This document shows, piece after piece, positions 1 to 64,000 of a stretch of 64,000 bases of DNA. The notes under the pieces are model-generated. The model did not search any database. It was not told the DNA's origin and saw only the letters and a program-made list of their open reading frames with translations. The DNA is taken from positions 62,001 to 126,000 of the IMG/VR virus record IMGVR_UViG_3300042881_003464. One strand, written 5' to 3'. Position 1 is the first letter of the stretch. Each line of letters starts with the position of its first letter. This DNA is from a virus. A program made the translations under genes and the position numbers.

Positions 1-483
1 AGTCACAGTAACTACATTGGTACCAGTGACTGTGAGAGTGATATTGCCGTTTACATTGGCAATGCTTAGATTGGTGTTTCCCCAGATCAATGCGCGAGGA
101 GCTTCGGCAACAATACCTGTTAACAGACTACCATTACCAATAAAGTAGTTGCCAGTGATATTACCTACGCTATCAAATCCACCTGTGCCTAGATATAATG
201 TGTTGTAACGTGCGCTGGGAGTGCCAAGATCATACACATTGTCCAGTCTTGGCATCACTGTGCTGTTGGTTTGTACTACCCCAATTCCGCGAGGCGCAAG
301 TATTATGTTGCCATTGAGCTGGGAAGTAGAAATCGTGTTGTTGGCAATCTGTATGTTGCTGCCAACAGGACCAGCCTGATAAATTTCAGTGAAATTCTCG
401 TTGGTCTTAATAAACGCAGTGCGTAATGGATCACCATCACCATTGTCTGGCTGCGATCCTACGTTGATTATTTGCTGTGCCAT
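1..483 (-). CDS. Tail-fibre-like structural protein, C-terminus cut off by window edge
   Basis: Open from the ATG at 483 to the window edge, 161 codons with no stop. The N-terminus (MAQQIINVGSQPDNGDGDPL, then RTAFIKTNENF) resembles the start of marine phage fibre or virion structural proteins. The body is rich in Gly, Asn, Thr and Ile, with the motif YFIGNGSLLTGI, which recurs in the fibre gene at 3485-4855. It lies downstream of the subtilase gene on the same strand but has its own late-type box at 507-514. The function as a fibre or receptor-contact protein is inferred from composition and context; no enzymatic motif is visible. The remainder of the protein lies outside the window. Confidence 0.7.
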   Translation of the reverse strand, partial: MAQQIINVGSQPDNGDGDPLRTAFIKTNENFTEIYQAGPVGSNIQIANNTISTSQLNGNIILAPRGIGVVQTNSTVMPRLDNVYDLGTPSARYNTLYLGTGGFDSVGNITGNYFIGNGSLLTGIVAEAPRALIWGNTNLSIANVNGNITLTVTGTNVVTVT

Positions 484-506
484 CTCTGTCCTAGTTCCCG
501 ATTTAA

Positions 507-514
507 TATTTATC
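507..514 (-). promoter_or_regulatory. Late-type promoter box GATAAATA
   Basis: On the minus strand the sequence reads CGATAAATATTA, a one-base variant of the T4 late -10 element TATAAATA. It lies 23 bases before the ATG at 483 and just after the stop of the gene upstream in the genome's left block. A gp55-type late sigma factor is encoded at 25764-26654, so late boxes are expected. Confidence 0.6.
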
Positions 515-534
515 GTGAACAGAGATTTGGCATT

Positions 535-2439
535 TTAGCCGGTAGAATATCGGCGTATGATTTGCCTTGGATAAGCTAGACCTGCACTAGGGCGTAGCCA
601 CCAGCGTTTTTGAGGCCAAACGTTGCCATTTATGGGTCTATCGTTGTAGTAGCCCATGAACAGATTCTGAGCTCCTCGCAGGCCTCTTTCACTCACAGGA
701 CCCGGTGGCAGTGGGGTTCCAAAGTCTGGAATCACACCTTCTTGCGCATAGTATCGAGCCCAACGATAAGCGTCCATTTGGCTCATGTTGGGGTATATCT
801 CGCACAGAGAAGCAATAATACCCATGACTTGTGGACTAGCCATGCTGGTACCAGTGAGTTTTGACATGAAAAAACTAGCATTTCTTGGGTCAGGTACTCC
901 GCTGGTATATGGTGCCATGATACCAGTTCCTGGTGCCCAGACTGTGATTCCACGGCCTGCACTGGATGTTTGTTGTACCTGCTGATTGACAGTTTGATCA
1001 ATGTTACCTGTAACTATTACACCTTTGAAGCTGTCTGTACCTGGAGTACCTGTTTCAGTTGAAGCTGGTACTGGAAATTGATTATGATACCTTGCAGCGT
1101 AAAGCACAACAGTGCCAAAAGTAGCATAGGCCACATTTAAATTGTTGTTAAAATCAGGATCTCCGCTGAGTACACCTGCTTCGCCCCACTGGTTACCTGC
1201 TGCTGCTCCCCAGATTATACCCTCGTTCATGCCATCAATAATAGCAGCTGAAGCTGCTGCATCTTGCAGAGTATAGAAAAACAGAATAACACCATATACA
1301 TTGGCATATTCAGCATAGACCTGAATACCGCCATTATAGAAGTTGGTTAAAGTCCAGTTCCCGTTGTAAGTGGCCTGCAACGACGTTTGGCCCGCAGGGG
1401 GACTGGCAGGATGATTCTGTATCGTGCCCCGGTAATCAATTCGATTACACATCAAGATGTTGTTGCTTCTTGCGAATGTGTTGCCAAACAAACCAAAACT
1501 CATGTTTACCACAGTGGGATTTTTGATACCTGTGACAGGATTACGAGTTTTAACGCTGTTGTGCCAATAGCGAATATAGTTTACCAGCTGTGTTAGGTTT
1601 GGAGTGCTAGTGCCATTGGTTTGTTCACCATAGGGCGAAATATTGTAAATGGTACTATCTCTGGCCCATCCACAGGTGTTACCTGCCATGATACCACCAA
1701 CGTTATAACCATGTCCGTTGTTGCCTGCAGAACCTGCACCATAGTTATACACACCTGCTGGTTGTCCTGTCACAGCTGGGTTGTATGCCCACCAGTTAAT
1801 CTGATTGATTCGTGATCCGCCCGACCCATCGGCATTTCTGGCATATTCTGGATGATTTCTATCCATGTTGCCATCAAATACCACTACGTCAACATTTTTT
1901 CCTGTGCTGGTCAATGTGATAGTGGCACTTTTATTTGGCTCAGATCCGTCACTGCCCCAGTTTGGCAACGTGGTCCTGTTCCAACAGCGCAGCAGACCCC
2001 AGTTTTTCATGTCGCTGGTTGTGGTACCACTTTTATCCCAAAACGCACTGAACTGTGATCCCAATGGTCTTGGTTTGATTCCCAAGAACTGTGGTTCAAC
2101 TTCAACGGCTATCACTCTAGGATCTTGCTCAAGACGTGCTGCTTCAATTGGAGTGATAAGATAGGTTGTACTCCGGCACAGTGGCATTCGATCAATGCAT
2201 TCTACCACTCGATCTGGTACATAGCCTCGACTACCTGGACTTTCCATTTCATCATAGAAATTGTCCTGTACGTCATAGCTGGCCAAGGTAATCACGTGAG
2301 GATATTCTGTAGTAGCATCCATCTGCAAGGGTTCAACATACCCCAAGGTTGCTTTGGCATGTTCCATGAGAGCTTCAGGGCTAGGATTCTCTCCTAGTTG
2401 TTTGACTAACTCTTCTTCGGATGCGGTTCTTTCAATCAT
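535..2439 (-). CDS. Subtilisin-like serine protease (peptidase S8) in the fibre operon
   Basis: A 634-residue protein with a visible subtilase triad: Asp189 in VVVFDGN, His243 in NGHGYNVGG, and Ser532 in GTSMASPQ, followed by the usual helix. The Asp and His motifs are divergent (FDGN for the typical IDTG; HGYN for HGTH), while the Ser motif is canonical. An N-terminal stretch of about 180 residues could be a pro- or attachment domain. No signal peptide is seen, fitting a virion or intracellular protein. Its start overlaps the preceding fibre gene's stop as TAATG, so it is co-translated with the fibres. Likely roles are processing of virion proteins or degradation of host surface protein; context favours a particle-associated enzyme, but that is inference. 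Confidence 0.85.
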   Translation of the reverse strand: MIERTASEEELVKQLGENPSPEALMEHAKATLGYVEPLQMDATTEYPHVITLASYDVQDNFYDEMESPGSRGYVPDRVVECIDRMPLCRSTTYLITPIEAARLEQDPRVIAVEVEPQFLGIKPRPLGSQFSAFWDKSGTTTSDMKNWGLLRCWNRTTLPNWGSDGSEPNKSATITLTSTGKNVDVVVFDGNMDRNHPEYARNADGSGGSRINQINWWAYNPAVTGQPAGVYNYGAGSAGNNGHGYNVGGIMAGNTCGWARDSTIYNISPYGEQTNGTSTPNLTQLVNYIRYWHNSVKTRNPVTGIKNPTVVNMSFGLFGNTFARSNNILMCNRIDYRGTIQNHPASPPAGQTSLQATYNGNWTLTNFYNGGIQVYAEYANVYGVILFFYTLQDAAASAAIIDGMNEGIIWGAAAGNQWGEAGVLSGDPDFNNNLNVAYATFGTVVLYAARYHNQFPVPASTETGTPGTDSFKGVIVTGNIDQTVNQQVQQTSSAGRGITVWAPGTGIMAPYTSGVPDPRNASFFMSKLTGTSMASPQVMGIIASLCEIYPNMSQMDAYRWARYYAQEGVIPDFGTPLPPGPVSERGLRGAQNLFMGYYNDRPINGNVWPQKRWWLRPSAGLAYPRQIIRRYSTG

Positions 2440-3485
2440 TATGTTTCCAGTTGCAACACAGTTAATGTAACTGTGAGTGTAGCAGGTGCACCACTTAGAT
2501 TCGTGATAGTAATGGGCACAGCGTTTGAAACCGGATTGTCATCATTGAAGCCAATGGCCGCTGGGCTAACAGTCACAGTGTTTGCACCATTGGTAATAAT
2601 TTCTGCTATGACGCCTGCACCTGGTTGAGGATCTGTATCCTGATCCCGTGTAGAGTCGGCTGTTCTAGCAGCAGTGCTGGTGTATACTCTTACCCAACTA
2701 GCCGCACTAGTGGAAATTTTATAAATTGCGTAGCCTTTGTAACCAGTTAGATTAGCGTTTACACTCACAGCATTGGATACTGGACCAACTGTGGTACTGA
2801 TATTGGCACGATTTCCTGCGCCACCTCCGCCACCTGTTACCACACCAGTTAGAAAAGCACCATTGCCTAGAATAAATGTGCCGCTGACATTGCCTGTGGC
2901 ATTTACATTGCCAACGTTGATATTGCCTGTGTGAGTGGCTGAACCAGAAGTTGAAATATTACCTGCTGTGATATTACCTGTCACAGTTGCACTGGTCAAA
3001 GCCGCATTGCCAGCTAATAAAGTTGTGGTTGAAACATATGGTGATGTCACTGCATTACCAGCATTGACATTGTTAACCACTAACTGCGAACCATCTAAAT
3101 AGGCACTGCCAACTGCTACTTGTGTTGTTGCATTAACCAAACTTGCATTGAGAGTGGTCACATTGGCCGCACCTGCTGCGGTGATATTACCACCCGACGT
3201 GATGTTGCCGCCTGCTGCAATGGTCTGGCTAGCGATCATGTGCGAACCTTGAACGTTGCCAGTTGCACTGATATTACCACCTGAACTTATTCTACCAGCA
3301 AAATTTTGTTGTCCAGTACCAGTTGCGTTGAGATTACCAGTGATGTTAACTGTGATACCATCAATGATATTGGTCACTGTGGTACCAACGCGATTCCATG
3401 CACCGGTGGTACTGTTCCATTGATAGGTTATATTTCCTACATTGGCCTGCTGACCATTAACGGGACTAACGGGAAAGAATGACAT
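2439..3485 (-). CDS. Repetitive tail-fibre-like protein
   Basis: A 348-residue protein rich in Gly, Asn, Thr, Ala and Ile, with many short GNIT/GNIS-type repeats over roughly residues 45-230, compatible with a beta-helical or triple-stranded shaft. FILGNGAFLTGV near residue 205 is a variant of the IGNGSLLTG motif in the neighbouring fibre genes. The C-terminal 120 residues are less repetitive and may form a folded tip. N-terminal MSFFPVSPVNGQQANVGNIT resembles an attachment segment. It overlaps both neighbours by TAATG, giving a three-gene coupled unit ending in the protease. A fibre or virion-surface role is inferred from sequence style and location. Confidence 0.7.
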   Translation of the reverse strand: MSFFPVSPVNGQQANVGNITYQWNSTTGAWNRVGTTVTNIIDGITVNITGNLNATGTGQQNFAGRISSGGNISATGNVQGSHMIASQTIAAGGNITSGGNITAAGAANVTTLNASLVNATTQVAVGSAYLDGSQLVVNNVNAGNAVTSPYVSTTTLLAGNAALTSATVTGNITAGNISTSGSATHTGNINVGNVNATGNVSGTFILGNGAFLTGVVTGGGGGAGNRANISTTVGPVSNAVSVNANLTGYKGYAIYKISTSAASWVRVYTSTAARTADSTRDQDTDPQPGAGVIAEIITNGANTVTVSPAAIGFNDDNPVSNAVPITITNLSGAPATLTVTLTVLQLET

Positions 3486-4855
3486 TAGAATCTCCCCACT
3501 GCAATTGTAATAGTCTGTATTGAATTATCAAGAATTGTCATCATGCTTTTACCCAGTACGCAGCCTGGTCTATATAAACTGTCATTTACTCTTTCAGCCA
3601 CCCCTGGTAAGTCACTTGTGGTCAGCAAAGTGCCTTTGTCCACCGGACCTCTCACTTTGCAGTTTACTTTGCCAGTGAGTGCAACTGCTACTCCGTCAAC
3701 ACCAGAGTTCATTAGGTAACTGGGCTTTTCACTGACTACTCCTGCCACAGCAGTGTCATGTGTACGAGAACTAATTGTAATTTCCTGTTCACCACCAAAA
3801 ATTACCACTGTACCCGGTTCATATTTGTTGTCTGATGTATAGTTTTCTGCTAAGTCAGCATAAAGTGCTGACGTTGAAGTAGCAAACACACGATTGAAAT
3901 AATTGCTGGCCGAACCAATGTTGCCTGTGGAATTAGAACCAAGGTTAGTGATGTTGCCTACTGCTAGACCTAGATTGGTTATCTGCGCCATGTTAACGTT
4001 GTTTACATTGGCAAAAATGTTACCGCTGGTAGATGGAATGGTAACAGTTGATAGACCATTGATAATAGTGCTAGGATTAGTACTGATGCCTGTTAGCAAA
4101 CTACCATTGCCAATGAAGTAAGTGCCTGCGATATTGGCCGCGGCATTTAGATTTGTTACTGTAATGGTATTGGCTGTAAATGATCCATTAACATCTCGTT
4201 GTACCACTGTGTTGGCCAGGGTGCTTGCTGATGCAGGAGGTGTAGCCACCCCACTGATATCCACCCACTGATCAGTATCACCATCATCTACATATTGATA
4301 CACAATACCGTTGACGGTGTTAAACCAAAAGTCACCAGCAGTGGGAGAACTTGGTGCTGTGCCCTGAGCATCCCATTTAACAGTTCCGCCGCTGACAAAT
4401 GGCACTCCATTGGCAAAATAGTAGTTGTCTGTTAAGATATTGCCGGTTGTAACATTACCTGGTAAAATAGCACCAGTGGTGGTCAACAGCATTACATTAG
4501 CAACACCGCCCACGTCCATTTGAATGTTGCCAGATAGATTGGGCAAATCAACTTTAGATGTACCGTTTTGAATACGATTGCCAGACGCATTACCAGTGGG
4601 AATGTTGGTAAGTCCTGATCCGTCACCAATAAAAACACCAGTGGTAACAAAGTTACCAACTGACGTAATAGAGTTACTGGTGATATTGTTTGCAGTGATG
4701 TTGGCAGTTGGGAAAGCAACAGTGCCCGTGGCAGTCAACCCTGAAGTGCGTATATTGCCTGCGACATTAACCGTGTTGGTTGTAATGTTGACGTTGTCCG
4801 TCGCTTGTATAGAGACAATATTATAGTCACCGTTGACACGTTTGTAAGTTGACAT
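3485..4855 (-). CDS. Tail-fibre-like protein with conserved C-terminal tip domain
   Basis: A 456-residue protein. The N-terminal 130 residues carry GNI/TANNIT repeats and VFIGDGSGLTNI; a second motif YFIGNGSLLTGI lies near residue 245. The last 150 residues begin with NIGSASNYFNRVFA, then ALYADLAENY, EPGTVV and FLMN-like blocks. The same C-terminal organisation is present in the distant gene at 53621-55003, so the two are paralogous at the tip. Translation starts at the ATG directly abutting the TAG stop of the gene upstream, with an AAGGAT ribosome site and a perfect TATAAATA box 17 bases upstream. A host-contact or fibre role is likely but not proven. Confidence 0.75.
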   Translation of the reverse strand: MSTYKRVNGDYNIVSIQATDNVNITTNTVNVAGNIRTSGLTATGTVAFPTANITANNITSNSITSVGNFVTTGVFIGDGSGLTNIPTGNASGNRIQNGTSKVDLPNLSGNIQMDVGGVANVMLLTTTGAILPGNVTTGNILTDNYYFANGVPFVSGGTVKWDAQGTAPSSPTAGDFWFNTVNGIVYQYVDDGDTDQWVDISGVATPPASASTLANTVVQRDVNGSFTANTITVTNLNAAANIAGTYFIGNGSLLTGISTNPSTIINGLSTVTIPSTSGNIFANVNNVNMAQITNLGLAVGNITNLGSNSTGNIGSASNYFNRVFATSTSALYADLAENYTSDNKYEPGTVVIFGGEQEITISSRTHDTAVAGVVSEKPSYLMNSGVDGVAVALTGKVNCKVRGPVDKGTLLTTSDLPGVAERVNDSLYRPGCVLGKSMMTILDNSIQTITIAVGRF

Positions 4856-5443
4856 CTAACAATCCTTTTGCTTATTTATACGAGCCAGAAACAGCGACAT
4901 TTCAAGGTGCTCAAGATTGCTCAAACGGTCTAATTCAGCGTGTTTCATTGTGGTTTCCCCGTATACCCTGGTCCAGCGCACAGTGGGAAAATCTGATATC
5001 ACTGTGGTTATCTGCTTGATCCAGTTGCCCGTGAATGTGGGAGGAGTTCCACGTGCTTTGTAGAATTCGGTACCTGCATAAACGTTGTTGAATTTGTTAT
5101 CCGTTGTTGGTCCAAGATCATACCCCAGCAAATAGATCTGCGTGTGTCCGTCAATAGCTGCTAGTGCAGCGGCCACTGGTCCTGAGCTGTTTCCGTAGTA
5201 TTTTTTGGGGATCTGCCTTGCTCCAGAATTTGGATAGCATCTACGAGTGTAGAATGTTTTACGCTGACTGTAGCCAGAATCTTGAATTCGTCCACTGATC
5301 GGAGCGTCAGTGGCCACCAGCACGTCTGGTTCGTAATCTTTGTAGAGTGCATTGCAGCCATAAATTGAGCCGTAGTGGTGTAACCAGGCAAGATCAAGTC
5401 CTTGTCTACTAACACCATTTGCCAGTGCAAAAGCTATAGTCAT
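4856..5443 (-). CDS. Conserved phage protein of unknown function (Rossmann/DUF115-like?)
   Basis: A 195-residue protein starting MTIAFALANGVSRQ. Conserved-looking blocks include YGCNALY, DVLVATD, YLLGYDLGP and TGNWIKQ. The pattern, with LLGYDLGP near residue 105, recalls nucleotide-binding or DUF115/MAF-like glycosylation-associated proteins, but I cannot assign a reaction. Its ribosome site GGGAGGA lies in the 3' arm of a terminator hairpin (5444-5478), so translation may be gated by RNA structure. The gene ends with TAG, immediately and in frame followed by the ATG of the next fibre gene; suppression of that amber codon would make a fused protein of about 650 residues. Confidence 0.6.
   Translation of the reverse strand: MTIAFALANGVSRQGLDLAWLHHYGSIYGCNALYKDYEPDVLVATDAPISGRIQDSGYSQRKTFYTRRCYPNSGARQIPKKYYGNSSGPVAAALAAIDGHTQIYLLGYDLGPTTDNKFNNVYAGTEFYKARGTPPTFTGNWIKQITTVISDFPTVRWTRVYGETTMKHAELDRLSNLEHLEMSLFLARINKQKDC
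4873..4880 (-). promoter_or_regulatory. Perfect T4-type late promoter box TATAAATA
   Basis: The minus strand reads CGTATAAATAAGC inside the 3' end of the 4856-5443 gene. It is identical to the T4 late consensus and lies 17 bases before the ATG of the fibre gene at 4855, giving room for a short leader with AAAAGGAT. Confidence 0.75.
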
Positions 5444-5478
5444 AAAAAAATCCTCCCAGTATGTAGTTCTGGGAGGAT
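5444..5478 (-). terminator. Rho-independent terminator that overlaps a ribosome binding site
   Basis: On the minus strand a perfect 10-bp stem (ATCCTCCCAG / CTGGGAGGAT, loop of 9) is followed by seven T residues and then at once by the ATG of the 4856-5443 gene. It terminates the gene at 5498-6244. The 3' arm contains GGGAGGA, the only good Shine-Dalgarno for the next gene, so the same hairpin would hide that site in read-through transcripts. Confidence 0.85.
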
Positions 5479-5497
5479 CCTAACAGTATTAAAAGTG

Positions 5498-6244
5498 TTA
5501 GCTAGTCCACTTCTCAACTTGCCCTGGTATCACTGTGGTATTTGCAGTACCACTCTTGATCACAGTGCCTTCGTCAGTGAAGAAGTTTGATACATAACGC
5601 ACATCATTTACCACGCTGGAGTAACCGTAGTCGTTACCTCCAGTCCAATCCAACAGCCACTTGTTGGTTAGCTTGCTGATGTAGGTAATTGTTGAATCTC
5701 CTACTGAGAAGCCAATGGCCATGCTGCCGCCAGGAGGAGTTGCATCATTGTCTAAAACGCACACACCGACTTCTTGACAGGTGCCTGTGGTACCAGCGCC
5801 TGCGGCTGCTGTAACTAAGAAAATAGTGCCTACTGCGGCACCCACTGGTGCACCCATAGCTACCCAATTGGTGTCCCCAAGGCTAGCAATGCGCACACTG
5901 ACACCCACCACTGCGTTGGCAGGGTCAATAGCTGTGTTCGTGGCCACTAGAAATTTGTGAGCACCTTTTTGACGCAGGATAACACCATCATCTACACCTG
6001 TGTAGCTGTTGGCGATGTTTACAATACACTTGACCACAGGATTAGTAGCTGATGTGGCAGTGGTACGAAGTCCGCCAACCACGCCAAGATAATCGTTTGC
6101 ACTTAGAGTTGTTGGGTTGACATTATACTCTGGATCTGTCAGTGAGCCAAAGTTTGGAAAACCAACATCAATGCCTACTGCTGCACCAGGTGCACCAATA
6201 CCAGAATTAGTAGAATATTTTTGTATTTTGAGAGGACGCCCCAT
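5498..6244 (-). CDS. Virion structural protein (possible capsid decoration or tail-surface protein)
   Basis: A 248-residue protein beginning MGRPLKIQKYST, an opening I associate with virion proteins of marine T4-like phages. It is rich in Gly, Ala, Val and Thr, with no enzymatic motif, membrane segment or signal peptide. The gene stands alone: a late-type box at 6327-6334 and a strong terminator at 5444-5478 frame it, typical of an abundantly made structural protein. The start is supported by AAGGAGAAAAC upstream. Whether it decorates the head or sits on the tail cannot be told from sequence. Confidence 0.6.
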   Translation of the reverse strand: MGRPLKIQKYSTNSGIGAPGAAVGIDVGFPNFGSLTDPEYNVNPTTLSANDYLGVVGGLRTTATSATNPVVKCIVNIANSYTGVDDGVILRQKGAHKFLVATNTAIDPANAVVGVSVRIASLGDTNWVAMGAPVGAAVGTIFLVTAAAGAGTTGTCQEVGVCVLDNDATPPGGSMAIGFSVGDSTITYISKLTNKWLLDWTGGNDYGYSSVVNDVRYVSNFFTDEGTVIKSGTANTTVIPGQVEKWTS

Positions 6245-6326
6245 TTGTTTTCTCCTTAAAGAAGTCCGATGTGGGTTCTAGCCACTACGCGGTGGTTGCC
6301 GCATAAAACGCAGAGTGCGTTAATAG

Positions 6327-6334
6327 TATTTAGT
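6327..6334 (-). promoter_or_regulatory. Late-type promoter box ACTAAATA
   Basis: Minus strand reads CCACTAAATACTATTAA, matching the nnTAAATA pattern found before other structural genes in this window. It is about 80 bases upstream of the start at 6244, so the mRNA would have a longer leader than usual here. Confidence 0.5.
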
Positions 6335-6349
6335 GGTTTACCAAATTAA

Positions 6350-6378
6350 TTGACCTACTAGTTTAATTTTGGCATAAT
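6350..6378 (+). promoter_or_regulatory. Sigma70-like promoter for the tRNA unit
   Basis: TTGACC at 6350-6355 and CATAAT at 6373-6378 are separated by exactly 17 bases. A start about 7-8 bases downstream would coincide with the 5' end of the tRNA at 6387. This is the clearest host-type promoter I saw in the window, suggesting expression of the tRNA before the late programme. Confidence 0.65.
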
Positions 6379-6386
6379 TACGTTAT

Positions 6387-6460
6387 GCGCTGTGAGCCGG
6401 TGGACGGCAAGGAGATTCTAAACCTCCAATGAATGGGTTCGATTCCCATACGGCGCACCA
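6387..6460 (+). tRNA. tRNA-like gene, best-fit anticodon CTA (candidate amber suppressor)
   Basis: The 7-bp acceptor stem GCGCTGT/ACGGCGC (one G-T pair), discriminator A and encoded CCA are clear, as is the T arm ATGGG-TTCGATT-CCCAT with a 5-base variable loop. The anticodon arm pairs GGAG with CTCC. With a 7-base loop TTCTAAA closed by an A-C mismatch the anticodon is CTA (6418-6420), with A37 and A38. Reading TCT (Arg, 6417-6419) instead breaks most of the stem. Oddities: the D loop is only about 5 bases and position 8 is G. Together with the in-frame TAG in the gene at 6767 the amber reading is attractive, but charging and decoding are unproven. Confidence 0.72.
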
Positions 6461-6579
6461 GAATCATCGGCGGACCCGTAACCATATTCCGCCTCCGCTG
6501 ACGCGAAAACGGGATGGGCTGCGCTCACGGGGTTTGGTAGTTTCCTGACACAAAAATAACTACCCATTAGGAAACTGTT
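6461..6579 (+). other. GC-rich spacer with hairpins between tRNA and lipoprotein gene
   Basis: This 119-base stretch is richer in G and C than its surroundings. It holds an inverted repeat GGCGGA (6469-6474) / TCCGCC (6488-6493) and a second pair AGTTTCCT / AGGAAACT whose 3' arm contains the AGGA ribosome site of the next gene. There is no T-run, so it does not look like a terminator; it could aid tRNA 3' processing. No ORF is evident. Confidence 0.4.
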
Positions 6580-6765
6580 ATGCGCTACATTTTAATGGTT
6601 TTTGCTTTGATAGCAGCAGGTTGTTCTAACAAGTACGATGAGTGCATAGAACAACAAAAAGCAGAGTATAGAGAACGTAATCCTAAAGCAAGTTACGGAC
6701 AAGTTCAAAGCAGGCAACATGATTTTGAACTAATGTGCAGTAAATTTAAAACAAAAGGAAAATAA
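6580..6765 (+). CDS. Small predicted lipoprotein
   Basis: A 61-residue protein: Met-Arg-Tyr, a hydrophobic stretch, then LIAAGCSN, a plausible though weak lipobox with Cys at residue 15, followed by a charged hydrophilic domain of about 45 residues with two further Cys. The predicted mature form would be an inner- or outer-membrane-anchored lipoprotein. The start follows AGGA with 7 bases spacing. It sits between the tRNA and the amber-interrupted gene, one base before that gene's ATG, implying co-transcription. Phage lipoproteins of this size often act in superinfection exclusion or as outer spanin; there is no evidence here to choose. Confidence 0.6.
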   Translation: MRYILMVFALIAAGCSNKYDECIEQQKAEYRERNPKASYGQVQSRQHDFELMCSKFKTKGK

Positions 6766-6766
6766 A

Positions 6767-7333
6767 ATGTCATAGATTGAATACGCATGCAAGGATCTAG
6801 TGTTTCACTTCAACAAGAAACATCTAGAAGATAGTACCATCCCCATGTGGGTCGTAAAAACACACGGTGAAACTTTTTACGTAGACCACGTCACTGCTTC
6901 CATCCCATGGAGTACCAAAGAGACTCCGGACAATTACCATACCAAGGGCAGTATCAAATTCAAAGAGTGTTTGTTGGCCATCAACGATGCCAACGAAGCT
7001 GAAATCTCAGTCTTGACCTTGATTGACAAAATTAGATTGCGAAATCAAAAGCTTGGTATCACAAGAATAATTTTTACATACGGTGGAGCATTTCACAAAG
7101 CATTACAGCATAATGAATACAAACACTCGCCATTCAAAAACATCAGCGGTGGTTGTGGCACTAGCTTTGTGGTTTGCGATTTGTTAAAAAAGGAAGAAGC
7201 AACCTTTGCTGCGCTGAAATATAAAGATGGATTTAGAATCATGCAGGCCAATGAACGTTACTATCAGGCCTACGATGATCCAAGTCAAAAATGGATAGAC
7301 GAAGACGATTATCAAGACGATGACGAAGAATAA
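6767..7333 (+). CDS. Conserved phage protein interrupted by an in-frame amber codon at position 3
   Basis: With the good ribosome site AAGGA seven bases upstream, the natural start is ATG at 6767: ATG TCA TAG ATT GAA TAC, then an open frame to TAA at 7331-7333. The next residues (IEYACKDLVFHFNKKHLED) look like genuine coding sequence, and I recall related marine T4-like proteins with this N-terminus. Without suppression only Met-Ser would be made, unless translation starts at the rare ATT 6776 or the GTG 6800, which has a poorly spaced AAGGA. The amber-type tRNA lies 300 bases upstream in the same orientation. The roughly 188-residue product has an acidic tail (DEDDYQDDDEE) and no known domain; function unknown. 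Confidence 0.7.
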
Positions 7334-7340
7334 TCTGTCC

Positions 7341-7370
7341 AAGAAAAACCCCGCCGAAGCGGGGTTGATT
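7341..7370 (-). terminator. Intrinsic terminator between convergent genes
   Basis: AACCCCGC-CGAA-GCGGGGTT (7347-7366) is a perfect 8-bp stem. On the minus strand it has a TTCG tetraloop and runs into TTTTTC, placing it 24 bases past the major capsid gene's stop. In the plus direction it may also end the 6580-7333 unit, though the T-run is weak there. Confidence 0.88.
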
Positions 7371-7390
7371 CCCATCCCTGAGAGTTTTGA

Positions 7391-8602
7391 TTAGCTGAAC
7401 GACAGGTTCGATACAGCGATCTCACCCAGATAGTCAGCTGCGTTACCGAAGCTGCTGGCTGTGTTGGTAAGTTCGATGTAACCATAACGAGTCATGAAGC
7501 TTACCACTGGTTCAAAAGTGGTAGGATCAAGAACAACGCCAGAGCTCATCAGCGGAATATAAGGGCAATAGAACGCGGCTGCATCAGCTTCGCTCGAACC
7601 CTTGTAACCAACTAGAACAGCTTGGCTATCGCTAGCATAGCTGTCAACGAACACACGCATTGCGCCGTTCAATGTACCAACAAACTTGGTGTTGGTAGGT
7701 GCTTCAAATGTGCCTTCAGTTGTACGTGCAAATGCTGAAGTGGTTGCGCTTTGCAGCACAGTCAGCGATGCAGGTGACACAACTGCCCAGTTACCAGCGC
7801 CACGACGTGTACGCTGAGCAATCAGGTTAGCAACACGGTTGATCAGAACTGCCAGTGCAGCATGTTCGTCACCAACGAATGTAGCAGTACCAGATACAGT
7901 TGCCTGGTTGTATGTGAACTCTGTAGCTGCCAGAGTACGCAGGCTCAGCAGGATCTCTTGATCAATTTCAGCAGTGATCTCTTGAGCCAGTGCGGCCATG
8001 ATTTCTGCTTCAACGTCAATACCGTGCATTGCTTGTGCATCTTGTGCTGCTTCAAAGGTCCAACGAGCTTGCAGCTTACGTGTTTTTGCTTCAACAGCCT
8101 GCTTCAGGATCTGAACGCTGATGTTACGACCACCAGAACCTTCAAGAACCGAAGTGTCAGCACCAGTGTAGCGAGTCTGACTTGCGCCAGGAACGCCAGC
8201 AGTCACAGTGCTTGCTGAAGAGTAAGCTGTTGCAATCTTGAACGGGCTCAGTGCTTCTTCACCAGCGATGGTTGAAGTTGCAGCAGCTGAAGTATCGTTC
8301 ATGGTGCTTGCATAGCGAACACGCAGAGTGTGGATTTGACCCACAGGGCCGGTCATTGGCTGAACACCTACCAGTTCGTTAGCGATCACAGTTGGCATCA
8401 CACGACGAATCACTGGCAGAATGACACGGTTTAGAGTTGCCACGTTACCAGCAGCGGTGCTGCCAGCAGTTGCATTCTCTTTCAGATACTTGCGAGTGTT
8501 TTCAAGAATAACACCCATGGTGCTGCGACGTGAACCTTTAAGGCCTTCCATAAGGGCTTCTTTGGTTTCGTCCCAGCGGCTTTCGAGTAATTGCTCTGAC
8601 AT
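7391..8602 (-). CDS. 23: Major capsid protein gp23
   Basis: The start is taken at 8602 (MSEQLLESRWDE), which follows AAGGAGA with good spacing, giving 403 residues; an in-frame ATG at 8647 lies inside the scaffold gene and lacks such a site. The block PVIRRVMPTVIANELVGVQP, then MTGPVGQIHTLRVRYA, around residues 60-105 is a hallmark of T4 gp23. Later parts include RRGAGNWAVVSP and the C-terminal strand region. It forms the icosahedral shell of the head after prohead assembly on the gp22 core and cleavage by gp21. A TATAAGCA sequence at 8616-8623 is a possible weak late box. A strong terminator follows. Confidence 0.95.
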   Translation of the reverse strand: MSEQLLESRWDETKEALMEGLKGSRRSTMGVILENTRKYLKENATAGSTAAGNVATLNRVILPVIRRVMPTVIANELVGVQPMTGPVGQIHTLRVRYASTMNDTSAAATSTIAGEEALSPFKIATAYSSASTVTAGVPGASQTRYTGADTSVLEGSGGRNISVQILKQAVEAKTRKLQARWTFEAAQDAQAMHGIDVEAEIMAALAQEITAEIDQEILLSLRTLAATEFTYNQATVSGTATFVGDEHAALAVLINRVANLIAQRTRRGAGNWAVVSPASLTVLQSATTSAFARTTEGTFEAPTNTKFVGTLNGAMRVFVDSYASDSQAVLVGYKGSSEADAAAFYCPYIPLMSSGVVLDPTTFEPVVSFMTRYGYIELTNTASSFGNAADYLGEIAVSNLSFS

Positions 8603-8618
8603 TATAGTCTCCTTTTGC

Positions 8619-9707
8619 TTATAATCCTGCCAATCTCTTGATGTCAATCACATTGCTGCGATCTTCATCTTGCTGAGGCGAGGTAGTTTTATCCCCAGTC
8701 ACTTCGCTAATCGATTCTGTAATCACTTTCTGGGCTTTCACAGATCGGTTCTCGAGCACCGCTGGTAGATATTTTTCAAAAGCGTTTTTCAGACGAGCAG
8801 TCTGTACGCTTTCAAGAAGATTGCGCATGATGTCCTGCTTCTCTTTGTTAAGAGGAGCCAACAGGTCGGCCATAATATTGGCACGTTCGTTGTTTTCACG
8901 AATCATACGAATTTCTCGTTCTTTACTTTCCACAACCACACGAGCTTGTTCGGCCACTTGTACGGCCTTGGACAACTTGGCATTTTTCTCAGCAATCACC
9001 GCATTGAGCTTGCGCACTTCTGCATTTTCATTGAGATGTGTAGCACCAAATTCAGCTGCATAGGCTTCAAAGATGCGACGGCCAAAATTGTTTTCTCGTG
9101 CAACTTGGATGTCTTCACGTAGCTGGTTGAGTTCAGCCTTGAGATGCTTGGATACCGCTTGACTCATCTTCTGCGCACTTTCTTTAACAAAGCGTGATTT
9201 CAATGACTCAAGTTTTACACGGGCATCGCGCACCAGACGCACTTGGGTTTCTACAACCTTTTGTTTGTCCTGAGCGAATTCCATGATTTCTTCTGCAAGT
9301 GCTCGCACCACAAAGGTTTCTAATTTTTCTAGTCCTTGGTTGTGAGCCTTGCGATCTCTACGCACTTCTGCGATTTCTTCAGCCAATTTCTTTACCATGA
9401 AGTCGTTGAACTTAGTGGCACTTTCTTTCATCTTGGCTTGGAACTTCACGCGATCTTCAGCAAGTTGACGCTTTTCAGCAGCAACGCCTTCGATCTCTGC
9501 GTTTAGACCTTCGGTTACCATGCGATCTAGGGCTTCAACCATCACGCTCTTGTCGTGCTCATAGCGTTGTGCAAACTCCTCGCGAAGTTCTGCACGTACC
9601 TGTTCACGAGCTTCATTTAGCTTGGTTTCCCAGGCTTCATTGATCTCGCGACTAACGTCTTCGTTAATCAGGCCGCTATCTAGTAATGGTTTGATGGCAT
9701 CTAACAT
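8619..9707 (-). CDS. 22: Prohead core scaffold protein gp22
   Basis: A 362-residue protein, highly charged and helical, with long predicted coiled coils between about residues 20 and 310. Position between gp23 and gp21 and overall style match the T4 gp22 internal scaffold, which fills the prohead and is degraded by gp21. It starts after AAGGAGA, 13 bases past the gp21 stop. It is longer than T4 gp22 (about 270 residues). No catalytic motifs are expected or seen. Confidence 0.85.
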   Translation of the reverse strand: MLDAIKPLLDSGLINEDVSREINEAWETKLNEAREQVRAELREEFAQRYEHDKSVMVEALDRMVTEGLNAEIEGVAAEKRQLAEDRVKFQAKMKESATKFNDFMVKKLAEEIAEVRRDRKAHNQGLEKLETFVVRALAEEIMEFAQDKQKVVETQVRLVRDARVKLESLKSRFVKESAQKMSQAVSKHLKAELNQLREDIQVARENNFGRRIFEAYAAEFGATHLNENAEVRKLNAVIAEKNAKLSKAVQVAEQARVVVESKEREIRMIRENNERANIMADLLAPLNKEKQDIMRNLLESVQTARLKNAFEKYLPAVLENRSVKAQKVITESISEVTGDKTTSPQQDEDRSNVIDIKRLAGL

Positions 9708-9720
9708 TATTAGATTCTCC

Positions 9721-10359
9721 TTAGATCTTGAGATCCTTGATAAGGCGTTTTACTTCCTCTTTCAGGTATCTCTGTACTTTGTTGTCCGTACCAACTTCTT
9801 TAGCTATCTCAAGAGCACGATGACCATATTTCATGTTCATCAAGCCCTCATAAACTGCTGTGGGATAAGCATTGGGTGCGCTGGGTTGGGCAACCACATC
9901 AACAGTAACTATTTCAAAGTCACTGACATGTCCGGTTCTATCGTCAACATTACCGCTGCCGCGGCTGCTAACGCCTAGTTTCACTCCAGAATCCAACATG
10001 GTCTTGACCAGTTGTCCCATAGGAGTTGGTAAAATTCTTAGTTTGCCGTAGCCATCGCTGCCATCCATCCACATTTTTTCAATCATGTGGCTAACCCGAT
10101 CTAGATTGATTTTGAGATCGTCTGGATGATCAACTTCGCCAAGCACACTCATACCACTGTTGATTTGTTCATTAATAGTGCCAACAGCACGATTAATTTC
10201 GCGAGTGGGATACACACGCTCATTGGCATTGCGCTTGTCACCCTGAATACAAATACCTTGCATGTAGAGTTTTTTACCACTCCCGTCAGGAGCTTCTTCT
10301 TGCAAGAGCTCCACACGGGCTTGGCTAAACGTCAGGGTTTCACGTAAACAGCGATTCAC
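9721..10359 (-). CDS. 21: Prohead core protease gp21
   Basis: A 212-residue protein, close to T4 gp21 in size. It starts with GTG (10357-10359) after AAGGAT. Recognisable family segments are SVLGEVDHPDD near residue 75 (likely the catalytic His region), KLGVSSRGSGNVDD near residue 130 (catalytic Ser region) and SDFEIVTVDVVAQPSAPNAY. This is the S77-type protease that matures the prohead by cleaving scaffold, core and capsid proteins. Gene order gp20-core-gp21-gp22-gp23 is the standard T4 head cluster. Confidence 0.92.
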   Translation of the reverse strand: MNRCLRETLTFSQARVELLQEEAPDGSGKKLYMQGICIQGDKRNANERVYPTREINRAVGTINEQINSGMSVLGEVDHPDDLKINLDRVSHMIEKMWMDGSDGYGKLRILPTPMGQLVKTMLDSGVKLGVSSRGSGNVDDRTGHVSDFEIVTVDVVAQPSAPNAYPTAVYEGLMNMKYGHRALEIAKEVGTDNKVQRYLKEEVKRLIKDLKI

Positions 10360-10368
10360 AGCAAATCC

Positions 10369-11241
10369 TTACAGTGGGCTCTTGGTGTTTACACCAGTGG
10401 CCTGTGCTAGGTGTGGCTTAGGAGCAGGCTTTTGTGTTACCTTGGCCTTGGCAGGTGAATTTTGCACATCGCTGATTAGGTCTTTTACATTGTTGCTGTA
10501 AGCACCTGCTGCGTCATGCTTGCCACCCATGCTTGTGCCAGTGTGAACAGGCTTGCCTTCCATACCACGTGCGCCGCTGTTAGCAGCTACCACGCTTTTT
10601 TTGTTGATACCGCCTTCTTCAGAAGTGGTTGGCTTTGGTGCAGCTTTTAGGTTAACAGCCTCGCCCATTGGCATTGGCTCTTCGTCACCTATGTCTGCGT
10701 CCATGTCCATATCCATATCCATGTCTGCGCCGTCGTCGCCGATGTCAATGTCCAGCTCTTCTTCGCCGCCCATGTCATCGCCCATGTCTTCGTCGCCCAT
10801 TAGAGCTTCAAATTCGGCCATAAGCTCATCAAGCTTGTCTTCAATGTTCATGAGCTTGCCTTCGATATCATCACCGCCGGCTTCGTCAGCGCCCATGTCA
10901 TCGTCGCCTTCTTCATCGGCTTCCATAGAGATGCCTTCTTCTTCAACACTAACGTCGTCAATCAAGTCATCAGCGGAGTCTCCGCCCATCATTTCTTCGA
11001 CTTTTTCTTCATCGTCGTGCATGGCTTCGTCGACTTTTTCATCGTCATCGTCCATGGCTTCTTCGACTTTTTCCTCGTCATCGTCGTCGTGTTTGGCTTC
11101 ATCAATTTCTTCTTCAGCGTCCATCATTTCTTCATAGATCTGACGGCTTTTTTCAACTACGATATCGTGAAACAGGGCACGGGCCTTGTCCTCTTCATCG
11201 TTGATCACGTATTCAATTAACTGTTCGAACTTTTTGTTCAT
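10369..11241 (-). CDS. Acidic prohead core protein (gp67/gp68-like)
   Basis: The start at 11241 (MNKKFEQLIEYVINDEED) follows AGGAG with good spacing and gives 290 residues; a start 10 codons upstream lacks one. The N-terminal 40 residues with FHDIVVEKSRQIYEEM resemble prohead core proteins of T4-like phages. Residues about 45-195 are extremely acidic, with Asp/Glu runs and KVEEAM/KVDEAM repeats, followed by a Met-Asp-rich stretch. The C-terminal 90 residues are basic and low in complexity. It lies between gp20 and gp21 where T4 has gp67 and gp68. An internal core role, perhaps mimicking DNA charge, is inferred. Confidence 0.7.
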   Translation of the reverse strand: MNKKFEQLIEYVINDEEDKARALFHDIVVEKSRQIYEEMMDAEEEIDEAKHDDDDEEKVEEAMDDDDEKVDEAMHDDEEKVEEMMGGDSADDLIDDVSVEEEGISMEADEEGDDDMGADEAGGDDIEGKLMNIEDKLDELMAEFEALMGDEDMGDDMGGEEELDIDIGDDGADMDMDMDMDADIGDEEPMPMGEAVNLKAAPKPTTSEEGGINKKSVVAANSGARGMEGKPVHTGTSMGGKHDAAGAYSNNVKDLISDVQNSPAKAKVTQKPAPKPHLAQATGVNTKSPL

Positions 11242-11301
11242 GTGTAAGCTCCTCATGGGTAGAAATTTCATTTGTCCCCAAGAAGGGCAAATGTATTACT
11301 A

Positions 11302-11309
11302 TATTTAAC
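11302..11309 (-). promoter_or_regulatory. Late-type promoter box GTTAAATA
   Basis: Minus strand reads CCGTTAAATATAG about 60 bases before the start at 11241, in the non-coding gap 11242-11367. It fits the nnTAAATA pattern shared by the other structural units. Nothing else is visible in that gap. Confidence 0.55.
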
Positions 11310-11367
11310 GGATTGATGTAAAGAGTGCTCTAGATCGGCTGTTTTTTGCAATAAAATTACAAAAAAA

Positions 11368-11586
11368 TTAAATCGTAGGCTGTGGAGGCGGTGAATATTG
11401 ATTTTTTATGTCTTTGAGTTTTTCTTTGTATTCGTATTTTCTCAAATCATTCATTTGTCGCAGCTTGTTTAGCTGCTTGAGAGTAAGTCTGGTTTTACGG
11501 AGATTTTGTATCTGAGGACGGCTATTATCCTGTGCAGGATCTTGATAAGCAGTCGGACTACGTTGATATAATTCAGTAAGGACCAT
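11368..11586 (-). CDS. Small head-cluster protein, conserved position after gp20
   Basis: A 72-residue basic protein with a helical core LTLKQLNKLRQMNDLRKYEYKEKL... rich in Lys, Arg and Leu and a proline-rich tail SPPPQP. It follows gp20 by 8 bases. I recall small proteins with the LTLKQLNKLR-type core in the same place in other marine T4-like phages, where T4 carries gp67, but homology to gp67 is not shown. There is no Shine-Dalgarno; the late box at 11592-11599 ends five bases before the ATG, so a leaderless mRNA is likely. Confidence 0.6.
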   Translation of the reverse strand: MVLTELYQRSPTAYQDPAQDNSRPQIQNLRKTRLTLKQLNKLRQMNDLRKYEYKEKLKDIKNQYSPPPQPTI

Positions 11587-11591
11587 GTTAA

Positions 11592-11599
11592 TATTTATA
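11592..11599 (-). promoter_or_regulatory. Perfect late box TATAAATA overlapping gp20 stop, 5 bases before an ATG
   Basis: Minus strand reads GGTATAAATATTAACATG. The TAA of gp20 is inside the box. If transcription starts as in T4, a few bases downstream, the first transcribed base would be at or next to the A of the ATG at 11586. Confidence 0.72.
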
Positions 11600-13334
11600 C
11601 CGAAGGTGGCGCTGCGGGAGCTGCTGTTGGGCCAGCTGCGTTTCCGGCAGTCGGAGGTACTCCACCAGCACCAGGTATTTCACCAGCACCAGGTTCGCCA
11701 ATATTGGCCAGTTCTTGCCCGGTTTCAAGGTCTGTTTGTAGTCCGCCTGGTGTCACACCTATACTACGTAGATCCTGACCTTGGGTGGTTTCAAGATCAG
11801 GTTCATCACGTTCTTCTTTCCAGAGTTTTTCGTTTTCTGCGATTTCGTCTTCGGTTAGCCCTAGGAAACGTTGCAGCATAAAACGCTTGCTCATGTATGG
11901 CAACGGCTCAAGTGATGTAAAACTGGCAATACGACTGGCATCTAGTTCGCTTTGACGATAGCTAGCAAAGTTCTGCGGGGGATTAAACTTAAGATCAAAT
12001 AATCCAGAGTCAATGTTAAAACCGCGCCAGGCCAAGAACATTTTGAATTCGTCGTCTAGTTTTTGCACAATACTCTGCTGCAAACGTTCACAATATTGAT
12101 TGAATCTGTATTCTTGAATCAAGGCTGTGCCTACTTTGCCGTCGTTCAATGCACGATCACTGTCGTCTGGGCCAGTGGGCAGATAGCTGCTGGGCACACG
12201 TAGACCACGTGCCATTTTGTTGTTAAAATACTTTAGATCGTCAATTTCGCCAAGGTTTTGACCGCCAGGCAGAGTATCAACTGTGCTACCTCGACCATCT
12301 GCTGTCTGTGGAAAAAAGTAATCTTCGCCAATGCTCAAGGGATTGTAAGCTGAATCCATGATGTTTTGCCCACCGCCGCCCACTGTGGGAATACGGCGTT
12401 GATGCATTTCATTTTTCACCCTCTCCACAAAGGCCATGGCCATGTGGCTGGGCATGTTGCCCACGTCAATCTTGAAAATACGCCGCTCTGGTGCACGTTG
12501 TACACGGTAAATCAAGATAGCATCTTCCAGCAGTTCTTTTTGTTTGAACACCTTGAAAATGTTTTCAAGAATACTTTGTCCAAACGGCCAAAAAGGATCT
12601 AGTCCTTCATTGAGACTAAGATGAACCACGTGCTTGGCATCAATACAGCTTTCGTTCATGGCCCTGCTGAAACGACCAGTGTTGGTCTGTGTGTTGGGCA
12701 TGGTGTAGCTTAGGTTGGTCATGTTGCCACCGGTGGGTGGGTTTACCATGTAGTCTTGTGATGTTTTTTGAGCTATGCTCAGGCTTTCAAAGTTGGGGTT
12801 GATATCCCGTATGATGTACTGTTCTGGACGCTTGCCTTCGCTTTCATTCACAATGATGCGACTGACCTTGGTCATGTCAACCCAGTACATTTCAAATGTT
12901 TCTGGATCACGCACAAACACCTGATCTCCGTACTTGATGGTGTTGCGGAACAGTTTGAAAATTCTTTGATCTAATTGATTGAGTTTGACCCACTGTTGTA
13001 ACTGTTTTTTGATGATGTCAATTTCATGATCAGTGGGCTGATCTCTAAACTTGATTTCAAAAGGTGTTTCGTTTTGTTCGTTGATCTGTGTGGAAAATTC
13101 AGCGATAATGTCTAAGCAAGCATTGATTTCCGAATCGCTGTCCATCATTTCGTATTGATTGTAGCGTTCAATACGATTTGGATGCCCGGTATAAACCTCA
13201 GGAAGTCGACTTGCATAGTTTCTAAATGCAAAGTCTGTTTGTGCTGAGTAACTTGAATACCCTTGATTCCTACCACTAATAGGACTCATTGTACCTGTGG
13301 TGTCAGCTACTTTAAAATACTTGCGCCATGTCAT
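11595..13334 (-). CDS. 20: Portal vertex protein gp20
   Basis: A 579-residue protein (T4: 524). Characteristic portal segments include SEINACLDIIAEFS, KYGDQVFVRDPETFEMYWVD, LEDAILIYRVQRAPERRIFKID and the strongly conserved GLRVPSSYLPTGPDDSDRALNDG-type block in the C-terminal half. It forms the dodecameric ring at the unique head vertex through which DNA is packaged and to which the neck attaches. The C-terminal 60 residues are Pro/Ala/Gly-rich and look unstructured. No ribosome site precedes the ATG; a late box ends five bases upstream. Confidence 0.95.
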   Translation of the reverse strand: MTWRKYFKVADTTGTMSPISGRNQGYSSYSAQTDFAFRNYASRLPEVYTGHPNRIERYNQYEMMDSDSEINACLDIIAEFSTQINEQNETPFEIKFRDQPTDHEIDIIKKQLQQWVKLNQLDQRIFKLFRNTIKYGDQVFVRDPETFEMYWVDMTKVSRIIVNESEGKRPEQYIIRDINPNFESLSIAQKTSQDYMVNPPTGGNMTNLSYTMPNTQTNTGRFSRAMNESCIDAKHVVHLSLNEGLDPFWPFGQSILENIFKVFKQKELLEDAILIYRVQRAPERRIFKIDVGNMPSHMAMAFVERVKNEMHQRRIPTVGGGGQNIMDSAYNPLSIGEDYFFPQTADGRGSTVDTLPGGQNLGEIDDLKYFNNKMARGLRVPSSYLPTGPDDSDRALNDGKVGTALIQEYRFNQYCERLQQSIVQKLDDEFKMFLAWRGFNIDSGLFDLKFNPPQNFASYRQSELDASRIASFTSLEPLPYMSKRFMLQRFLGLTEDEIAENEKLWKEERDEPDLETTQGQDLRSIGVTPGGLQTDLETGQELANIGEPGAGEIPGAGGVPPTAGNAAGPTAAPAAPPSV

Positions 13335-13339
13335 AGATA

Positions 13340-13347
13340 TATTTACC
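13340..13347 (-). promoter_or_regulatory. Late box GGTAAATA, 5 bases before the gp20 ATG
   Basis: Minus strand reads AACGGTAAATATATCTATG. As with the box at 11592 there is no room for a leader or ribosome site between the box and the ATG at 13334. Confidence 0.65.
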
Positions 13348-13348
13348 G

Positions 13349-15862
13349 TTAGGCCCGCTGGTGTTGTAACATTCGAGTCAGCAGATCGTTTTGATCACGC
13401 TGTAAACGCACCATGTCTTGTATGCTACTGATCAGATCACCTGTACCTGAGCTAGACGAACTACGTGCAGCATCACTGATACTTCTCATGAATTCTTGAG
13501 GATTGAACGCTACAGGAATGCTGCTGCCGTCGGGCAGTGGTACCACAGCTTCTCTTCCGTGTAAGTTAGCCAAATAACCAGTGTCTGGACCAGACACCAC
13601 ACCTCCTCGAGCTAATTGCGGAATGTTGGCTACATCTTGAGATACTGGTGTCTGCTGATACAGACCAGTTGTAGCACCAATCATGCCTTGTCCCAACTTA
13701 TTGGACATTAGACTGTACACTTCAGCCACTGTACGAGTTCTACCTGTTTTGTCTTCAAAGATTGATCGGTTTGCTGAGTATTGTTTTAGACCAACCACCT
13801 CGCTAATCTTGGCGTTGGGCCGATTGTTCATGGCATTAAAGAAACCAATTGCACCTTCGGCACCAAGGAAGTGCATCATATAGAGTTCTTCGTTGGTTGG
13901 TGTTCTTCCAAATACCTGCTCAAAACGTCCAGCATTGCCTCGTGTAAAAAACGCAGCAGCCTCAGCACTTTTTTGTGGGTCAAACCTGTCGTCTAGGCTC
14001 CAGTTTTTGCCCATTTGCTTAGTGACACCTTTCCAAGTGTCTTCAGTGAATTGAAACAAGCCCTTGGCTGATGATGTGCCTGCTCCTGCTGTACGTTTAC
14101 CACTGCTTTCAACTAGAGCTACACTCTTGAGATAGTTCTGCATACGCGACTTGTCAAGATCGCCAGTGGTTGCTGCGCCACCCGCTGCTCCTGCTGCAGG
14201 CAAGTTAGCATAAGGGTTCCGTCCTGTCTGCTGTTCCTGTTCAATTAGCTTTTTAGCCCACTCAGGTACAGCATTGGGATTGTATTTTGAGATGTCCTTC
14301 CAATACTTGTACTGTTGTTCGTTTATTTCACGACTCATGCTGGGACCTGGGCCCGCGGCAGCTCGTGCAGCAGCAGCTTCTGCAGGACGAGCCATTTTTA
14401 GAATATCGTATTTGATGAAGTCAATTACCTCACCAATGGTATTGGTTAGGCGCAGAGTAAAACTGGATATTGACTTGTACAGATCACTTAATCCAGTGGT
14501 TATAGTGCCCGCTATACTCACAAACTTGCGAATAAGCTCTTGCATGCTCAGTGCAGCATCCAGCTGATTCTGTCTGGTCTGCACTTGATCCTCTAGTTCC
14601 TTTTCAGTGTTTTCTCTTTGTTCTTTTTGTTGCTTGAGTGCTTTTTGGTATTCTTTGTTTAGATCCCTATTGGCCATCATGGAAAGATTTTGGCCTTGAG
14701 CATAATCTATAAAAGTTTCACCAAAAGCACTGGTCAGTTGTGCTGTCTTGTTAAATGTTCTGTTGGTGTTGCCTATTGATCTACCTAACTCTGTAACGAA
14801 CTGAGCACCGTTGATCTGACCTTTGTTCAATGCATCCAAAGAACTGATAACTTGTCCTGTAGAACTGCGTACTAGTTTTTGACTTTCTGCTGCTTCTAGT
14901 GATCCACCTATCATGGCTCGGAATCCCGCAGCAGCTTCTGGACTTTGCTTGGCCAGCATTACATTGATAGCTTGATATTCTTCAGCAAGATTTGACTGTC
15001 CGTTGGCATAGAGTTCGTCAATCTTGGCACGGAACTTTTGTTCTGTCAATGCACGTTTCATTTCTTCTTCGACTTCTTTGCGCTGCTGACCCGTGATTGC
15101 TGCCAGTGCCTGTGTTTCTTGTAGGTATTTGTTTGCGCCTGAAGCAAGTTCAGCAAATGTTTTGTTTTGTGCTTGACCCAGGGTAGTTTGAAGTCTTATA
15201 TAACTGACCATGCCTTTGTTTTGCTGATCAATAGTTAGACCCATGCGTCTTAGACCCATGCGATAGTCATCAAATTGAGTGCTTACATTCGCTAGGGCTT
15301 GTCTACCTTCAAATACTGTGCCTTTAAACAAAGCCATGGTATCAGCATTTTCAGTGATCAAGTTTGTGAATGCGTTTAGACCTTCAGTGTTGTCTGCTAT
15401 GACATAGCCAAGCCGGGCAGATTCGTCACGAAGCCCTGAAAGTTGATCACTGGCAGTGCCGCCAACTTCAGCTAGTCTTGAATAGGCGTTGTAAATTCTA
15501 TCGCTGGACTCAGCTGCTAGACCAATGGCCTTGGCCAAACCAATTAGAGCCACACTCACTGCTTTAACAATTGGGCCGCCCATGAGCAAACCAAACGCTG
15601 CTACTGCTGTAGCGGTGGTTTCCACAGCATTGTTGAACACTGACATGCCCTGAGCACCGCTGTAAATCTGCTTGGTTAAATCAGAATAAGCTTTGGTGAC
15701 GTCAACTGCGCTGGTACGAACCTGCTTGGAAAATCCCTTGACCCCTACTTGTGCATCACGTACAGAATCAGCGGTGCTGGCATGCAGCTGGCCATAGGCA
15801 CGCATCTCTTCCATTACTTGACGTTGTAGCTCAGCCCGTTCTTGTTCGGTAAAATCTGCCAT
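13349..15862 (-). CDS. Tail tape-measure protein with lytic transglycosylase domain
   Basis: An 837-residue protein. The N-terminal half is helical, with a hydrophobic Gly/Ala segment (residues about 85-120, AVAAFGLLMGGPIVKAVSVA) typical of tape-measure proteins, and long coiled coils up to about 470. Around residues 575-720 lies an SLT-type domain: ALVESSGKRTAGAGTSSAKG, then LFQF, with the likely catalytic Glu near 586. A C-terminal segment, then a short coiled coil, ends the protein. It would set tail length and cut peptidoglycan during DNA entry. T4 itself places lysozyme activity in gp5, whereas the gp5-like protein here shows no lysozyme domain. A late box lies 30 bases upstream. Confidence 0.8.
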   Translation of the reverse strand: MADFTEQERAELQRQVMEEMRAYGQLHASTADSVRDAQVGVKGFSKQVRTSAVDVTKAYSDLTKQIYSGAQGMSVFNNAVETTATAVAAFGLLMGGPIVKAVSVALIGLAKAIGLAAESSDRIYNAYSRLAEVGGTASDQLSGLRDESARLGYVIADNTEGLNAFTNLITENADTMALFKGTVFEGRQALANVSTQFDDYRMGLRRMGLTIDQQNKGMVSYIRLQTTLGQAQNKTFAELASGANKYLQETQALAAITGQQRKEVEEEMKRALTEQKFRAKIDELYANGQSNLAEEYQAINVMLAKQSPEAAAGFRAMIGGSLEAAESQKLVRSSTGQVISSLDALNKGQINGAQFVTELGRSIGNTNRTFNKTAQLTSAFGETFIDYAQGQNLSMMANRDLNKEYQKALKQQKEQRENTEKELEDQVQTRQNQLDAALSMQELIRKFVSIAGTITTGLSDLYKSISSFTLRLTNTIGEVIDFIKYDILKMARPAEAAAARAAAGPGPSMSREINEQQYKYWKDISKYNPNAVPEWAKKLIEQEQQTGRNPYANLPAAGAAGGAATTGDLDKSRMQNYLKSVALVESSGKRTAGAGTSSAKGLFQFTEDTWKGVTKQMGKNWSLDDRFDPQKSAEAAAFFTRGNAGRFEQVFGRTPTNEELYMMHFLGAEGAIGFFNAMNNRPNAKISEVVGLKQYSANRSIFEDKTGRTRTVAEVYSLMSNKLGQGMIGATTGLYQQTPVSQDVANIPQLARGGVVSGPDTGYLANLHGREAVVPLPDGSSIPVAFNPQEFMRSISDAARSSSSSGTGDLISSIQDMVRLQRDQNDLLTRMLQHQRA

Positions 15863-15875
15863 GGTTTTCTTGGGT

Positions 15876-15883
15876 TATAAGTA
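15876..15883 (+). promoter_or_regulatory. Possible late-type box TATAAGTA for the plus-strand gp26 unit
   Basis: TATAAGTA differs by one base from TATAAATA and is 14 bases before the ATG at 15898. It lies between the divergent tape-measure and gp26-like genes. The support is only positional. Confidence 0.35.
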
Positions 15884-15892
15884 CTTTATCTA

Positions 15893-15900
15893 TATTTATG
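15893..15900 (-). promoter_or_regulatory. Late-type promoter box CATAAATA
   Basis: Minus strand reads CCATAAATATAG, 30 bases upstream of the tape-measure ATG at 15862. It overlaps the start codon of the divergent gp26-like gene. Confidence 0.6.
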
Positions 15901-16752
15901 GATGTAAAAATGACCCCAACCGCTAATCCTTTACGGCAGTTTTTCCGCCAGCCAGCCATCTACCTGCGTTTACCTAGCCAAGGTAAATTCTGGCCGCCAG
16001 GCACCTTAACCATGACTGAAAACGGTGAGTTGCCAGTGTTGCCTATGACCGCGATTGATGAAATAACCTACCGCACACCTGATGCACTGTTTAACGGACA
16101 GGCAGTTGTGAGTGTGATTCAAAGCTGTGTGCCAAACATACGAAATGCCTGGGGCACTCCGGCCGTAGATATAGATGCCATACTCACAGCTATACGCATT
16201 GCCAGCTACGGACATGAACTAGAAATAGAGAGCCGCTGTCCCAAGTGTGAAGAAAGCCATACGTATGCACTGGATCTACGCCAAGTGCTTGACGGTTTCA
16301 AAATGCCAGACTATGATAGTTGTATTTCCAATGGTGATCTGGAAATACACTTTGTGCCTTTGAACTATCAGCAGATGCACGAAAACAATACCATGCAGTT
16401 TAATGACCAAAGACTGCTACAGATGTTGCCAAATGCAGAACTTCCAGAAGAAGAAAAAATCAAAATGTTAGCTGATGCTCTGCGCAAGGTCACTGAAATG
16501 ACTGTGGCCACACTAACAGCAACTATCAGCTTGATTAAAACATCAAATGCCATGGTCACAGAGCACGAACACATTGCTGATTTTTTGAAAAACTGCGATC
16601 GTAAGTTGTTTAACCGCATTCGTGATCACGTGGTTACGCTGCGAATGGACAGCGAACTTAAACCACTACAGGTTAAATGCAACAATTGTGAAAATCAGTA
16701 CACACAACCATTTACACTTGATCAAGCAAATTTTTTCGCGCCAGCCTCTTAA
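15898..16752 (+). CDS. 26: Baseplate hub / tail assembly protein gp26-like (T4_baseplate family)
   Basis: A 284-residue protein with features I associate with the T4 gp26 family: IYLRLPSQGKFWPPGT near the N-terminus, ITYRTPDALFNGQAVVSVIQ around residue 60 and a later helical half. It also has two Cys pairs, CPKC near residue 115 and CNNC near residue 260, that could bind zinc. T4 gp26 is about 210 residues. ATG at 15910 is an alternative start; neither has a clear ribosome site. The stop TAA at 16750 is preceded by a slippery run that would let ribosomes enter the next gene's frame. Next to the tape measure, the pair looks like a tail assembly chaperone locus. Confidence 0.8.
   Translation: MDVKMTPTANPLRQFFRQPAIYLRLPSQGKFWPPGTLTMTENGELPVLPMTAIDEITYRTPDALFNGQAVVSVIQSCVPNIRNAWGTPAVDIDAILTAIRIASYGHELEIESRCPKCEESHTYALDLRQVLDGFKMPDYDSCISNGDLEIHFVPLNYQQMHENNTMQFNDQRLLQMLPNAELPEEEKIKMLADALRKVTEMTVATLTATISLIKTSNAMVTEHEHIADFLKNCDRKLFNRIRDHVVTLRMDSELKPLQVKCNNCENQYTQPFTLDQANFFAPAS
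16728..16737 (+). promoter_or_regulatory. Slippery sequence for probable -1 programmed frameshift
   Basis: In the gp26-like frame the codons read GCA AAT TTT TTC GCG. The heptamers A AAT TTT (16728-16734) and T TTT TTC (16731-16737) both fit X XXY YYZ. The -1 frame is open from here through 16967 without a stop and carries coding-like residues (SSPDEIEAM) before the first ATG of the small gene. Confidence 0.6.
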
Positions 16753-16778
16753 CATCTAGCCCAGATGAAATTGAGGCA

Positions 16779-16967
16779 ATGGTCGCTACCATGGGCAAAG
16801 AAGCATCAGCTATCCGCCACGAAGCTCTCAAACTAAGTTGGTACATGCGTGGTGGTATCACTTACGAACAAGCACTGCAACTCAGCTACGAAGAACGCAT
16901 GGCCATAAATGACATTGTCAAAGAAAATCTTGAAACAACCAAAAAATCTGGATTACCTTTCTTCTAA
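16779..16967 (+). CDS. gp51-like small hub-assembly protein, frame continuous with gp26 via -1 shift
   Basis: From the first ATG the product is 62 residues: MGKEASAIRHEALKLSWYMR, GGITYEQALQLSYEERMAIN, ending ETTKKSGLPFF. This matches my recollection of small proteins following gp26 in marine T4-like phages, sometimes called gp51 (baseplate hub assembly catalyst). The frame is open upstream to 16728 and beyond, inside the gp26-like gene, and the ATG at 16779 lacks a good ribosome site. I therefore infer that a gp26-gp51 fusion made by -1 frameshift is at least one product. Its end overlaps the next gene as TAATG. Confidence 0.65.
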   Translation: MVATMGKEASAIRHEALKLSWYMRGGITYEQALQLSYEERMAINDIVKENLETTKKSGLPFF

Positions 16968-17464
16968 TGGATTTTAATCAAGCACAAATTGACATCTTGC
17001 TTTGGATCACGGGTTTCGTGGAAAAGTCTAATCCACAGCTCAATGGATGGCCTCCCTGCCCATACGCACGTAGAGCTCGACTCAACGGAGAATTTGAAAT
17101 ACGTAAAGGTAAGATAGATCCCTATGTTGACCTACAGGCCATTGACATGGAAGAAAAAACCGTGGTGGCCTATGTGTATGATCCGCGACACTTTGAACCA
17201 GCTGTGTTCAATAATCTTGTGGATCAAGTCAACACTGACTTTTTAGTAGCCAGAGACCTATTGGCCTTGGCAGATCATCCTCTCAGTGAAGAAGTTGTTA
17301 ATGGTGTAAAGTTTAATCAGGGTACCTGGGCTATTGTGTTTGTGCAGCCACTTGCCAAGCTCAATGAATTTGCAAAACTACTTGCTGGCCAAGGTTATTA
17401 CAAGAACTGGCCTGAAGACTATCTACAAGGACTGTTTCAACATCGTGTTGATCCTCGCATATGA
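16967..17464 (+). CDS. Conserved protein of unknown function
   Basis: A 165-residue soluble protein. Visible features are LLWITGFVEKSNPQLNGWPP followed by CPYARRARL, a Cys in a conserved-looking context that may be catalytic or bind a metal. The rest is mixed alpha/beta with YVYDPRHFEP and TWAIVFVQPLAKLNEF. No family can be named with confidence. It is the first of four genes linked by 4-base overlaps (TAATG before it, ATGA after it), so it is translationally coupled to the hub pair and to the following genes. Confidence 0.55.
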   Translation: MDFNQAQIDILLWITGFVEKSNPQLNGWPPCPYARRARLNGEFEIRKGKIDPYVDLQAIDMEEKTVVAYVYDPRHFEPAVFNNLVDQVNTDFLVARDLLALADHPLSEEVVNGVKFNQGTWAIVFVQPLAKLNEFAKLLAGQGYYKNWPEDYLQGLFQHRVDPRI

Positions 17465-17901
17465 ACTATCAATTTGCACGCATTAGGCTTGACGCCACAG
17501 ACTACAAACCCACTGTGTTTTGGGCATACCTTGACAAAACTGACTACAACATCGCAGCCTGTCAGGAAATCTACAAAAGCTACTGTAGATACAAAAAGTT
17601 TTCATCTGTGATGCCTATGTTTAACAGTAGATTTCAAGATCCCATGGCCGACATCATAGGATACTGGGATCAAACTCATTTGGTGGCCTTTAGCCTCATA
17701 CGCAGATTTGACGACAAAAATGCCTTGTGTGACCAGTTTGCTTGGACCTATCACGATCCAGAACTTCGCCTTGGCATAGAAACACTCAAGACCGAATGTG
17801 CTGTGTACAAACAACGTGGCTTTGATTATCTTTATCTTGAACAAGCACATCTTTATAAAAAACAGCTAGACGGATTTGAAATACTAGGACCAATTGAATG
17901 A
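17461..17901 (+). CDS. Unknown protein, possibly GNAT-fold
   Basis: A 146-residue protein with an alternating strand/helix pattern, a central IIGYWDQTHLVAFSLIRRFD (strand pair) and a C-terminal KQRGFDYLYLEQAHLYKKQL. The layout is compatible with the acyltransferase (GNAT) fold, but I do not see a clear acetyl-CoA loop. It overlaps both neighbours by ATGA. Function unknown; co-occurrence with the DUF6614-like gene downstream suggests a small metabolic or modification function rather than structure. Confidence 0.5.
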   Translation: MNYQFARIRLDATDYKPTVFWAYLDKTDYNIAACQEIYKSYCRYKKFSSVMPMFNSRFQDPMADIIGYWDQTHLVAFSLIRRFDDKNALCDQFAWTYHDPELRLGIETLKTECAVYKQRGFDYLYLEQAHLYKKQLDGFEILGPIE

Positions 17902-18233
17902 GCGACTTATACACAATCTGGGCAGACAAACAAGGTGACATTTCTGATCTTGAATGGGTCAACAACATGCGAGGCTTTTTTGATCATTTGGTCAGTGAAG
18001 GCAAAATGTTGACCTATCGTATCACACGCTGCAAGATGGGATTCCGCAGCATTGCAGACATGCCAGAATGGATGATAATCATGGAATTTCGTGACATGGC
18101 GCAGATGGACGAGGCTTTTCGTCGTGTGGCACCACTACAGGGCGAACTAGAAGACAAACACCGTAGTTTCAATCAATTTGTAGCGGGCAACATACAACAT
18201 GCGTTGTTTCGCGATTGGCCAGATCAACTATGA
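17898..18233 (+). CDS. DUF6614-like protein (dimeric ferredoxin-like fold expected)
   Basis: A 111-residue protein. The pattern YTIWADKQ, FFDHLVSEGKMLTYRITRCK, MGFRSIADMPEWMIIMEFRD, MAQMDEAFRRVA and ALFRDWPD closely follows the DUF6614 family as I know it from alphaproteobacterial genomes, over its full length. Those small alpha/beta barrel-like proteins have no established activity. It is coupled by ATGA to both neighbours. Its presence hints at acquisition from an alphaproteobacterial host lineage, which is inference. Confidence 0.6.
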   Translation: MSDLYTIWADKQGDISDLEWVNNMRGFFDHLVSEGKMLTYRITRCKMGFRSIADMPEWMIIMEFRDMAQMDEAFRRVAPLQGELEDKHRSFNQFVAGNIQHALFRDWPDQL

Positions 18234-19255
18234 CACGCATTGTTTGCCTCACTGGCACACACAACATTGGCATCAGTTTCATGGATTGGAGCATACACTG
18301 GCTAGCTGGCCATGATCAAGTGTATCATTGGCAACAGGGCTGGCAACCAATCACTGTAAATCCATTAACTAGACTAAATGCGCATGGACACACACGCAAT
18401 CATGTGTCTGGCATACACAACACACGACATGTGTTGGACAAACTAATCAATGTGCCCGCAGACTTTCATGTGATCTATCCTGTGGGACCTGCTGTGGACA
18501 CCATGGCACAGGAACTTGGTCACACTAGTTCAGTATTGCATGACAATCAAGAATGGACTCGTCTGATTGATCTTTGCGACCAAGAATATGCTCAGGTCTG
18601 GCGCTGGTGTGATTACATGGGCTGTGACTGTGTGTTTGTGGCCACAGATCATCACAATCAAGTGTATCACGCTGGCACTCTAGATCGTGCGCAGCACGCA
18701 GTGATGTTTGAAGAAACACCAGTGGCCAATACCTTTTTACACATGAATGAAGTGTTTTTCAACAGCACCTTGAGTTCGGCCACAACTGTTTGGGATCGTA
18801 GAGAACTACTGGCACTGAATCTACAGTGGACAGCATCAAGACTAGGACACGAACACCTGGACTTCACACTCCCACATCATTGGATCAACTGTCAGGAATT
18901 TTGGTATCACGGACAACAGGTGCTCTCACGTCTGTGCAAAGATCTTGATATCACAACAGATTCATCACGGTGGGAATCATGGCAGCAGGTGTATCAAAAA
19001 TGGCAGCAGATCAACTACCAACTCTTGAAGTTTCAATACGAACTTGATCACATTGTTGATGCTGTGGTCAATAACTGGTACTATCCACTGCGAGACCTTA
19101 GCTTTACTCAGGAAGTGATTATTCTACATCAATTGATGCACAAACATCAACTCAACGTCAAGAACTGGCAACTTGAACATTTTCCAGATAACACACAAAA
19201 ACTACATCAGTTACTTGAGCCCAATCATCATGTACTTGGAAGATCTACTGCGTAG
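18230..19255 (+). CDS. Unknown His/Trp-rich protein
   Basis: A 341-residue protein starting at the ATG that overlaps the previous stop (ATGA). It is unusually rich in His, Trp and Gln (for example IHWLAGHDQVYHWQQGWQ). The N-terminal MTRIVCLTGTHNIG could be a beta-strand plus loop of a nucleotide-binding fold, but no Walker motif is present. In style it resembles the gene at 23924-24739, another His/Trp-rich unknown next to enzyme genes. The stop is TAG inside a perfect hairpin (19241-19259), with TGA two codons later as back-up. Confidence 0.55.
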   Translation: MTRIVCLTGTHNIGISFMDWSIHWLAGHDQVYHWQQGWQPITVNPLTRLNAHGHTRNHVSGIHNTRHVLDKLINVPADFHVIYPVGPAVDTMAQELGHTSSVLHDNQEWTRLIDLCDQEYAQVWRWCDYMGCDCVFVATDHHNQVYHAGTLDRAQHAVMFEETPVANTFLHMNEVFFNSTLSSATTVWDRRELLALNLQWTASRLGHEHLDFTLPHHWINCQEFWYHGQQVLSRLCKDLDITTDSSRWESWQQVYQKWQQINYQLLKFQYELDHIVDAVVNNWYYPLRDLSFTQEVIILHQLMHKHQLNVKNWQLEHFPDNTQKLHQLLEPNHHVLGRSTA

Positions 19256-19259
19256 ATCT
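19241..19259 (+). repeat. Perfect inverted repeat around a TAG stop
   Basis: AGATCTAC-TGC-GTAGATCT forms an 8-bp stem with a 3-base loop and includes the TAG at 19253-19255. No T-run follows. It could slow ribosomes or protect the mRNA 3' end. Confidence 0.5.
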
Positions 19260-19602
19260 ATTGATTCGCTTGCGCTCATCAATGTGTTCGAGCAGAGCGA
19301 GAATCAAGTTATCATCTAGATTTTTTGGTCATACTTGCCCGTTTACCGGGCAAGTTGTCATCATCTGAGTTCGAACGATCACTTGTATAAAGAGATTGTG
19401 TTTCCACACGGAGGCGGTTGCGCTGTACCTCCTACTCTAGCCTTGACTCGCAACGGAACGCAGGCGACCCCATACAAGCAAAGTCCCTTGCGCCGCGGTT
19501 GTATCTTGTTCACATAGCCGCGATCATTTAGCCTAAGTTAGCCTATTCTTTGACACCCAAGATCTGCTGGCAACGAGCCTTACCTCGGCTAGCTCAATGG
19601 GG
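19256..19602. ncRNA. Structured non-coding gap between convergent units (candidate ncRNA)
   Basis: No convincing coding frame is present in these 347 bases. The gap holds a 9-bp stem ACTTGCCCG/CGGGCAAGT with a 5-base loop (19333-19355), a TGTG-TTTC-CACA hairpin (19397-19408; GAAA tetraloop on the minus strand), a GGAGG/CCTCC pair (19410-19432) and short direct repeats TTAGCCTA. It is markedly more structured than other gaps and is not a simple terminator because no T-run follows the strong stem. Strand is uncertain; the GNRA-type loop hints at the minus strand. No RNA family recognised. Confidence 0.4.
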
Positions 19603-20637
19603 CTAAGTCACAACACTTAGCACAGAGTCTGTTTGTGGTTTTAAAATTGAGTAACAAAAATTTGCGAATGCTTGATGCTGTAGTGGGCCTGGATGCGAGT
19701 CGTCTGTGCCTAAATCAAGCCAGTGTTGACGTATTTGCCTGTCTTTGCCTATACGAATTGGATGTTGATAGTAGTAGAAATGTGGTATTTGCCTGAGTGT
19801 TGTTATATATGCGTCTGAGAAGTTTGCGTTGAAAATCACTAATCTAGCACCAATTTTGTCACAAAAATTGGCTACTGCTTTCATACAGTGCATTGATGCG
19901 TACAGTGTGGTGTCGCTGGCCAAAGCACGCAGTGGCCAGTTGATTTCTAGATTGGGATCCTCAACATGACTATGCATGTTAAGGTGTCGCATCTCACCAT
20001 TTTGGATTATCCATTGCCTATACAGGCCGGTAATACCCCAGACCACTGTGTCGCGCCAGCGTATGTCCGATCTAAGTATTTGATCAGCTTGCCATGTGTT
20101 GCTGGCGCCAAGTTCGGCCAGCGTTGAGCATGGTATGTTCAGCAGACTAGATAGATGATGACTCCAGGTTTGAGTAGAATCAACACCAATGCCAGCAGTG
20201 ATGCTGCACCCTGCGGTCCACAGTTGAGGTCCAGAAGTCTTGCGAGTGTCAACCAAGGGCAACAGTTCTTGTGGTTGGTTGACACTTTCTAGGTTTCCAA
20301 GTTGTTTGCGATCAATGTGTCTCTGTACAAGATATTCAGTAAGCCCACGAATACTGTCAAAGGGATCTAGTTCATTGATAATTTTGCGATCGCTCCACTG
20401 ATGATTTGGTGGCGGACAATATTCAATCACATCTGACAGATCCAACAGAGCACAAAAATTATCCACAGCTAGGTCTCCTAGCGATGTATAAACAGCAACA
20501 TCATCATGGTCACTGTCTATAAACTGCTGCCAATTGGCATTGCTGACCAAAAAAGCCAGAGGATGAGTTTGACGTGCTGCTGCTCTTAGATAAGCATTGA
20601 CATCTCCTACATAAGTGGTTAAGCGTCCTTTGATCAT
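19603..20637 (-). CDS. SGNH/GDSL-like hydrolase
   Basis: A 344-residue protein. From about residue 139 an SGNH pattern is visible: block I LWTAGCSITAG with the nucleophile Ser145, a LGASN segment near 185 that may supply the oxyanion residues, and a terminal DDSHPGPLQHQAFANF with Asp312 and His315. The first 135 residues have no recognised domain and may bind substrate. Such enzymes are esterases, often acting on acylated sugars. It is last in the gp55-gp47-gp46 transcription unit, coupled by ATGA to the nuclease gene. It ends with TAG and has a TGA two codons later. Confidence 0.65.
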   Translation of the reverse strand: MIKGRLTTYVGDVNAYLRAAARQTHPLAFLVSNANWQQFIDSDHDDVAVYTSLGDLAVDNFCALLDLSDVIEYCPPPNHQWSDRKIINELDPFDSIRGLTEYLVQRHIDRKQLGNLESVNQPQELLPLVDTRKTSGPQLWTAGCSITAGIGVDSTQTWSHHLSSLLNIPCSTLAELGASNTWQADQILRSDIRWRDTVVWGITGLYRQWIIQNGEMRHLNMHSHVEDPNLEINWPLRALASDTTLYASMHCMKAVANFCDKIGARLVIFNANFSDAYITTLRQIPHFYYYQHPIRIGKDRQIRQHWLDLGTDDSHPGPLQHQAFANFCYSILKPQTDSVLSVVT

Positions 20638-21149
20638 GCGCAGAGTTCTTTCACACTGTCTGCATTGATCTCCCAGAAGAGATCATAGTCCATGATCATC
20701 CAATGACCGTTTAATCCACTGGTGTAATTGAAATTTCTTGTGAATATCAGTTGTGAGGTATTGGGCTGTGCTTGTACTGCCACAAAAGTTCCTTTGCGAT
20801 TGAACTTCATGCAAAGTATATTAAAGTCACCATCGTCGGCCACGTCCATGCACTGTTGTATCCAGGTGTCTAGAGTTTTGCAAGCGCCTTGAAACAACTG
20901 ATGAAACGGAAAGTCTTTGTAGCTTTTGCATTCGCAGTTAAATCTAGGAAAACTTTCACCAGGTATGATGTCGCCTTTGAAGCTGCGTATCTGCCCTTCG
21001 TGTAACACCTGTTTGCGATGCTGATTAGCACCACCTATGTAGGCACCAGAATGAGGCACACGTATAAAGGTTTCTCCATAGATCTGTGTAAGATGCTTTG
21101 CAACTGTGTTTTCCCAGGCGTTGCCCTTGACTTTTTGTGGACTGGTCAT
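20634..21149 (-). CDS. PD-(D/E)XK nuclease, Holliday-junction-resolvase-like
   Basis: A 171-residue protein with KGNAWENTVAKHL (Glu13), a basic RVPHSGAYIGG loop, FKGDIIPG (Asp60) and FNCECKSYKDF (Glu73, Lys75): the E...D...ExK layout of the PD-(D/E)XK superfamily in its expected spacing. The order of motifs resembles archaeal Hjc/RecU-type resolvases and phage recombination nucleases. Its location downstream of gp46/gp47 fits recombination-dependent replication and branch removal before packaging. T4 uses gp49 (a different fold) for that task, so this may be a replacement; that is inference. Confidence 0.7.
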   Translation of the reverse strand: MTSPQKVKGNAWENTVAKHLTQIYGETFIRVPHSGAYIGGANQHRKQVLHEGQIRSFKGDIIPGESFPRFNCECKSYKDFPFHQLFQGACKTLDTWIQQCMDVADDGDFNILCMKFNRKGTFVAVQAQPNTSQLIFTRNFNYTSGLNGHWMIMDYDLFWEINADSVKELCA

Positions 21150-21166
21150 GTGCGATAGTTATCAGG

Positions 21167-22204
21167 CTACCATTCAGTAGCGTATTCTTGTGTCACGCGG
21201 CCAGCAACACATTTGGTTTGACATTCGTTCCAACGATAGCTTTGGAACTCCGATTGCCAAAAAGCATCCTGTAGTACAGATTCAAGACTGCGTTGCTTGA
21301 GATCAAACTGTTTGCCTAGTTCCTGCCATTCTTGATTGTGTGCATAACGATTGGCCACCCAACAGCAAGGAAACAGTTGCCCCTGCGCACTAATGTATAG
21401 GCCTTTGTTGCCTATCGAGCACAAGGGTTTCACGCCATTGATTTCTAGACTTTGTTGATATCTCTCTAGATTAATAGGCCATGATTGGGGTTTGCGATCA
21501 GTGAAGTCATAGACTTCACGTTCAAATCTGTGTGTTTGGCTTACAAGATCCGGTATGGGCTCTAGTATGTCTTTGTCGCCATAGTGAGGATACACACTGC
21601 CAAACTTGGTGCTCTTGGTAAGTTGAAATCTATCAAAGCCCAGATCAAATGCCTGAGCTTTCATGCGCTGTATATACTTTTGATTGAATTTAAACGCAAT
21701 AGCAGCCCAGATTATTTGACAACGACTATGAGCACGCAGAGTCTTAACACCTTCAATGATACTGTTCCAGTCGCTGTTCACACGATATTGATTGTTGCTG
21801 GCGTTGTCCCAACCGTCTATACTAAAATGCACACTGTCGTTGGGACCAAGCTGTATGGCAAGACTTTGCCACCAAGACTCTGACTTATAGCTGCCGTTGG
21901 TCACAATCACTATCTCTATGTCAGACTTGATGCTTTTGAAATAGGCAATCACTGGAATAAGATCATGAGCATAGATTGGATCACCGTCGTCACCACAAAA
22001 AGTTATCTTGCGTACATGTTGTTTTATAAAGTCAGGTGGGAAATTGCGTTGAAAGAAATCAAAATCTAGTTCAGTGTTTACAAGTCCGTTAGGAACCTCC
22101 TGTCGTGCGCATCTTGGACAGCGCAGCGTACACTTGCTGGAAATTTCTATGTGCCAGTGCCACGTGGCTAGGCTATTAGTCAATGGCATAAGATGTGAAT
22201 CCAT
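21167..22204 (-). CDS. Radical SAM protein with SPASM-type C-terminus
   Basis: A 345-residue protein with the radical SAM motif CTLRCPRC (Cys25, Cys29, Cys32) following HIEISSK, a GDDGDP segment near residue 93 at the place of the GGE motif, and a SPASM-like C-terminus: CSIGNKGLYISAQGQLFPCC, then CQTKC. These bind the SAM-cleaving 4Fe-4S cluster and auxiliary clusters. Family members modify peptides or small substrates. The start overlaps the 3' end of gp46 by 29 bases. No precursor peptide gene is evident next to it. It ends with TAG and has a TGA after six codons. Confidence 0.8.
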   Translation of the reverse strand: MDSHLMPLTNSLATWHWHIEISSKCTLRCPRCARQEVPNGLVNTELDFDFFQRNFPPDFIKQHVRKITFCGDDGDPIYAHDLIPVIAYFKSIKSDIEIVIVTNGSYKSESWWQSLAIQLGPNDSVHFSIDGWDNASNNQYRVNSDWNSIIEGVKTLRAHSRCQIIWAAIAFKFNQKYIQRMKAQAFDLGFDRFQLTKSTKFGSVYPHYGDKDILEPIPDLVSQTHRFEREVYDFTDRKPQSWPINLERYQQSLEINGVKPLCSIGNKGLYISAQGQLFPCCWVANRYAHNQEWQELGKQFDLKQRSLESVLQDAFWQSEFQSYRWNECQTKCVAGRVTQEYATEW

Positions 22205-23927
22205 TTTCTTTGACCACTTTCATGATATTTTCCACACGCCCTGCTAGTTCATCACGATGGCTCACAAGCCATATGCTCTTGTGACGTTCTCGTCCCATTT
22301 TCTTTAGAATAGCTAGAGCGTTTTCAACGCCCTGTGTGTCAAGACCCGAATCAATCATTTCATCCACAAACAATAGATTCACAGGACGATACAGACTTTC
22401 CCAGACATCACGGAAGGCCCAGCTCATGCTGAGTATCAATCGATTGCGCTCACCACGGCTTAGATTATCAAAGTCCAAATCTCTACCCAGTTCTGTGATT
22501 TCCACGGAAAGATCGTTTTGGAACATCACCTGATGTGGTAATCCAATGCGATCAAGATAGTGTACAAGTCTGCTGTTAAGATAGCTGAGATTTTGATCTA
22601 TGATCTTTTTACGTATGAAAGAATCTTTGTTTGTGAGCAGCTTGAGCAAGAAGTCCTGATGATCCTGCAGTTTGGTCAGTTCATTGAGATGATCATATGA
22701 CACGTCTTGTAGAGCTTGACCACGCATGTCCTGTATCTGTTCAGTATAAGGATCAGTTTCACTGCTGCGATTTTGCAGATTGGTTTGCAGTGTTTCAAGG
22801 CTGTTGCGATGGTTCAATGCTTGTTCTAGGTTATCATAGAACACCGTGGGTGCTACACCAAGTTCACCAAGATCATCAAGTTCGTTTTGATGTTCGCTTT
22901 TTTGTGTGTCATTGGTCAGCAGTTGCAGTGCCAGTTCCTGTAGTTCTTTTTGTTTTTTGTCTTTTACACTGTCAAGACTGTTGTCGTGTATCTCAGTACC
23001 GCAGGCAAAACAACGATGTGCCTGCATGGCATCCAGATCCTTTTGCAACTGACTTTTTTGTTTGTTGATTTTGACATTGTCTTGATCAATTGATCGTATC
23101 CAACGATTGTGCTCATCAATTTGTTTTTTCTTGGAATGATAGGATTCAAGATCACGATGAGATTGTATTTCTGTTTCAATGTCTATGTGTTCGAGTGCAG
23201 CAATGGCTTCCTGTAGTTTGTCACAGTCTTCCTGTTGTTTCTTGGTCCACAGATCGCGACGTTTTTCCAAGCTTGTGATCTGTTCTTCAATGCGCTTGTT
23301 GGCTTCTTGAACCGCGCGAATGCGCATTTCTTCTTGACTGATTTCTTCTTTGGTCGCACGATTGAGTTCGCGTATACGATCAGCACGCTCACTGAGCTGA
23401 GTAATACCCAGCAGTTGTTCAATGATCTCGCGCTGGTCGTTGGCACGCAGATTCAAAAAAGGTTCTGTATAGGTATTCAAGGCCACGATGTGACGAAACA
23501 TGTTGTGACTCATGCCCAGCAAACGTTCTATGGCTTCTTGGGTTTCACGAGAGTCACCCTGTGCATCATCAGTGGCAATCTTTTCTTCGTTGTTCACAAA
23601 GAATTTCAATACATTGGGACGACGCCCACGCTCAATTCTATAGCCTTGTCCGTCTACTACAAAGTCCAGGCTAACAACCATTTGTTTGCCGTTGGTCTTG
23701 TTGATTAGGTTGTCTTTTTTGATGTTGGTAAGAGCTTGACCAAACAGTGCAAAGCTTAGAGCATTTATAATCGTGGTCTTGCCTGTGCCATTTCGCGATC
23801 CGTCACCACCAAGATCTAGATTCTCTCCCAGCACTAGAGTAAGATCGCGACGATCAAAGTCCAGTGCCTGTGTGGCATTGCCCACACTCATGAAGTTGCG
23901 CACAGTGAGTTTATTGATTGTTATCAT
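22176..23927 (-). CDS. 46: Recombination nuclease ATPase subunit gp46
   Basis: A 583-residue Rad50/SbcC-type protein. The Walker A motif GSRNGTGKT is at residues 43-51. A long coiled coil follows, broken near residue 306 by the zinc hook CFAC; a second coiled coil leads to LSRGERNRLILSMS (signature) and NLLFVDEMIDSGLD (Walker B). With gp47 it resects double-strand ends for recombination-dependent replication and host DNA processing. It is close to T4 gp46 (560 residues). The start overlaps the previous stop by ATGA. Confidence 0.95.
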   Translation of the reverse strand: MITINKLTVRNFMSVGNATQALDFDRRDLTLVLGENLDLGGDGSRNGTGKTTIINALSFALFGQALTNIKKDNLINKTNGKQMVVSLDFVVDGQGYRIERGRRPNVLKFFVNNEEKIATDDAQGDSRETQEAIERLLGMSHNMFRHIVALNTYTEPFLNLRANDQREIIEQLLGITQLSERADRIRELNRATKEEISQEEMRIRAVQEANKRIEEQITSLEKRRDLWTKKQQEDCDKLQEAIAALEHIDIETEIQSHRDLESYHSKKKQIDEHNRWIRSIDQDNVKINKQKSQLQKDLDAMQAHRCFACGTEIHDNSLDSVKDKKQKELQELALQLLTNDTQKSEHQNELDDLGELGVAPTVFYDNLEQALNHRNSLETLQTNLQNRSSETDPYTEQIQDMRGQALQDVSYDHLNELTKLQDHQDFLLKLLTNKDSFIRKKIIDQNLSYLNSRLVHYLDRIGLPHQVMFQNDLSVEITELGRDLDFDNLSRGERNRLILSMSWAFRDVWESLYRPVNLLFVDEMIDSGLDTQGVENALAILKKMGRERHKSIWLVSHRDELAGRVENIMKVVKENGFTSYAID

Positions 23928-24739
23928 AGGTATTGCGATTGTAGCATGTATAGCCGGTGAAGATCAACTAAGTCGGTACGATACCTCTGCCATAATCGGT
24001 TTCGTACTTCAGGATTATACCAGTCAAGCACCGTGTCTCCCATGTCCATGCAGCTATGCAGCAGACTACCTAGGTAACTTTGTTCTAGTATGGTAAGATT
24101 GCCAAGATTTTTAATCAACCCAAGTTTGGTATGAAATTTCCCACTTTGGTCAAGATATTGACTATTGCCAGATTGAAGCAACATATACATATGATCAAAC
24201 CATGCTGAATCTGGTATCACAGGGTCCAGGACCTGATGCAGTCTATCCAGGCTGTTAAAAGCCATGTACTCAAGATTGATAGCGTTTGAAATACGTGAAC
24301 ACAGCATGCGTTGCCAATCATGCGTTTGCACCAGCCAGTAATAAAAGTATTCAATTAGGCTGTTTGCATGCTGCTGGTGATCTAGATTATCTTTGATATT
24401 ATAACTTTGGTACCAATGAACAAACATTTGTCCAAAGGCCTTGGTGTCCGCACCAAGAGCCTGTAGATCTTCCACTAGGTAGTTGGCTCTAATTCCAATG
24501 GCATCGGTTTTTTCTAGATAATTGTGTAGGTACCACACAAGATTGTGATACCCTACACACATATTGATCACACAGTCTGCAGGTGGTGGAGTTTGAGTTT
24601 CAATCTTGGCTAGCCAAGGAACTCTACTGTGATGAGTTAGAAAGTTAGCACCTTGCTGTTCAAATCTAGATTCAGGATCAAGAGCAGCACTCAGCCAGTT
24701 TTGATACATGCCTGGCAGACCCAGGATCACTGTGTTCAT
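23924..24739 (-). CDS. Unknown protein inserted between gp47 and gp46
   Basis: A 271-residue protein with many His, Trp, Tyr and Leu residues. The N-terminal MNTVILGLPGMYQNWLSAAL resembles the start of nucleotide- or PAPS-binding folds (sulfotransferase-like), but the binding loop is not canonical. The remainder is mostly helical. It is coupled by ATGA at both ends, so it is expressed in step with the two nuclease subunits. T4 also carries small extra genes between 47 and 46, but these are not recognisably related. Function unknown. Confidence 0.5.
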   Translation of the reverse strand: MNTVILGLPGMYQNWLSAALDPESRFEQQGANFLTHHSRVPWLAKIETQTPPPADCVINMCVGYHNLVWYLHNYLEKTDAIGIRANYLVEDLQALGADTKAFGQMFVHWYQSYNIKDNLDHQQHANSLIEYFYYWLVQTHDWQRMLCSRISNAINLEYMAFNSLDRLHQVLDPVIPDSAWFDHMYMLLQSGNSQYLDQSGKFHTKLGLIKNLGNLTILEQSYLGSLLHSCMDMGDTVLDWYNPEVRNRLWQRYRTDLVDLHRLYMLQSQYL

Positions 24740-25758
24740 AGAGTATTATAGATGTGCAACAATAGTTTGCTGTCATATACATCAGATTGTATGTTCAAGA
24801 TTTGATCAGTGATGATTTGATCCACACTTTCAAATCTTATTTCTCCAGGAGCAAGATCTTGAGTGTAAGCAGAATTTTTATTGGGTATCAAGGCCATTTC
24901 ACGCAGTTGATAATCGCGTATGAATGTTTCTTTGATAAAGTTGGCCTCTTCATAGCTGATGTCAATGTCCAATTCCACTCTCACATGCATCTTGGGTCGC
25001 AGAATACTAGCAGCATGATCAATTAGGTGTGCAAGACTCAGCACACGATAGGTGGGTTGATCCGGCCAAGCATGAAACTCTGGCTCTTTGCCCCATTCCA
25101 AGATCATCACACCGCGTTCGTCATCTCCTGCGTCTGCAAAGTTGTGTGGGAAACAGTTACCAATGTATGTGACATTGTTTTTGGTCTGTCGTTTGTGAAA
25201 ATGCCCGGTGTACACATGTTCAAACCCTGACAGGTCTTCTCTACGCACAGATCCATGATCAGGCATTTCAACCATGGCGTTCATTAGATAGCCAGGCAGT
25301 TCAAAATGTCCAAACAAATACCGGCCTGACATCTTGGCCAGGCGTTTGTGGTCATCTCCTACCAACCATGGAGCCACAACAACATCGTTAGAGTGTAGCC
25401 AGTCATTACAGATAACCAAATTAGGAAGATGCTTTGCCCACTCCACACTTTGTACATCACGTTTGTCCCGATAATATAAATCATGGTTGCCGGGAATAAA
25501 GTATACAGTAGAAAAGTTTGCGGAGAGGTGTTCCAGGGCCTGGAGACTATAGTTAAGAGTGACAATGTTAATGCTAGCCCTATGATTGTGCCAGTCACCA
25601 AGAAAAAACGCCGTTTCACATCCCTCCTCCTGAGCCTTGGCAGTGGCCCATTTCACAAAGTTCAAACAGTCATCATTGTGTAGTTGACTGTTGCTTTTCA
25701 AACCAAAATGTATGTCGGTGAATATCGCCGCACGTTTAAAAAGATTACTCATAGTCAC
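24736..25758 (-). CDS. 47: Recombination nuclease subunit gp47 (Mre11/SbcD-type)
   Basis: A 340-residue calcineurin-like phosphoesterase. The metal-binding motifs are in order: FTDIHFG (Asp15, His17), LGDWHNHR (Asp55), IPGNHD (90-93), a downstream FGHFELPG and YTGHFHKRQ near residue 195. It works with gp46 in end resection. Length matches T4 gp47 (339). It lies five bases after the gp55 gene in the same transcription unit. Confidence 0.95.
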   Translation of the reverse strand: MTMSNLFKRAAIFTDIHFGLKSNSQLHNDDCLNFVKWATAKAQEEGCETAFFLGDWHNHRASINIVTLNYSLQALEHLSANFSTVYFIPGNHDLYYRDKRDVQSVEWAKHLPNLVICNDWLHSNDVVVAPWLVGDDHKRLAKMSGRYLFGHFELPGYLMNAMVEMPDHGSVRREDLSGFEHVYTGHFHKRQTKNNVTYIGNCFPHNFADAGDDERGVMILEWGKEPEFHAWPDQPTYRVLSLAHLIDHAASILRPKMHVRVELDIDISYEEANFIKETFIRDYQLREMALIPNKNSAYTQDLAPGEIRFESVDQIITDQILNIQSDVYDSKLLLHIYNTL

Positions 25759-25763
25759 ACAGT

Positions 25764-26654
25764 TTAGTGGTCTTCTTGATTTTCTGCAACCGTAATGGTA
25801 GAAACAACACCTGGGTCACGTCCGGAGTTCTGACGTGTCCACGAAGGATTGAGTCCGTTCATTTCCAAAATGTCGTCACGTATGTTTTGCATTTTCTTTT
25901 CAATGTTGAGAATACGTGTGAACGAATTGGTAATGGCCGCAGTGTAGTAGGCAAAGGGATTTTGACTCTTGCTTTCATCAAACTGTAGGCCAATTTGACT
26001 GAGTTGTAGCAGTGCCTGTCCACGCATTTCCTCGTTATAGGTGTAGCCACGCCAGTTGCTGCGTGTGGCATAGCGTTCGCACAGTTTCATAAACATCTGT
26101 GCTAGTTTGCGTGTCATGTTGCCATGATCACGACTGTAATGGCCTGTGTCTAGAGCGCCCTGCCAGTGACTTTTGCCCACGATATAGGGCACTTTGTGTT
26201 CATTGATTCTGTAGTGGAAAAACGGAGGAAAGTTGACTCTAACATGCGTGGGGTCGCCTGCAGGCTCTTCTACCAGATCTTCTAGTTCCTCGTTCGGGAT
26301 TTCCTCCATGCCCAGAATATCCTCTACTCTGCGCCGCTTGGCAGCGGCCTTGGGCGGCTTTTTTGGAGCCATGGGTATGTGTTCCCAGGTCATGATTCTA
26401 AACACCAAATCAGTGTTTGCAATCTTTTTAGGGTCAATGATCTCACCAGTTTCGCGTTTGATACGATCAGCGCGATTGCGTCGAGCTTCCGCAATGGTGC
26501 GTTGATTGATTTTGCTCACAGATGCAAGAATGATGTCGTATTGATGATCTGCGGCAGGATCACTGAATGCACAGTAGGTGTTTTTGCTTAGATGTATTTC
26601 TTTTAGTATGTCTCGATTGTTGAGATAGTTGACTCGGGGAGGTGTTGACGACAA
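25764..26654 (-). CDS. 55: Late transcription sigma factor gp55
   Basis: A 296-residue protein starting with TTG (26652-26654) after AAGGAGA. The C-terminal 150 residues carry the gp55 pattern: RKLAQMFMKLCERYATRSNW, YNEEMRGQALLQLSQIGLQF, then NPFAYYTAAITNSFTRILN, corresponding to sigma region 2, and a DDILEMNGLNPSWTRQ tail. T4 gp55 is 185 residues; the extra N-terminal part includes a Lys/Arg/Pro-rich linker (APKKPPKAAAKRRR) near residue 100 that is absent in T4. It directs host RNA polymerase to nnTAAATA boxes, of which many are found in this window. A similar box precedes its own gene. Confidence 0.85.
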   Translation of the reverse strand: MSSTPPRVNYLNNRDILKEIHLSKNTYCAFSDPAADHQYDIILASVSKINQRTIAEARRNRADRIKRETGEIIDPKKIANTDLVFRIMTWEHIPMAPKKPPKAAAKRRRVEDILGMEEIPNEELEDLVEEPAGDPTHVRVNFPPFFHYRINEHKVPYIVGKSHWQGALDTGHYSRDHGNMTRKLAQMFMKLCERYATRSNWRGYTYNEEMRGQALLQLSQIGLQFDESKSQNPFAYYTAAITNSFTRILNIEKKMQNIRDDILEMNGLNPSWTRQNSGRDPGVVSTITVAENQEDH

Positions 26655-26673
26655 TGTGTTTCTCCTTGAAATG

Positions 26674-26681
26674 TATTTATT
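26674..26681 (-). promoter_or_regulatory. Late-type box AATAAATA before gp55
   Basis: Minus strand reads ACAATAAATACATTTCAAGG, 19 bases upstream of the TTG start. If used, gp55 would activate its own unit. It faces away from the box at 26740 that serves the baseplate operon. Confidence 0.5.
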
Positions 26682-26739
26682 GTAACAGTTTTTGCCTGTT
26701 TGTCAACCTTTTTCCTTTATCATAGCCGTTAAAAAACAC

Positions 26740-26747
26740 GGTAAATA
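26740..26747 (+). promoter_or_regulatory. Late-type box GGTAAATA for the baseplate operon
   Basis: CGGTAAATAATC lies 18 bases before the ATG at 26766, with ACAGGAACC as the ribosome site. It begins the long plus-strand tail and baseplate operon. Confidence 0.6.
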
Positions 26748-26765
26748 ATCAACAGGAACCATAAA

Positions 26766-28490
26766 ATGCCCAAGATTCTTATAAATGGCCAGTTGGTAGA
26801 ACTAACACAAGCAGAGTACGATGCCTTCACACGCCCAGGTCAAGGACTTGAAGCTCCTGCTGGCGGCAGCACCCTACAGCTTGACAGAAATCAAGCCATT
26901 CTAGAACCCAACACTGCTAACCCAATCCCTGGTCAAAATCTGAGTCTGCGAGAAGAAATCATGAATCGCAACCAACAGTTGGCCTCACAAGAACTGGGAT
27001 ACGGTGTACCACCAAGCACAGCAGTGCCCGTCACAGATGTGCAAAGACAGGCCACCAACGCCAACGGGTTGGGATATATTCCCGAAGATGACTTCATTGG
27101 CCGAGTGGCAGTGGGACAGCAACCCGGACAGTTCCCCTACCCCCCGCAGCCCTTGGTTAATCAACAAGCGCAGGATTTTGAACTACAGGTTAGAGAAATC
27201 AATCTGCTTGATTCTGATGCCAATAGACAACAGGGTTTTGTGCCCTATCGAGCTGAAACCGTTGAACAGTTTCCCTATGGAGGATCTGCTGCTGCGGCCC
27301 TGGCCGGACCAAGAATCACAGAACCCACAGGCGGTAGTAGTTACTATCCTGTGCAAGGACAAACTGGTAATCCTTTTGCAATAACACAACCAACCATAGA
27401 CGATCAAGGTAGCAGTAGTTACTATCCGGTGCGTGGACAGACTGGTAATCCTTTTGCGACGCAAACTGCTCCTGAGGACACTGACCTTGGCAGCAGCAGT
27501 TACTATCCGGTGCGTGGACAGACTGGTAATCCTTTTGCTGTGCAGAATACATCTCCAACAGCAACCAATGCAAGTGATTATTATCCCACTGGTCAAGGAC
27601 AACAAGGCAATCCGTTTGCTAATCCTAGATATGTTGATGACATAGCTGCCAAGGTCACACAACTCAAGCAACAGAACGCCATACGTTCGCAGAGATCCGC
27701 GTTCAATGAAAAGGATTGGCGTGTGCGTTTGGCCTTGGCACCACAGGCTCAATATCTTTACAACGTGGCAGCACCGGGAGACCTACTGTATCCTTTGGTA
27801 GGCAAAGGTGTGATTTTCCCTTACACACCCACGATCAGTACAGCATATCGTGCGAACTACAATACGTATGATCTAACACACAGCAATATTCGTGGTTACT
27901 TTTATCAAAACAGTAGTCCGCAAGAAATACAGCTTACAGGCACGTTCACAGCGCAAGATACCAATGAGGCCAACTACCTATTAGGAGTGATTCACTTTTT
28001 AAAATCTGCTACTAAGATGTTTTATGGACAGGACGCACAAGTAGGTGCTCCGCCCCCGCCGCTGTATCTCAGTGGATATGGTGTATATGGTTTCAACGAA
28101 CACCCTGTGCTGTTGAGTTCTTTTAACTACAGTTTACCAAATGATGTAGACTATATTAGAGCACGTTCAGAAAATATCAATGGCACTGACCTTGTGGTGC
28201 GTAGACCTAGAGTACCAAGCCCACCCAATACCAGTCCTATATTTTCTGCTATATCAAGATTGAAAACAATATTCTTGCCCAAGGGTGCCGAGCCTAAACA
28301 AAAAGCAGCACAGCCATTCAATACCTCTGGTGAGAGTCTTGAACTAGGCGGAGAAACACCAACCTATGTTCCTACACAAATGGAAATACAATTGACATTG
28401 CTGCCTTTACAGAGCCGCAGCCAGATGAGCCAACAGTTTAGTCTTACACAGTTTGCTCAAGGATCATTATTAAGAGGAGGCTTCTGGTAA
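26766..28490 (+). CDS. Baseplate/tail structural protein with tandem repeats (tube-initiator candidate)
   Basis: A 574-residue protein. Residues about 190-285 hold four tandem copies of SSYYPVRGQTGNPFA-like units in a low-complexity linker. The C-terminal half, from KDWRVRLALAPQAQYLY, has a conserved-looking domain: VIFPYTPTIS, YDLTHSNIRGYFYQNS, FTAQDTNEANYLLGVIHFLK and TKMFYGQDAQVGAPPPPLYL. I know this domain from marine T4-like phages, where it is annotated as a baseplate or tail structural protein, possibly gp48 (tube cap). The identity with gp48 is inferred from position only. It is coupled to the LysM gene by TAATG. Confidence 0.65.
   Translation: MPKILINGQLVELTQAEYDAFTRPGQGLEAPAGGSTLQLDRNQAILEPNTANPIPGQNLSLREEIMNRNQQLASQELGYGVPPSTAVPVTDVQRQATNANGLGYIPEDDFIGRVAVGQQPGQFPYPPQPLVNQQAQDFELQVREINLLDSDANRQQGFVPYRAETVEQFPYGGSAAAALAGPRITEPTGGSSYYPVQGQTGNPFAITQPTIDDQGSSSYYPVRGQTGNPFATQTAPEDTDLGSSSYYPVRGQTGNPFAVQNTSPTATNASDYYPTGQGQQGNPFANPRYVDDIAAKVTQLKQQNAIRSQRSAFNEKDWRVRLALAPQAQYLYNVAAPGDLLYPLVGKGVIFPYTPTISTAYRANYNTYDLTHSNIRGYFYQNSSPQEIQLTGTFTAQDTNEANYLLGVIHFLKSATKMFYGQDAQVGAPPPPLYLSGYGVYGFNEHPVLLSSFNYSLPNDVDYIRARSENINGTDLVVRRPRVPSPPNTSPIFSAISRLKTIFLPKGAEPKQKAAQPFNTSGESLELGGETPTYVPTQMEIQLTLLPLQSRSQMSQQFSLTQFAQGSLLRGGFW
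27333..27620 (+). repeat. Tandem 75-84 bp coding repeats
   Basis: Four copies begin near 27333, 27410, 27488 and 27571. Copies 2 and 3 are nearly identical over about 45 bases (ACTATCCGGTGCGTGGACAG and the following ACTGGTAATCCTTTTGC), pointing to recent duplication; copy 4 is the most diverged. They encode SSYYPVRGQTGNPFA-like units. Confidence 0.85.
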
Positions 28491-28789
28491 TGGCAACTTA
28501 TTCAGCTACCAGTCCATACTACAACACCGGATACACACAGTTTTATCTTGACGTCATGCGTGATCGTCCTATACCCAAGGAAGGTGACGATCTTGTGATG
28601 ACAATCAACACTGTGTATGAATACAGACCGGATCTGCTGTCATATGATCTTTATGACACTCCAAGTCTTTGGTGGGTTTTTTATCAACGCAATCCTAACA
28701 CTCTAACAGCTCCTCCGTTGGACTTCAAGGCTGGAGTGAATATCTACGTACCAAAAATTTCTACACTGCGCACTGCGCTGGGATTCTAA
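28490..28789 (+). CDS. 53: gp53-like baseplate wedge protein with LysM-type fold
   Basis: A 99-residue protein. The segment YRPDLLSYDLYDTPSLWWVF, then YQRNPNTLTAPPLDFKAGVN and IYVPK, is the LysM-like pattern seen in T4 gp53 and in LysM adaptors of contractile systems, where it clamps the tube base to the wedge. T4 gp53 is about twice as long. It is placed between the presumed tube initiator and hub genes, as in other contractile tails. Assignment rests on the motif plus context. Confidence 0.7.
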   Translation: MATYSATSPYYNTGYTQFYLDVMRDRPIPKEGDDLVMTINTVYEYRPDLLSYDLYDTPSLWWVFYQRNPNTLTAPPLDFKAGVNIYVPKISTLRTALGF

Positions 28790-28792
28790 AAT

Positions 28793-31700
28793 ATGTCTCT
28801 TCAAGAGCAGCAAGCCAAGGTATCAGCAGCCGAACAAGAACTAGCCAATATTCGATCACAGTATGATGCTATTGAAAGTCAACAGAAAGCAGCTAGTGAT
28901 GCAGCTGAAAGAGCTCGAGCCAATCTATTAGCTTCGGGTATTGATCCTGCCACAGATGAAAACTACCAACAGCTAGCGCAACAATCGTCCCAACTTTCAA
29001 GACAGGCTCAGGGTCTAGGCAATAGTTTGGCTCGAGCTAGACAAAATCTAGCCATAGCCAACGAGTCGCTGCGACGAGAGCAGCAGAATCAAACCATAAA
29101 AAACAATGCCACATCCTCTGGCGCTGTGGTAGCTGCTGGCGATGATGCAGGAGTAGTCAATCCAGCTAAAAAAGCAGAAAGAATCACACCTGAAGGTCGC
29201 ATTGCTAACCCAAATCCAGCAGGTACCAATGCAGATGCTCCGGTGACCAATACCACAGAACAAGGAGCCACGGTGTCTGAGTCACAGGATCGCAAGATCA
29301 GTGAAACTCAATTGCCAATAAAAGCCCCTAATCAAGGCGAAGTTAAACGACTGGTTGACGAACCGCCCCCTGATCCATTAACACCACCTCCTGGAGCATA
29401 CGGCTCAGGTGTAGGATCTGCTGGAGATGATGCCACTCCTACAAAAAATCTAACTCGTCAAGACATTGAATTAAACTTTAATGAAGACATTAGGCCACAG
29501 CCAAATATTCTTGACAAGTATGCGACCTACACCTATCAGATATCTTGGTATCTGCTAAATGAAGCAGATTATCGCAACGTGATCACAAGAGGCAGAACCA
29601 ACGCAGAGGACACAGGCATACGTGGTGGTCAACTGTTGATGCAAAGTGGTGGAGAAAATCAACGCGGTGGCGAAGTAATCAGCCAAGGTACAAGCGAATT
29701 TCAACCTAGCCGTAATCCTTATTTTACTCTTGATTACTACATTGACAGCCTAACCATGTCCAATCTTTTTCCAGGTCACGCCACTGGATCAGCGCATGCC
29801 TATACAGATCTAAAAATGACAGTGGTTGAACCTCAAGGCATTAGTCTTATTGATAGACTCAAGTTGGCCGTGACTGAATACTGTGGTATACAGGCATTTC
29901 AAAGTGCTATCTACTGCTTGGTTATTCGCTGGATTGGCTATGATGAAAATGGAAATATTGTATATGCTGGTAACACCAACAGTGGTGGAGCACAAACTGA
30001 TCCATATGCGATTGCTATCAAATACGTTCCTTTTGCTATAAAAGATATAAAGTTTTCAGTGGCCAACAGATTGACCACTTATGAAATTTCAGGTGTGCCT
30101 GTGATGTATAACTTTAGGCTACGCCAAACAGTGCCCTACAACACAGAAATAACTGGCAAAACTGTGCAAGAGATACTAGGCGGATCCGTGTCTCAAGGTG
30201 TAGCAGACACCGAAGGTAGAGCCAATACCTCATCCCCAACAGCTGGTAGAACAGTGGCTACAAATGCAGCGTCATTAAGAACAGCTATTGATGCCGCAGG
30301 CACAGTCTCGGCTTCTCCTACCACAGGCATAGGCGCACCAACATCCGTTAATACTTCTCCTGCAGGGTCAGGAAATGCCAATCGTGGTCTAATGAATGCC
30401 ATGAATGAGTACAATCAACAGTTGGTAAAAGATCAAATATATGAGATAGCAGATGAGTTTTATATAGAATTTGCCAATCCCAGTATCGCCAATGCTGTGG
30501 TGAAAAAACCAGGAGATCTAGCCATAGATAAAACTCCCATGGGAGACAATGCACCAAGAAATCTTTTACCTGACACCGGCAAAGTATTCAACATGTACAG
30601 AAACTTTGGTATCACAGCAGGACAGAGCGTGATACAGGCCATAGAAATGGTGATAAGAAACAGCAGTTATATTGTTGATCAACAGCTCAAGATCATTGAC
30701 GAAGAAACACAAGAGGAAAAGCCCAATGGCACTCCTATTGAAACTTTTGCTTGGTTCAAGGTCAATCTCAAAGCCGAACCCAAGGGATATGATCGCAAGC
30801 GCAACGACTATGCATATAAATTTTATTTTGTAATCAGCATCTATGAAGTTAAAAGTTCCAACAGTGTATGGTTTCCTAGAACTAGATTCCGAGGAGTCCA
30901 CAAGAGTTATCCATACTGGTTCACAGGCAAAAACACTTCAATTTTGGATTATCAACAGTCCTTTGACAATCTCTATGTCACTGTGATCAGCGGCGCAGGC
31001 GATACTATACAAGGCGACTATACCAGTGCCTTGACTGATATTCCAAGATTTGTTTATCAACCACGCAGTGGTCAGAGCAGTCAAGGCGCCGATCAAGCCA
31101 CCAATGAACCAGCGGCCAATGCAGCTGATTATCTGTATAGCCCCACTGATCTTGGCACAGTTAAGGTAAAAATTCTTGGAGATCCTGCGTGGATTCAACA
31201 AGGCGAAATTTATCAAGGCAGTGACCCACGTACATTCAGCTTTTCTCCCTTCAACGCCGACGGCGGCATAAATTTTGACAGTCAGGAAGTTTTGTTTGAA
31301 ATCGTGTGGCAAAGGCCAGTTGACTACGACATCAACGGTGACGGACTGCAAGATCCCAACAGATATGCACCAATCAACAGCACTGGTGCCAATCCACGCA
31401 GTTTGACTGGTGTGCAAAGCTATGTTTTTTATGCTACCAAGTGTCAACACGAATTTAGGCAAGGAAGATTTGAACAAACCTTGGATGGTGGACTTTATAT
31501 TTTCCCACGCAGCAAACAAACACAGATTAATGCAGGAGCAGCCAACACTGGCACAGGAGCATCCGGATTTCCTTTGGCAAGCAATCCTAACTCTTCAGGA
31601 TCGGGTGCCAGTGGAACAGGTGCATCTGGGTTTCCGATATCAGTTGGGCAGAGCAGCACTTCACAGCAAGGCAAGCGTGTTGGTAGAGTAAAACAACAAG

Positions 31701-31879
31701 TGAAAACCGGCACAGGGGCTTCAGGGTTTCCAGTGCAGGATTCAAGAGTTACTCTGCCAGCCAAGCCAGTGAATACAGGCACGGACTTTGCCACTGCCTA
31801 TGCACTACGCAATAGGCCAGGCGGTCCACCCAAGGTACAAACAACCACACCACCCATACGCGGTGGTAGAGAGTTTTAA
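28793..31879 (+). CDS. Large baseplate hub/tail structural protein
   Basis: A 1028-residue protein starting four bases after the LysM gene. Residues 1-110 form a coiled coil rich in Ala, Gln and Glu; 110-240 are Pro/Ala/Thr-rich and unstructured. From NILDKYATYTYQISWYLLNE (about 240) a folded region follows with SLTMSNLFPGHA, MTVVEPQGISLIDRL and FAIKDIKFSVANRL. The C-terminus has three copies of GTGASGFP between about 920 and 985. Its position just before the gp5-like spike suggests a gp27-type hub role, but I see no definitive gp27 signature. Alternatives are another tail-tip scaffold protein. Confidence 0.6.
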   Translation: MSLQEQQAKVSAAEQELANIRSQYDAIESQQKAASDAAERARANLLASGIDPATDENYQQLAQQSSQLSRQAQGLGNSLARARQNLAIANESLRREQQNQTIKNNATSSGAVVAAGDDAGVVNPAKKAERITPEGRIANPNPAGTNADAPVTNTTEQGATVSESQDRKISETQLPIKAPNQGEVKRLVDEPPPDPLTPPPGAYGSGVGSAGDDATPTKNLTRQDIELNFNEDIRPQPNILDKYATYTYQISWYLLNEADYRNVITRGRTNAEDTGIRGGQLLMQSGGENQRGGEVISQGTSEFQPSRNPYFTLDYYIDSLTMSNLFPGHATGSAHAYTDLKMTVVEPQGISLIDRLKLAVTEYCGIQAFQSAIYCLVIRWIGYDENGNIVYAGNTNSGGAQTDPYAIAIKYVPFAIKDIKFSVANRLTTYEISGVPVMYNFRLRQTVPYNTEITGKTVQEILGGSVSQGVADTEGRANTSSPTAGRTVATNAASLRTAIDAAGTVSASPTTGIGAPTSVNTSPAGSGNANRGLMNAMNEYNQQLVKDQIYEIADEFYIEFANPSIANAVVKKPGDLAIDKTPMGDNAPRNLLPDTGKVFNMYRNFGITAGQSVIQAIEMVIRNSSYIVDQQLKIIDEETQEEKPNGTPIETFAWFKVNLKAEPKGYDRKRNDYAYKFYFVISIYEVKSSNSVWFPRTRFRGVHKSYPYWFTGKNTSILDYQQSFDNLYVTVISGAGDTIQGDYTSALTDIPRFVYQPRSGQSSQGADQATNEPAANAADYLYSPTDLGTVKVKILGDPAWIQQGEIYQGSDPRTFSFSPFNADGGINFDSQEVLFEIVWQRPVDYDINGDGLQDPNRYAPINSTGANPRSLTGVQSYVFYATKCQHEFRQGRFEQTLDGGLYIFPRSKQTQINAGAANTGTGASGFPLASNPNSSGSGASGTGASGFPISVGQSSTSQQGKRVGRVKQQVKTGTGASGFPVQDSRVTLPAKPVNTGTDFATAYALRNRPGGPPKVQTTTPPIRGGREF

Positions 31880-31888
31880 AGGTAAAAA

Positions 31889-33397
31889 ATGGCAGATAAT
31901 GTATTTTCCAGCACAGGTCGTCCCAAAGGCTACAAACTAGATCGTGGAGGTGTACCTGCGGAAAGCGGACCGTTCATTGGTGAAGTAATGAACAATGTTG
32001 ACACCATAAGATCAGGTCGCTTGCAGGTATACATTGAAGCCTTTGGTGGCGGTGACAAATACAACACAAAACTATGGCGCACAGTGAAATACCTACCGCC
32101 TTTTTATGGAACCACACAAAAGCCGCCCGGCGGAGTAGCAGGTGTTGGTTCTTACACAGGAAATCCTCACAGCTATGGTATGTGGTTTACACCGCCTGAC
32201 ATCGGAGTCAAGGTTCTATGTTTTTTTGTTGAAGGCGATCCGTTGCAAGGATACTATGTGGGCTGCGTGCCTGATGCTGGTGTGAATCACATGATCCCAG
32301 CCATTGGCAGCTCGCCCAAAGGTGAATATGTACCTGGAAATCAAACACAGGCGACCTATTTGTCAGATTCGCCTGCGCAGCCTGTTACAGAAATTAATGC
32401 CAAAGACAATGAAGTATTAAAAAACCCACAATTTTTCAACTCACCCAAGCCCGTGCATTCGGTGGTAGCGGCCACTATGTTTCAACAGGGACTAAGCAAT
32501 GATCTTGAACGTGGACCTATTACTTCTAGCTCACAACGAGAAAGTCCCAGCTATGTTTATGGAATCAGCACTCCAGGTAGACCAGTGTACCAAAGCGGAG
32601 CGCAACCAAATCAAATACGTCGTGAATTACTAGAAGGCAAGCTGTCACCTTTGGATGTGGCTGTGATTGCACGTCAAGGCGGTCATACATTTGTCATGGA
32701 CGATGGTGATCTAGAAAATTCTAATTCACACATTAGATTGCGAACCAGCAAAGGTCATCAAATAACCATGAGTGATGATGGTAATTTCTTCTACATTATT
32801 CATGCCAATGGCCAGACCTGGATTGAACTAGGAGTTGAAGGCACAGTGGATGTTTTCAGTACCAACTCTGTGAATGTGCGTACCAACGGTGATATCAATC
32901 TACACGCTGATCAAGATGTAAACATATTTGCTGGACGCAATCTACAGCTAAAGGCCAAGAAAAATCTAGCACTGGAAAGCGAAGCCACTATCACCACCTA
33001 CAGTGCTGGCAACACCAATATGTATAGCAAAGCCACTATTGGTGTGCTAGCAGATGGCAATTTGGCCTTGAAAAGTGCCAACGGTAGCTGGGATGGTGGC
33101 GGCGCTCTCAAGTTCAAAGCAGGACGCATTGATCTCAATGGCGGTGGCGCTGAAAGTGTAAGTGCTACCAAACAGATTGTGAAATACAAGTTAGATGACA
33201 CCAAGTTTGATGCCAGCAAGGGCTGGCAAGTTGAGTCAGGAAAACTAGACAGCATAGTGACTCGAGCACCAACACACGAGCCTTGGCCATATCACAACCA
33301 GGGTGTGAATGTCAGTGTAACACTTGGACAAGGTGGTGTACCTACTCCCACTGCGCAGCCAGTGCCACAGGGTTTTAACATAACTAGGAAAAAATGA
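31889..33397 (+). CDS. 5: Baseplate central spike gp5-like protein (OB fold plus beta-helix)
   Basis: A 502-residue protein. Residues about 20-145 match the gp5/VgrG OB-fold: VMNNVDTIRSGRLQVYIEAF, TVKYLPPFYG, GMWFTPPDIGVKVLCFFVEG and GYYVGCVPD. From about 265 a repeat region (HIRLRTSKGHQITMSDD, NVRTNGDINLHADQDVNIFA) forms the triple-stranded beta-helix needle. T4 gp5 has a lysozyme domain in between; here the connecting part lacks a recognisable one, and peptidoglycan cleavage may be supplied by the tape measure. The spike would pierce the outer membrane. The end overlaps the next gene by ATGA. Confidence 0.85.
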   Translation: MADNVFSSTGRPKGYKLDRGGVPAESGPFIGEVMNNVDTIRSGRLQVYIEAFGGGDKYNTKLWRTVKYLPPFYGTTQKPPGGVAGVGSYTGNPHSYGMWFTPPDIGVKVLCFFVEGDPLQGYYVGCVPDAGVNHMIPAIGSSPKGEYVPGNQTQATYLSDSPAQPVTEINAKDNEVLKNPQFFNSPKPVHSVVAATMFQQGLSNDLERGPITSSSQRESPSYVYGISTPGRPVYQSGAQPNQIRRELLEGKLSPLDVAVIARQGGHTFVMDDGDLENSNSHIRLRTSKGHQITMSDDGNFFYIIHANGQTWIELGVEGTVDVFSTNSVNVRTNGDINLHADQDVNIFAGRNLQLKAKKNLALESEATITTYSAGNTNMYSKATIGVLADGNLALKSANGSWDGGGALKFKAGRIDLNGGGAESVSATKQIVKYKLDDTKFDASKGWQVESGKLDSIVTRAPTHEPWPYHNQGVNVSVTLGQGGVPTPTAQPVPQGFNITRKK

Positions 33398-34695
33398 GTA
33401 AGTTTACTTTCACAAGAGCCGGTGAAATATTTGAGGTTATTGCGCCTCCTGGAACCACTGAAGCAGCGGCTAGAGCTGTGTTTGAACAGCAGGCCAAGAC
33501 CGGAGCCTTGACCAACCTAGCACCAGGTCAATCTGTTAATGCGCTCAATCAACTGCAACAAGGCCTAGTGTCTGCTGCTAGTCAACTAAAAGGTGCAGTG
33601 TCATCGGTTGTGGGCGGAGCACAAAAAGTTGTGTCGCAACTGGTTGGAGGACAGGTTCCCAAGACCATGAATGTGGCTGACTTTGTTAATGTTGGTGGAC
33701 AAGTGGGCAGCATTGGGCCCTTGAACGGAAAACAAGTGCAAGGCCTACTGGCACAGTCAGCAGCATCAGTATCACAGGCCGCAGGTGCTTTTTCAGTAGA
33801 CAAAGGCATAGGAAAATTTGGAATCAATCCTGCGTTGTTAGAAAGTTCAGGATTTTTGAAACCAGGTACTATTTCACAGTATGGCAGAGCCAACACTGTG
33901 TCGCAAGCAGACATCGCCGAAGCCACTAGAATAAACAGTCAGGGCGGCAGTATTACACCTGAACAAGTGGCTCAAAGTCGAGCACTGCAACAAGCATTGG
34001 CATCGCCCACAGTGTGGACAGGCAAAGGTGGAGTGACCAATCTAAACACCATGTTGGCTGATCCTGCAAAACAGCTTGCAGCTCAGACTGACATCATGAA
34101 CAATCAATTTTCGGCCTTGACTAAGTCTGGAGCCCTGCCTGTTGATCTTCCTGTGGCAGAAGCAGGTGCGTTGATACAAGCCGCAGGCAAAGCCGGCGCT
34201 GCACTCACTGCTGTCTGGGCCAAGGGTGGGTCGCCAGCTGGACTCACACAAAATATCAGCAACTTGGCCAAGTCAGGTCAATTGGCTGTGAATTTTACTG
34301 ATCTCAAGGTGCCTAATAATTTAGCCGGTGAAAGATCAGCTCCCAAGGCCACTAACACAGTGAATAGACAGGTGCTTAATCAGGCTTTCACACAGTTTAT
34401 TGGCAATGAAAAAGTTCCTGTGGTAGAGTATGGACAAGATCAGCCCGAGTCAGCCACACAAAGCCGGGCTCCAAGTGCTGCTGCTACTCCTGCGCCTAGA
34501 CCTAGATCACCAGAAGCAGCTATCTTAGAAGGTCAAATTGAAGGCAAAGAAAATGGACAGCGATCTCGACGAGAGCAGTTGGCCAGAGCCGAAGCACAAG
34601 GCGACGCCAGTGCCATTGCCTACTGGCAACAAAAAATTGCAGAAGCTGACAGGGAAATCGCACAGTTGCGAGCTCAGCTGGCTCGCCTAGGGTAA
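33394..34695 (+). CDS. Ala/Gln-rich structural protein following gp5
   Basis: A 433-residue protein with an N-terminal module FTFTRAGEIFEVIAPPGTTE, then AAARAVFEQQ (residues 3-35), which I recall from tail genes of related phages. It is followed by a long Ala, Gln, Ser and Gly-rich region and a C-terminal coiled coil (EGKENGQRSRREQLARAEAQ onwards, 385-433). No enzymatic motif is visible. Position between gp5 and gp25 suggests a component or cap of the spike or hub. The stop codon lies inside a late box for gp25. Confidence 0.5.
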   Translation: MSKFTFTRAGEIFEVIAPPGTTEAAARAVFEQQAKTGALTNLAPGQSVNALNQLQQGLVSAASQLKGAVSSVVGGAQKVVSQLVGGQVPKTMNVADFVNVGGQVGSIGPLNGKQVQGLLAQSAASVSQAAGAFSVDKGIGKFGINPALLESSGFLKPGTISQYGRANTVSQADIAEATRINSQGGSITPEQVAQSRALQQALASPTVWTGKGGVTNLNTMLADPAKQLAAQTDIMNNQFSALTKSGALPVDLPVAEAGALIQAAGKAGAALTAVWAKGGSPAGLTQNISNLAKSGQLAVNFTDLKVPNNLAGERSAPKATNTVNRQVLNQAFTQFIGNEKVPVVEYGQDQPESATQSRAPSAAATPAPRPRSPEAAILEGQIEGKENGQRSRREQLARAEAQGDASAIAYWQQKIAEADREIAQLRAQLARLG

Positions 34696-34698
34696 ATA
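34691..34698 (+). promoter_or_regulatory. Late box GGTAAATA overlapping a stop, 7 bases before gp25
   Basis: GGGTAAATACTAGACCATGG contains the TAA of the upstream gene. Only seven bases separate the box from the gp25 ATG, with no ribosome site, so a leaderless or nearly leaderless mRNA is implied. Confidence 0.62.
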
Positions 34699-34705
34699 CT
34701 AGACC

Positions 34706-35080
34706 ATGGCTACATTTATTGGATTCAGCACTCAAGGACAGCGCAAAAAATTCACTTTGGTTGATGAAGAACTCATCAAGCAAGATCTTATCAATGCGTT
34801 TAACATTCGTCAAGGCGAATTAGTTGGGCGTCCTGATGTGGGCACTGCTGTATGGGACTTTCTATTTGAATCGCAGAGCATTGAAACTGAAAATGCTATT
34901 GTTCAAGAAATACAGCGAGTAGCAGGCGGAGATCCAAGACTCAAAATATCTGCTGTGGAAATTTTCCCTCAGCTCAATGGCATCCTTGTACAGGTTCAAA
35001 TACAGTTTGTGCCCAGTACCACAGTAGAACGTTTATCCTTGTTTTTTGACCAAGAAACCCGAAGAGCCAGCTTCATTTAA
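34706..35080 (+). CDS. 25: Baseplate wedge protein gp25
   Basis: A 124-residue protein close to T4 gp25 (132). The pattern FTLVDEELIKQDLINAFNIR, QGELVGRPDVGTAVWDFLFE and AVEIFPQLNGILVQVQIQF is that of the gp25/TssE family, including the GRPxxG turn. It nucleates sheath attachment at the wedge core with gp6 and gp53. Order gp5, gp25, gp6 agrees with contractile injection systems. Confidence 0.93.
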   Translation: MATFIGFSTQGQRKKFTLVDEELIKQDLINAFNIRQGELVGRPDVGTAVWDFLFESQSIETENAIVQEIQRVAGGDPRLKISAVEIFPQLNGILVQVQIQFVPSTTVERLSLFFDQETRRASFI

Positions 35081-35098
35081 CCGCGTGGTTTATACGCC

Positions 35099-35106
35099 AA
35101 TAAATA
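35099..35106 (+). promoter_or_regulatory. Late-type box AATAAATA before gp6
   Basis: CCAATAAATACCAAAATTG sits 16 bases before the gp6 ATG at 35123 in a 42-base gap. No strong Shine-Dalgarno follows. Confidence 0.6.
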
Positions 35107-35122
35107 CCAAAATTGAAAAATT

Positions 35123-38100
35123 ATGGCTATAACCACTAGACAAACTGCTATTTTTGGCGTAGAAGACTGGAAGCAACTTTACCAGACCTATCGCGAGGCC
35201 GACTTTCAAAGTTATGACTTTGAGACTCTGCGCAAGAGCTTTGTTGATTATCTAAGGCTCTACTATCCAGAGACATTCAACGATTACATTGAAAGTTCAG
35301 AGTTCATTGCGCTCTTGGACGTCATGGCATTCATGGGCCAGAGTCTGGCGTTCCGTGCTGATCTAAACGCTCGCGAAAACTACATTGACACTGCTGAACG
35401 TAGAGACAGTGTGGTGCGACTGGCCAACTTGGTTAGCTACACCGCCAAGCGCAACTCGCCTGCTGAGGGTCTGCTCAAAGTCACTTCAGTGACTACCACT
35501 GAAAATGTGCTGGATTACAACGGTGTGAATCTCAGCAACATCACTGTGAACTGGAATGATCCTACCAATGGTGATTGGTTTGAGCAGTTTATCACCATTG
35601 TGAATTCTGCCTTGGTTGACACACAGCGTTTTGGTCGTCCTGGTGCTGATCAAAATCTGCTAGGCATTGACACTCAAGAATACACACTAAACATCACCCC
35701 AGGTTATCTGCCAGTGATTCCTTTCACTGCCACTGTTGATGGCATCAACATGCCATTTGAAGCAGTGAGTGTGACCAGCGCAGGACGTGAATATCTATAC
35801 GAACCTAGCCCACGCCCCAACGGTGCATTTAACATGCTGTACCGTAATGATCAATTGGGATTTGGTTCACAAAATTCAGGATTTTTCTTTTACTTCAAGC
35901 AAGGAAATCTATTATCAGCTGATTTCAACTTGCCAGAGCGTGTGACCAATCGTGTGGTCAATGTCAACATCGAAGGTATCAATAACGAAGATCGTTGGCT
36001 GTATCAACTTGATGATATTGGCAGCGTGTCTGAAGAGTGGCAGTATGTAGAATCAGTTTACACCGCTGCTGCCGAACAAGATGTAGGCACACTACGCAAG
36101 ATCTATTCCACAGTCAGCAGAGTCAACGATCAGATTTCATTGACCTTTGGTGATGGTGTGTTTTCAGCCATACCAGTTGGTACATTCAGAGCCTATGTAC
36201 GTTCATCCAACGGACTTGAATATGTGATCAATCCCAGTGAAATGGCCACGATTGCATTGCCTATTAACTACGTGAGTCGCACTGGACGCATTGAAACAAT
36301 CACTTTCACAGTGGGCCTTACTGCGCCTGTGAGTAATTCTCAAAGCCGCGAACTACTGGACGAAATCAAACAACGAGCTCCTGCTAGATACTACACTCAA
36401 AACCGCATGGTCAACGGGGAAGACTACAACCTGTTTCCGTTTACCTTGTACAATAGCATTATCAAGAGCAAGGCTGTAAATCGTAGTGCAATTGGTACTT
36501 CACGATACCTAGAACTAGTAGACAACACCAACAAGTATGCTAGTACTAATGTGTTTGGCAGTGACGGTGGTCTTTACAAAGAAAACACCTTGCCTACATT
36601 CCAGTTTTCTTGGTTCACAGTCAACGACATTGCGGACGCTATCACAAACAAAGTACAACCAGGACTTAAAACGCCTGGAGTTTTACAGTTTTACTATGCA
36701 AACTTTATTAGACCGTCGCTGTCTGCACTGTCATTGTCTTGGAATCAAAGCACTGCGTTGACTAACCAGTGTACAGGTTTTTTTGTTGACAACAACAATG
36801 ACCCTGTGTCAATTGGCTCATTCAGCAGCAGCAACGCCAAATACATTGTGCCTGCTTCGTTGGTAAAATTTGAAGCCCCAGATGGATTTTATTTCAATCA
36901 ATACAACAGACTTATATCTGGTCTGCCTACAGTTGACACAGACAAAACTGTGATCTGGACCACTGTGACTGCGGTGGTACTTGATGGTACCAACCAAGGG
37001 CGAGGAAATCTTGACGATGGCACTGGCCCTGTGGCCTTTAACACATTTGTACCAACTGGTGCAGTGGCCACACAAGTGATTCCGATTTTCATCACTGATC
37101 TGCCCACTGCGCTGGTTGTGAATGTAATTGAACAGATTCGACTTTATCGCAACTTTGGTCTTGGTTTCAACAACCTTACAGGCGAATGGTATTTGATCGG
37201 GCAAAGCAATCTTGATGCAGACAGTGCATTTAGTTTGGTTAATCAACAAAATACATCAGGCGCTAATCTTGACTCAAGTTGGCTGGTAAGATTTACCACA
37301 GATGGCACACAGTACAATGTAAGTACTCGCGAATTATCATACTTTTTTGCGTCGGTGTTGCAAACAAGATTCTTTTTTGAATCTGGATCAGCAATCTACG
37401 ACAGCAGACTTGGTACAGTGATCAAAGATTTTATCAAGGTCTTGAAATCTAACAGTTTGCCTGACAGTAACTCTCCACTGCCGTCTGATGTTGAAATGCA
37501 GATTATTGGACAGCCAGAAGAAAGTGATGGCTTTGTTAATGATTTCCAAGTGATAGTTAGTTTTACTGACAGCGATCAAGATGGATCTGCCGACAATCCT
37601 GATTTCTTTGAAGAGATTGTAGGACCTGATCCTGCACCAACTCAAGCAGGCAATCTTGTGTTTTTAGAAGCCACAGTGGACTTTAACGATCTACAACGAT
37701 ACCTGCTGGTAGAAGAAGGCAGAGTGAACTATCAGTATGGCACCTACGCTGAAGTAGAAACCTACAAGTCACAGTATCTTGACGGGCAAGTGTTTTACAC
37801 TTATCTAGAAAAAGAATTTTGGAGACTGGTCATTGACGTAACTGGCACTCGCACCTTGGTGCAGAGCAATGAATTCTTGGCACGAATTGGCCGACAGAAT
37901 CTTTACTATCAGTATCGTCATAACAGTCTGCTGAGCAATAGAATTGATCCTTCTATAACCAACATCATTGATGTGTATGTTGTGACTCAGGACTATTACA
38001 TTGCATATCAGAATTATATCAAGGACAGTACTGGTACTGTGCCCGAACCTGCTCAGCCCACAATCAATGAATTGACCACTCAGTTTCAGCGACTGCAAGA

Positions 38101-38533
38101 CTACAAGATGTTGAGCGACAATGTTATCTTGAACAGTGTGACATTCAAGCCATTGTTTGGTAACAAGGCCACAACTGACCTAAGAGCAACCATAAAAGTG
38201 ATCAAGGCCGCTAACTCCACTGCCAGTGTGAGTGAGATCAAAAATGCAGTGGTACAAAGTCTAAATGATTATTTTACAATTGACAAATGGAACTTTGGCG
38301 ACACCTTTTACTTTTCTGAATTGTCAGCTTACATTCACAAAGAAATTGGCACCTTGGTAAGTTCAGTGGTGCTGGTTCCTGTGAACCCACAAAAAGCCTT
38401 TGGTGACCTATACGAAATACGTTCAGCACCAAACGAAATCTTTGTCAACGCTGCTACTGTAGCAGACGTCGAGGTAATCGATGCGTTGACCAGTACGAAT
38501 CTTCGTACAGCGCCTGGTAGTGGAGTAATTTAA
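35123..38533 (+). CDS. 6: Baseplate wedge protein gp6
   Basis: A 1136-residue protein, longer than T4 gp6 (660). The N-terminus is typical: DFQSYDFETLRKSFVDYLRL, YYPETFNDYIESSEFIALLD, VMAFMGQSLAFRADLNAREN and IDTAERRDSVVRLANLVSYT. A baseplate J-like domain around residues 340-480 includes LTFGDGVFSAIP. The C-terminal domain NVILNSVTFKPLF... ends near TGSGVI-like residues. gp6 dimers form the continuous ring holding the wedges. The stop overlaps the next start by TAATG. Confidence 0.92.
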   Translation: MAITTRQTAIFGVEDWKQLYQTYREADFQSYDFETLRKSFVDYLRLYYPETFNDYIESSEFIALLDVMAFMGQSLAFRADLNARENYIDTAERRDSVVRLANLVSYTAKRNSPAEGLLKVTSVTTTENVLDYNGVNLSNITVNWNDPTNGDWFEQFITIVNSALVDTQRFGRPGADQNLLGIDTQEYTLNITPGYLPVIPFTATVDGINMPFEAVSVTSAGREYLYEPSPRPNGAFNMLYRNDQLGFGSQNSGFFFYFKQGNLLSADFNLPERVTNRVVNVNIEGINNEDRWLYQLDDIGSVSEEWQYVESVYTAAAEQDVGTLRKIYSTVSRVNDQISLTFGDGVFSAIPVGTFRAYVRSSNGLEYVINPSEMATIALPINYVSRTGRIETITFTVGLTAPVSNSQSRELLDEIKQRAPARYYTQNRMVNGEDYNLFPFTLYNSIIKSKAVNRSAIGTSRYLELVDNTNKYASTNVFGSDGGLYKENTLPTFQFSWFTVNDIADAITNKVQPGLKTPGVLQFYYANFIRPSLSALSLSWNQSTALTNQCTGFFVDNNNDPVSIGSFSSSNAKYIVPASLVKFEAPDGFYFNQYNRLISGLPTVDTDKTVIWTTVTAVVLDGTNQGRGNLDDGTGPVAFNTFVPTGAVATQVIPIFITDLPTALVVNVIEQIRLYRNFGLGFNNLTGEWYLIGQSNLDADSAFSLVNQQNTSGANLDSSWLVRFTTDGTQYNVSTRELSYFFASVLQTRFFFESGSAIYDSRLGTVIKDFIKVLKSNSLPDSNSPLPSDVEMQIIGQPEESDGFVNDFQVIVSFTDSDQDGSADNPDFFEEIVGPDPAPTQAGNLVFLEATVDFNDLQRYLLVEEGRVNYQYGTYAEVETYKSQYLDGQVFYTYLEKEFWRLVIDVTGTRTLVQSNEFLARIGRQNLYYQYRHNSLLSNRIDPSITNIIDVYVVTQDYYIAYQNYIKDSTGTVPEPAQPTINELTTQFQRLQDYKMLSDNVILNSVTFKPLFGNKATTDLRATIKVIKAANSTASVSEIKNAVVQSLNDYFTIDKWNFGDTFYFSELSAYIHKEIGTLVSSVVLVPVNPQKAFGDLYEIRSAPNEIFVNAATVADVEVIDALTSTNLRTAPGSGVI

Positions 38534-41500
38534 TGGCTCAAGTTCGTTCGGTTGACTTTTTACCGGAAATTTTTCAGACCAAGACCAATAGACAGTTTCT
38601 TGGAGCAACACTGGATCAGCTGATTCAGGAACCTGCACTGAAAAAAACACAGGGTTTTATTGGTAGAAAAATTGGACCAGGCATCAATCCAACTGCTGCT
38701 AGGTATGTGGTTGAACCTACCAAGGACCGTGTTAACTATCAACTTGAACCAGCTATCACTATCAAGGTTCCCGACACTGACACAGTTATAGACGCAATTA
38801 CCTACCCAGGTATTCAAGATGCGCTGGACCTTGCAGGTGCTAGTACTGATCGCAGTGACCGACTGTACAAAAGTCAGTACTATGCATTTGATCCCCTGGT
38901 TGACTATGACAAGCTGGTCAACTACAGTGAATATTACTGGTTACCAACTGGTCCACTAGAGGTAGATGTCACCGGTGGTAACGCAGCTATCACAAACACA
39001 GTTGAAGTTTCTCGTAACAATAATTTCTATAGTTTCAGCGGACAGCTAGGACAAAACCCAACTCTAACTTTGATCAGAGGCGGTAGCTATCAGTTTCAAG
39101 TTGCGCAGAATCAAACCAGCACTGTAAATCTACGTGTGACCAATCAAGGTAACCGAGCCTATGTGATTGACTATGTTATCAATCCTGAGCTGACCTTGAT
39201 CAGAGGCAACACCTACATCTTCACATTGAGTATTGAAGGCAGTTTTCCATTTTGGATTAAAACCTTGCCTAGCACAGGCTTGGTGAATATCTATAGTCAA
39301 GGTATTACCAACAACGGCGCCAGTGAAGGTACTATTGTGTTCACAGTGCCTCAAAGTGCGCCTGACACACTATACTACAATGCTGAAAACAGCTCTCAGA
39401 TGGCTGGCAAATTCAAAATCATTGATGGTGTGCCTGGCACTGGTCCTCAGTTTTATATTCAAGCACAACCTGGTATTGACGGCAAAATGCCTACCACACC
39501 CAACATCAGTAGCCGTGATGTTTTGGGCGTAATCAACAATGGTGAAGACCTAGGCACAGTGACTTTCAATGTGCCACTTAAGAGCGCACAGAATTTTTAT
39601 TATACGTTGACCGAACTTGATCCAGTCAACTTGGTCAGTGATATTCCTTATCGTGATATCAATCACGCTTATGTTGATGATTTCTTTGCAAGATATCCTG
39701 ATGGTATTGATGGCATCACTGATCTTGATGGCAAATTTATCATATTCAACATTCCTAGTATTCAAGAGCAGTTTCCTTTTATCAATGATTCTATCGCCGG
39801 CGGCTGGCTAAGAGCTAGTTTTTATAGTCCCACACCTGAGGATGACGAGCAGCCAGGTTACAATGAACGTCCTTTCAGCGAAGTTGAAGAAATCATTGAC
39901 TTTGATGAACGCTACAGTATTTGGCAGATTCAATACATAACTGATCAAACTGGACGTCAATATCTTAATGTGACGTCGGCTCGAGCCGTGGCTGAATTAC
40001 AGAAATTTAGAATTCTTGAAGGCAGTCAATACAGCAGCACTCAATGGTATCGCAGCGACGATGGCTATTTTGAACAGATTCCTTTGCTCACAGCAGTGCT
40101 GGATACTCTTTACTATCAAGACAGTGTGGATCCACAATTGGTTGGCGAAATACGTTTGATTGATGTTGAAGATGCCAGTGTATTGAATGTCAACAATATC
40201 ATTGGTGCAAAACAGTATACCAGTCCCAATGGCGTGACTTTTAGCAACGGACTTGCTGTGACTTTCCGAGGAGATGTAACTCCTGTTGAGTATCGCGATA
40301 ACACTTATTATGTAGAAGGTGTTGGAGAAAGCATTGTATTGGTTCCAGTGGTAGACATGGTCACGCCTGAACCTTACACAGAAAGTGTGAGTGTGTCGTT
40401 TGACAGCACACCATATGATATTGGCAACTATGACGTTAGTAATAATCAGCCGTTGACTCCGGACTACATCACTATCAATCGTGCAAGTCCAGACAGAAAT
40501 GCATGGAGTAGAAGTAATCGTTGGTTCCATAGACAGGTGTTAGAAACTTCTGCTGAATTCAACAACAACTCGGCTTTGCTAGATCTGCAGACCAGAGCTC
40601 GTAGACCCATCATTGAGTTCAAGTCCGGACTCAAGTTGTACAACTTTGGTACGTTTGGCAAAAAAGCCATTGACGTAATTGACTTTACCACTCGCGACGC
40701 ATTCAGTGATGTAAATGGCACGCCTGTGGGCTTTATTGTTGATGGATATAATTTGGTCAACGGCAGTAGAATTATCTTTGCTGCTGATACTGATCTAAAC
40801 GTAAGAAATAAAATTTACAAGGTTGAATTAATTACGCCAGACACAGTGGCACCTGTGATCAAGCAGCCTATTATTAATCTGGTTCCTGATTCAGATGGCG
40901 CTATTTTACCCAACGATGTTGTGGTATGTTTAAACGGGGTTGGAAGAAAAGGCCAAAGTTTTACCTTTGATGGTGCACAATGGATTCTAAGCCAACAAAA
41001 AGTCAGCGTAAACAATCCACCACAGTTTGATATTTTTGTTGACGATGTAAGTATTGGCAATCTAGAACGTTATGGAAGTAGCACGTTTAACGGAACCAAG
41101 CTTTTCTCCTATGGAATTGGCAGCGGTGCTAATGATTCAGTGCTGGGCTTTCCTGTGCAGTATGTGACCATTAACAACGTTGGTGATATTGTTTTCATCA
41201 ATAACTATTACACTGATACATTTTCTTATGTAAGAGACCGTCAAAGTATCACCGAGTCTGTGGGCATTGGTTTTGCACGTCGTTACACCTCTCGCACCGA
41301 TTTTACTGATCAAATTGGTTGGGCCACTGCACCTTATCCAAGTGAAACATATCAACAGTTTGAATTCACATATCAGTCACAACCATTATTACTTGATGTC
41401 AAAGTCAATGAGGTAGTACTTAATTCTGCATTGCCTAATCCTTATCCTGTGATCAAGATCTATATTGGTTCACAGTTCCAGGATCCAGGAACTTATTCGT

Positions 41501-44500
41501 ACACCACTACCAGCAACACAACCACAATCAATCTTAATGACAACATCCCTGTGGGTGAAAAAATCATTGTGTTGGTATTGAGTGATCAGATCAGTAACAA
41601 TGCGTTTTTCCAAGTACCAATCAATTTACAGAACAACGCTAACAATGCAGAAGTCAGCCAAGTAACTCTTGGTACCATGCGCAGTCACTATGAAAGTATC
41701 TGCGAAAATCTAATTGACCTACAGGGCAGTATCAACGGCTCAAACAACAGTCGCGATCTTGGTTACATTGCTCGTTATGGTTTGAATATCTTGCAGCAAA
41801 GTGCGCCATTGACCATGGCTGGTTACTTCATGCGAGATCCAAACTATGATTTCTTTAGAGCACTACAATGGAACAGCGCAGAATACATCAAGTTTAAAAC
41901 TCAACTATTAGACATAGTTGCATCACGAGATTGGGGCGACGCCACTGCTCCAGAAATCTTGGTGGCCGCAGTTAACGATATCAATCTTGGACGCACACAG
42001 CAAAATCCGTTTTACTGGAGCGATATGCTGCCATCGCGTTCGGTATATGACTCTAACACCTATACCTTTACACCAATCAGTCAAACCACTTTTAACACCT
42101 TGAGAGTGTATGACTTCACGCAGAGCAACTATCTGGCTCTGTTAGTATACGTTAATGGACATCTATTGACCATTAACAAAGATTACACAGTTAGCGCGGA
42201 CACACCTCAGGTCACAATTACCTACCCTCTACAGGTAGGCGATACCATTGAAATTCAAGAATATGCTAGCACAGTAGGTAACTTTGTGCCCAACACCCCA
42301 ACTAAAATGGGACTGTATCCTGCATACCAACCTAGAATCTTTGTTGATACAACCTATTCACAACCTACACCTGTGATTGTTGGGCATGATGGCAGTATCA
42401 CTGTGGCCTTTGACGACATTCGCGACCAAGTTTTATTGGATTTTGAAACACGAATCTACAACAATTTAAAAATTCGCTCGGCGATTCCTATTCGTGAAAA
42501 TGACATAGTACCAGGTCAATTTAGAACCACAGATTGGTCATTAACCGAAGTAAATGACATCCTTAGTGTAGACTTTTTGACATGGGTAGGCACCAACAAG
42601 ATTGATTATACTATTCAGGCCTATGATGTCAACAACGATTTTAGTTACAACTACAGTCGCAGCCAAAACAGATTAAACAATCAAGCCCTACCTGTTGGTG
42701 CATGGCGCGGATTGTACCTATATTTTTATGATACAATCAGGCCACATCAAGCCCCATGGGAGATGTTGGGATTCAGCGAACAACCTAGTTGGTGGGAAAG
42801 CAGATATGGTGCAGCTCCTTACACCAGTGAAAACTTGGTGTTATGGGAAGATCTGTCGCAGGGTCTGGTTGCTGATCCAAATGGTTTCTATGTGATACCC
42901 AAATATGTGCGCCCAGGACTGTTAGATGTTCTTCCAGTTGATGCACAGGGTAATCTGTTACCACCACTAGATTCTGTGGTTGGCTTGTATGATAAACAGA
43001 CTTTCCAACGCAGTTGGCGCATGGGCGACGTTGGACCAGTTGAATACGTATGGCGTACCAGCAGCAGCTATCCTTTTGCTATCATGCGTTTGCTGGCGCT
43101 AACTCGTCCTGCTGAATTTTTCTCTTTGTTTGTTGATAGAGATCTATACAAGTTCAATCTTGATCTTGGACAATACCTATATCAAGACCGTAGCAGATTA
43201 AGTCCTAGCAATCTTGAAATATATGGCGATGGCATCAGCAAGGCCAGTTACATCAACTGGATTGTGGATTACAACACACATCTAGGTAACAGCAACACAG
43301 CCACTGCCTTGGCAGCTAACCTTGACAACATTGATGTACAATTAGCATATCGCATGGCATCATTCAGTGACAAAGCCTACATCAAGGTGTTTCTTGAAAA
43401 GCCCAGTCCTAACAGTCTAAACACCAGTTTGCTACTGCCTGATGAAAGTTACGAACTGTTCTTGTACAAAAATGTACCATTTGCCGCTGTGAATTACAGC
43501 AGTGTAATGATTCAAAGAGTTGAGGATGGATATCAAGTTTTTGGTTACGATGTTGTGAATCCCTACTTTGAGATTCTAGTAAGCAAGGTAGCTGGACCAA
43601 AAATTACTCTGTCAGCAGGCGGAAAAACCGTTGCAGTACCCACTACCTACAGTGACATCGTAACACAGATTCCTTATGGCTATACCTTTAGCAATGACAA
43701 TGCTGTATGTGACTTCTTGTTCAGCTACGGTGCACTGTTAGAATCTCAAGGCATGATCTTTGACAGTGTGGAAAATGGTTTGACCTTGAACTGGCGTCAG
43801 ATGGCGCAGGAATTTCTGTATTGGAGTGGACAAGGCTGGGGACCAGGTAGTGTTATCAACTTAAATCCTGCTAGCACTTCGCTCATGGTCAGTAGGCCCG
43901 GGGCAATTGTTGACAGTATCATAGAACGAGATACTACAACCAGCATACAAGATCAAAACAAACGCAAGATTCTTATCAACGATCTAATTGTTGAACGTAT
44001 TGATAACGATTTCAAGATCACATCATTAACAGAGCAAACCATCAACTATGCTGATCTAAGATTCACTGCATATGAACATATCATGGTGTTTAAAAATGCC
44101 AGCGTGTTTGGTGACTTGATATATGACCCAATCACTGCTGCACGTCAGGGACGCATGCAACTAATAGCAGGCACCAGCACTGACTGGAATGGTCAGTTGG
44201 ATGCACGTGGTTTCATTCTAAATCAAGACAACATTGTTGATTGGCAACCAAACGTAACCTATACCAAGGGTCAAATTGTAAAGTTTAAGAATCAGTACTA
44301 CAGTGCGCTGACTATTGTACAGCCCAAACAAGAATTTGACTATGTTGACTGGACCCTAAGCGATTATAATCAAATCAAAAAAGGTCTATTGCCTAATCTT
44401 GCCAACAAAGCAGATTTGATTCAGCAGACCTATAACACGGTGGGAGCCAACCTTGAACGTGATCAGGATCTATTGGCCTACGGTCTGATTGGTTTTAGAC

Positions 44501-47500
44501 CCAGAGAGTACATGGCCAATCTAAATCTTGATGATGTAAGTCAAGTGAACGTGTACAAACAGTTCTTGAGTACCAAAGGTACAAAGTTCAGTGTGGACTT
44601 GTTTGGCACTGCAAGTTTTGACAAAGAAGTTGCTGACTACAGTATATTTGAAAACTGGGCAGTTCTCAAAGGAATCTATGGAGCGCAGGCTAATCGTAGA
44701 TTCTTTGACATAAGAATAAATCAAGCACTGCTAACTTCAAATCCAAGCACGGTACAGGTGATAGTGCCTTTTGAACAGTCTTTTGCAGATCAAACTGTGC
44801 AGATTGGTGATCTATGGCGCAGCAGTTGGAACGTTACTTCCCCAGAAATATTGCCTGTGGCAGTGACACCAAGGCGAGATTTGGATCTACCTACTGCTGG
44901 TTATGTAAATCTTGATGATGTTGATATCACAGAATTTGAAATCATTGATCCTACAAATATCAATGCTAACATAGACAGTGTTGGAGTAGGTACCACAGTG
45001 TGGATTGCCAAGGTCAACAGTCATGATTGGAATGTTTACAGATGTTCAGCAGTTCCAGGTAACATTCAAAGTATCACAGACAATTTCAATGGCACATCTT
45101 TAGCCGGATTCAGTCAGCAACACAACTTGTCTGTAAATGACATTATAGTAATTAAATCTTTCTCAACCGACGTCAACGGTGCTTATCGTGTGCTTGAAGT
45201 ACCTTCATTGACATCAATTGTGATTGAGTTCGCGATTCCAAACGATCAGATTGAATTATTAGGACAAGGTGTATGTCTAGTTTTAGAAACTATTAGAGTA
45301 GACCAGCCCAGCGATATTGCCAATTTACCATATATCAACAATGTCACAGCTAAGAGCCTAGTTTGGGTTGACAACAATGGTTTTGATAGATGGCAAGTAT
45401 TAGAAAGAACTGAACCGTTTGTTTACAATCAACGTCTTGAGCCTTTGCGGTCAGTGAACAGTTATTGGGCTAGTGCTGTGGCACAGACCGAAAACAACAC
45501 ACTGATGTTGGCATCAGCTCCCGGAGCCAGCACTGGCATTGTGTTCCAATATGGAGTAAATCCTGCCGGCACATTACAAGATGGTGGTTCAATCAGCCTG
45601 AATGCAGCCCAAGTCAGTAATTTTGGTGCAACAATGACTGTGGGCAACAATCTTTGGGGTGCAGTGGGTGCTCCTAATAGTCTGTCAGACGTTGGTTATA
45701 CCGCAATCATTAATTACAACGGCGACTTTGAGGCTTTCACTGTAAGCCAATTGTTATTGGGACTAGATCAGCCTGGTCCTGCAAAATTTGGTAGCAGTCT
45801 GGCCATGAGTGGCGATGAACGTTGGTTGTATGTTGGCGCACCTGAGTTGAACCGAGTGTATGCATATGGTCAAGTGCCAGTGCCCACGCAGTCTATATCA
45901 TATCCTACCACTGGTACCACACGTAGATTCTCTACTGTTACCATACAGTATGATAATGTACAACAACTTGAAGTGGTGGTATCTGGATTACCTCAAAGAC
46001 TGAATATTGATTATTCTGCTACTGGTAGTTTTATTGAGTTCTTTACAGCACCAAGTAAAAATCAAACTGTGGTAATATCAAGACGTCAGTCAGTGCAGTT
46101 GGATTTCCAGGAATATTATAATATCACTGCCAGCACCACAACTGGTCTTGGCACTAGTGCTTTGTGGGACGTTGAAGTTGTGCGTGGTCTTTATTCTGTT
46201 GATCTATTAAACGCTGGCACAAACTACAGTATTGGTGAAGTGTTGACCATTAAAGGCACTCAAATTGGTGGCTCAAGTCCTGCTGAAGACTGTGTTATCA
46301 CTGTAACTGATGTTAGCTTTGCTGGTGCTATTTTAGACTACACAGTGTCAGGAGGACGCCTGTCAGTCACTGATCGATTTGCAGTTAGAGAATCATTGTT
46401 TACTGCCACAAATATCAATTCAGTACGAGTAGAAGTCAATGGCACTGTTCAACGTCCTAAGATTGATTACGAATGGCTTAAGAGCGATAGCTCATTGCCT
46501 GACAGCACACTAAATGATTATGATTTGGTATTTGTAAACTCACCTGCTATTGGTGCTACCATAATGGCGTATGCTCCAACATACTATCAACTATGCCAAG
46601 TTCTAACTAGACCAGGGCTGGCATCAGACGCTAAATTTGGTGCTTCAGTTGCGACAAGTCATGATGGCAGACAACTGGCCATTGGATGTCCTAACGAAAA
46701 TATCAACGGGACGTTTAGAGCTGGTTCTGTATATTACTTTAACCGAGATGTAGAAAGTCGTATTATTACCACAGCTACCACAGCACCTACAACCTTTACC
46801 ACAGCAGCTCCATTGACTCTGCCGGTGTCGGTTAAGGTCAACGGTGAATTCCTTAATAACACTGCACAGTATGGCACACTAAGAAACAATACCTATACCG
46901 TGAACTATTCAGTGAGTCCTGAAGCTCCAATTAGTGTGACCGTTAATCAACCGTTGAATATTGGTGATGTTGTTGAAATTGAAGCAAACTTCTTTAGACC
47001 TGTACACAAACTTGAAAGCGACATTCCACAAGAACGTGCAGAATTTGGTCATAGTGTGCAGTTTGTGTTGAGTGATAGTCAACTAGCAGTTGGCAGTCCT
47101 TATGATAGCCAAGCAAGCCAAGTACCACAGGCTGGTTCGGTAAAGATGTTTGTGAATCAACCTTTAACCTATGGCACAATAACCAGCACCGTGGCAAACC
47201 CTGTGTTGACTGCTGGCCATACTCTACAGATAAACTATCAAGAAATCGCTGTACCTGCGGCACCAAACAACACAGTTGCAGGACTAGCCAATGCTATTGT
47301 CAACAGTGGTATACCCAATGTAACTGCGGCAGTAACATCTAGTGGTCTGTTGGTGATTGACGTAATTAACGAGGCTGCTACAACACCTTACAACAGATTG
47401 TCTGTGTTACCAGGTGCCATTGGCACAGCATATGGTGACCTAGGATTCAACAGCTTTGAGTTTAGTCAAACTTTAAGCAGTCCTTATCCCACCGATGGTG

Positions 47501-50500
47501 CTAACTTTGGATGGTCACTAACATCAGCACAAGAAGACGTGATAATAGGTGCTCCTGGTGGTACAGCGCATTTGAACGTTACTTTTGACAATGGCACCAC
47601 TTTCTTTGATTCGGGAAGCACCACTTTTTATACTGATCTACATCAATCTGGTGTGGTGTATGAATTTGACTACTTGCCATCAGTAAATCCTTCTTCGTTG
47701 AATCCAGGACTGTTTAACTTTGGCCAACAACTGTATTCGCCTGAAAGTACCACAGCTGAACGATTTGGAGAAAGCGTGAGTCAGGCCTGGGCATATACTC
47801 TAGTAGGATCACCAAACGCCACAGTAAGTACCACTACAAACAATGGTGCGATGTCAGCATTTATCAATGCTGATCGAACTCCTAGCTGGGTAGCCAAACG
47901 TGAACAAGTGCCTGCTGTTGATATCTATAGTATCAACAATGCACTGCTGTATGATAGATTACAAAGTCCTAGAACACAGTTTCTTGACTTCTTCAATCCG
48001 CAACAGGGCAAAGTCCTAGGCGCCGCAAGACAAAATATTGATTATGTTTCAACAAACGATCCGGCTTTCTACAACACTGGACTTACCAGTGTGCAGGGCA
48101 ATAGTTGGGGCAAAAATCATGTGGGGCAAATCTGGTGGGATACCAGCAGTGTCAGATATCTTGACGTCACTCAAGATGAGCTTGCGTATGCAAGTCGTAA
48201 GTGGGGACAGATATTTCCTGGCAGTCGTGTTGATATCTATCAGTGGGTAGAAAGCACAGTACCACCAGCCAACTACACTGGTCCTGGTACGCCCTTGAAC
48301 TTTATTGACTACACAGTAACAACCGCACTAACACAAAACAATGTGTTTGTGTCAAATTATTATTTCTGGGTCAGAGGCATAGACACATTACCAACCACAG
48401 GTAATAAAACTCTAAGCACAGTGGCAATCGCGCAATATTTGGCCAATCCAATTGCCAGTGGTATTCCATTCATGGCACCACTGAACTCTAGCACTGTGGC
48501 CTTGTACAACTGTAGCAGTTATATCAAGGCGTTTGACACTATCATTCATATTGAATTTGATCAAACTCCCAATACTGATAATATCCACACTGAGTTCCAG
48601 CTGCTGGCCCAGGGCAAAGCAGATGCGTTCTTAACTCCACCGCTGTATCGCAAACTACAGGATAGCTTTGCTGGTGAAGATCAAAGTGGTCTCTCCGTGC
48701 CAGATCCTAGTTTGACCGTGGCAGAGAAATATGGTGTTCAATTCCGTCCACGCCAAAGCATGTTCGTGGATAGATTCCGTGCGCTGCAAAACTACATTGA
48801 CAGAACCAATAGTGTGTTGGCACTGTATCCTATTGCAGAAAGTCGTAACTTGACCTTGCTCAACAGCGAAGAGCCTGTGCCATTGCAACAGACCACAGTG
48901 GGCAATATTCTAGTTACGAATTGGAATCAAGAAGTTGCTAACCTTGAAGAACTCAGCTGGCAAAATATTCTTATTGTACCAGTGGGCTACAGGTATCTTG
49001 TGCTCAGCGACAGCAACAACAATGGTAGATGGACCATCTATGAAACCATATTTGAAAACAACATCTACAGTCTGCGACTGATCAGAGTACAAAATTATCG
49101 TACCAATGAATACTGGGATTATATCAACTGGTATGCGCCTGGGTTCAATCCAGACACAACTCCTGCAATTGAAGTCCCATCATATGCTGCATTGATAGCA
49201 CAACAGGTAGCAGTGGGCACAGTGGCATTGGTCACTGCTAATAGCCAGGGCAAGTTTGAAGTATATCAGCTGTTGGATTCAGGATGGAATCGTGTGGGTC
49301 TGCAGGATGGTACTATCAAAATATCACCTGCCATCTATGATTATCAATTGGGTAGATTAGGCTTTGACGGTGAAGTGTTTGATGCTCAATACTTTGATCA
49401 AGCACCTCAAGCCGAAACACGCAAAATTATTCAAGGTATCAATCAAGAACTTTTCATTGATGAATTGTTGATTGAAAGAAACAATCTGCTGATTCTAATG
49501 TTTAACTACATCTTGACCGAGCAGTTAACACCGGACTGGTTGATGAAAACCAGTCTGATTGATGTGCAACACAACATTCGTGAACTGTTGCCATATCAAA
49601 CCTACAGACGAGATAACCAAGACTTTGTGCTAGACTACCTGTCTGAGGTCAAGCCTTATCATGTACAGATTAGAGAATTTAACCTAAAGTATGCTGGACA
49701 AGATCTGTTCAATGGTGATATAGCCGACTTTGATATCCCTGCTTACTACAATGCAAGTTTGCAAGAATACATCAGTCCAATACTTACAGATGTTGAAAAT
49801 TCGCCCAGTGATGCTGCCAGCAACAATATCATATGGCAAACACAGCCCTATGACCAGTGGTTTGACAACTACAAATTAGAACTGCAGGAGTTGATTCTAG
49901 TTACTGGTGGCACAGGTTACACCACTGCACCCACAGTGACCATATCTGGCGTGGCTGTACGCAATGCCACAGCCATTGCAGTTATCAACAGTGCTGGACA
50001 GGTGAATAGCCTAGTGGTAACAGATCCTGGTGAGGGATACTTGACCACTCCAAGTGTGACTATAACCGGCGGTAACGGTACTGGTGCCAAGGCCATTGCT
50101 ATATTAAACAATGGTCTAGTGCGTAGTATTAAGACCACATTGAAATATGACAGATACCAGTACGAAAGCAATATTGAAGAATGGCAACCAAACATAACAT
50201 TTGACAATGGTCAATTGGTACGCTTTGGAGGACGCATCTGGGAAGCTGACAGTCCTGATAGCACCGGCGTCAACACAGCAGAATTCATTCCTGAGGACTG
50301 GATTTTAGTGCCGGTTGGCGAGCTTAGTGGTGTTGATCGTACCATGGGTTACTATGTGGCATTGGCAGATCAACCAGGACGTGAGCTTCCACTGCTTATC
50401 ACTGGTACTGATTATCCAGGTGTACAAGTCAAAGGTCTGAATTTCAATCAAGACACTGGCTTTGACCGCGGGCCATTTGACATGACTCCATGGGATAATC

Positions 50501-52782
50501 TAGACTTTGATGCCAGCGGTCTCCCAACCTACAGTGAAACACTGATTGACAGTGTATATGAAAGTGAATTCATAGACCAATATCTTGGCACTGGTGTGAA
50601 TGATGTTGTGGTTGATGGTGGTGCATTTGTTGATACCTATTCAAGTCATGCACCAGAAGAGCTAGTGCCTGGCAGTGAATTTGATACCATGGACTTTCGT
50701 GTGTATGTCCGACCAGGATCAGATTGGAATGGACTAGGACACGGCTTTGATATCTTGTCACTGCGTGCGACTTACAACAGTGCTGATTCTACAATCAGTT
50801 GGGCACAGATTGCACAGTATCAAACGCATGAAATTTATCCTGCCGCGATACGTGTAAGCAATGCAGGACCAAATGGCAGTAGCCTGTTGTCTAGTGATCT
50901 TGCACCTAGTCAATACACCGTGGATTGGGTAAATCAAACTATCACAGTTCTAAGTGGAGTCAATGATGATGATCTATTGGTAATCAATATCTATGAAGTT
51001 GGGGGCGGTAATCAACTGCTACGAGCCAACTACAATGGAGCAGACATCGGTACTCAGCTTGAGATTCCAGTCAAGTTCAGCGACATTTATGAACTGGTAA
51101 TCTTTGTCAACGGCACACGTTTGCTACCAACCACAGATTACACTTTTGAATCCATAGCTCCAACTATAACACGAATCAATTTTTCCGTGATATTAACCAG
51201 CTTGGATGCTGTTAATCTAACTGTAATGGGCTTCCAGACTCCACAATATTCCTGGAGTTTGCCCACAGTTCAGACCTTTACGATTGCAGAACTATCACCA
51301 AGTTCCACAGCACAGCTGACCTATACACTAACCAACAGCCTACAGGGATCTAACCCCAACAACGCTTACGTTACAGTAAATGGTTTTAGAGCTAGACCAA
51401 GCCAAGGTATTGAATGGTATGGTGATGGTAGCAGTGCAGAATTCTTGTTTCCAGAGCGTGGTGGATACAGTCAGGGTCTTGTAGCTGATAATGAAGTTAA
51501 TGTATACGTGAATGATGTACCGCAGGTACTAGGCAGCGATTTCACTGTGGTTCCATGGGATGGATTCAGCAGACGATCAATTATTCTTAGCTATGTGCCC
51601 AACATCGGTGATAGAGTGCTGATTTGTGTAAACACTCGCGCTGATTACATTATTTCTGGTAATCAAATCACATTTAGACCTAGTGGATCGTTTGGTGTGT
51701 TCCCAGGAGATGTGGTTTCAGTCACAACATACAACGATACCAGTCAACAGAATATTGTGCAGATTGTCTGGGTTGGACCTATCACCAAGGGAGCCATAGC
51801 CAGCGATGGTTTTGATTTTCTGCCATTTGACTCGGGGTCAGTGAACAATGAACCAGGAAGTTTTGACTTCAGCGAGGGTATCACTGTTCAAGAAAACGAC
51901 TTTGATCTACGTAGACCAGTGCAAGAATCTGAAAGAATGATAGTAAGCCTGAATGGACGACTGTTGTTCCCGGGACTTGATTACACAGTGGTTTCTGACG
52001 TTGAATCAGGCGACCCAACCACTTATCTAGAACTGCTGTCTGGTCCTATTGCAGTCACTGATGTTGTTGTGGCCACGCTGTATACCAATCAAATAGTTCC
52101 CAATGCCATGGCTTTCCGTATTTTCCAAGACATGCGCGGCGTGCAGCTTACATATCGTATCACTGATAACACTACCACAAGGTTGTTAAGTGATCTTTCA
52201 GTGGACGATGACATAATTTATGTTGAAAATGTATTGGCCTGCGGTGAACCAAATATACCAGCAAACTATCTTGGTGTGGTAACTATCAATGGTGAGCGTA
52301 TTGCGTTTAGATATCGCGATCTAGAAAACAACACTCTATCCGGACTGCTACGAGGTACTGCTGGCACTGCCATAGCCAATCATTTTGCAGGAGATTTGGT
52401 GTACAACATAGGTAGAGAGAATCTATTGTCAGGTGGTGGTTATCAAGACTATGTGGTACAAACCAGTGTCAAAGCCAATGGATCTCAGGTACAGTTCACA
52501 GCACCAAATATTAACTTGACTGGAATAGACAGCACTGAATGGCTCGAGGCCTTGATTGTGAGTGTGGGCGGTATAATACAGCCTCCAACTGCTTATCAGT
52601 TCCTAAATGCTAATCCAGCCACAGTGCGCTTCTATGATGCACCAGCTGCTGGACGCTTGGTGACTCTAGCAGTTAAGCGTGCTCAAAGCTGGTATCAGCC
52701 TGGTGCATTTGAGCCAAGCGACGGTGTGCCTTTGCAGTTGCAAAACACGTCAGCTGCTAAGTTCTTAAGGAATGACGAGTAA
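38533..52782 (+). CDS. Giant 4749-residue baseplate-region structural protein with beta-propeller
   Basis: One uninterrupted frame of 14.25 kb directly coupled to gp6. The N-terminus (MAQVRSVDFLPEIFQTKTNR, FLGATLDQLIQEPALKKTQG) and the segment YDKLVNYSEYYWLPTGP resemble the large virion proteins after gp6 in marine T4-like phages, where T4 has gp7 (1032 residues). Visible parts: many VxVNG...DYT...GDxV beta modules spread along the chain; carbohydrate-binding-like W-Y-G modules near residues 1904 and 3883; seven FG-GAP-type blades between about 2306 and 3112; and GxGYxxxPxVxI repeats near 3785-3860. Likely an extended wedge or fibre-bearing component contacting the host. Its size is over four times T4 gp7; a fusion of several wedge genes is possible. 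Confidence 0.75.
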   Translation: MAQVRSVDFLPEIFQTKTNRQFLGATLDQLIQEPALKKTQGFIGRKIGPGINPTAARYVVEPTKDRVNYQLEPAITIKVPDTDTVIDAITYPGIQDALDLAGASTDRSDRLYKSQYYAFDPLVDYDKLVNYSEYYWLPTGPLEVDVTGGNAAITNTVEVSRNNNFYSFSGQLGQNPTLTLIRGGSYQFQVAQNQTSTVNLRVTNQGNRAYVIDYVINPELTLIRGNTYIFTLSIEGSFPFWIKTLPSTGLVNIYSQGITNNGASEGTIVFTVPQSAPDTLYYNAENSSQMAGKFKIIDGVPGTGPQFYIQAQPGIDGKMPTTPNISSRDVLGVINNGEDLGTVTFNVPLKSAQNFYYTLTELDPVNLVSDIPYRDINHAYVDDFFARYPDGIDGITDLDGKFIIFNIPSIQEQFPFINDSIAGGWLRASFYSPTPEDDEQPGYNERPFSEVEEIIDFDERYSIWQIQYITDQTGRQYLNVTSARAVAELQKFRILEGSQYSSTQWYRSDDGYFEQIPLLTAVLDTLYYQDSVDPQLVGEIRLIDVEDASVLNVNNIIGAKQYTSPNGVTFSNGLAVTFRGDVTPVEYRDNTYYVEGVGESIVLVPVVDMVTPEPYTESVSVSFDSTPYDIGNYDVSNNQPLTPDYITINRASPDRNAWSRSNRWFHRQVLETSAEFNNNSALLDLQTRARRPIIEFKSGLKLYNFGTFGKKAIDVIDFTTRDAFSDVNGTPVGFIVDGYNLVNGSRIIFAADTDLNVRNKIYKVELITPDTVAPVIKQPIINLVPDSDGAILPNDVVVCLNGVGRKGQSFTFDGAQWILSQQKVSVNNPPQFDIFVDDVSIGNLERYGSSTFNGTKLFSYGIGSGANDSVLGFPVQYVTINNVGDIVFINNYYTDTFSYVRDRQSITESVGIGFARRYTSRTDFTDQIGWATAPYPSETYQQFEFTYQSQPLLLDVKVNEVVLNSALPNPYPVIKIYIGSQFQDPGTYSYTTTSNTTTINLNDNIPVGEKIIVLVLSDQISNNAFFQVPINLQNNANNAEVSQVTLGTMRSHYESICENLIDLQGSINGSNNSRDLGYIARYGLNILQQSAPLTMAGYFMRDPNYDFFRALQWNSAEYIKFKTQLLDIVASRDWGDATAPEILVAAVNDINLGRTQQNPFYWSDMLPSRSVYDSNTYTFTPISQTTFNTLRVYDFTQSNYLALLVYVNGHLLTINKDYTVSADTPQVTITYPLQVGDTIEIQEYASTVGNFVPNTPTKMGLYPAYQPRIFVDTTYSQPTPVIVGHDGSITVAFDDIRDQVLLDFETRIYNNLKIRSAIPIRENDIVPGQFRTTDWSLTEVNDILSVDFLTWVGTNKIDYTIQAYDVNNDFSYNYSRSQNRLNNQALPVGAWRGLYLYFYDTIRPHQAPWEMLGFSEQPSWWESRYGAAPYTSENLVLWEDLSQGLVADPNGFYVIPKYVRPGLLDVLPVDAQGNLLPPLDSVVGLYDKQTFQRSWRMGDVGPVEYVWRTSSSYPFAIMRLLALTRPAEFFSLFVDRDLYKFNLDLGQYLYQDRSRLSPSNLEIYGDGISKASYINWIVDYNTHLGNSNTATALAANLDNIDVQLAYRMASFSDKAYIKVFLEKPSPNSLNTSLLLPDESYELFLYKNVPFAAVNYSSVMIQRVEDGYQVFGYDVVNPYFEILVSKVAGPKITLSAGGKTVAVPTTYSDIVTQIPYGYTFSNDNAVCDFLFSYGALLESQGMIFDSVENGLTLNWRQMAQEFLYWSGQGWGPGSVINLNPASTSLMVSRPGAIVDSIIERDTTTSIQDQNKRKILINDLIVERIDNDFKITSLTEQTINYADLRFTAYEHIMVFKNASVFGDLIYDPITAARQGRMQLIAGTSTDWNGQLDARGFILNQDNIVDWQPNVTYTKGQIVKFKNQYYSALTIVQPKQEFDYVDWTLSDYNQIKKGLLPNLANKADLIQQTYNTVGANLERDQDLLAYGLIGFRPREYMANLNLDDVSQVNVYKQFLSTKGTKFSVDLFGTASFDKEVADYSIFENWAVLKGIYGAQANRRFFDIRINQALLTSNPSTVQVIVPFEQSFADQTVQIGDLWRSSWNVTSPEILPVAVTPRRDLDLPTAGYVNLDDVDITEFEIIDPTNINANIDSVGVGTTVWIAKVNSHDWNVYRCSAVPGNIQSITDNFNGTSLAGFSQQHNLSVNDIIVIKSFSTDVNGAYRVLEVPSLTSIVIEFAIPNDQIELLGQGVCLVLETIRVDQPSDIANLPYINNVTAKSLVWVDNNGFDRWQVLERTEPFVYNQRLEPLRSVNSYWASAVAQTENNTLMLASAPGASTGIVFQYGVNPAGTLQDGGSISLNAAQVSNFGATMTVGNNLWGAVGAPNSLSDVGYTAIINYNGDFEAFTVSQLLLGLDQPGPAKFGSSLAMSGDERWLYVGAPELNRVYAYGQVPVPTQSISYPTTGTTRRFSTVTIQYDNVQQLEVVVSGLPQRLNIDYSATGSFIEFFTAPSKNQTVVISRRQSVQLDFQEYYNITASTTTGLGTSALWDVEVVRGLYSVDLLNAGTNYSIGEVLTIKGTQIGGSSPAEDCVITVTDVSFAGAILDYTVSGGRLSVTDRFAVRESLFTATNINSVRVEVNGTVQRPKIDYEWLKSDSSLPDSTLNDYDLVFVNSPAIGATIMAYAPTYYQLCQVLTRPGLASDAKFGASVATSHDGRQLAIGCPNENINGTFRAGSVYYFNRDVESRIITTATTAPTTFTTAAPLTLPVSVKVNGEFLNNTAQYGTLRNNTYTVNYSVSPEAPISVTVNQPLNIGDVVEIEANFFRPVHKLESDIPQERAEFGHSVQFVLSDSQLAVGSPYDSQASQVPQAGSVKMFVNQPLTYGTITSTVANPVLTAGHTLQINYQEIAVPAAPNNTVAGLANAIVNSGIPNVTAAVTSSGLLVIDVINEAATTPYNRLSVLPGAIGTAYGDLGFNSFEFSQTLSSPYPTDGANFGWSLTSAQEDVIIGAPGGTAHLNVTFDNGTTFFDSGSTTFYTDLHQSGVVYEFDYLPSVNPSSLNPGLFNFGQQLYSPESTTAERFGESVSQAWAYTLVGSPNATVSTTTNNGAMSAFINADRTPSWVAKREQVPAVDIYSINNALLYDRLQSPRTQFLDFFNPQQGKVLGAARQNIDYVSTNDPAFYNTGLTSVQGNSWGKNHVGQIWWDTSSVRYLDVTQDELAYASRKWGQIFPGSRVDIYQWVESTVPPANYTGPGTPLNFIDYTVTTALTQNNVFVSNYYFWVRGIDTLPTTGNKTLSTVAIAQYLANPIASGIPFMAPLNSSTVALYNCSSYIKAFDTIIHIEFDQTPNTDNIHTEFQLLAQGKADAFLTPPLYRKLQDSFAGEDQSGLSVPDPSLTVAEKYGVQFRPRQSMFVDRFRALQNYIDRTNSVLALYPIAESRNLTLLNSEEPVPLQQTTVGNILVTNWNQEVANLEELSWQNILIVPVGYRYLVLSDSNNNGRWTIYETIFENNIYSLRLIRVQNYRTNEYWDYINWYAPGFNPDTTPAIEVPSYAALIAQQVAVGTVALVTANSQGKFEVYQLLDSGWNRVGLQDGTIKISPAIYDYQLGRLGFDGEVFDAQYFDQAPQAETRKIIQGINQELFIDELLIERNNLLILMFNYILTEQLTPDWLMKTSLIDVQHNIRELLPYQTYRRDNQDFVLDYLSEVKPYHVQIREFNLKYAGQDLFNGDIADFDIPAYYNASLQEYISPILTDVENSPSDAASNNIIWQTQPYDQWFDNYKLELQELILVTGGTGYTTAPTVTISGVAVRNATAIAVINSAGQVNSLVVTDPGEGYLTTPSVTITGGNGTGAKAIAILNNGLVRSIKTTLKYDRYQYESNIEEWQPNITFDNGQLVRFGGRIWEADSPDSTGVNTAEFIPEDWILVPVGELSGVDRTMGYYVALADQPGRELPLLITGTDYPGVQVKGLNFNQDTGFDRGPFDMTPWDNLDFDASGLPTYSETLIDSVYESEFIDQYLGTGVNDVVVDGGAFVDTYSSHAPEELVPGSEFDTMDFRVYVRPGSDWNGLGHGFDILSLRATYNSADSTISWAQIAQYQTHEIYPAAIRVSNAGPNGSSLLSSDLAPSQYTVDWVNQTITVLSGVNDDDLLVINIYEVGGGNQLLRANYNGADIGTQLEIPVKFSDIYELVIFVNGTRLLPTTDYTFESIAPTITRINFSVILTSLDAVNLTVMGFQTPQYSWSLPTVQTFTIAELSPSSTAQLTYTLTNSLQGSNPNNAYVTVNGFRARPSQGIEWYGDGSSAEFLFPERGGYSQGLVADNEVNVYVNDVPQVLGSDFTVVPWDGFSRRSIILSYVPNIGDRVLICVNTRADYIISGNQITFRPSGSFGVFPGDVVSVTTYNDTSQQNIVQIVWVGPITKGAIASDGFDFLPFDSGSVNNEPGSFDFSEGITVQENDFDLRRPVQESERMIVSLNGRLLFPGLDYTVVSDVESGDPTTYLELLSGPIAVTDVVVATLYTNQIVPNAMAFRIFQDMRGVQLTYRITDNTTTRLLSDLSVDDDIIYVENVLACGEPNIPANYLGVVTINGERIAFRYRDLENNTLSGLLRGTAGTAIANHFAGDLVYNIGRENLLSGGGYQDYVVQTSVKANGSQVQFTAPNINLTGIDSTEWLEALIVSVGGIIQPPTAYQFLNANPATVRFYDAPAAGRLVTLAVKRAQSWYQPGAFEPSDGVPLQLQNTSAAKFLRNDE
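44242..44370 (+). other. Carbohydrate-binding-like module inside the giant protein
   Basis: Residues about 1904-1945 read WQPNVTYTKGQIVKFKNQYY, then SALTIVQPKQ and a closing DWTL. The W..Y..G..V...YY.A......W spacing is that of chitin-binding type modules (CBM5/12). A second copy WQPNITFDNGQLVRFGGRIW begins at 50182. Confidence 0.5.
45450..47872 (+). other. Seven FG-GAP-like blades (beta-propeller) inside the giant protein
   Basis: Blade signatures occur near residues 2310 (SYWASAVAQTENNTLMLASA), 2362 (NFGATMTVGNNLWGAVGAP), 2416 (KFGSSLAMSGDERWLYVGAP), 2700 (KFGASVATSHDGRQLAIGCP), 2836 (EFGHSVQFVLSDSQLAVGSP), 2990 (NFGWSLTSAQEDVIIGAP) and 3075 (RFGESVSQAWAYTLVGSP). Blades 3-4, 4-5 and 5-6 are separated by inserted beta modules. 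Confidence 0.65.
50182..50310 (+). other. Second carbohydrate-binding-like module
   Basis: Residues about 3883-3925 (WQPNITFDNGQLVRFGGRIW, EADSPDS..., closing EDWILV) match the first module at 44242 in spacing and key aromatic residues. It follows the GxGYxxxPxVxI repeats. Confidence 0.5.
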
Positions 52783-52805
52783 GCAAAGCCACTGGATTTA
52801 ACATA

Positions 52806-52813
52806 GCTAAATA
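52806..52813 (+). promoter_or_regulatory. Late box GCTAAATA, 7 bases before a small gene
   Basis: TAGCTAAATATACGATCATGG: the box ends seven bases before the ATG at 52821 with no ribosome site in between, the same geometry as before gp25. Confidence 0.62.
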
Positions 52814-52820
52814 TACGATC

Positions 52821-52969
52821 ATGGAAACACAGACAAACAATACCGGCGCAGCGCCTGATCCCAAAGAGGTTGAAAAACGTCCCAATGACAGCGGCAAGGT
52901 GCATGTGGACGAATTCGTGAGAATTCATGATCCCAACACCAAGCAGGTATATCACGAGGGCAGAGCATG
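52821..52969 (+). CDS. Small 49-codon structural-operon protein
   Basis: METQTNNTGAAPDPKEVEKR is followed by PNDSGKVHVDEFVRIHDPNT and KQVYHEGRA. The VDEFVRIHDPNTKQV segment parallels the start of the next protein (GFLKIFDPRTQEVFVDK), so the two may share an attachment or assembly motif. The stop overlaps the next ATG by ATGA. Short length and the disordered N-terminal half suggest a linker or assembly factor. Function unknown. Confidence 0.65.
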
Positions 52970-53572
52970 ACCAACGGACAGTTCAAAATTGACGGGTTTC
53001 TCAAGATTTTTGACCCCAGAACACAAGAAGTGTTTGTAGACAAACACAACGCTATTCACTACGAAAATATCTCAGTAGGCATGGCGCAAACACTAGCTGA
53101 TAGAAACACTGGATATATCTATCAAATGGCTTTTGGTAACGGCGGTAGTTCAGTGGATCCCACTGGAGTGATTACCTATTTGCCTCCAAACACCGTGGGC
53201 CAAAACGCCAGCTTGTACAATCAAACTTACCAGAAAATTGTGGATGATGCCAGTGCAGACAACACTGATCCTGTGAACAATCGCATGACAGTGCTTCATA
53301 CTCCGGGTAAGTTTTACACTGATATTTTAGTAACCTGTTTGCTTGACTACGGTGAACCCGCGGGACAACAGGCTTTTGACAATTCCACTAACTTTAGTGG
53401 AGAATTTGTATTTGACGAACTTGGACTCAAGACCTGGAATGGCAGTGCCACAGATCTGCGTTTGATTACTCATGTGATCTTCCACCCGGTACAAAAGAGT
53501 CTCAACAGACAGATACAAATTGATTACACGCTAAGGATTCAAACTCTAACTAACCTTAGCAGCAACGCATAA
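52967..53572 (+). CDS. Virion structural protein (tail/fibre connector candidate)
   Basis: A 201-residue protein starting MTNGQFKIDGFLKIFDPRTQ, with HNAIHYENISVGMAQTLADR, a motif I associate with virion structural proteins of marine T4-like phages. The rest is beta-rich (YIYQMAFGNGGSSVD, SGEFVFDELGLKTWNG, RQIQIDYTLRIQTL). No catalytic motif. It sits between the giant protein and two fibre-like genes, so a connector or baseplate-edge protein is plausible. Its TAA stop is part of a late box. Confidence 0.62.
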   Translation: MTNGQFKIDGFLKIFDPRTQEVFVDKHNAIHYENISVGMAQTLADRNTGYIYQMAFGNGGSSVDPTGVITYLPPNTVGQNASLYNQTYQKIVDDASADNTDPVNNRMTVLHTPGKFYTDILVTCLLDYGEPAGQQAFDNSTNFSGEFVFDELGLKTWNGSATDLRLITHVIFHPVQKSLNRQIQIDYTLRIQTLTNLSSNA

Positions 53573-53575
53573 ATA
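53568..53575 (+). promoter_or_regulatory. Late box CATAAATA overlapping a stop codon
   Basis: GCATAAATATTAGC contains the TAA of the 52967-53572 gene. It is the first of two tandem late boxes, 24 bases apart, before the fibre gene at 53621. Confidence 0.58.
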
Positions 53576-53591
53576 TTAGCAGATTAAAGGT

Positions 53592-53599
53592 GCTAAATA
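53592..53599 (+). promoter_or_regulatory. Second tandem late box GCTAAATA
   Basis: GGTGCTAAATACTAAAAGGA lies 21 bases before the ATG at 53621 and is the likelier start of the fibre mRNA; AAAAGGA in the leader can serve as ribosome site. Confidence 0.62.
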
Positions 53600-53620
53600 C
53601 TAAAAGGACTGTAGACTAAC

Positions 53621-55003
53621 ATGGCTTATCAGATTAATCTAACCGACGGTACTCCATTTGCAACTATCGCAGATGGTACAATTAACACGTCAAGCAGCAT
53701 GGTTTTGGTTGGTAAAAACTATGCAGGTTACGGGGAATTCCTCGACACTAACTTTGTACACTTGCTGGAGAATTCGGCTGCTATCAGTCCTCCTGGCAAT
53801 CCGCTGACTGGTCAGCTTTGGTGGGACAAATCCAATAATTTGCTCAAAGTCTACAACGGCACCACATTTAAAACCATCAGTGCAGCCACAGCGTCTACCA
53901 CTCAGCCATCAAGTAATGTCACTGGTGACCTTTGGTATGATATCACCAATCAGCAGCTCAAAGTCTACAACGGCTCGGCCTTTATTCTAGTTGGTCCTCA
54001 AAGCACAGGCGGCGGTGGTACAACAGGCGCTGTGCCTGCTACTATCACTGACACTCCTGCTGGTATCACTCACACTGTGATTGAACTCACAATCTCTGAC
54101 GCTGTGGTTGGCATTATCAGCGCAGACGCAGAATTTACACCTGCTGGTGCTGGGGTACCTGGATTTGCTACTATTAAACCTGGTTTAAATTTGGCCAGTA
54201 CAGTAAACGGTCAGACTCCACTGTTCCAAGGCACCGCTGCCAACGCAGTGTTGCTGAATGGTGTGGCCAGCACAGGATTTATACGCAATAGTGGTACAGG
54301 TCAAACCATGAGCACCACTTTGGGCGTTCTAACTGATTCAGGATTCACAGTTGGTAGCGACAGCGACTTCAGAGTCAGTGTAAGTGGCACCACTGTACAA
54401 GTTGACAACCAAACACAAGATGGTAACATTGTGTTTAGAGTAAATGATGGTGGTGTGACTACCACAGTGCTTACACTTGATGGTGCTAATGCTGCTGCTG
54501 TGTTTGCAAACTTTTCAGTGTCTTCAATCACAAAGTCTGGAACCAACGCGGTTGGTAATATTGGCTCAGCCAGCAACTATTTTAACCGAGTGTTTGCAAC
54601 TGCTACCACAGCACTTTATGCTGACGTTGCAGAACGTTTTGCTGCTGATGAAGTGTTGGAACCTGGTACAGTTGTAGAACTAGGTGGCACCAAAGAAATC
54701 ACTATTGCTAAATTAGAGCTATCAGAAAATGTTTTTGGAGTCATAAGTACTCGTGCAGCCTTCCTAATGAACGGCGGCGCAGGCGATGACGACACTCACC
54801 CCCCAGTGGCAGTCACAGGTCGTGTGCCAGTACGCTGCGTTGGCACTATCAACAAAGGCGATCGCCTTGTTTCAGCAGGCAGCGGACTTGCTAGAGCTGC
54901 ACTTCCAGGTGAAGCCACAGCATTTAACACAATTGGTCGCGCTCTTGCAGACAAAAAATCCCCCGATGAAGGCATTGTTGAAGCAATTGTAATGATCAAG
55001 TAA
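53621..55003 (+). CDS. Tail-fibre-like protein with shared C-terminal tip domain
   Basis: A 460-residue protein. The N-terminal part has two similar modules with GQLWWDKSNNLLKVYNGTTF and GDLWYDITNQQLKVYNGSAF (residues about 65-125), a Gly-rich hinge near 130, then beta-rich shaft sequence. The last 150 residues start NIGSASNYFNRVFATATTAL and continue with YADVAERF, EPGTVVELGG and FLMNGG, matching the C-terminus of the gene at 3485-4855. The pair probably arose by domain shuffling between fibre genes. Function in adsorption is inferred. Confidence 0.75.
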   Translation: MAYQINLTDGTPFATIADGTINTSSSMVLVGKNYAGYGEFLDTNFVHLLENSAAISPPGNPLTGQLWWDKSNNLLKVYNGTTFKTISAATASTTQPSSNVTGDLWYDITNQQLKVYNGSAFILVGPQSTGGGGTTGAVPATITDTPAGITHTVIELTISDAVVGIISADAEFTPAGAGVPGFATIKPGLNLASTVNGQTPLFQGTAANAVLLNGVASTGFIRNSGTGQTMSTTLGVLTDSGFTVGSDSDFRVSVSGTTVQVDNQTQDGNIVFRVNDGGVTTTVLTLDGANAAAVFANFSVSSITKSGTNAVGNIGSASNYFNRVFATATTALYADVAERFAADEVLEPGTVVELGGTKEITIAKLELSENVFGVISTRAAFLMNGGAGDDDTHPPVAVTGRVPVRCVGTINKGDRLVSAGSGLARAALPGEATAFNTIGRALADKKSPDEGIVEAIVMIK

Positions 55004-55016
55004 AAAGGAATAACAA

Positions 55017-55985
55017 ATGACGTATTCTAGCGGTAGTTTAATTGAAGCCACTGACTATAATGGCTTTGTATCTGGCACTGCCAATGCTAACATCAATGAC
55101 ATCTGGAGTGTGGGATCAGGTGACAAAGGTTACGGTGAATCAGCAGTTGCCAACGTAAGTGTGGCTTCTACTGTGACCGCTACCAACTGGGCCACTTTGG
55201 TAAACCGTTTGAGTTCTCTAGGTAGTCACACAGGCACTACTATAACATCAAGATCAGCACCAACTTCAGGCGATCTAATTTCTGTTTTGGCTAATGTTAA
55301 TACTGATCTAACCAACCTTACTACTAACCGTGGAAACGCAGTGGCATCTGGATCACAGTTTACTGGATGGACCGGCACTTCAGGTAAAACTACCAACACC
55401 AGCGGTGCTGGATCCACCATTGTGTTCACTCACACAATTACTTTTGCCAATGCTAATGCAGCTAGATATTTTTTCAATGCTGGTGGCATCATAAGATGGC
55501 AAGTGGGTAAAAGCTCCACTGGCAATGATGGTGATCCAGAATGGAACGACTTGGCCGGCACACTAAGCGGCACAATATCAATCACAGGCAGAGTCAACGG
55601 TCAAACAGCTAATATTGCAGGTACAAGTTACACAGGCACAACCAAAACAGGCGGCACAGGTACTCCTACTACTTTGGCAACTACCACAGGCTGGTATCAG
55701 CTCACAACTAGTAATACAACTTTGTACGAACAAGCAGCAGATACTTCACCTTATACAGGCAACTATATTCGTCTACAGGCCAAAACTGGCAACACAGGCA
55801 CCACGCTGGACCTCACTACCACTTGGTACAATGCTGAAGGTGATATTATCAGTGGCGGCACATCGCCTTCGGGTGCTTCGTTTGGCACAGCCCCAGCCAC
55901 AATCGTTACATACTTCCCACCAAGTTCTACTTTTCTAACATCTGCCGCGTGGGGTACACCCACTGTGGCAGCAACAACCACTTAA
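55017..55985 (+). CDS. Fibre or virion-surface structural protein
   Basis: A 322-residue Thr/Gly/Ser-rich protein starting MTYSSGSLIEATDYNGFVSG with NINDIWSVGSGDKGYGES, an N-terminal pattern known to me from structural proteins in related marine phages. A beta-rich middle (ARYFFNAGGIIRWQVGKSST) and a long Thr-rich C-terminus follow. It follows the fibre gene by 13 bases with an AAAAGGAATA ribosome site and closes the operon; a strong terminator lies 20 bases after its stop. Confidence 0.65.
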   Translation: MTYSSGSLIEATDYNGFVSGTANANINDIWSVGSGDKGYGESAVANVSVASTVTATNWATLVNRLSSLGSHTGTTITSRSAPTSGDLISVLANVNTDLTNLTTNRGNAVASGSQFTGWTGTSGKTTNTSGAGSTIVFTHTITFANANAARYFFNAGGIIRWQVGKSSTGNDGDPEWNDLAGTLSGTISITGRVNGQTANIAGTSYTGTTKTGGTGTPTTLATTTGWYQLTTSNTTLYEQAADTSPYTGNYIRLQAKTGNTGTTLDLTTTWYNAEGDIISGGTSPSGASFGTAPATIVTYFPPSSTFLTSAAWGTPTVAATTT

Positions 55986-56004
55986 CTTTGTTGACATAAG
56001 TCAG

Positions 56005-56035
56005 GTAAAGGGCCAATTGGCCCTTTACTTTTATC
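56005..56035 (+). terminator. Rho-independent terminator ending the baseplate/fibre operon
   Basis: GTAAAGGGCC-AATT-GGCCCTTTAC (56005-56028) is a perfect 10-bp stem followed by TTTTATC. It separates the structural operon from the accessory module at 56059. Confidence 0.92.
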
Positions 56036-56045
56036 AATTTTTATG

Positions 56046-56053
56046 TTATATTA
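56046..56053 (+). promoter_or_regulatory. Possible promoter element TTATATTA for the accessory module
   Basis: After the terminator only 23 bases precede the ATG at 56059. TTATATTA is the only AT-rich -10-like element; no -35 match or clear ribosome site is present. Evidence is positional. Confidence 0.3.
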
Positions 56054-56058
56054 TCAGC

Positions 56059-56367
56059 ATGGATTCTAACGACCTAGTTGCCTACGCTCGATCAAGATTT
56101 GATCACGAATCGGCTAAAAAATTATTGAGAGAAAAGTACGAAGCCAAGATGCTGTTTGCTCATGCAGGCGGTATGTGGCGTGCTGGACCCGAACTGTTAA
56201 GCACCTTGAACTGTTGCGTAATGGACAAGCCAGTTGTACTTTTAGACTTGTACCATAATCCGGTACAGATCAATACCAAGGAACTCTGGAACATGGCAGC
56301 ACAACGCTGGCAAGAGTGCATGAATGCGTGGTTGTTGGAACATCAGGAACTTGGTCAAAAACGATGA
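56059..56367 (+). CDS. Small unknown protein opening the accessory module
   Basis: A 102-residue protein from the ATG at 56059 (MDSNDLVAYARSRFDHESAK); an upstream ATG at 56017 lies inside the terminator and is unlikely. It is largely helical with a central hydrophobic CCVMDKPVVLLDLYHNPVQI strand segment. No family recognised, though similar short proteins occur as helpers beside phage fibre genes. Its stop overlaps the next start by ATGA, tying it to the glycosyltransferase-like gene. Confidence 0.55.
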   Translation: MDSNDLVAYARSRFDHESAKKLLREKYEAKMLFAHAGGMWRAGPELLSTLNCCVMDKPVVLLDLYHNPVQINTKELWNMAAQRWQECMNAWLLEHQELGQKR

Positions 56368-57158
56368 CACAAGGTGTTCTTCTAGTAGCGTTCAACAATC
56401 AGCAAGTTGACTATGTAAACATTGCTGCGTGGAACGCACAACGTATAAAACACTATCTTGACTTGCCTGTGGCAGTGGTCACAGACTGTGTTGATCATCC
56501 CAAAATTCACTGTTTTGATCAGGTAATACATCGCAGCAAGCCACAGTCGGGTTCAAGATACTTTCATGATCTAGACCAAGTGGTTGATTGGCACAATCAT
56601 GATCGAAGTCATTCTGCACTGTTGTCGCCGTTTGATCAAACACTACTGCTGGATGTTGATTACATAGTCAACAGCAATCAACTGCGTGATTTGTTGGCTA
56701 TAGATCAAGATTTTGTGTGTCATAGATATGCTGTGAATGCCAGAACAGGTGATAAGTTCAATACCACATTTGGCAAGTATCATATGCCGATGTATTGGGC
56801 CACTGTGATATGTTACCGTGCTAGTCTCAAGAGCCAGGTCATATTCAATACCATGCAAATGGTACAGCAGCATTGGTCACACTATAGAAATCTCTATGGT
56901 ATCAATCGAGCAGCGTTTAGAAATGATCATGCTTTGAGCATTGCTTTGACATTGGAATCAGGCAACACACTACAAACCACTGATATACCTTGGAACCTTG
57001 TGAGTGTGTTACCAGAAGATCAGTTGACCTTTGATCATGATAAGTTTGTGTTAGAATGGCAAGACGGAAAACGCCAACGATATATCACAATCAAAAATCA
57101 AGATTTTCACGCCATGGGAAAAAGTTATTTGGAGAAGATAATTGCCAATCAAATCTGA
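56364..57158 (+). CDS. Glycosyltransferase-like protein (GT-A type, DxD)
   Basis: A 264-residue protein from the ATG overlapping the previous stop. N-terminal MTQGVLLVAFNNQQVDYVNI is a strand-loop-helix opening; LLLDVDYIVNS near residue 95 supplies an Asp-x-Asp placed as in GT-A enzymes that bind a sugar nucleotide through a metal. Later blocks (MYWATVICYRAS, DHALSIALTL) fit the acceptor half. Sequence similarity to the next gene in layout suggests related enzymes. Substrate unknown; decoration of virion or host glycans is possible. Confidence 0.6.
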   Translation: MTQGVLLVAFNNQQVDYVNIAAWNAQRIKHYLDLPVAVVTDCVDHPKIHCFDQVIHRSKPQSGSRYFHDLDQVVDWHNHDRSHSALLSPFDQTLLLDVDYIVNSNQLRDLLAIDQDFVCHRYAVNARTGDKFNTTFGKYHMPMYWATVICYRASLKSQVIFNTMQMVQQHWSHYRNLYGINRAAFRNDHALSIALTLESGNTLQTTDIPWNLVSVLPEDQLTFDHDKFVLEWQDGKRQRYITIKNQDFHAMGKSYLEKIIANQI

Positions 57159-57873
57159 ACGTGGATTTGTTATTCCCGCATTTAACACTCAAGATGTTGA
57201 TTATGAAGCCTGCGCACGTAGGCTTGCTCAAAGCATTTTGTATTATCATCCCTCGGCCGAAGTCACTGTTTTAACCAATCAGGATTTACCTCAGACTGAA
57301 CTACAAGGACAAGCACTGGACTACTTTGCCTACAAACTAAGTCCTTATCGCCAGACCATTAAACTAGAAGCTGATATGTTAATGGCTGGTCCATGTATGC
57401 ATTGGTTTGACATCATGCAACATCGTGATCTTTGTATTTCCACAGGATGCCGAGACTTCTATGGCAACATCGCCAATTCAAGATATTATCGCAAGTTTCT
57501 TGACAACAATCGTCTTGCTGATGTGTACAATGCCATCACCTATTGGAGAGCCAGTCAACTAGCACATGATTTCTTCACTTGGTGTCGCAGGATTTTTACT
57601 CAGTGGCAAGAGTACAAAAAACTAGTAGCATTTGCAGATCCAGAGCCCAGTACTGATTTTGTATATGCTATGGCAGCTCAAATCGTTGGGCCAGAAAATG
57701 TCACAATGCCCTGGTCCACATTTCCCAAAATCTCGCATTTCAAGCAACACATCCTGGGCACTCACACACCAGACTGGACCAAAGAACTAGTTTGGGAAAC
57801 GGATCCCTTACGTATCAATACTGTGGCTCAATGGGGTGCGGTGCACTATCATAAAAAAACATGGACCTATTAG
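57142..57873 (+). CDS. Glycosyltransferase-like protein, TTG start
   Basis: A 243-residue protein. The start is TTG at 57142 after GGAGAAGATAA, inside the end of the preceding gene. It begins MPIKSERGFVIPAFNTQDVD, with RLAQSILYYHPSAEVTVLTN and KLEADMLMAGP near residue 75 at the place where GT-A proteins carry their metal-binding acidic pair. The C-terminal half contains STDFVYAMAAQIVG and a terminal VHYHKKTW, reminiscent of the closing His segment of GT8-like enzymes. Assigned by fold pattern only. It ends with TAG. Confidence 0.58.
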   Translation: MPIKSERGFVIPAFNTQDVDYEACARRLAQSILYYHPSAEVTVLTNQDLPQTELQGQALDYFAYKLSPYRQTIKLEADMLMAGPCMHWFDIMQHRDLCISTGCRDFYGNIANSRYYRKFLDNNRLADVYNAITYWRASQLAHDFFTWCRRIFTQWQEYKKLVAFADPEPSTDFVYAMAAQIVGPENVTMPWSTFPKISHFKQHILGTHTPDWTKELVWETDPLRINTVAQWGAVHYHKKTWTY

Positions 57874-58196
57874 AATTTTGGCGTGAAGTAGAAAAACATC
57901 TTGAACCGGAAGTTGTTTCTAAGATTTCCTATCGAGTGTACTACGACGATCACGGGCAGGTGCTATTTTATAGCATGGAGGATCGGCCTGGTAACTATTT
58001 AGAGATTGACAGAGAGACCTACGAACGTTCTAATACTCGTGTGCGTGTGGTCAATAGCGAGTTGGTACCAATTAAGACACCAGTTAGTTCTAAGCTAGCG
58101 CCAGCAGAAGCTGGACAGGCATGCCATGCTAACAACGTGATTGTGATCACTGACATTGAACCGCATCAAAAATGGAATTTAAAATACTATGACTGA
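57861..58196 (+). CDS. Small unknown protein between glycosyltransferase-like genes
   Basis: A 111-residue protein starting MDLLEFWREVEKHLEPEVVS, overlapping the previous gene by 13 bases. Features are ISYRVYYDDHGQVLFYSMED, PGNYLEIDRETYERSN and VVNSELVPI, suggesting a small beta-sheet domain. I recall similar short proteins beside marine phage accessory genes but no function. Its end overlaps the next start by 8 bases. Confidence 0.55.
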   Translation: MDLLEFWREVEKHLEPEVVSKISYRVYYDDHGQVLFYSMEDRPGNYLEIDRETYERSNTRVRVVNSELVPIKTPVSSKLAPAEAGQACHANNVIVITDIEPHQKWNLKYYD

Positions 58197-59085
58197 GATA
58201 GTTGATATTGCTGATTTAGACTGTATATTTCTAACCTATGATGAACCAAATGCTGAGGAAAATTGGGTACGTGTTCGGAACATGGTACCCTGGGCAAGAC
58301 GAGTGGATGGTATTAAAGGGTCAGACGCCGCCCACAAGGCAGCAGCGATGGCTTCGACCACTGATCGTTTTGTGTTACTTGATGGCGATAATATCCCTGA
58401 TATTAGCTTCTTTTCAAGTCAGCTGGTATTGGATAGCACTAACTCTGATTGTGTATTTCGCTGGCGGGCTAGGAATAATGTTAATGGCTTGATGTATGGC
58501 AACGGAGGTATAAGTTGCTGGACCAAAGAGTATGTGATGAACATGCGTACACATGAAGCCAGTGATGGCACAGATGAAACCACTGTAGAATTTTGTTTCC
58601 ATCCACAATATTGGGCCATGCATGACTGTTACTCAACAACCTATATCAATGCCACAGACTTTCAAGCCTGGCGTGCTGGGTTCCGCGAAGGTGTAAAGAT
58701 GTGCCTGGATCGCGGACGTAGACCAAGTCTAAGTGAGTTTCAACAGAGAGTGGCACAGCGTAATCTTGATAATCTTACTATTTGGCACAATGTAGGCGCC
58801 GACGTTGACAATGGGCTGTGGGCCATGGCAGGCTCTAGAATGGGCACCTACATGACCATGCTGACTAATTGGGACTATAGACAAGTTCAAGACTTTGATG
58901 AATTAGTAAAACTCTGGGACACTATCAAGGATACACATCCAGACATTGTTTCTGGTCGTGTGAGTAATGATTTGCACACACAGTTGTCTTTGCCAATATG
59001 CACACTAACCGCCGAGGGCAGTGCATTTTTCAAACATCATTATCGTGCCAACTGGAACAACAAAGGCATTATGGAACGCGAGTAA
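58189..59085 (+). CDS. Glycosyltransferase-like protein with DGD motif
   Basis: A 298-residue protein: DCIFLTYDEPNAEENWVRVR, VDGIKGSDAAHKAAAMASTT, then RFVLLDGDNIPD with Asp65-Gly-Asp67 as probable metal/nucleotide-sugar site. GNGGISCWTKEYV and the AFREGVKMCLD segment follow. The pattern is known to me from a family of predicted glycosyltransferases in T4-like marine phages. The stop overlaps the next start by TAATG. A role in glycan decoration is inferred. Confidence 0.65.
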   Translation: MTEIVDIADLDCIFLTYDEPNAEENWVRVRNMVPWARRVDGIKGSDAAHKAAAMASTTDRFVLLDGDNIPDISFFSSQLVLDSTNSDCVFRWRARNNVNGLMYGNGGISCWTKEYVMNMRTHEASDGTDETTVEFCFHPQYWAMHDCYSTTYINATDFQAWRAGFREGVKMCLDRGRRPSLSEFQQRVAQRNLDNLTIWHNVGADVDNGLWAMAGSRMGTYMTMLTNWDYRQVQDFDELVKLWDTIKDTHPDIVSGRVSNDLHTQLSLPICTLTAEGSAFFKHHYRANWNNKGIMERE

Positions 59086-59651
59086 TGTCTCTACGTATGT
59101 ATATTGATGGATGTAGTCTTACATACGGTCATGGATTGCCACGTGAGCAAAGTCTAGGGTCAATGTTTGCTAGTCAGGGGGGATACACAGTCACCGATGG
59201 ATCCCGTCCTGGTAAAAGTAACATGGCCATTGCTTATGATGTGTACCAAAATGTCAGTGGTCACGATGTATTTGTTCTAGGATGGACGTATTCATCAAGG
59301 TTTGGTATCAAGTATCAAGATCATGACATAGATTTTTTTGCTGGTTGGCACGGTCAGGGGCTTGGTATCAGCAATCAACAGCTGGATACGGCGAGCCAGG
59401 AAGTTTACAAATACTTTTACACTGTGTTTGGTCCTCCCTACAGTGATAATTTAAGCAACATGTTAATTGACACCACAATGAGCTTTTTACAAAACAAAAT
59501 TGCTGTGGGCTTTACGTGGGAAAACCGTGACACTCAACATCGGTTATTGATGCCTTTTATTGGTCCCAATCATAGATTGCCTGATGGGCATCTATCTGCG
59601 CAAGGCACTGCGGTTTTGTACAATCTTTTACAACAGGAACTAGATGTCTAA
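59085..59651 (+). CDS. Small SGNH/GDSL-like hydrolase
   Basis: A 188-residue protein from the ATG overlapping the previous stop; an upstream ATG at 58998 lies inside the glycosyltransferase-like gene. MYIDGCSLTYGHGLP gives block I with Ser11, GKSNMAIA near 45 may supply the Asn, and PDGHLSAQG near the C-terminus gives Asp167 and His169. This is the SGNH layout at minimal length. It parallels the larger SGNH protein at 19603-20637, so both may remove acyl groups from glycans. Confidence 0.65.
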   Translation: MSLRMYIDGCSLTYGHGLPREQSLGSMFASQGGYTVTDGSRPGKSNMAIAYDVYQNVSGHDVFVLGWTYSSRFGIKYQDHDIDFFAGWHGQGLGISNQQLDTASQEVYKYFYTVFGPPYSDNLSNMLIDTTMSFLQNKIAVGFTWENRDTQHRLLMPFIGPNHRLPDGHLSAQGTAVLYNLLQQELDV

Positions 59652-61029
59652 AAGTGTTTTTCTAAACAACGCAGAAGAGATGCGCGACAAGCTAGGTCCT
59701 GCACGTTGCTACGCTAAATGGAAGCAGGTAAGTCTGCACCTGACCACGGGCATGACCAATAGTTGTTACCATCCGCCATTGCACGAAATAGATGTATCGC
59801 TTTTGGCTGACAATCCCAGTGCCTTGCACAACACGCCTTATAAAAAAACACAGCGCAAAATCATGCTGCGTAATGAGCGACCTAGTGAATGTCAGTACTG
59901 CTGGAACATGGAGGATCTTGGCGAACTTAGTGATCGTCACTATCGATCTGGCGAACCCTGGGCTGAGATTGATTTGGACGCATTGTCTGGCGACGAAGAT
60001 ATAATACCCAGTTACGTTGAAGTTAATTTTAGCAATGTTTGTAATCTAGCCTGTAGCTATTGCAGTCCACAGTTTAGTTCTACCTGGATGGAAGATGCGC
60101 AGAGGCATGGTGCCTTTCCTACTCGAATACCTCACAACGATCCTGCGCACTTCAAAGGACGCAAAAGACCTATACCTGTGCGAGAACACAATCCTTATCT
60201 AGATGCGTTTTGGCGGTGGTGGCCACAACTTTATCCACGTCTGCGTCATTTCCGTATGACTGGTGGTGAGCCAATACTAGACAAAAACACCTACAAGGTT
60301 TTTGATTACATACTGGCATCGCCACATCCTGAATTGCACATAGATGTCACTAGTAATTTCAGTGTGCCAACAGAGATTTTTCTAGGGTACCTAGAGTATA
60401 TAAAAAAGCTATGTGCGACCAAGATTGAACACTTCATGCAGTATGTTAGTATTGACACAGGAGACTGGACACAGGCAGCATACATCAGACGTGGCATGCA
60501 TTCAACTCAGTTCTTGGCCAATGTCAACAGTTACCTTGACAATGTTCAAGAAAAAAACAGCCTGACTTTTATTGTGACCTTGAACAACTTGAGTATAGTA
60601 GGCATAGATGCACTGCTAGATTATATCTTGGAACTCAGATCCAGATATTCAAAAACCTATCAAAAAGTTTGGTTTGATACTCCGGTGTTGCGTAATCCTC
60701 GTTGGCAGAGCTTACAGATATTACCTGAATCCTATCAACGCAGAATGCGTCAGGCCATTGACTTTATGCGTGATAACATGATGGAAGACAACAGTTTTGT
60801 GGGATTCAAAGACTATGAAGTACAGCGCATGGAGCGAGCCTTGGCCTGGATGAGTGAGCCACAAAACACAGATGAAATCACCATGGCTAGAGCTGACTTC
60901 TACAGATTTTTCAGCGAGTACAGCAGAAGGATGTTCAATGATTCAAATGCGTTTCAACAGGTATTTCCTGAAATGACCAGCTTTTGGTTAGAGTGTGAAT
61001 CACATGCCAACGCTCAATCTATCACTTGA
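59644..61029 (+). CDS. Radical SAM protein with N-terminal Cys-rich (twitch-like) region
   Basis: A 461-residue protein. The N-terminal region has Cys41 (SCYHPP) and SECQYCWNMED (Cys83, Cys86), consistent with an auxiliary iron-sulphur cluster placed before the core, as in N-terminal twitch radical SAM proteins. The core motif VCNLACSYC (Cys133, Cys137, Cys140) is followed by SPQFSSTW and by FRMTGGEPI near residue 205. The C-terminus ends FPEMTSFWLECESHANAQ. It is followed by a GT-B-like gene, an arrangement repeated downstream. Substrate unknown; modification of a peptide or sugar is possible. Confidence 0.78.
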   Translation: MSKSVFLNNAEEMRDKLGPARCYAKWKQVSLHLTTGMTNSCYHPPLHEIDVSLLADNPSALHNTPYKKTQRKIMLRNERPSECQYCWNMEDLGELSDRHYRSGEPWAEIDLDALSGDEDIIPSYVEVNFSNVCNLACSYCSPQFSSTWMEDAQRHGAFPTRIPHNDPAHFKGRKRPIPVREHNPYLDAFWRWWPQLYPRLRHFRMTGGEPILDKNTYKVFDYILASPHPELHIDVTSNFSVPTEIFLGYLEYIKKLCATKIEHFMQYVSIDTGDWTQAAYIRRGMHSTQFLANVNSYLDNVQEKNSLTFIVTLNNLSIVGIDALLDYILELRSRYSKTYQKVWFDTPVLRNPRWQSLQILPESYQRRMRQAIDFMRDNMMEDNSFVGFKDYEVQRMERALAWMSEPQNTDEITMARADFYRFFSEYSRRMFNDSNAFQQVFPEMTSFWLECESHANAQSIT

Positions 61030-62137
61030 CGAAGGCTGTGAGACCACAGAATTACTACGTCCTTGGGCAACAGAAACATTTCACGACTTTGCCACAGTGT
61101 TACCAACACCCAACCGGGTATATGTGTTTGGCCGCAAACAATTCGCCAAGTACAATAGATTGATCAGACAGTTGGTTGATTCCAACATTCGAGTGGTATA
61201 CAGTAATCCGTTTGAAGGCAGTGAAACTCTGCATTACATCATACGCAAACTGCGTTTTGAAGATCTACTGCTTTCAAAGAAGATACTTTTGATCAGCGGT
61301 GGTGACATACGTGTTGATTGTGATTATCTTAGACATGATCATTTTATTAGCAAAGTTCATCATTTTCCAGAAAACTTAGAAGTAATACAACACAGTGATC
61401 AGATCTATACCAAAATCAATAAGCCATATAAATTTTTGTTTTTGAACGGCAGGGCCAGGCCACATCGCAAGTGGATGGTTGAACAGTTAGACTATCTTGG
61501 ACTGCTTGATCAAGCACTATGGACTTGGTTGGATCCAAATTTCATTGATGATGGATCTTTGTGTCTAGAACAACATGGTATAGATTTGATGAACAGGCCA
61601 AGGTCTATCAAACTATTACCCAGTAAGTATGAAGTGCAACGTTATCAAAACAGAGTTGACATGCAGTTTAGTGATCAAAAGTATGCTATGCCTACTCTGT
61701 TCAATGAAGAATGGGGAGCCATTTACCTAAATCTGGATACCTATGTTGATACCTATTTTAGCATTGTAACCGAAACAGTACACGACAAGCCTTTTAGTTT
61801 TAGAACAGAAAAAATCTGGAAACCAATAGCCATTGGGCATCCTTGGGTATGTGTAGCCAATGCCGGATTCAATCGTGATCTTCGAAACATGGGATTTAGA
61901 ACCTTTCATGGCATTATAGATGAAAGTTTTGACAACATTGAAGATAATCATGCAAGACTTCGAGGAGTGATCAATGTTATAATAGATATCTGTAAATCAC
62001 CGCGTGAATTCCTCGAAGCTGCTAGAGACATCTGTAAATATAATCAAGATCACATGATACACCTTAGGGAACAGATCAACAAAGACTTTCCTGATAAGTT
62101 TTTCAAATTACTAAACAACAATCAATGGATGATTTAG
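61004..62137 (+). CDS. GT-B-like protein, first of two paralogues
   Basis: A 377-residue protein; ATG 61004 (MPTLNLSLDEG) is chosen over GTG 60995 because it aligns with the paralogue's start. Landmarks are VYVFGRKQF, LLISGGDI, KPYKFLFLNGRARPHRKWM, DTYFSIVTETVHDKPFSFRT and EKIWKPIAIGHPWVCVAN. The EKIxKPIxxGxP block is typical of GT-B or exostosin/fucosyltransferase C-terminal domains that bind the nucleotide sugar. It ends with TAG (62135-62137), within an in-frame open stretch of 21 codons reaching the paralogue's ATG. Confidence 0.68.
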   Translation: MPTLNLSLDEGCETTELLRPWATETFHDFATVLPTPNRVYVFGRKQFAKYNRLIRQLVDSNIRVVYSNPFEGSETLHYIIRKLRFEDLLLSKKILLISGGDIRVDCDYLRHDHFISKVHHFPENLEVIQHSDQIYTKINKPYKFLFLNGRARPHRKWMVEQLDYLGLLDQALWTWLDPNFIDDGSLCLEQHGIDLMNRPRSIKLLPSKYEVQRYQNRVDMQFSDQKYAMPTLFNEEWGAIYLNLDTYVDTYFSIVTETVHDKPFSFRTEKIWKPIAIGHPWVCVANAGFNRDLRNMGFRTFHGIIDESFDNIEDNHARLRGVINVIIDICKSPREFLEAARDICKYNQDHMIHLREQINKDFPDKFFKLLNNNQWMI

Positions 62138-62204
62138 AATTCAAACCGTGAATACGAATCCAGAGATGATGTTCTGGCAGGAATACAAAAGGCACACCAA
62201 ATGA
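62125..62204 (+). pseudogene. Remnant of an internally deleted radical SAM gene
   Basis: ATG GAT GAT TTA GAA TTC AAA CCG TGA encodes MDDLEFKP, matching the start MNDLEFK of the radical SAM gene at 63355. From 62148 a shifted frame encodes VNTNPEMMFWQEYKRHTK and TGA, resembling the radical SAM C-terminus FPEMTSFWLECESH at about 60970-61005. Only the first 8 and last 17 or so codons remain, with a frameshifted junction near 62146-62150. Confidence 0.7.
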
Positions 62205-63358
62205 TTGGTAGAAAAAAACTATTTGTTGATATTTACTCAGAGATTACAGATTTGATCAAAGAGTATACTGATGGAACATTCTGGGATTTTGGCAAAGAGA
62301 CACTGATTGAAAATGCGATCTATGTACTTGGGCGAGCACAGACAAATCATAACATTGACAAAGTTAGAGAAACAATTGAAAGCGGTAAGTCCTTTATCAT
62401 AGTCAGTAATCCCACTGAAGGCGCAGATACACTTAAATGGCAAGTCACTGAGTTGGGGCTGAAAGAATACAATGTTCAAGGTCGGATGCTGTTAATAGGT
62501 GGCGGCGATATAGAATCGCAATTTAATCATTTGCAATATGAAAGTTTTTTGCCTCAAATTTTTGACGTGCCAAAAAATAAAAATGTGTACGAGTACACCG
62601 ATGACATTTACAATACAACAGACAAACCTTATAAATTTTTGTTTTTGAATGGACGGAGTAGACCTCATAGAAAATATTTGTTGCAAAGTTTTAAATTATC
62701 CGGGCTGTTGGATCAAAGCTTGTGGACTAACTTGGATACATTCGCAGGGAGAACACAAGACCTTAAACTTATTCATAATGGAGTAGATTTAGTAGCAGAA
62801 ACAATACCAGTTCAATTGCTACCAGAGCAATATGAAGTTGACAGGTATCGTAAAAATTTAAAATCTGATCTAGTACCTGGTTTTGTAAAAGATCAACTTT
62901 TTGATTTTAACAACAAATTAGAGTGGGGCGAGATTTATATAGAGCCTAAGCCTTATATTGATACTTACTTTAGTCTGGTAACTGAAACTGTGTTTAGCTA
63001 TCCATATAGTTTTAGAACTGAAAAAATTTGGAAACCAATTGCCATTGGGCACCCATGGATAGCGGTCGCCAATGTTGGTTATTACAGAGATATGCGTAGC
63101 TTGGGTTTTCGCACATTTGATCATATCATTGATGAAACATTTGACACTATTGACAATGACATGGATCGAATCACACGAATAAGAGATATTGTTGTAGATC
63201 TTTGCAAGAGTACAGCGAATCTCAAAGACTTTTTAGCAGCAGCAAGACCTGTTTGCGAGTATAATCAAAAACACCTATGGAACATGCGAGAAAAAGTTCG
63301 ACAAGAGTTTCCTGAAAGATTTATACAGTTTATAAGAGACAACAAACTGACAAGATGA
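62201..63358 (+). CDS. GT-B-like protein, second paralogue
   Basis: A 385-residue protein aligned along its length with the gene at 61004-62137: IYVLGRAQ, MLLIGGGDI, KPYKFLFLNGRSRPHRKYLL, DTYFSLVTETVFSYPYSFRT and EKIWKPIAIGHPWIAVAN. The two differ enough to have diverged long ago, and codon use here is visibly more AT-rich than in the first copy, suggesting separate histories. The ATG overlaps the TGA of the radical SAM remnant (ATGA), showing that the gene's original upstream partner was that radical SAM gene. Function as glycosyltransferase inferred. Confidence 0.68.
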   Translation: MIGRKKLFVDIYSEITDLIKEYTDGTFWDFGKETLIENAIYVLGRAQTNHNIDKVRETIESGKSFIIVSNPTEGADTLKWQVTELGLKEYNVQGRMLLIGGGDIESQFNHLQYESFLPQIFDVPKNKNVYEYTDDIYNTTDKPYKFLFLNGRSRPHRKYLLQSFKLSGLLDQSLWTNLDTFAGRTQDLKLIHNGVDLVAETIPVQLLPEQYEVDRYRKNLKSDLVPGFVKDQLFDFNNKLEWGEIYIEPKPYIDTYFSLVTETVFSYPYSFRTEKIWKPIAIGHPWIAVANVGYYRDMRSLGFRTFDHIIDETFDTIDNDMDRITRIRDIVVDLCKSTANLKDFLAAARPVCEYNQKHLWNMREKVRQEFPERFIQFIRDNKLTR

Positions 63359-64000
63359 ATGATTTAGAATTCAAGAATAGGATACTTGATCCTATTTCTC
63401 AAAGTTTTTGTGCAGCAAAGTGGTACAATGCAACCATTTGGCTGGGTTCAGGCATGACCACATCATGTCACCACCCGCCTGCTCATTTAGTGGACACTGA
63501 TAATGTCCGTGCTAACCCTAAGTTACTGCACAATACGCCACAGAAAAAACAAGACCGCGAGAAGATGCAACGTGGCCAACGTCCAGCAGGATGCGAATAT
63601 TGTTGGAAAATAGAGGACATGGGACGCGATGCTGTAAGTGATCGTGTATACAAGTCCAAAATTTACACCATAGAGGACATAACCTATGCACAGCACGCAC
63701 CAATCACGGAAGATATCAATCTCCGAACTCTGGAGATTAGTTTTGATCGTACTTGTCAATTTGCTTGTAGTTATTGCAATCCCGCCTTTAGCAGCACATG
63801 GGTACGCGACATACATCAAAATGGGCCCTATGTGGGACTGGCAAGCGACGGTCGCAATCATTTCACTCATGATCACGCTGGCGCTCAACTTTATAGATTC
63901 GGTGAAAGCAATCCTTACGTGGACGCCTTTTTCTCCTGGTGGGAATCTGACCTACACCTAACACTTGACGAACTACGTATCACCGGCGGTGAGCCTTTGA
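63355..64000 (+). CDS. Radical SAM protein, truncated by window edge
   Basis: Open from ATG 63355 (overlapping the previous TGA) to the end of the window, 215 codons. The layout matches the protein at 59644: Cys38 (SCHHPP), GCEYCWKIED (Cys80, Cys83), TCQFACSYC (Cys134, Cys138, Cys141), NPAFSSTW and ITGGEPL at the edge. It is the second complete-looking radical SAM gene of the module and the third counting the remnant at 62125. The rest of the gene lies outside the window. Confidence 0.8.
   Translation, partial: MNDLEFKNRILDPISQSFCAAKWYNATIWLGSGMTTSCHHPPAHLVDTDNVRANPKLLHNTPQKKQDREKMQRGQRPAGCEYCWKIEDMGRDAVSDRVYKSKIYTIEDITYAQHAPITEDINLRTLEISFDRTCQFACSYCNPAFSSTWVRDIHQNGPYVGLASDGRNHFTHDHAGAQLYRFGESNPYVDAFFSWWESDLHLTLDELRITGGEPL

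Follow-up and report, generated by a model that had tools for sequence, protein, structure and literature searches.

The gene that starts at position 6767 of the window, the 64-kb stretch analysed here out of a 171.8-kb virus record (G000), is very probably gated by a stop codon: its third codon, an in-frame UAG, would be read by a CUA suppressor tRNA made by the same phage, as one case of a tRNA-dependent gate set on translation-linked genes of phages that use the standard code. Readthrough in infected cells, the amino acid that is inserted and the purpose of the setup are what we infer from this comparative picture. The record is that of a T4-type phage, as the gene for the Gp23 major capsid protein is found, on the minus strand, just downstream of a plus-strand island which sits between two minus-strand genes and comprises the CUA tRNA (6387–6460), a lipoprotein-like ORF of 61 residues (6580–6765) and the gated gene. 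This ORF, which the first-pass annotation had placed between the tRNA and its target as a lipoprotein gene, is indeed there, and has no match in PHROG or Pfam. The same annotation gave the tRNA a sigma70-like promoter of its own, and a consensus scan does recover a box TTGACC-17-CATAAT with an extended TG just upstream (6350–6378, plus strand), but promoter-like sites in the tRNA region are not above chance (2, against a shuffle mean of 2.2). The gated gene reads AAAGGAAAATAAA-ATG-TCA-TAG-ATT-GAA, with its Shine–Dalgarno region (AAAGGA) at 6754–6766, a two-codon leader, ATG TCA, at 6767–6772 and the gate itself, TAG, at 6773–6775. The good ribosome site and the long frame behind the stop had been rightly noticed from the outset, 185 sense codons being open before a TAA at 7331–7333. 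A conserved N-terminal domain of about 79 residues, the FHFN domain (6776–7012), is supported by comparison with relatives and by the AlphaFold model of its stand-alone form; the C-terminal part and the stop codon follow (7013–7333), the full-length model having a pLDDT of 80.9. After the gene, a GC-rich stem-loop, AACCCCGC(CGAA)GCGGGGTT (7347–7366), is terminator-like on the minus strand.

Conservation of the stop carries much of the argument. A first scan of IMG/VR with the gated gene gave 235 relatives, of which the 80 most similar were kept; TAG is in frame in all 79 of these that reach the site, directly before a conserved IEYA-like stretch, and the window copy makes 80. A separate profile scan recovered nearly the same 80 loci, and two new ones (L137, L157) joined the later counts. 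A second scan took as its seed an ORF that has no annotation in Rhizobium phage RHph_I1_18 (MSEFM-TAG-NESCREVIFHFN...), and TAG is present in 46 of its 60 new loci. Ten of the 14 loci without it belong to a clade in which the TAG lies on pth2, just upstream; the other four are L196, which lost the TAG, L225, a fusion form, L226, devoid of the N-terminus, and L227, apparently broken. From 126 genes already seen to have the TAG (the window copy, 79, 44 and the two profile-scan loci; L218 and L222, with TAG present and the gene cut by the contig end, were excluded), 83 representatives below 95% nucleotide identity were drawn. Their leader before the TAG is always in frame and varies from one to nine codons (two in 57 of them), and an SD-like motif, loosely defined, precedes the ATG in 82. 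A stop kept as one codon type is thus followed on its 3′ side by coding constraint: between the TAG and the FHFN motif, pairwise single-base differences are synonymous in 6620 cases and nonsynonymous in 2496, which points to translation of this stretch, in line with the original impression that the residues after the TAG are coding. The terminator of the genes themselves is TAA in 60 cases and TGA in 23; TAG is absent in this role, with P = 1e-5 at the genome's rate of 20/154 if phylogeny is ignored. A start at the GTG at 6800 was rejected, GTG being found there in just 38 of the 83; it is not a start common to the relatives. Conversion of a sense codon by a read error, which had been named as a way for the idea to fail, is unlikely, since independent contigs have the same TAG.

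The tRNA at 6387–6460 (plus strand) was described beforehand as having the anticodon CTA, and so it appears: ARAGORN calls cta, the Rfam tRNA model RF00005 gives 35.2 bits, its gathering score being 29, and the minimum free energy fold is a cloverleaf (z = -2.63) in which the D loop is short and A31 faces C39 as a mismatch. Neither ARAGORN nor the Rfam model offers a sense anticodon with a better fold. The anticodon loop, UUCUAAA, has U33 followed by CUA, and the acceptor end combines A73 with G1:C72, C2:G71 and G3:C70, CCA being encoded. A shift to an Arg UCU anticodon was rejected, as it would leave a one-sided bulge; it is also contradicted by the loop (C/U)UCUAAA in 57 of the 60 CCA-bearing CUA tRNAs compared. 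In these 60 the acceptor ends are nearly constant while the rest of the molecule varies (G1:C72 in 60, C2:G71 in 59, G3:C70 and A73 in 57 each), which suggests that one conserved enzyme charges them. Several relatives' CUA tRNAs have odd D arms, probably the reason why ARAGORN misses some of them. In GenBank, ARAGORN-CUA tRNAs are annotated otherwise in two phages, as tRNA-Phe in Arash (L314, 3816–3890) and as tRNA-Arg in Phabba (L320, 1971–2041). In Sinorhizobium phage Phosso (L083), the CUA tRNA (379–454) lies near a 250-residue stand-alone class II synthetase catalytic domain (786–1538) whose best PDB matches are glycyl-tRNA synthetases; this could be a phage-encoded charging enzyme for the suppressor, and a synthetase of this type has no match in G000.

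Gate and tRNA occur together. A CUA tRNA was found for 73 of the 83 representatives, in the fetched locus for 70 and elsewhere in the record for three (L051, L169, L192). ARAGORN alone places one at the locus of 61, and a stem-based search added 11, two of them doubtful (L171, where the loop reads GUC, and L176). For L075 only the 3′ part of the tRNA is present, cut by the contig end, and for seven representatives (L043, L062, L070, L170, L183, L188, L193) none was found, three of them searched over entire records of 28–100 kb which are probably partial. Distances from tRNA to TAG are rough, the TAG position having been set to a default for second-scan loci; in RHph_I1_18, tRNA and gated gene are 11 bp apart. 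A scan in the other direction, seeded with the exact pattern of the tRNA, gave 36 contigs: the gene is present in 24 (in the fetched stretch for 22, elsewhere in the record for two), always with its TAG, while 12 contigs (5–103 kb) have the tRNA without a gated gene.

The gate is not confined to one gene. In the clade where the FHFN gene has no TAG, the preceding ORF reads M, one or two codons, then TAG (M-K-N-M-TAG or M-TAG in L224), and it follows a CUA tRNA in nine loci out of ten, L224 having none in its 7-kb stretch. This ORF encodes a Pth2 peptidyl-tRNA hydrolase: three clade members tested are above the cut-off of PF01981, and all five pth2 proteins tested reach 24.9–60.6 bits against a cut-off of 23; NCBIfam equivalog cut-offs were not reached by the one pth2 protein tested. 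Where read, the 3′ end of pth2 overlaps the FHFN-domain gene. A scan with pth2 gave 15 Bacteroidota-type loci that extend to the start of the gene, and in every one the TAG is present, with a CUA tRNA just upstream. The host of this clade would belong to the Bacteroidota, to judge from the Bacteroidota-like upstream regions; the CUA tRNAs of these loci have no encoded CCA.

Annotated phages tell the same story. In 20 annotated records, hand-picked among the scan matches rather than taken at random, the start of pth2 has TAG in 17, TGA in one and neither in two, and 15 of the 17 have a CUA tRNA according to ARAGORN. The TAG-gated genes include those of Sinorhizobium phage Phosso (MKY-TAG-VEEKLRV...), Erwinia pEa_SNUABM_12, Salmonella phage Arash, Tenacibaculum pT24, Mycobacterium Cane17, Stenotrophomonas RAS14, Acinetobacter ME3, XbC2, GAP32, ET08, Grungle and Phabba, together with four huge uncultured phages, among them the 735-kb LR756501. 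In XacN1 the TAG gate is on a fusion gene in which an HD-like domain (so labelled by inspection) precedes the PTH2 domain, the CUA tRNAs of this phage being known from a pattern match and from its paper, outside the 15 of ARAGORN; a scan of viral contigs with this HD-PTH2 protein gave no relatives. In LR745206 a TAG-gated pth2 has no CUA tRNA established. Nine relatives of the GAP32 pth2 were met in IMG/VR: eight have the TAG and a CUA tRNA (seven by ARAGORN, one by eye, with C33), and the ninth has neither an in-frame TAG nor, by pattern, a CUA tRNA. The gene is ungated in Lak-C1 and Aeromonas avDM6; the strict-pattern match of avDM6 is an Arg tRNA, and among further CUA pattern matches in the two phages some were checked by ARAGORN. 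Among Bacteroidota-type phages, among huge phages and in named isolates, the gated pth2 mostly escapes annotation; in the records read, the stop cuts off the first codons of pth2 and of the FHFN gene, which explains why both are overlooked or wrongly annotated.

Further in-frame stops were met in this material. In the 735-kb phage, pth2 (L311, 2986–3369) has in-frame TAGs at codons 3 and 37, with two CUA tRNAs 2 kb downstream. In SNUABM_12, XbC2 and GAP32 (L313, L326, L327), an HD-like gene placed after pth2 contains an internal in-frame TAG at the same place (LISELDTG-TAG-GDP), and in LR745206 the HD-like gene itself begins M-N-T-TAG (L318, ATG at 3498). One GAP32-type pth2 (L354, about 4960–5010), by contrast, has no TAG in its own frame: the SD-ATG is followed by nine further codons and TAG, and right after TAG-G the gene resumes in the +1 frame. 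An indel would explain this, as would an RF2-like +1 frameshift at UAG; a pattern search of the record gave no CUA tRNA.

A different stop codon is seen in Agrobacterium phage Atu_ph07, where pth2 reads ATG-ATT-GGC-GAA-CAC-TTT-TGA-ATT-AAT... behind AGAAAGG (MIGEHF-TGA-INYEEL...). The sections seen of the paper on this phage report one suppressor tRNA, with anticodon UCA (PMC6102473), and a tRNA whose anticodon is TCA is indeed called by ARAGORN in the record. From the sequences, gate codon and suppressor anticodon have switched together in this single case, a joint change that is not expected of a mini-ORF or of a stop present by chance. Suppressor and gate thus share a genome and covary in codon and anticodon, the opal pair included, as expected of a cognate suppressor. 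The idea of a phage amber suppressor with a dedicated adjacent target, put forward from the window alone, is strongly supported by conservation, by linkage with the tRNA and by this co-switch; what had been taken for a local pair does exist, but it is widespread, with pth2 as the target in many phages.

The protein of the window is itself outside the Pth2 family, to which the gated gene belongs in the jumbo and Bacteroidota-type phages examined; it is part of the FHFN-domain family, found beside pth2, and has no match in Pfam (PF01981 included), PHROG or NCBIfam. The other FHFN proteins tested likewise gave nothing in these three collections. The domain also exists as a stand-alone gene of 76–88 codons in other phages, and as the C-terminal domain of some jumbo-phage proteins. 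In a Paenibacillus contig (L167), the FHFN gene, without a stop, is located in a tRNA array, between tRNA-Cys and tRNA-Met. The AlphaFold model of the stand-alone form has a pLDDT of 92.5. Foldseek finds no match to it or to the full-length model in the PDB at E <= 0.001, a profile search of PDB sequences gives nothing below E 0.028, and in BFVD four matches have E <= 0.001, two of them labelled as DUF2061 proteins, one uncharacterised at 59% identity and one nameless. The genomic company of the FHFN genes, with tRNAs and Pth2 as neighbours, suggests a role in the handling of tRNA or peptidyl-tRNA.

We may then picture the gate as follows. Ribosomes would initiate at the ATG behind its good ribosome site and, a few codons on, come to the UAG. 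Should release factor 1 win there, a dipeptide would be released and the gated gene would be off; should the phage CUA tRNA, encoded 0.3 kb upstream, win, the full-length protein of 188 residues would be made. With the same gate carried by pth2, a small set of genes linked to tRNA and translation would be controlled in this way. As to purpose, we favour coupling of rescue or recycling to suppression and to tRNA supply: the output of gated protein would track the strength of UAG suppression, so that a peptidyl-tRNA or ribosome-rescue function would be made only once the suppressor tRNA had been made, processed and charged. Timing, the purpose first read from the window, is one of several candidates and the main alternative, with the same decoding mechanism, the suppressor tRNA delaying the gated product to mid or late infection. 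It fits with the position of the CUA tRNA in G000, alone with its promoter-like box and away from the 28 further tRNAs clustered near one record end; yet a tRNA and a gene as close as those of RHph_I1_18 would give little delay if co-transcribed, and we regard timing as possible but rather doubtful. Coupling can be extended, tentatively and as an idea a little short of probable, to a general principle in which one suppressor tRNA licenses one early stop before a gene of translation quality control (FHFN, Pth2 or HD-Pth2). Were this principle true, the gate would report on tRNA production, charging and competition with release factor, and set its output accordingly. Against gating as such stands L196, where the gate was lost (SD-ATG-ATC-GAA...) while CUA tRNAs were kept in the record: here the gate is dispensable. 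The gated genes for which no CUA tRNA was found or established (the seven representatives, L224, LR745206) and the CUA tRNAs with no gated gene (the 12 contigs, DLP5) weigh on the same side, as do the ordinary UAG stops of G000 and the GTG behind the TAG in four mycobacteriophages, both described below.

Regulation by two-codon minigenes is known, and peptidyl-tRNA hydrolase acts on the peptidyl-tRNAs that they give, so that ATG-NNN-TAG might be a regulatory mini-ORF, with re-initiation at the stop, or beyond it, as the real start of the protein. Four mycobacteriophages (Cane17, ET08, Grungle and Phabba) could be understood in this way: TAG is codon 2, GTG comes directly after it, all their annotated CDS start there, and ordinary initiation at this GTG is possible in the four. 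Phage DLP5, where a scan found no long gated ORF despite the presence of a CUA tRNA, has an SD-ATG-AAG-TAG-GTC... mini-ORF (L329, 1838) with five codons after the TAG and no long frame behind, just upstream of the gene that precedes the tRNA. The 83 representatives read otherwise, the codon after the TAG being ATT (64), ATC (7), ATA (2), ACT (4), AAA (2) or GTN (4), and never ATG, GTG or TTG. No start-like codon is conserved before HFN, the best being the GTG of 38 representatives, and the first conserved ATG (82/83, at position +13) would cost the domain its first strand and helix. Furthermore, re-initiation could make do with TAA or TGA as well as with TAG, and it calls for no suppressor tRNA matched to the stop, such as the UCA tRNA that accompanies TGA; we consider it improbable. 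The decoded gate may still borrow from minigenes: its two-codon leaders resemble those known minigenes whose drop-off products are Pth substrates, and one may speculate that, through drop-off of the leader as peptidyl-tRNA, the gate would respond to the very substrate on which its product acts.

It is less probable still that the TAG codes for some particular amino acid, or an unusual one, required for function, in the manner of pyrrolysine, with no gating involved. The codon is nearly invariant and the CUA tRNA of Phosso adjoins its GlyRS-like domain, as such a role would have it; ARAGORN labels these CUA tRNAs tRNA-Pyl, and in pyrrolysine insertion, too, UAG is read in few genes. Yet the TAG lies outside any aligned core, behind leaders that vary in length and sequence, and is no functional residue of the fold; the gate moves among genes (FHFN, pth2, HD-PTH2) and can be TGA; natural members do without TAG (L196, L167, the FHFN genes of Phosso and Atu_ph07); and G000 has no synthetase like that of Phosso. 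Pyrrolysine proper was rejected, the hallmarks of tRNA-Pyl being absent from the window tRNA, in which there are two linker bases, the variable region is 5 bases long and a TTC loop is present. That TAG might be a sense codon everywhere, the gate being one occurrence among many in recoded (code 15) phages, is hardly credible and was rejected, for G000 uses UAG as an ordinary stop, terminating 20 of its 154 non-overlapping ORFs of at least 90 residues (a count over about 170 of the 172 kb, record bases 60001–62000 left out), and has a single gated ORF, and in a 6.3-kb stretch of LR756500 in-frame TAG occurs only in pth2 (codon 3) and in a spurious ORF that overlaps it in another frame. The pth2 gene of Lak-C1, a phage with TAG recoded globally, is ungated. 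The uniqueness of the gate in G000 was seen by scanning all pieces of the 171.8 kb on both strands, piece joints aside: only one arrangement SD-ATG, up to eight further codons, stop and at least 100 open codons is present, whatever the stop codon. Ordinary UAG stops have no excess of back-up second stops behind them (p = 0.35), and since they are not better backed up there is no genome-wide sign of strong suppression in G000.

The gate can be set against systems already described. Code 15 phages also carry CUA tRNAs, according to the parts consulted of PMC13037316 and PMC10879173, and in the crAss-like and Lak phages the phage tRNA likewise reads UAG in a host on the standard code; here, in contrast, UAG stays an ordinary stop and would be read at a single codon near the start of one or two genes linked to tRNA or translation. 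The orphan suppressor tRNAs of XacN1, Summit/DLP5, RsoM2USA and the Bxz1 type are CUA tRNAs of the same kind. The XacN1 authors state, in the excerpts available, that the genes targeted by their CUA tRNAs could not be identified (PMC5852040), and the portion seen of the Summit paper calls the purpose of its amber suppressor unknown (PMC9022506). The RsoM2USA paper, in the pages seen, gives a CUA suppressor without a target gene (PMC8504454), and extracts of a study of mycobacteriophage tRNA arrays mention a 'pyrrolysine' tRNA and a PTH2 gene, unlinked (PMC5966550). A target is now visible in XacN1, the gated HD-PTH2, whereas none was found for DLP5, a relative of Summit. In literature titles and abstracts, subscription papers and preprints being outside the scope, no description of a TAG-gated pth2 or FHFN gene was met.

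Another parallel is prfB, the gene of RF2, controlled by an autoregulatory frameshift at an early UGA. There, as here, an early in-frame stop makes the synthesis of a translation factor depend on the decoding of that very stop; here, by contrast, a cognate tRNA would decode the stop with no shift of frame, and the gene codes for something other than a release factor. Within the dedicated-pair principle, the gate might be the sense-decoding counterpart of the RF2 frameshift loop, an analogy we hold as loosely as the principle itself. Suppressor tRNAs of many standard-code phages, cultivable isolates included, are given a concrete and conserved target by these gated genes. The gate also indicates that UAG may be made readable gene by gene without recoding the genome. 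The circuit is compact and portable, and a natural paired switch from UAG/CUA to UGA/UCA is on hand.

Several minor observations concern the surroundings. Directly after the tRNA, folding predicts a strong hairpin (6461–6545); theta ribozymes often follow suppressor tRNAs of gut phages, according to the sections seen of PMC10879173, and this stretch has no ribozyme match in Rfam. Neither pth2 nor the HD domain was detected in G000 by tblastn. In two places of the window, same-frame neighbours are separated by a TAG stop (4856–5443 with 3485–4855, minus strand, and 60995–62137 with 62201–63358, plus strand); suppression would fuse both pairs, and the arrangement may be due to chance. Upstream of the island, on the minus strand, a freshwater-2 RNA (RF02980, 77.8 bits) is recognized at 6242–6322, directly upstream of the gene at 5498–6244.
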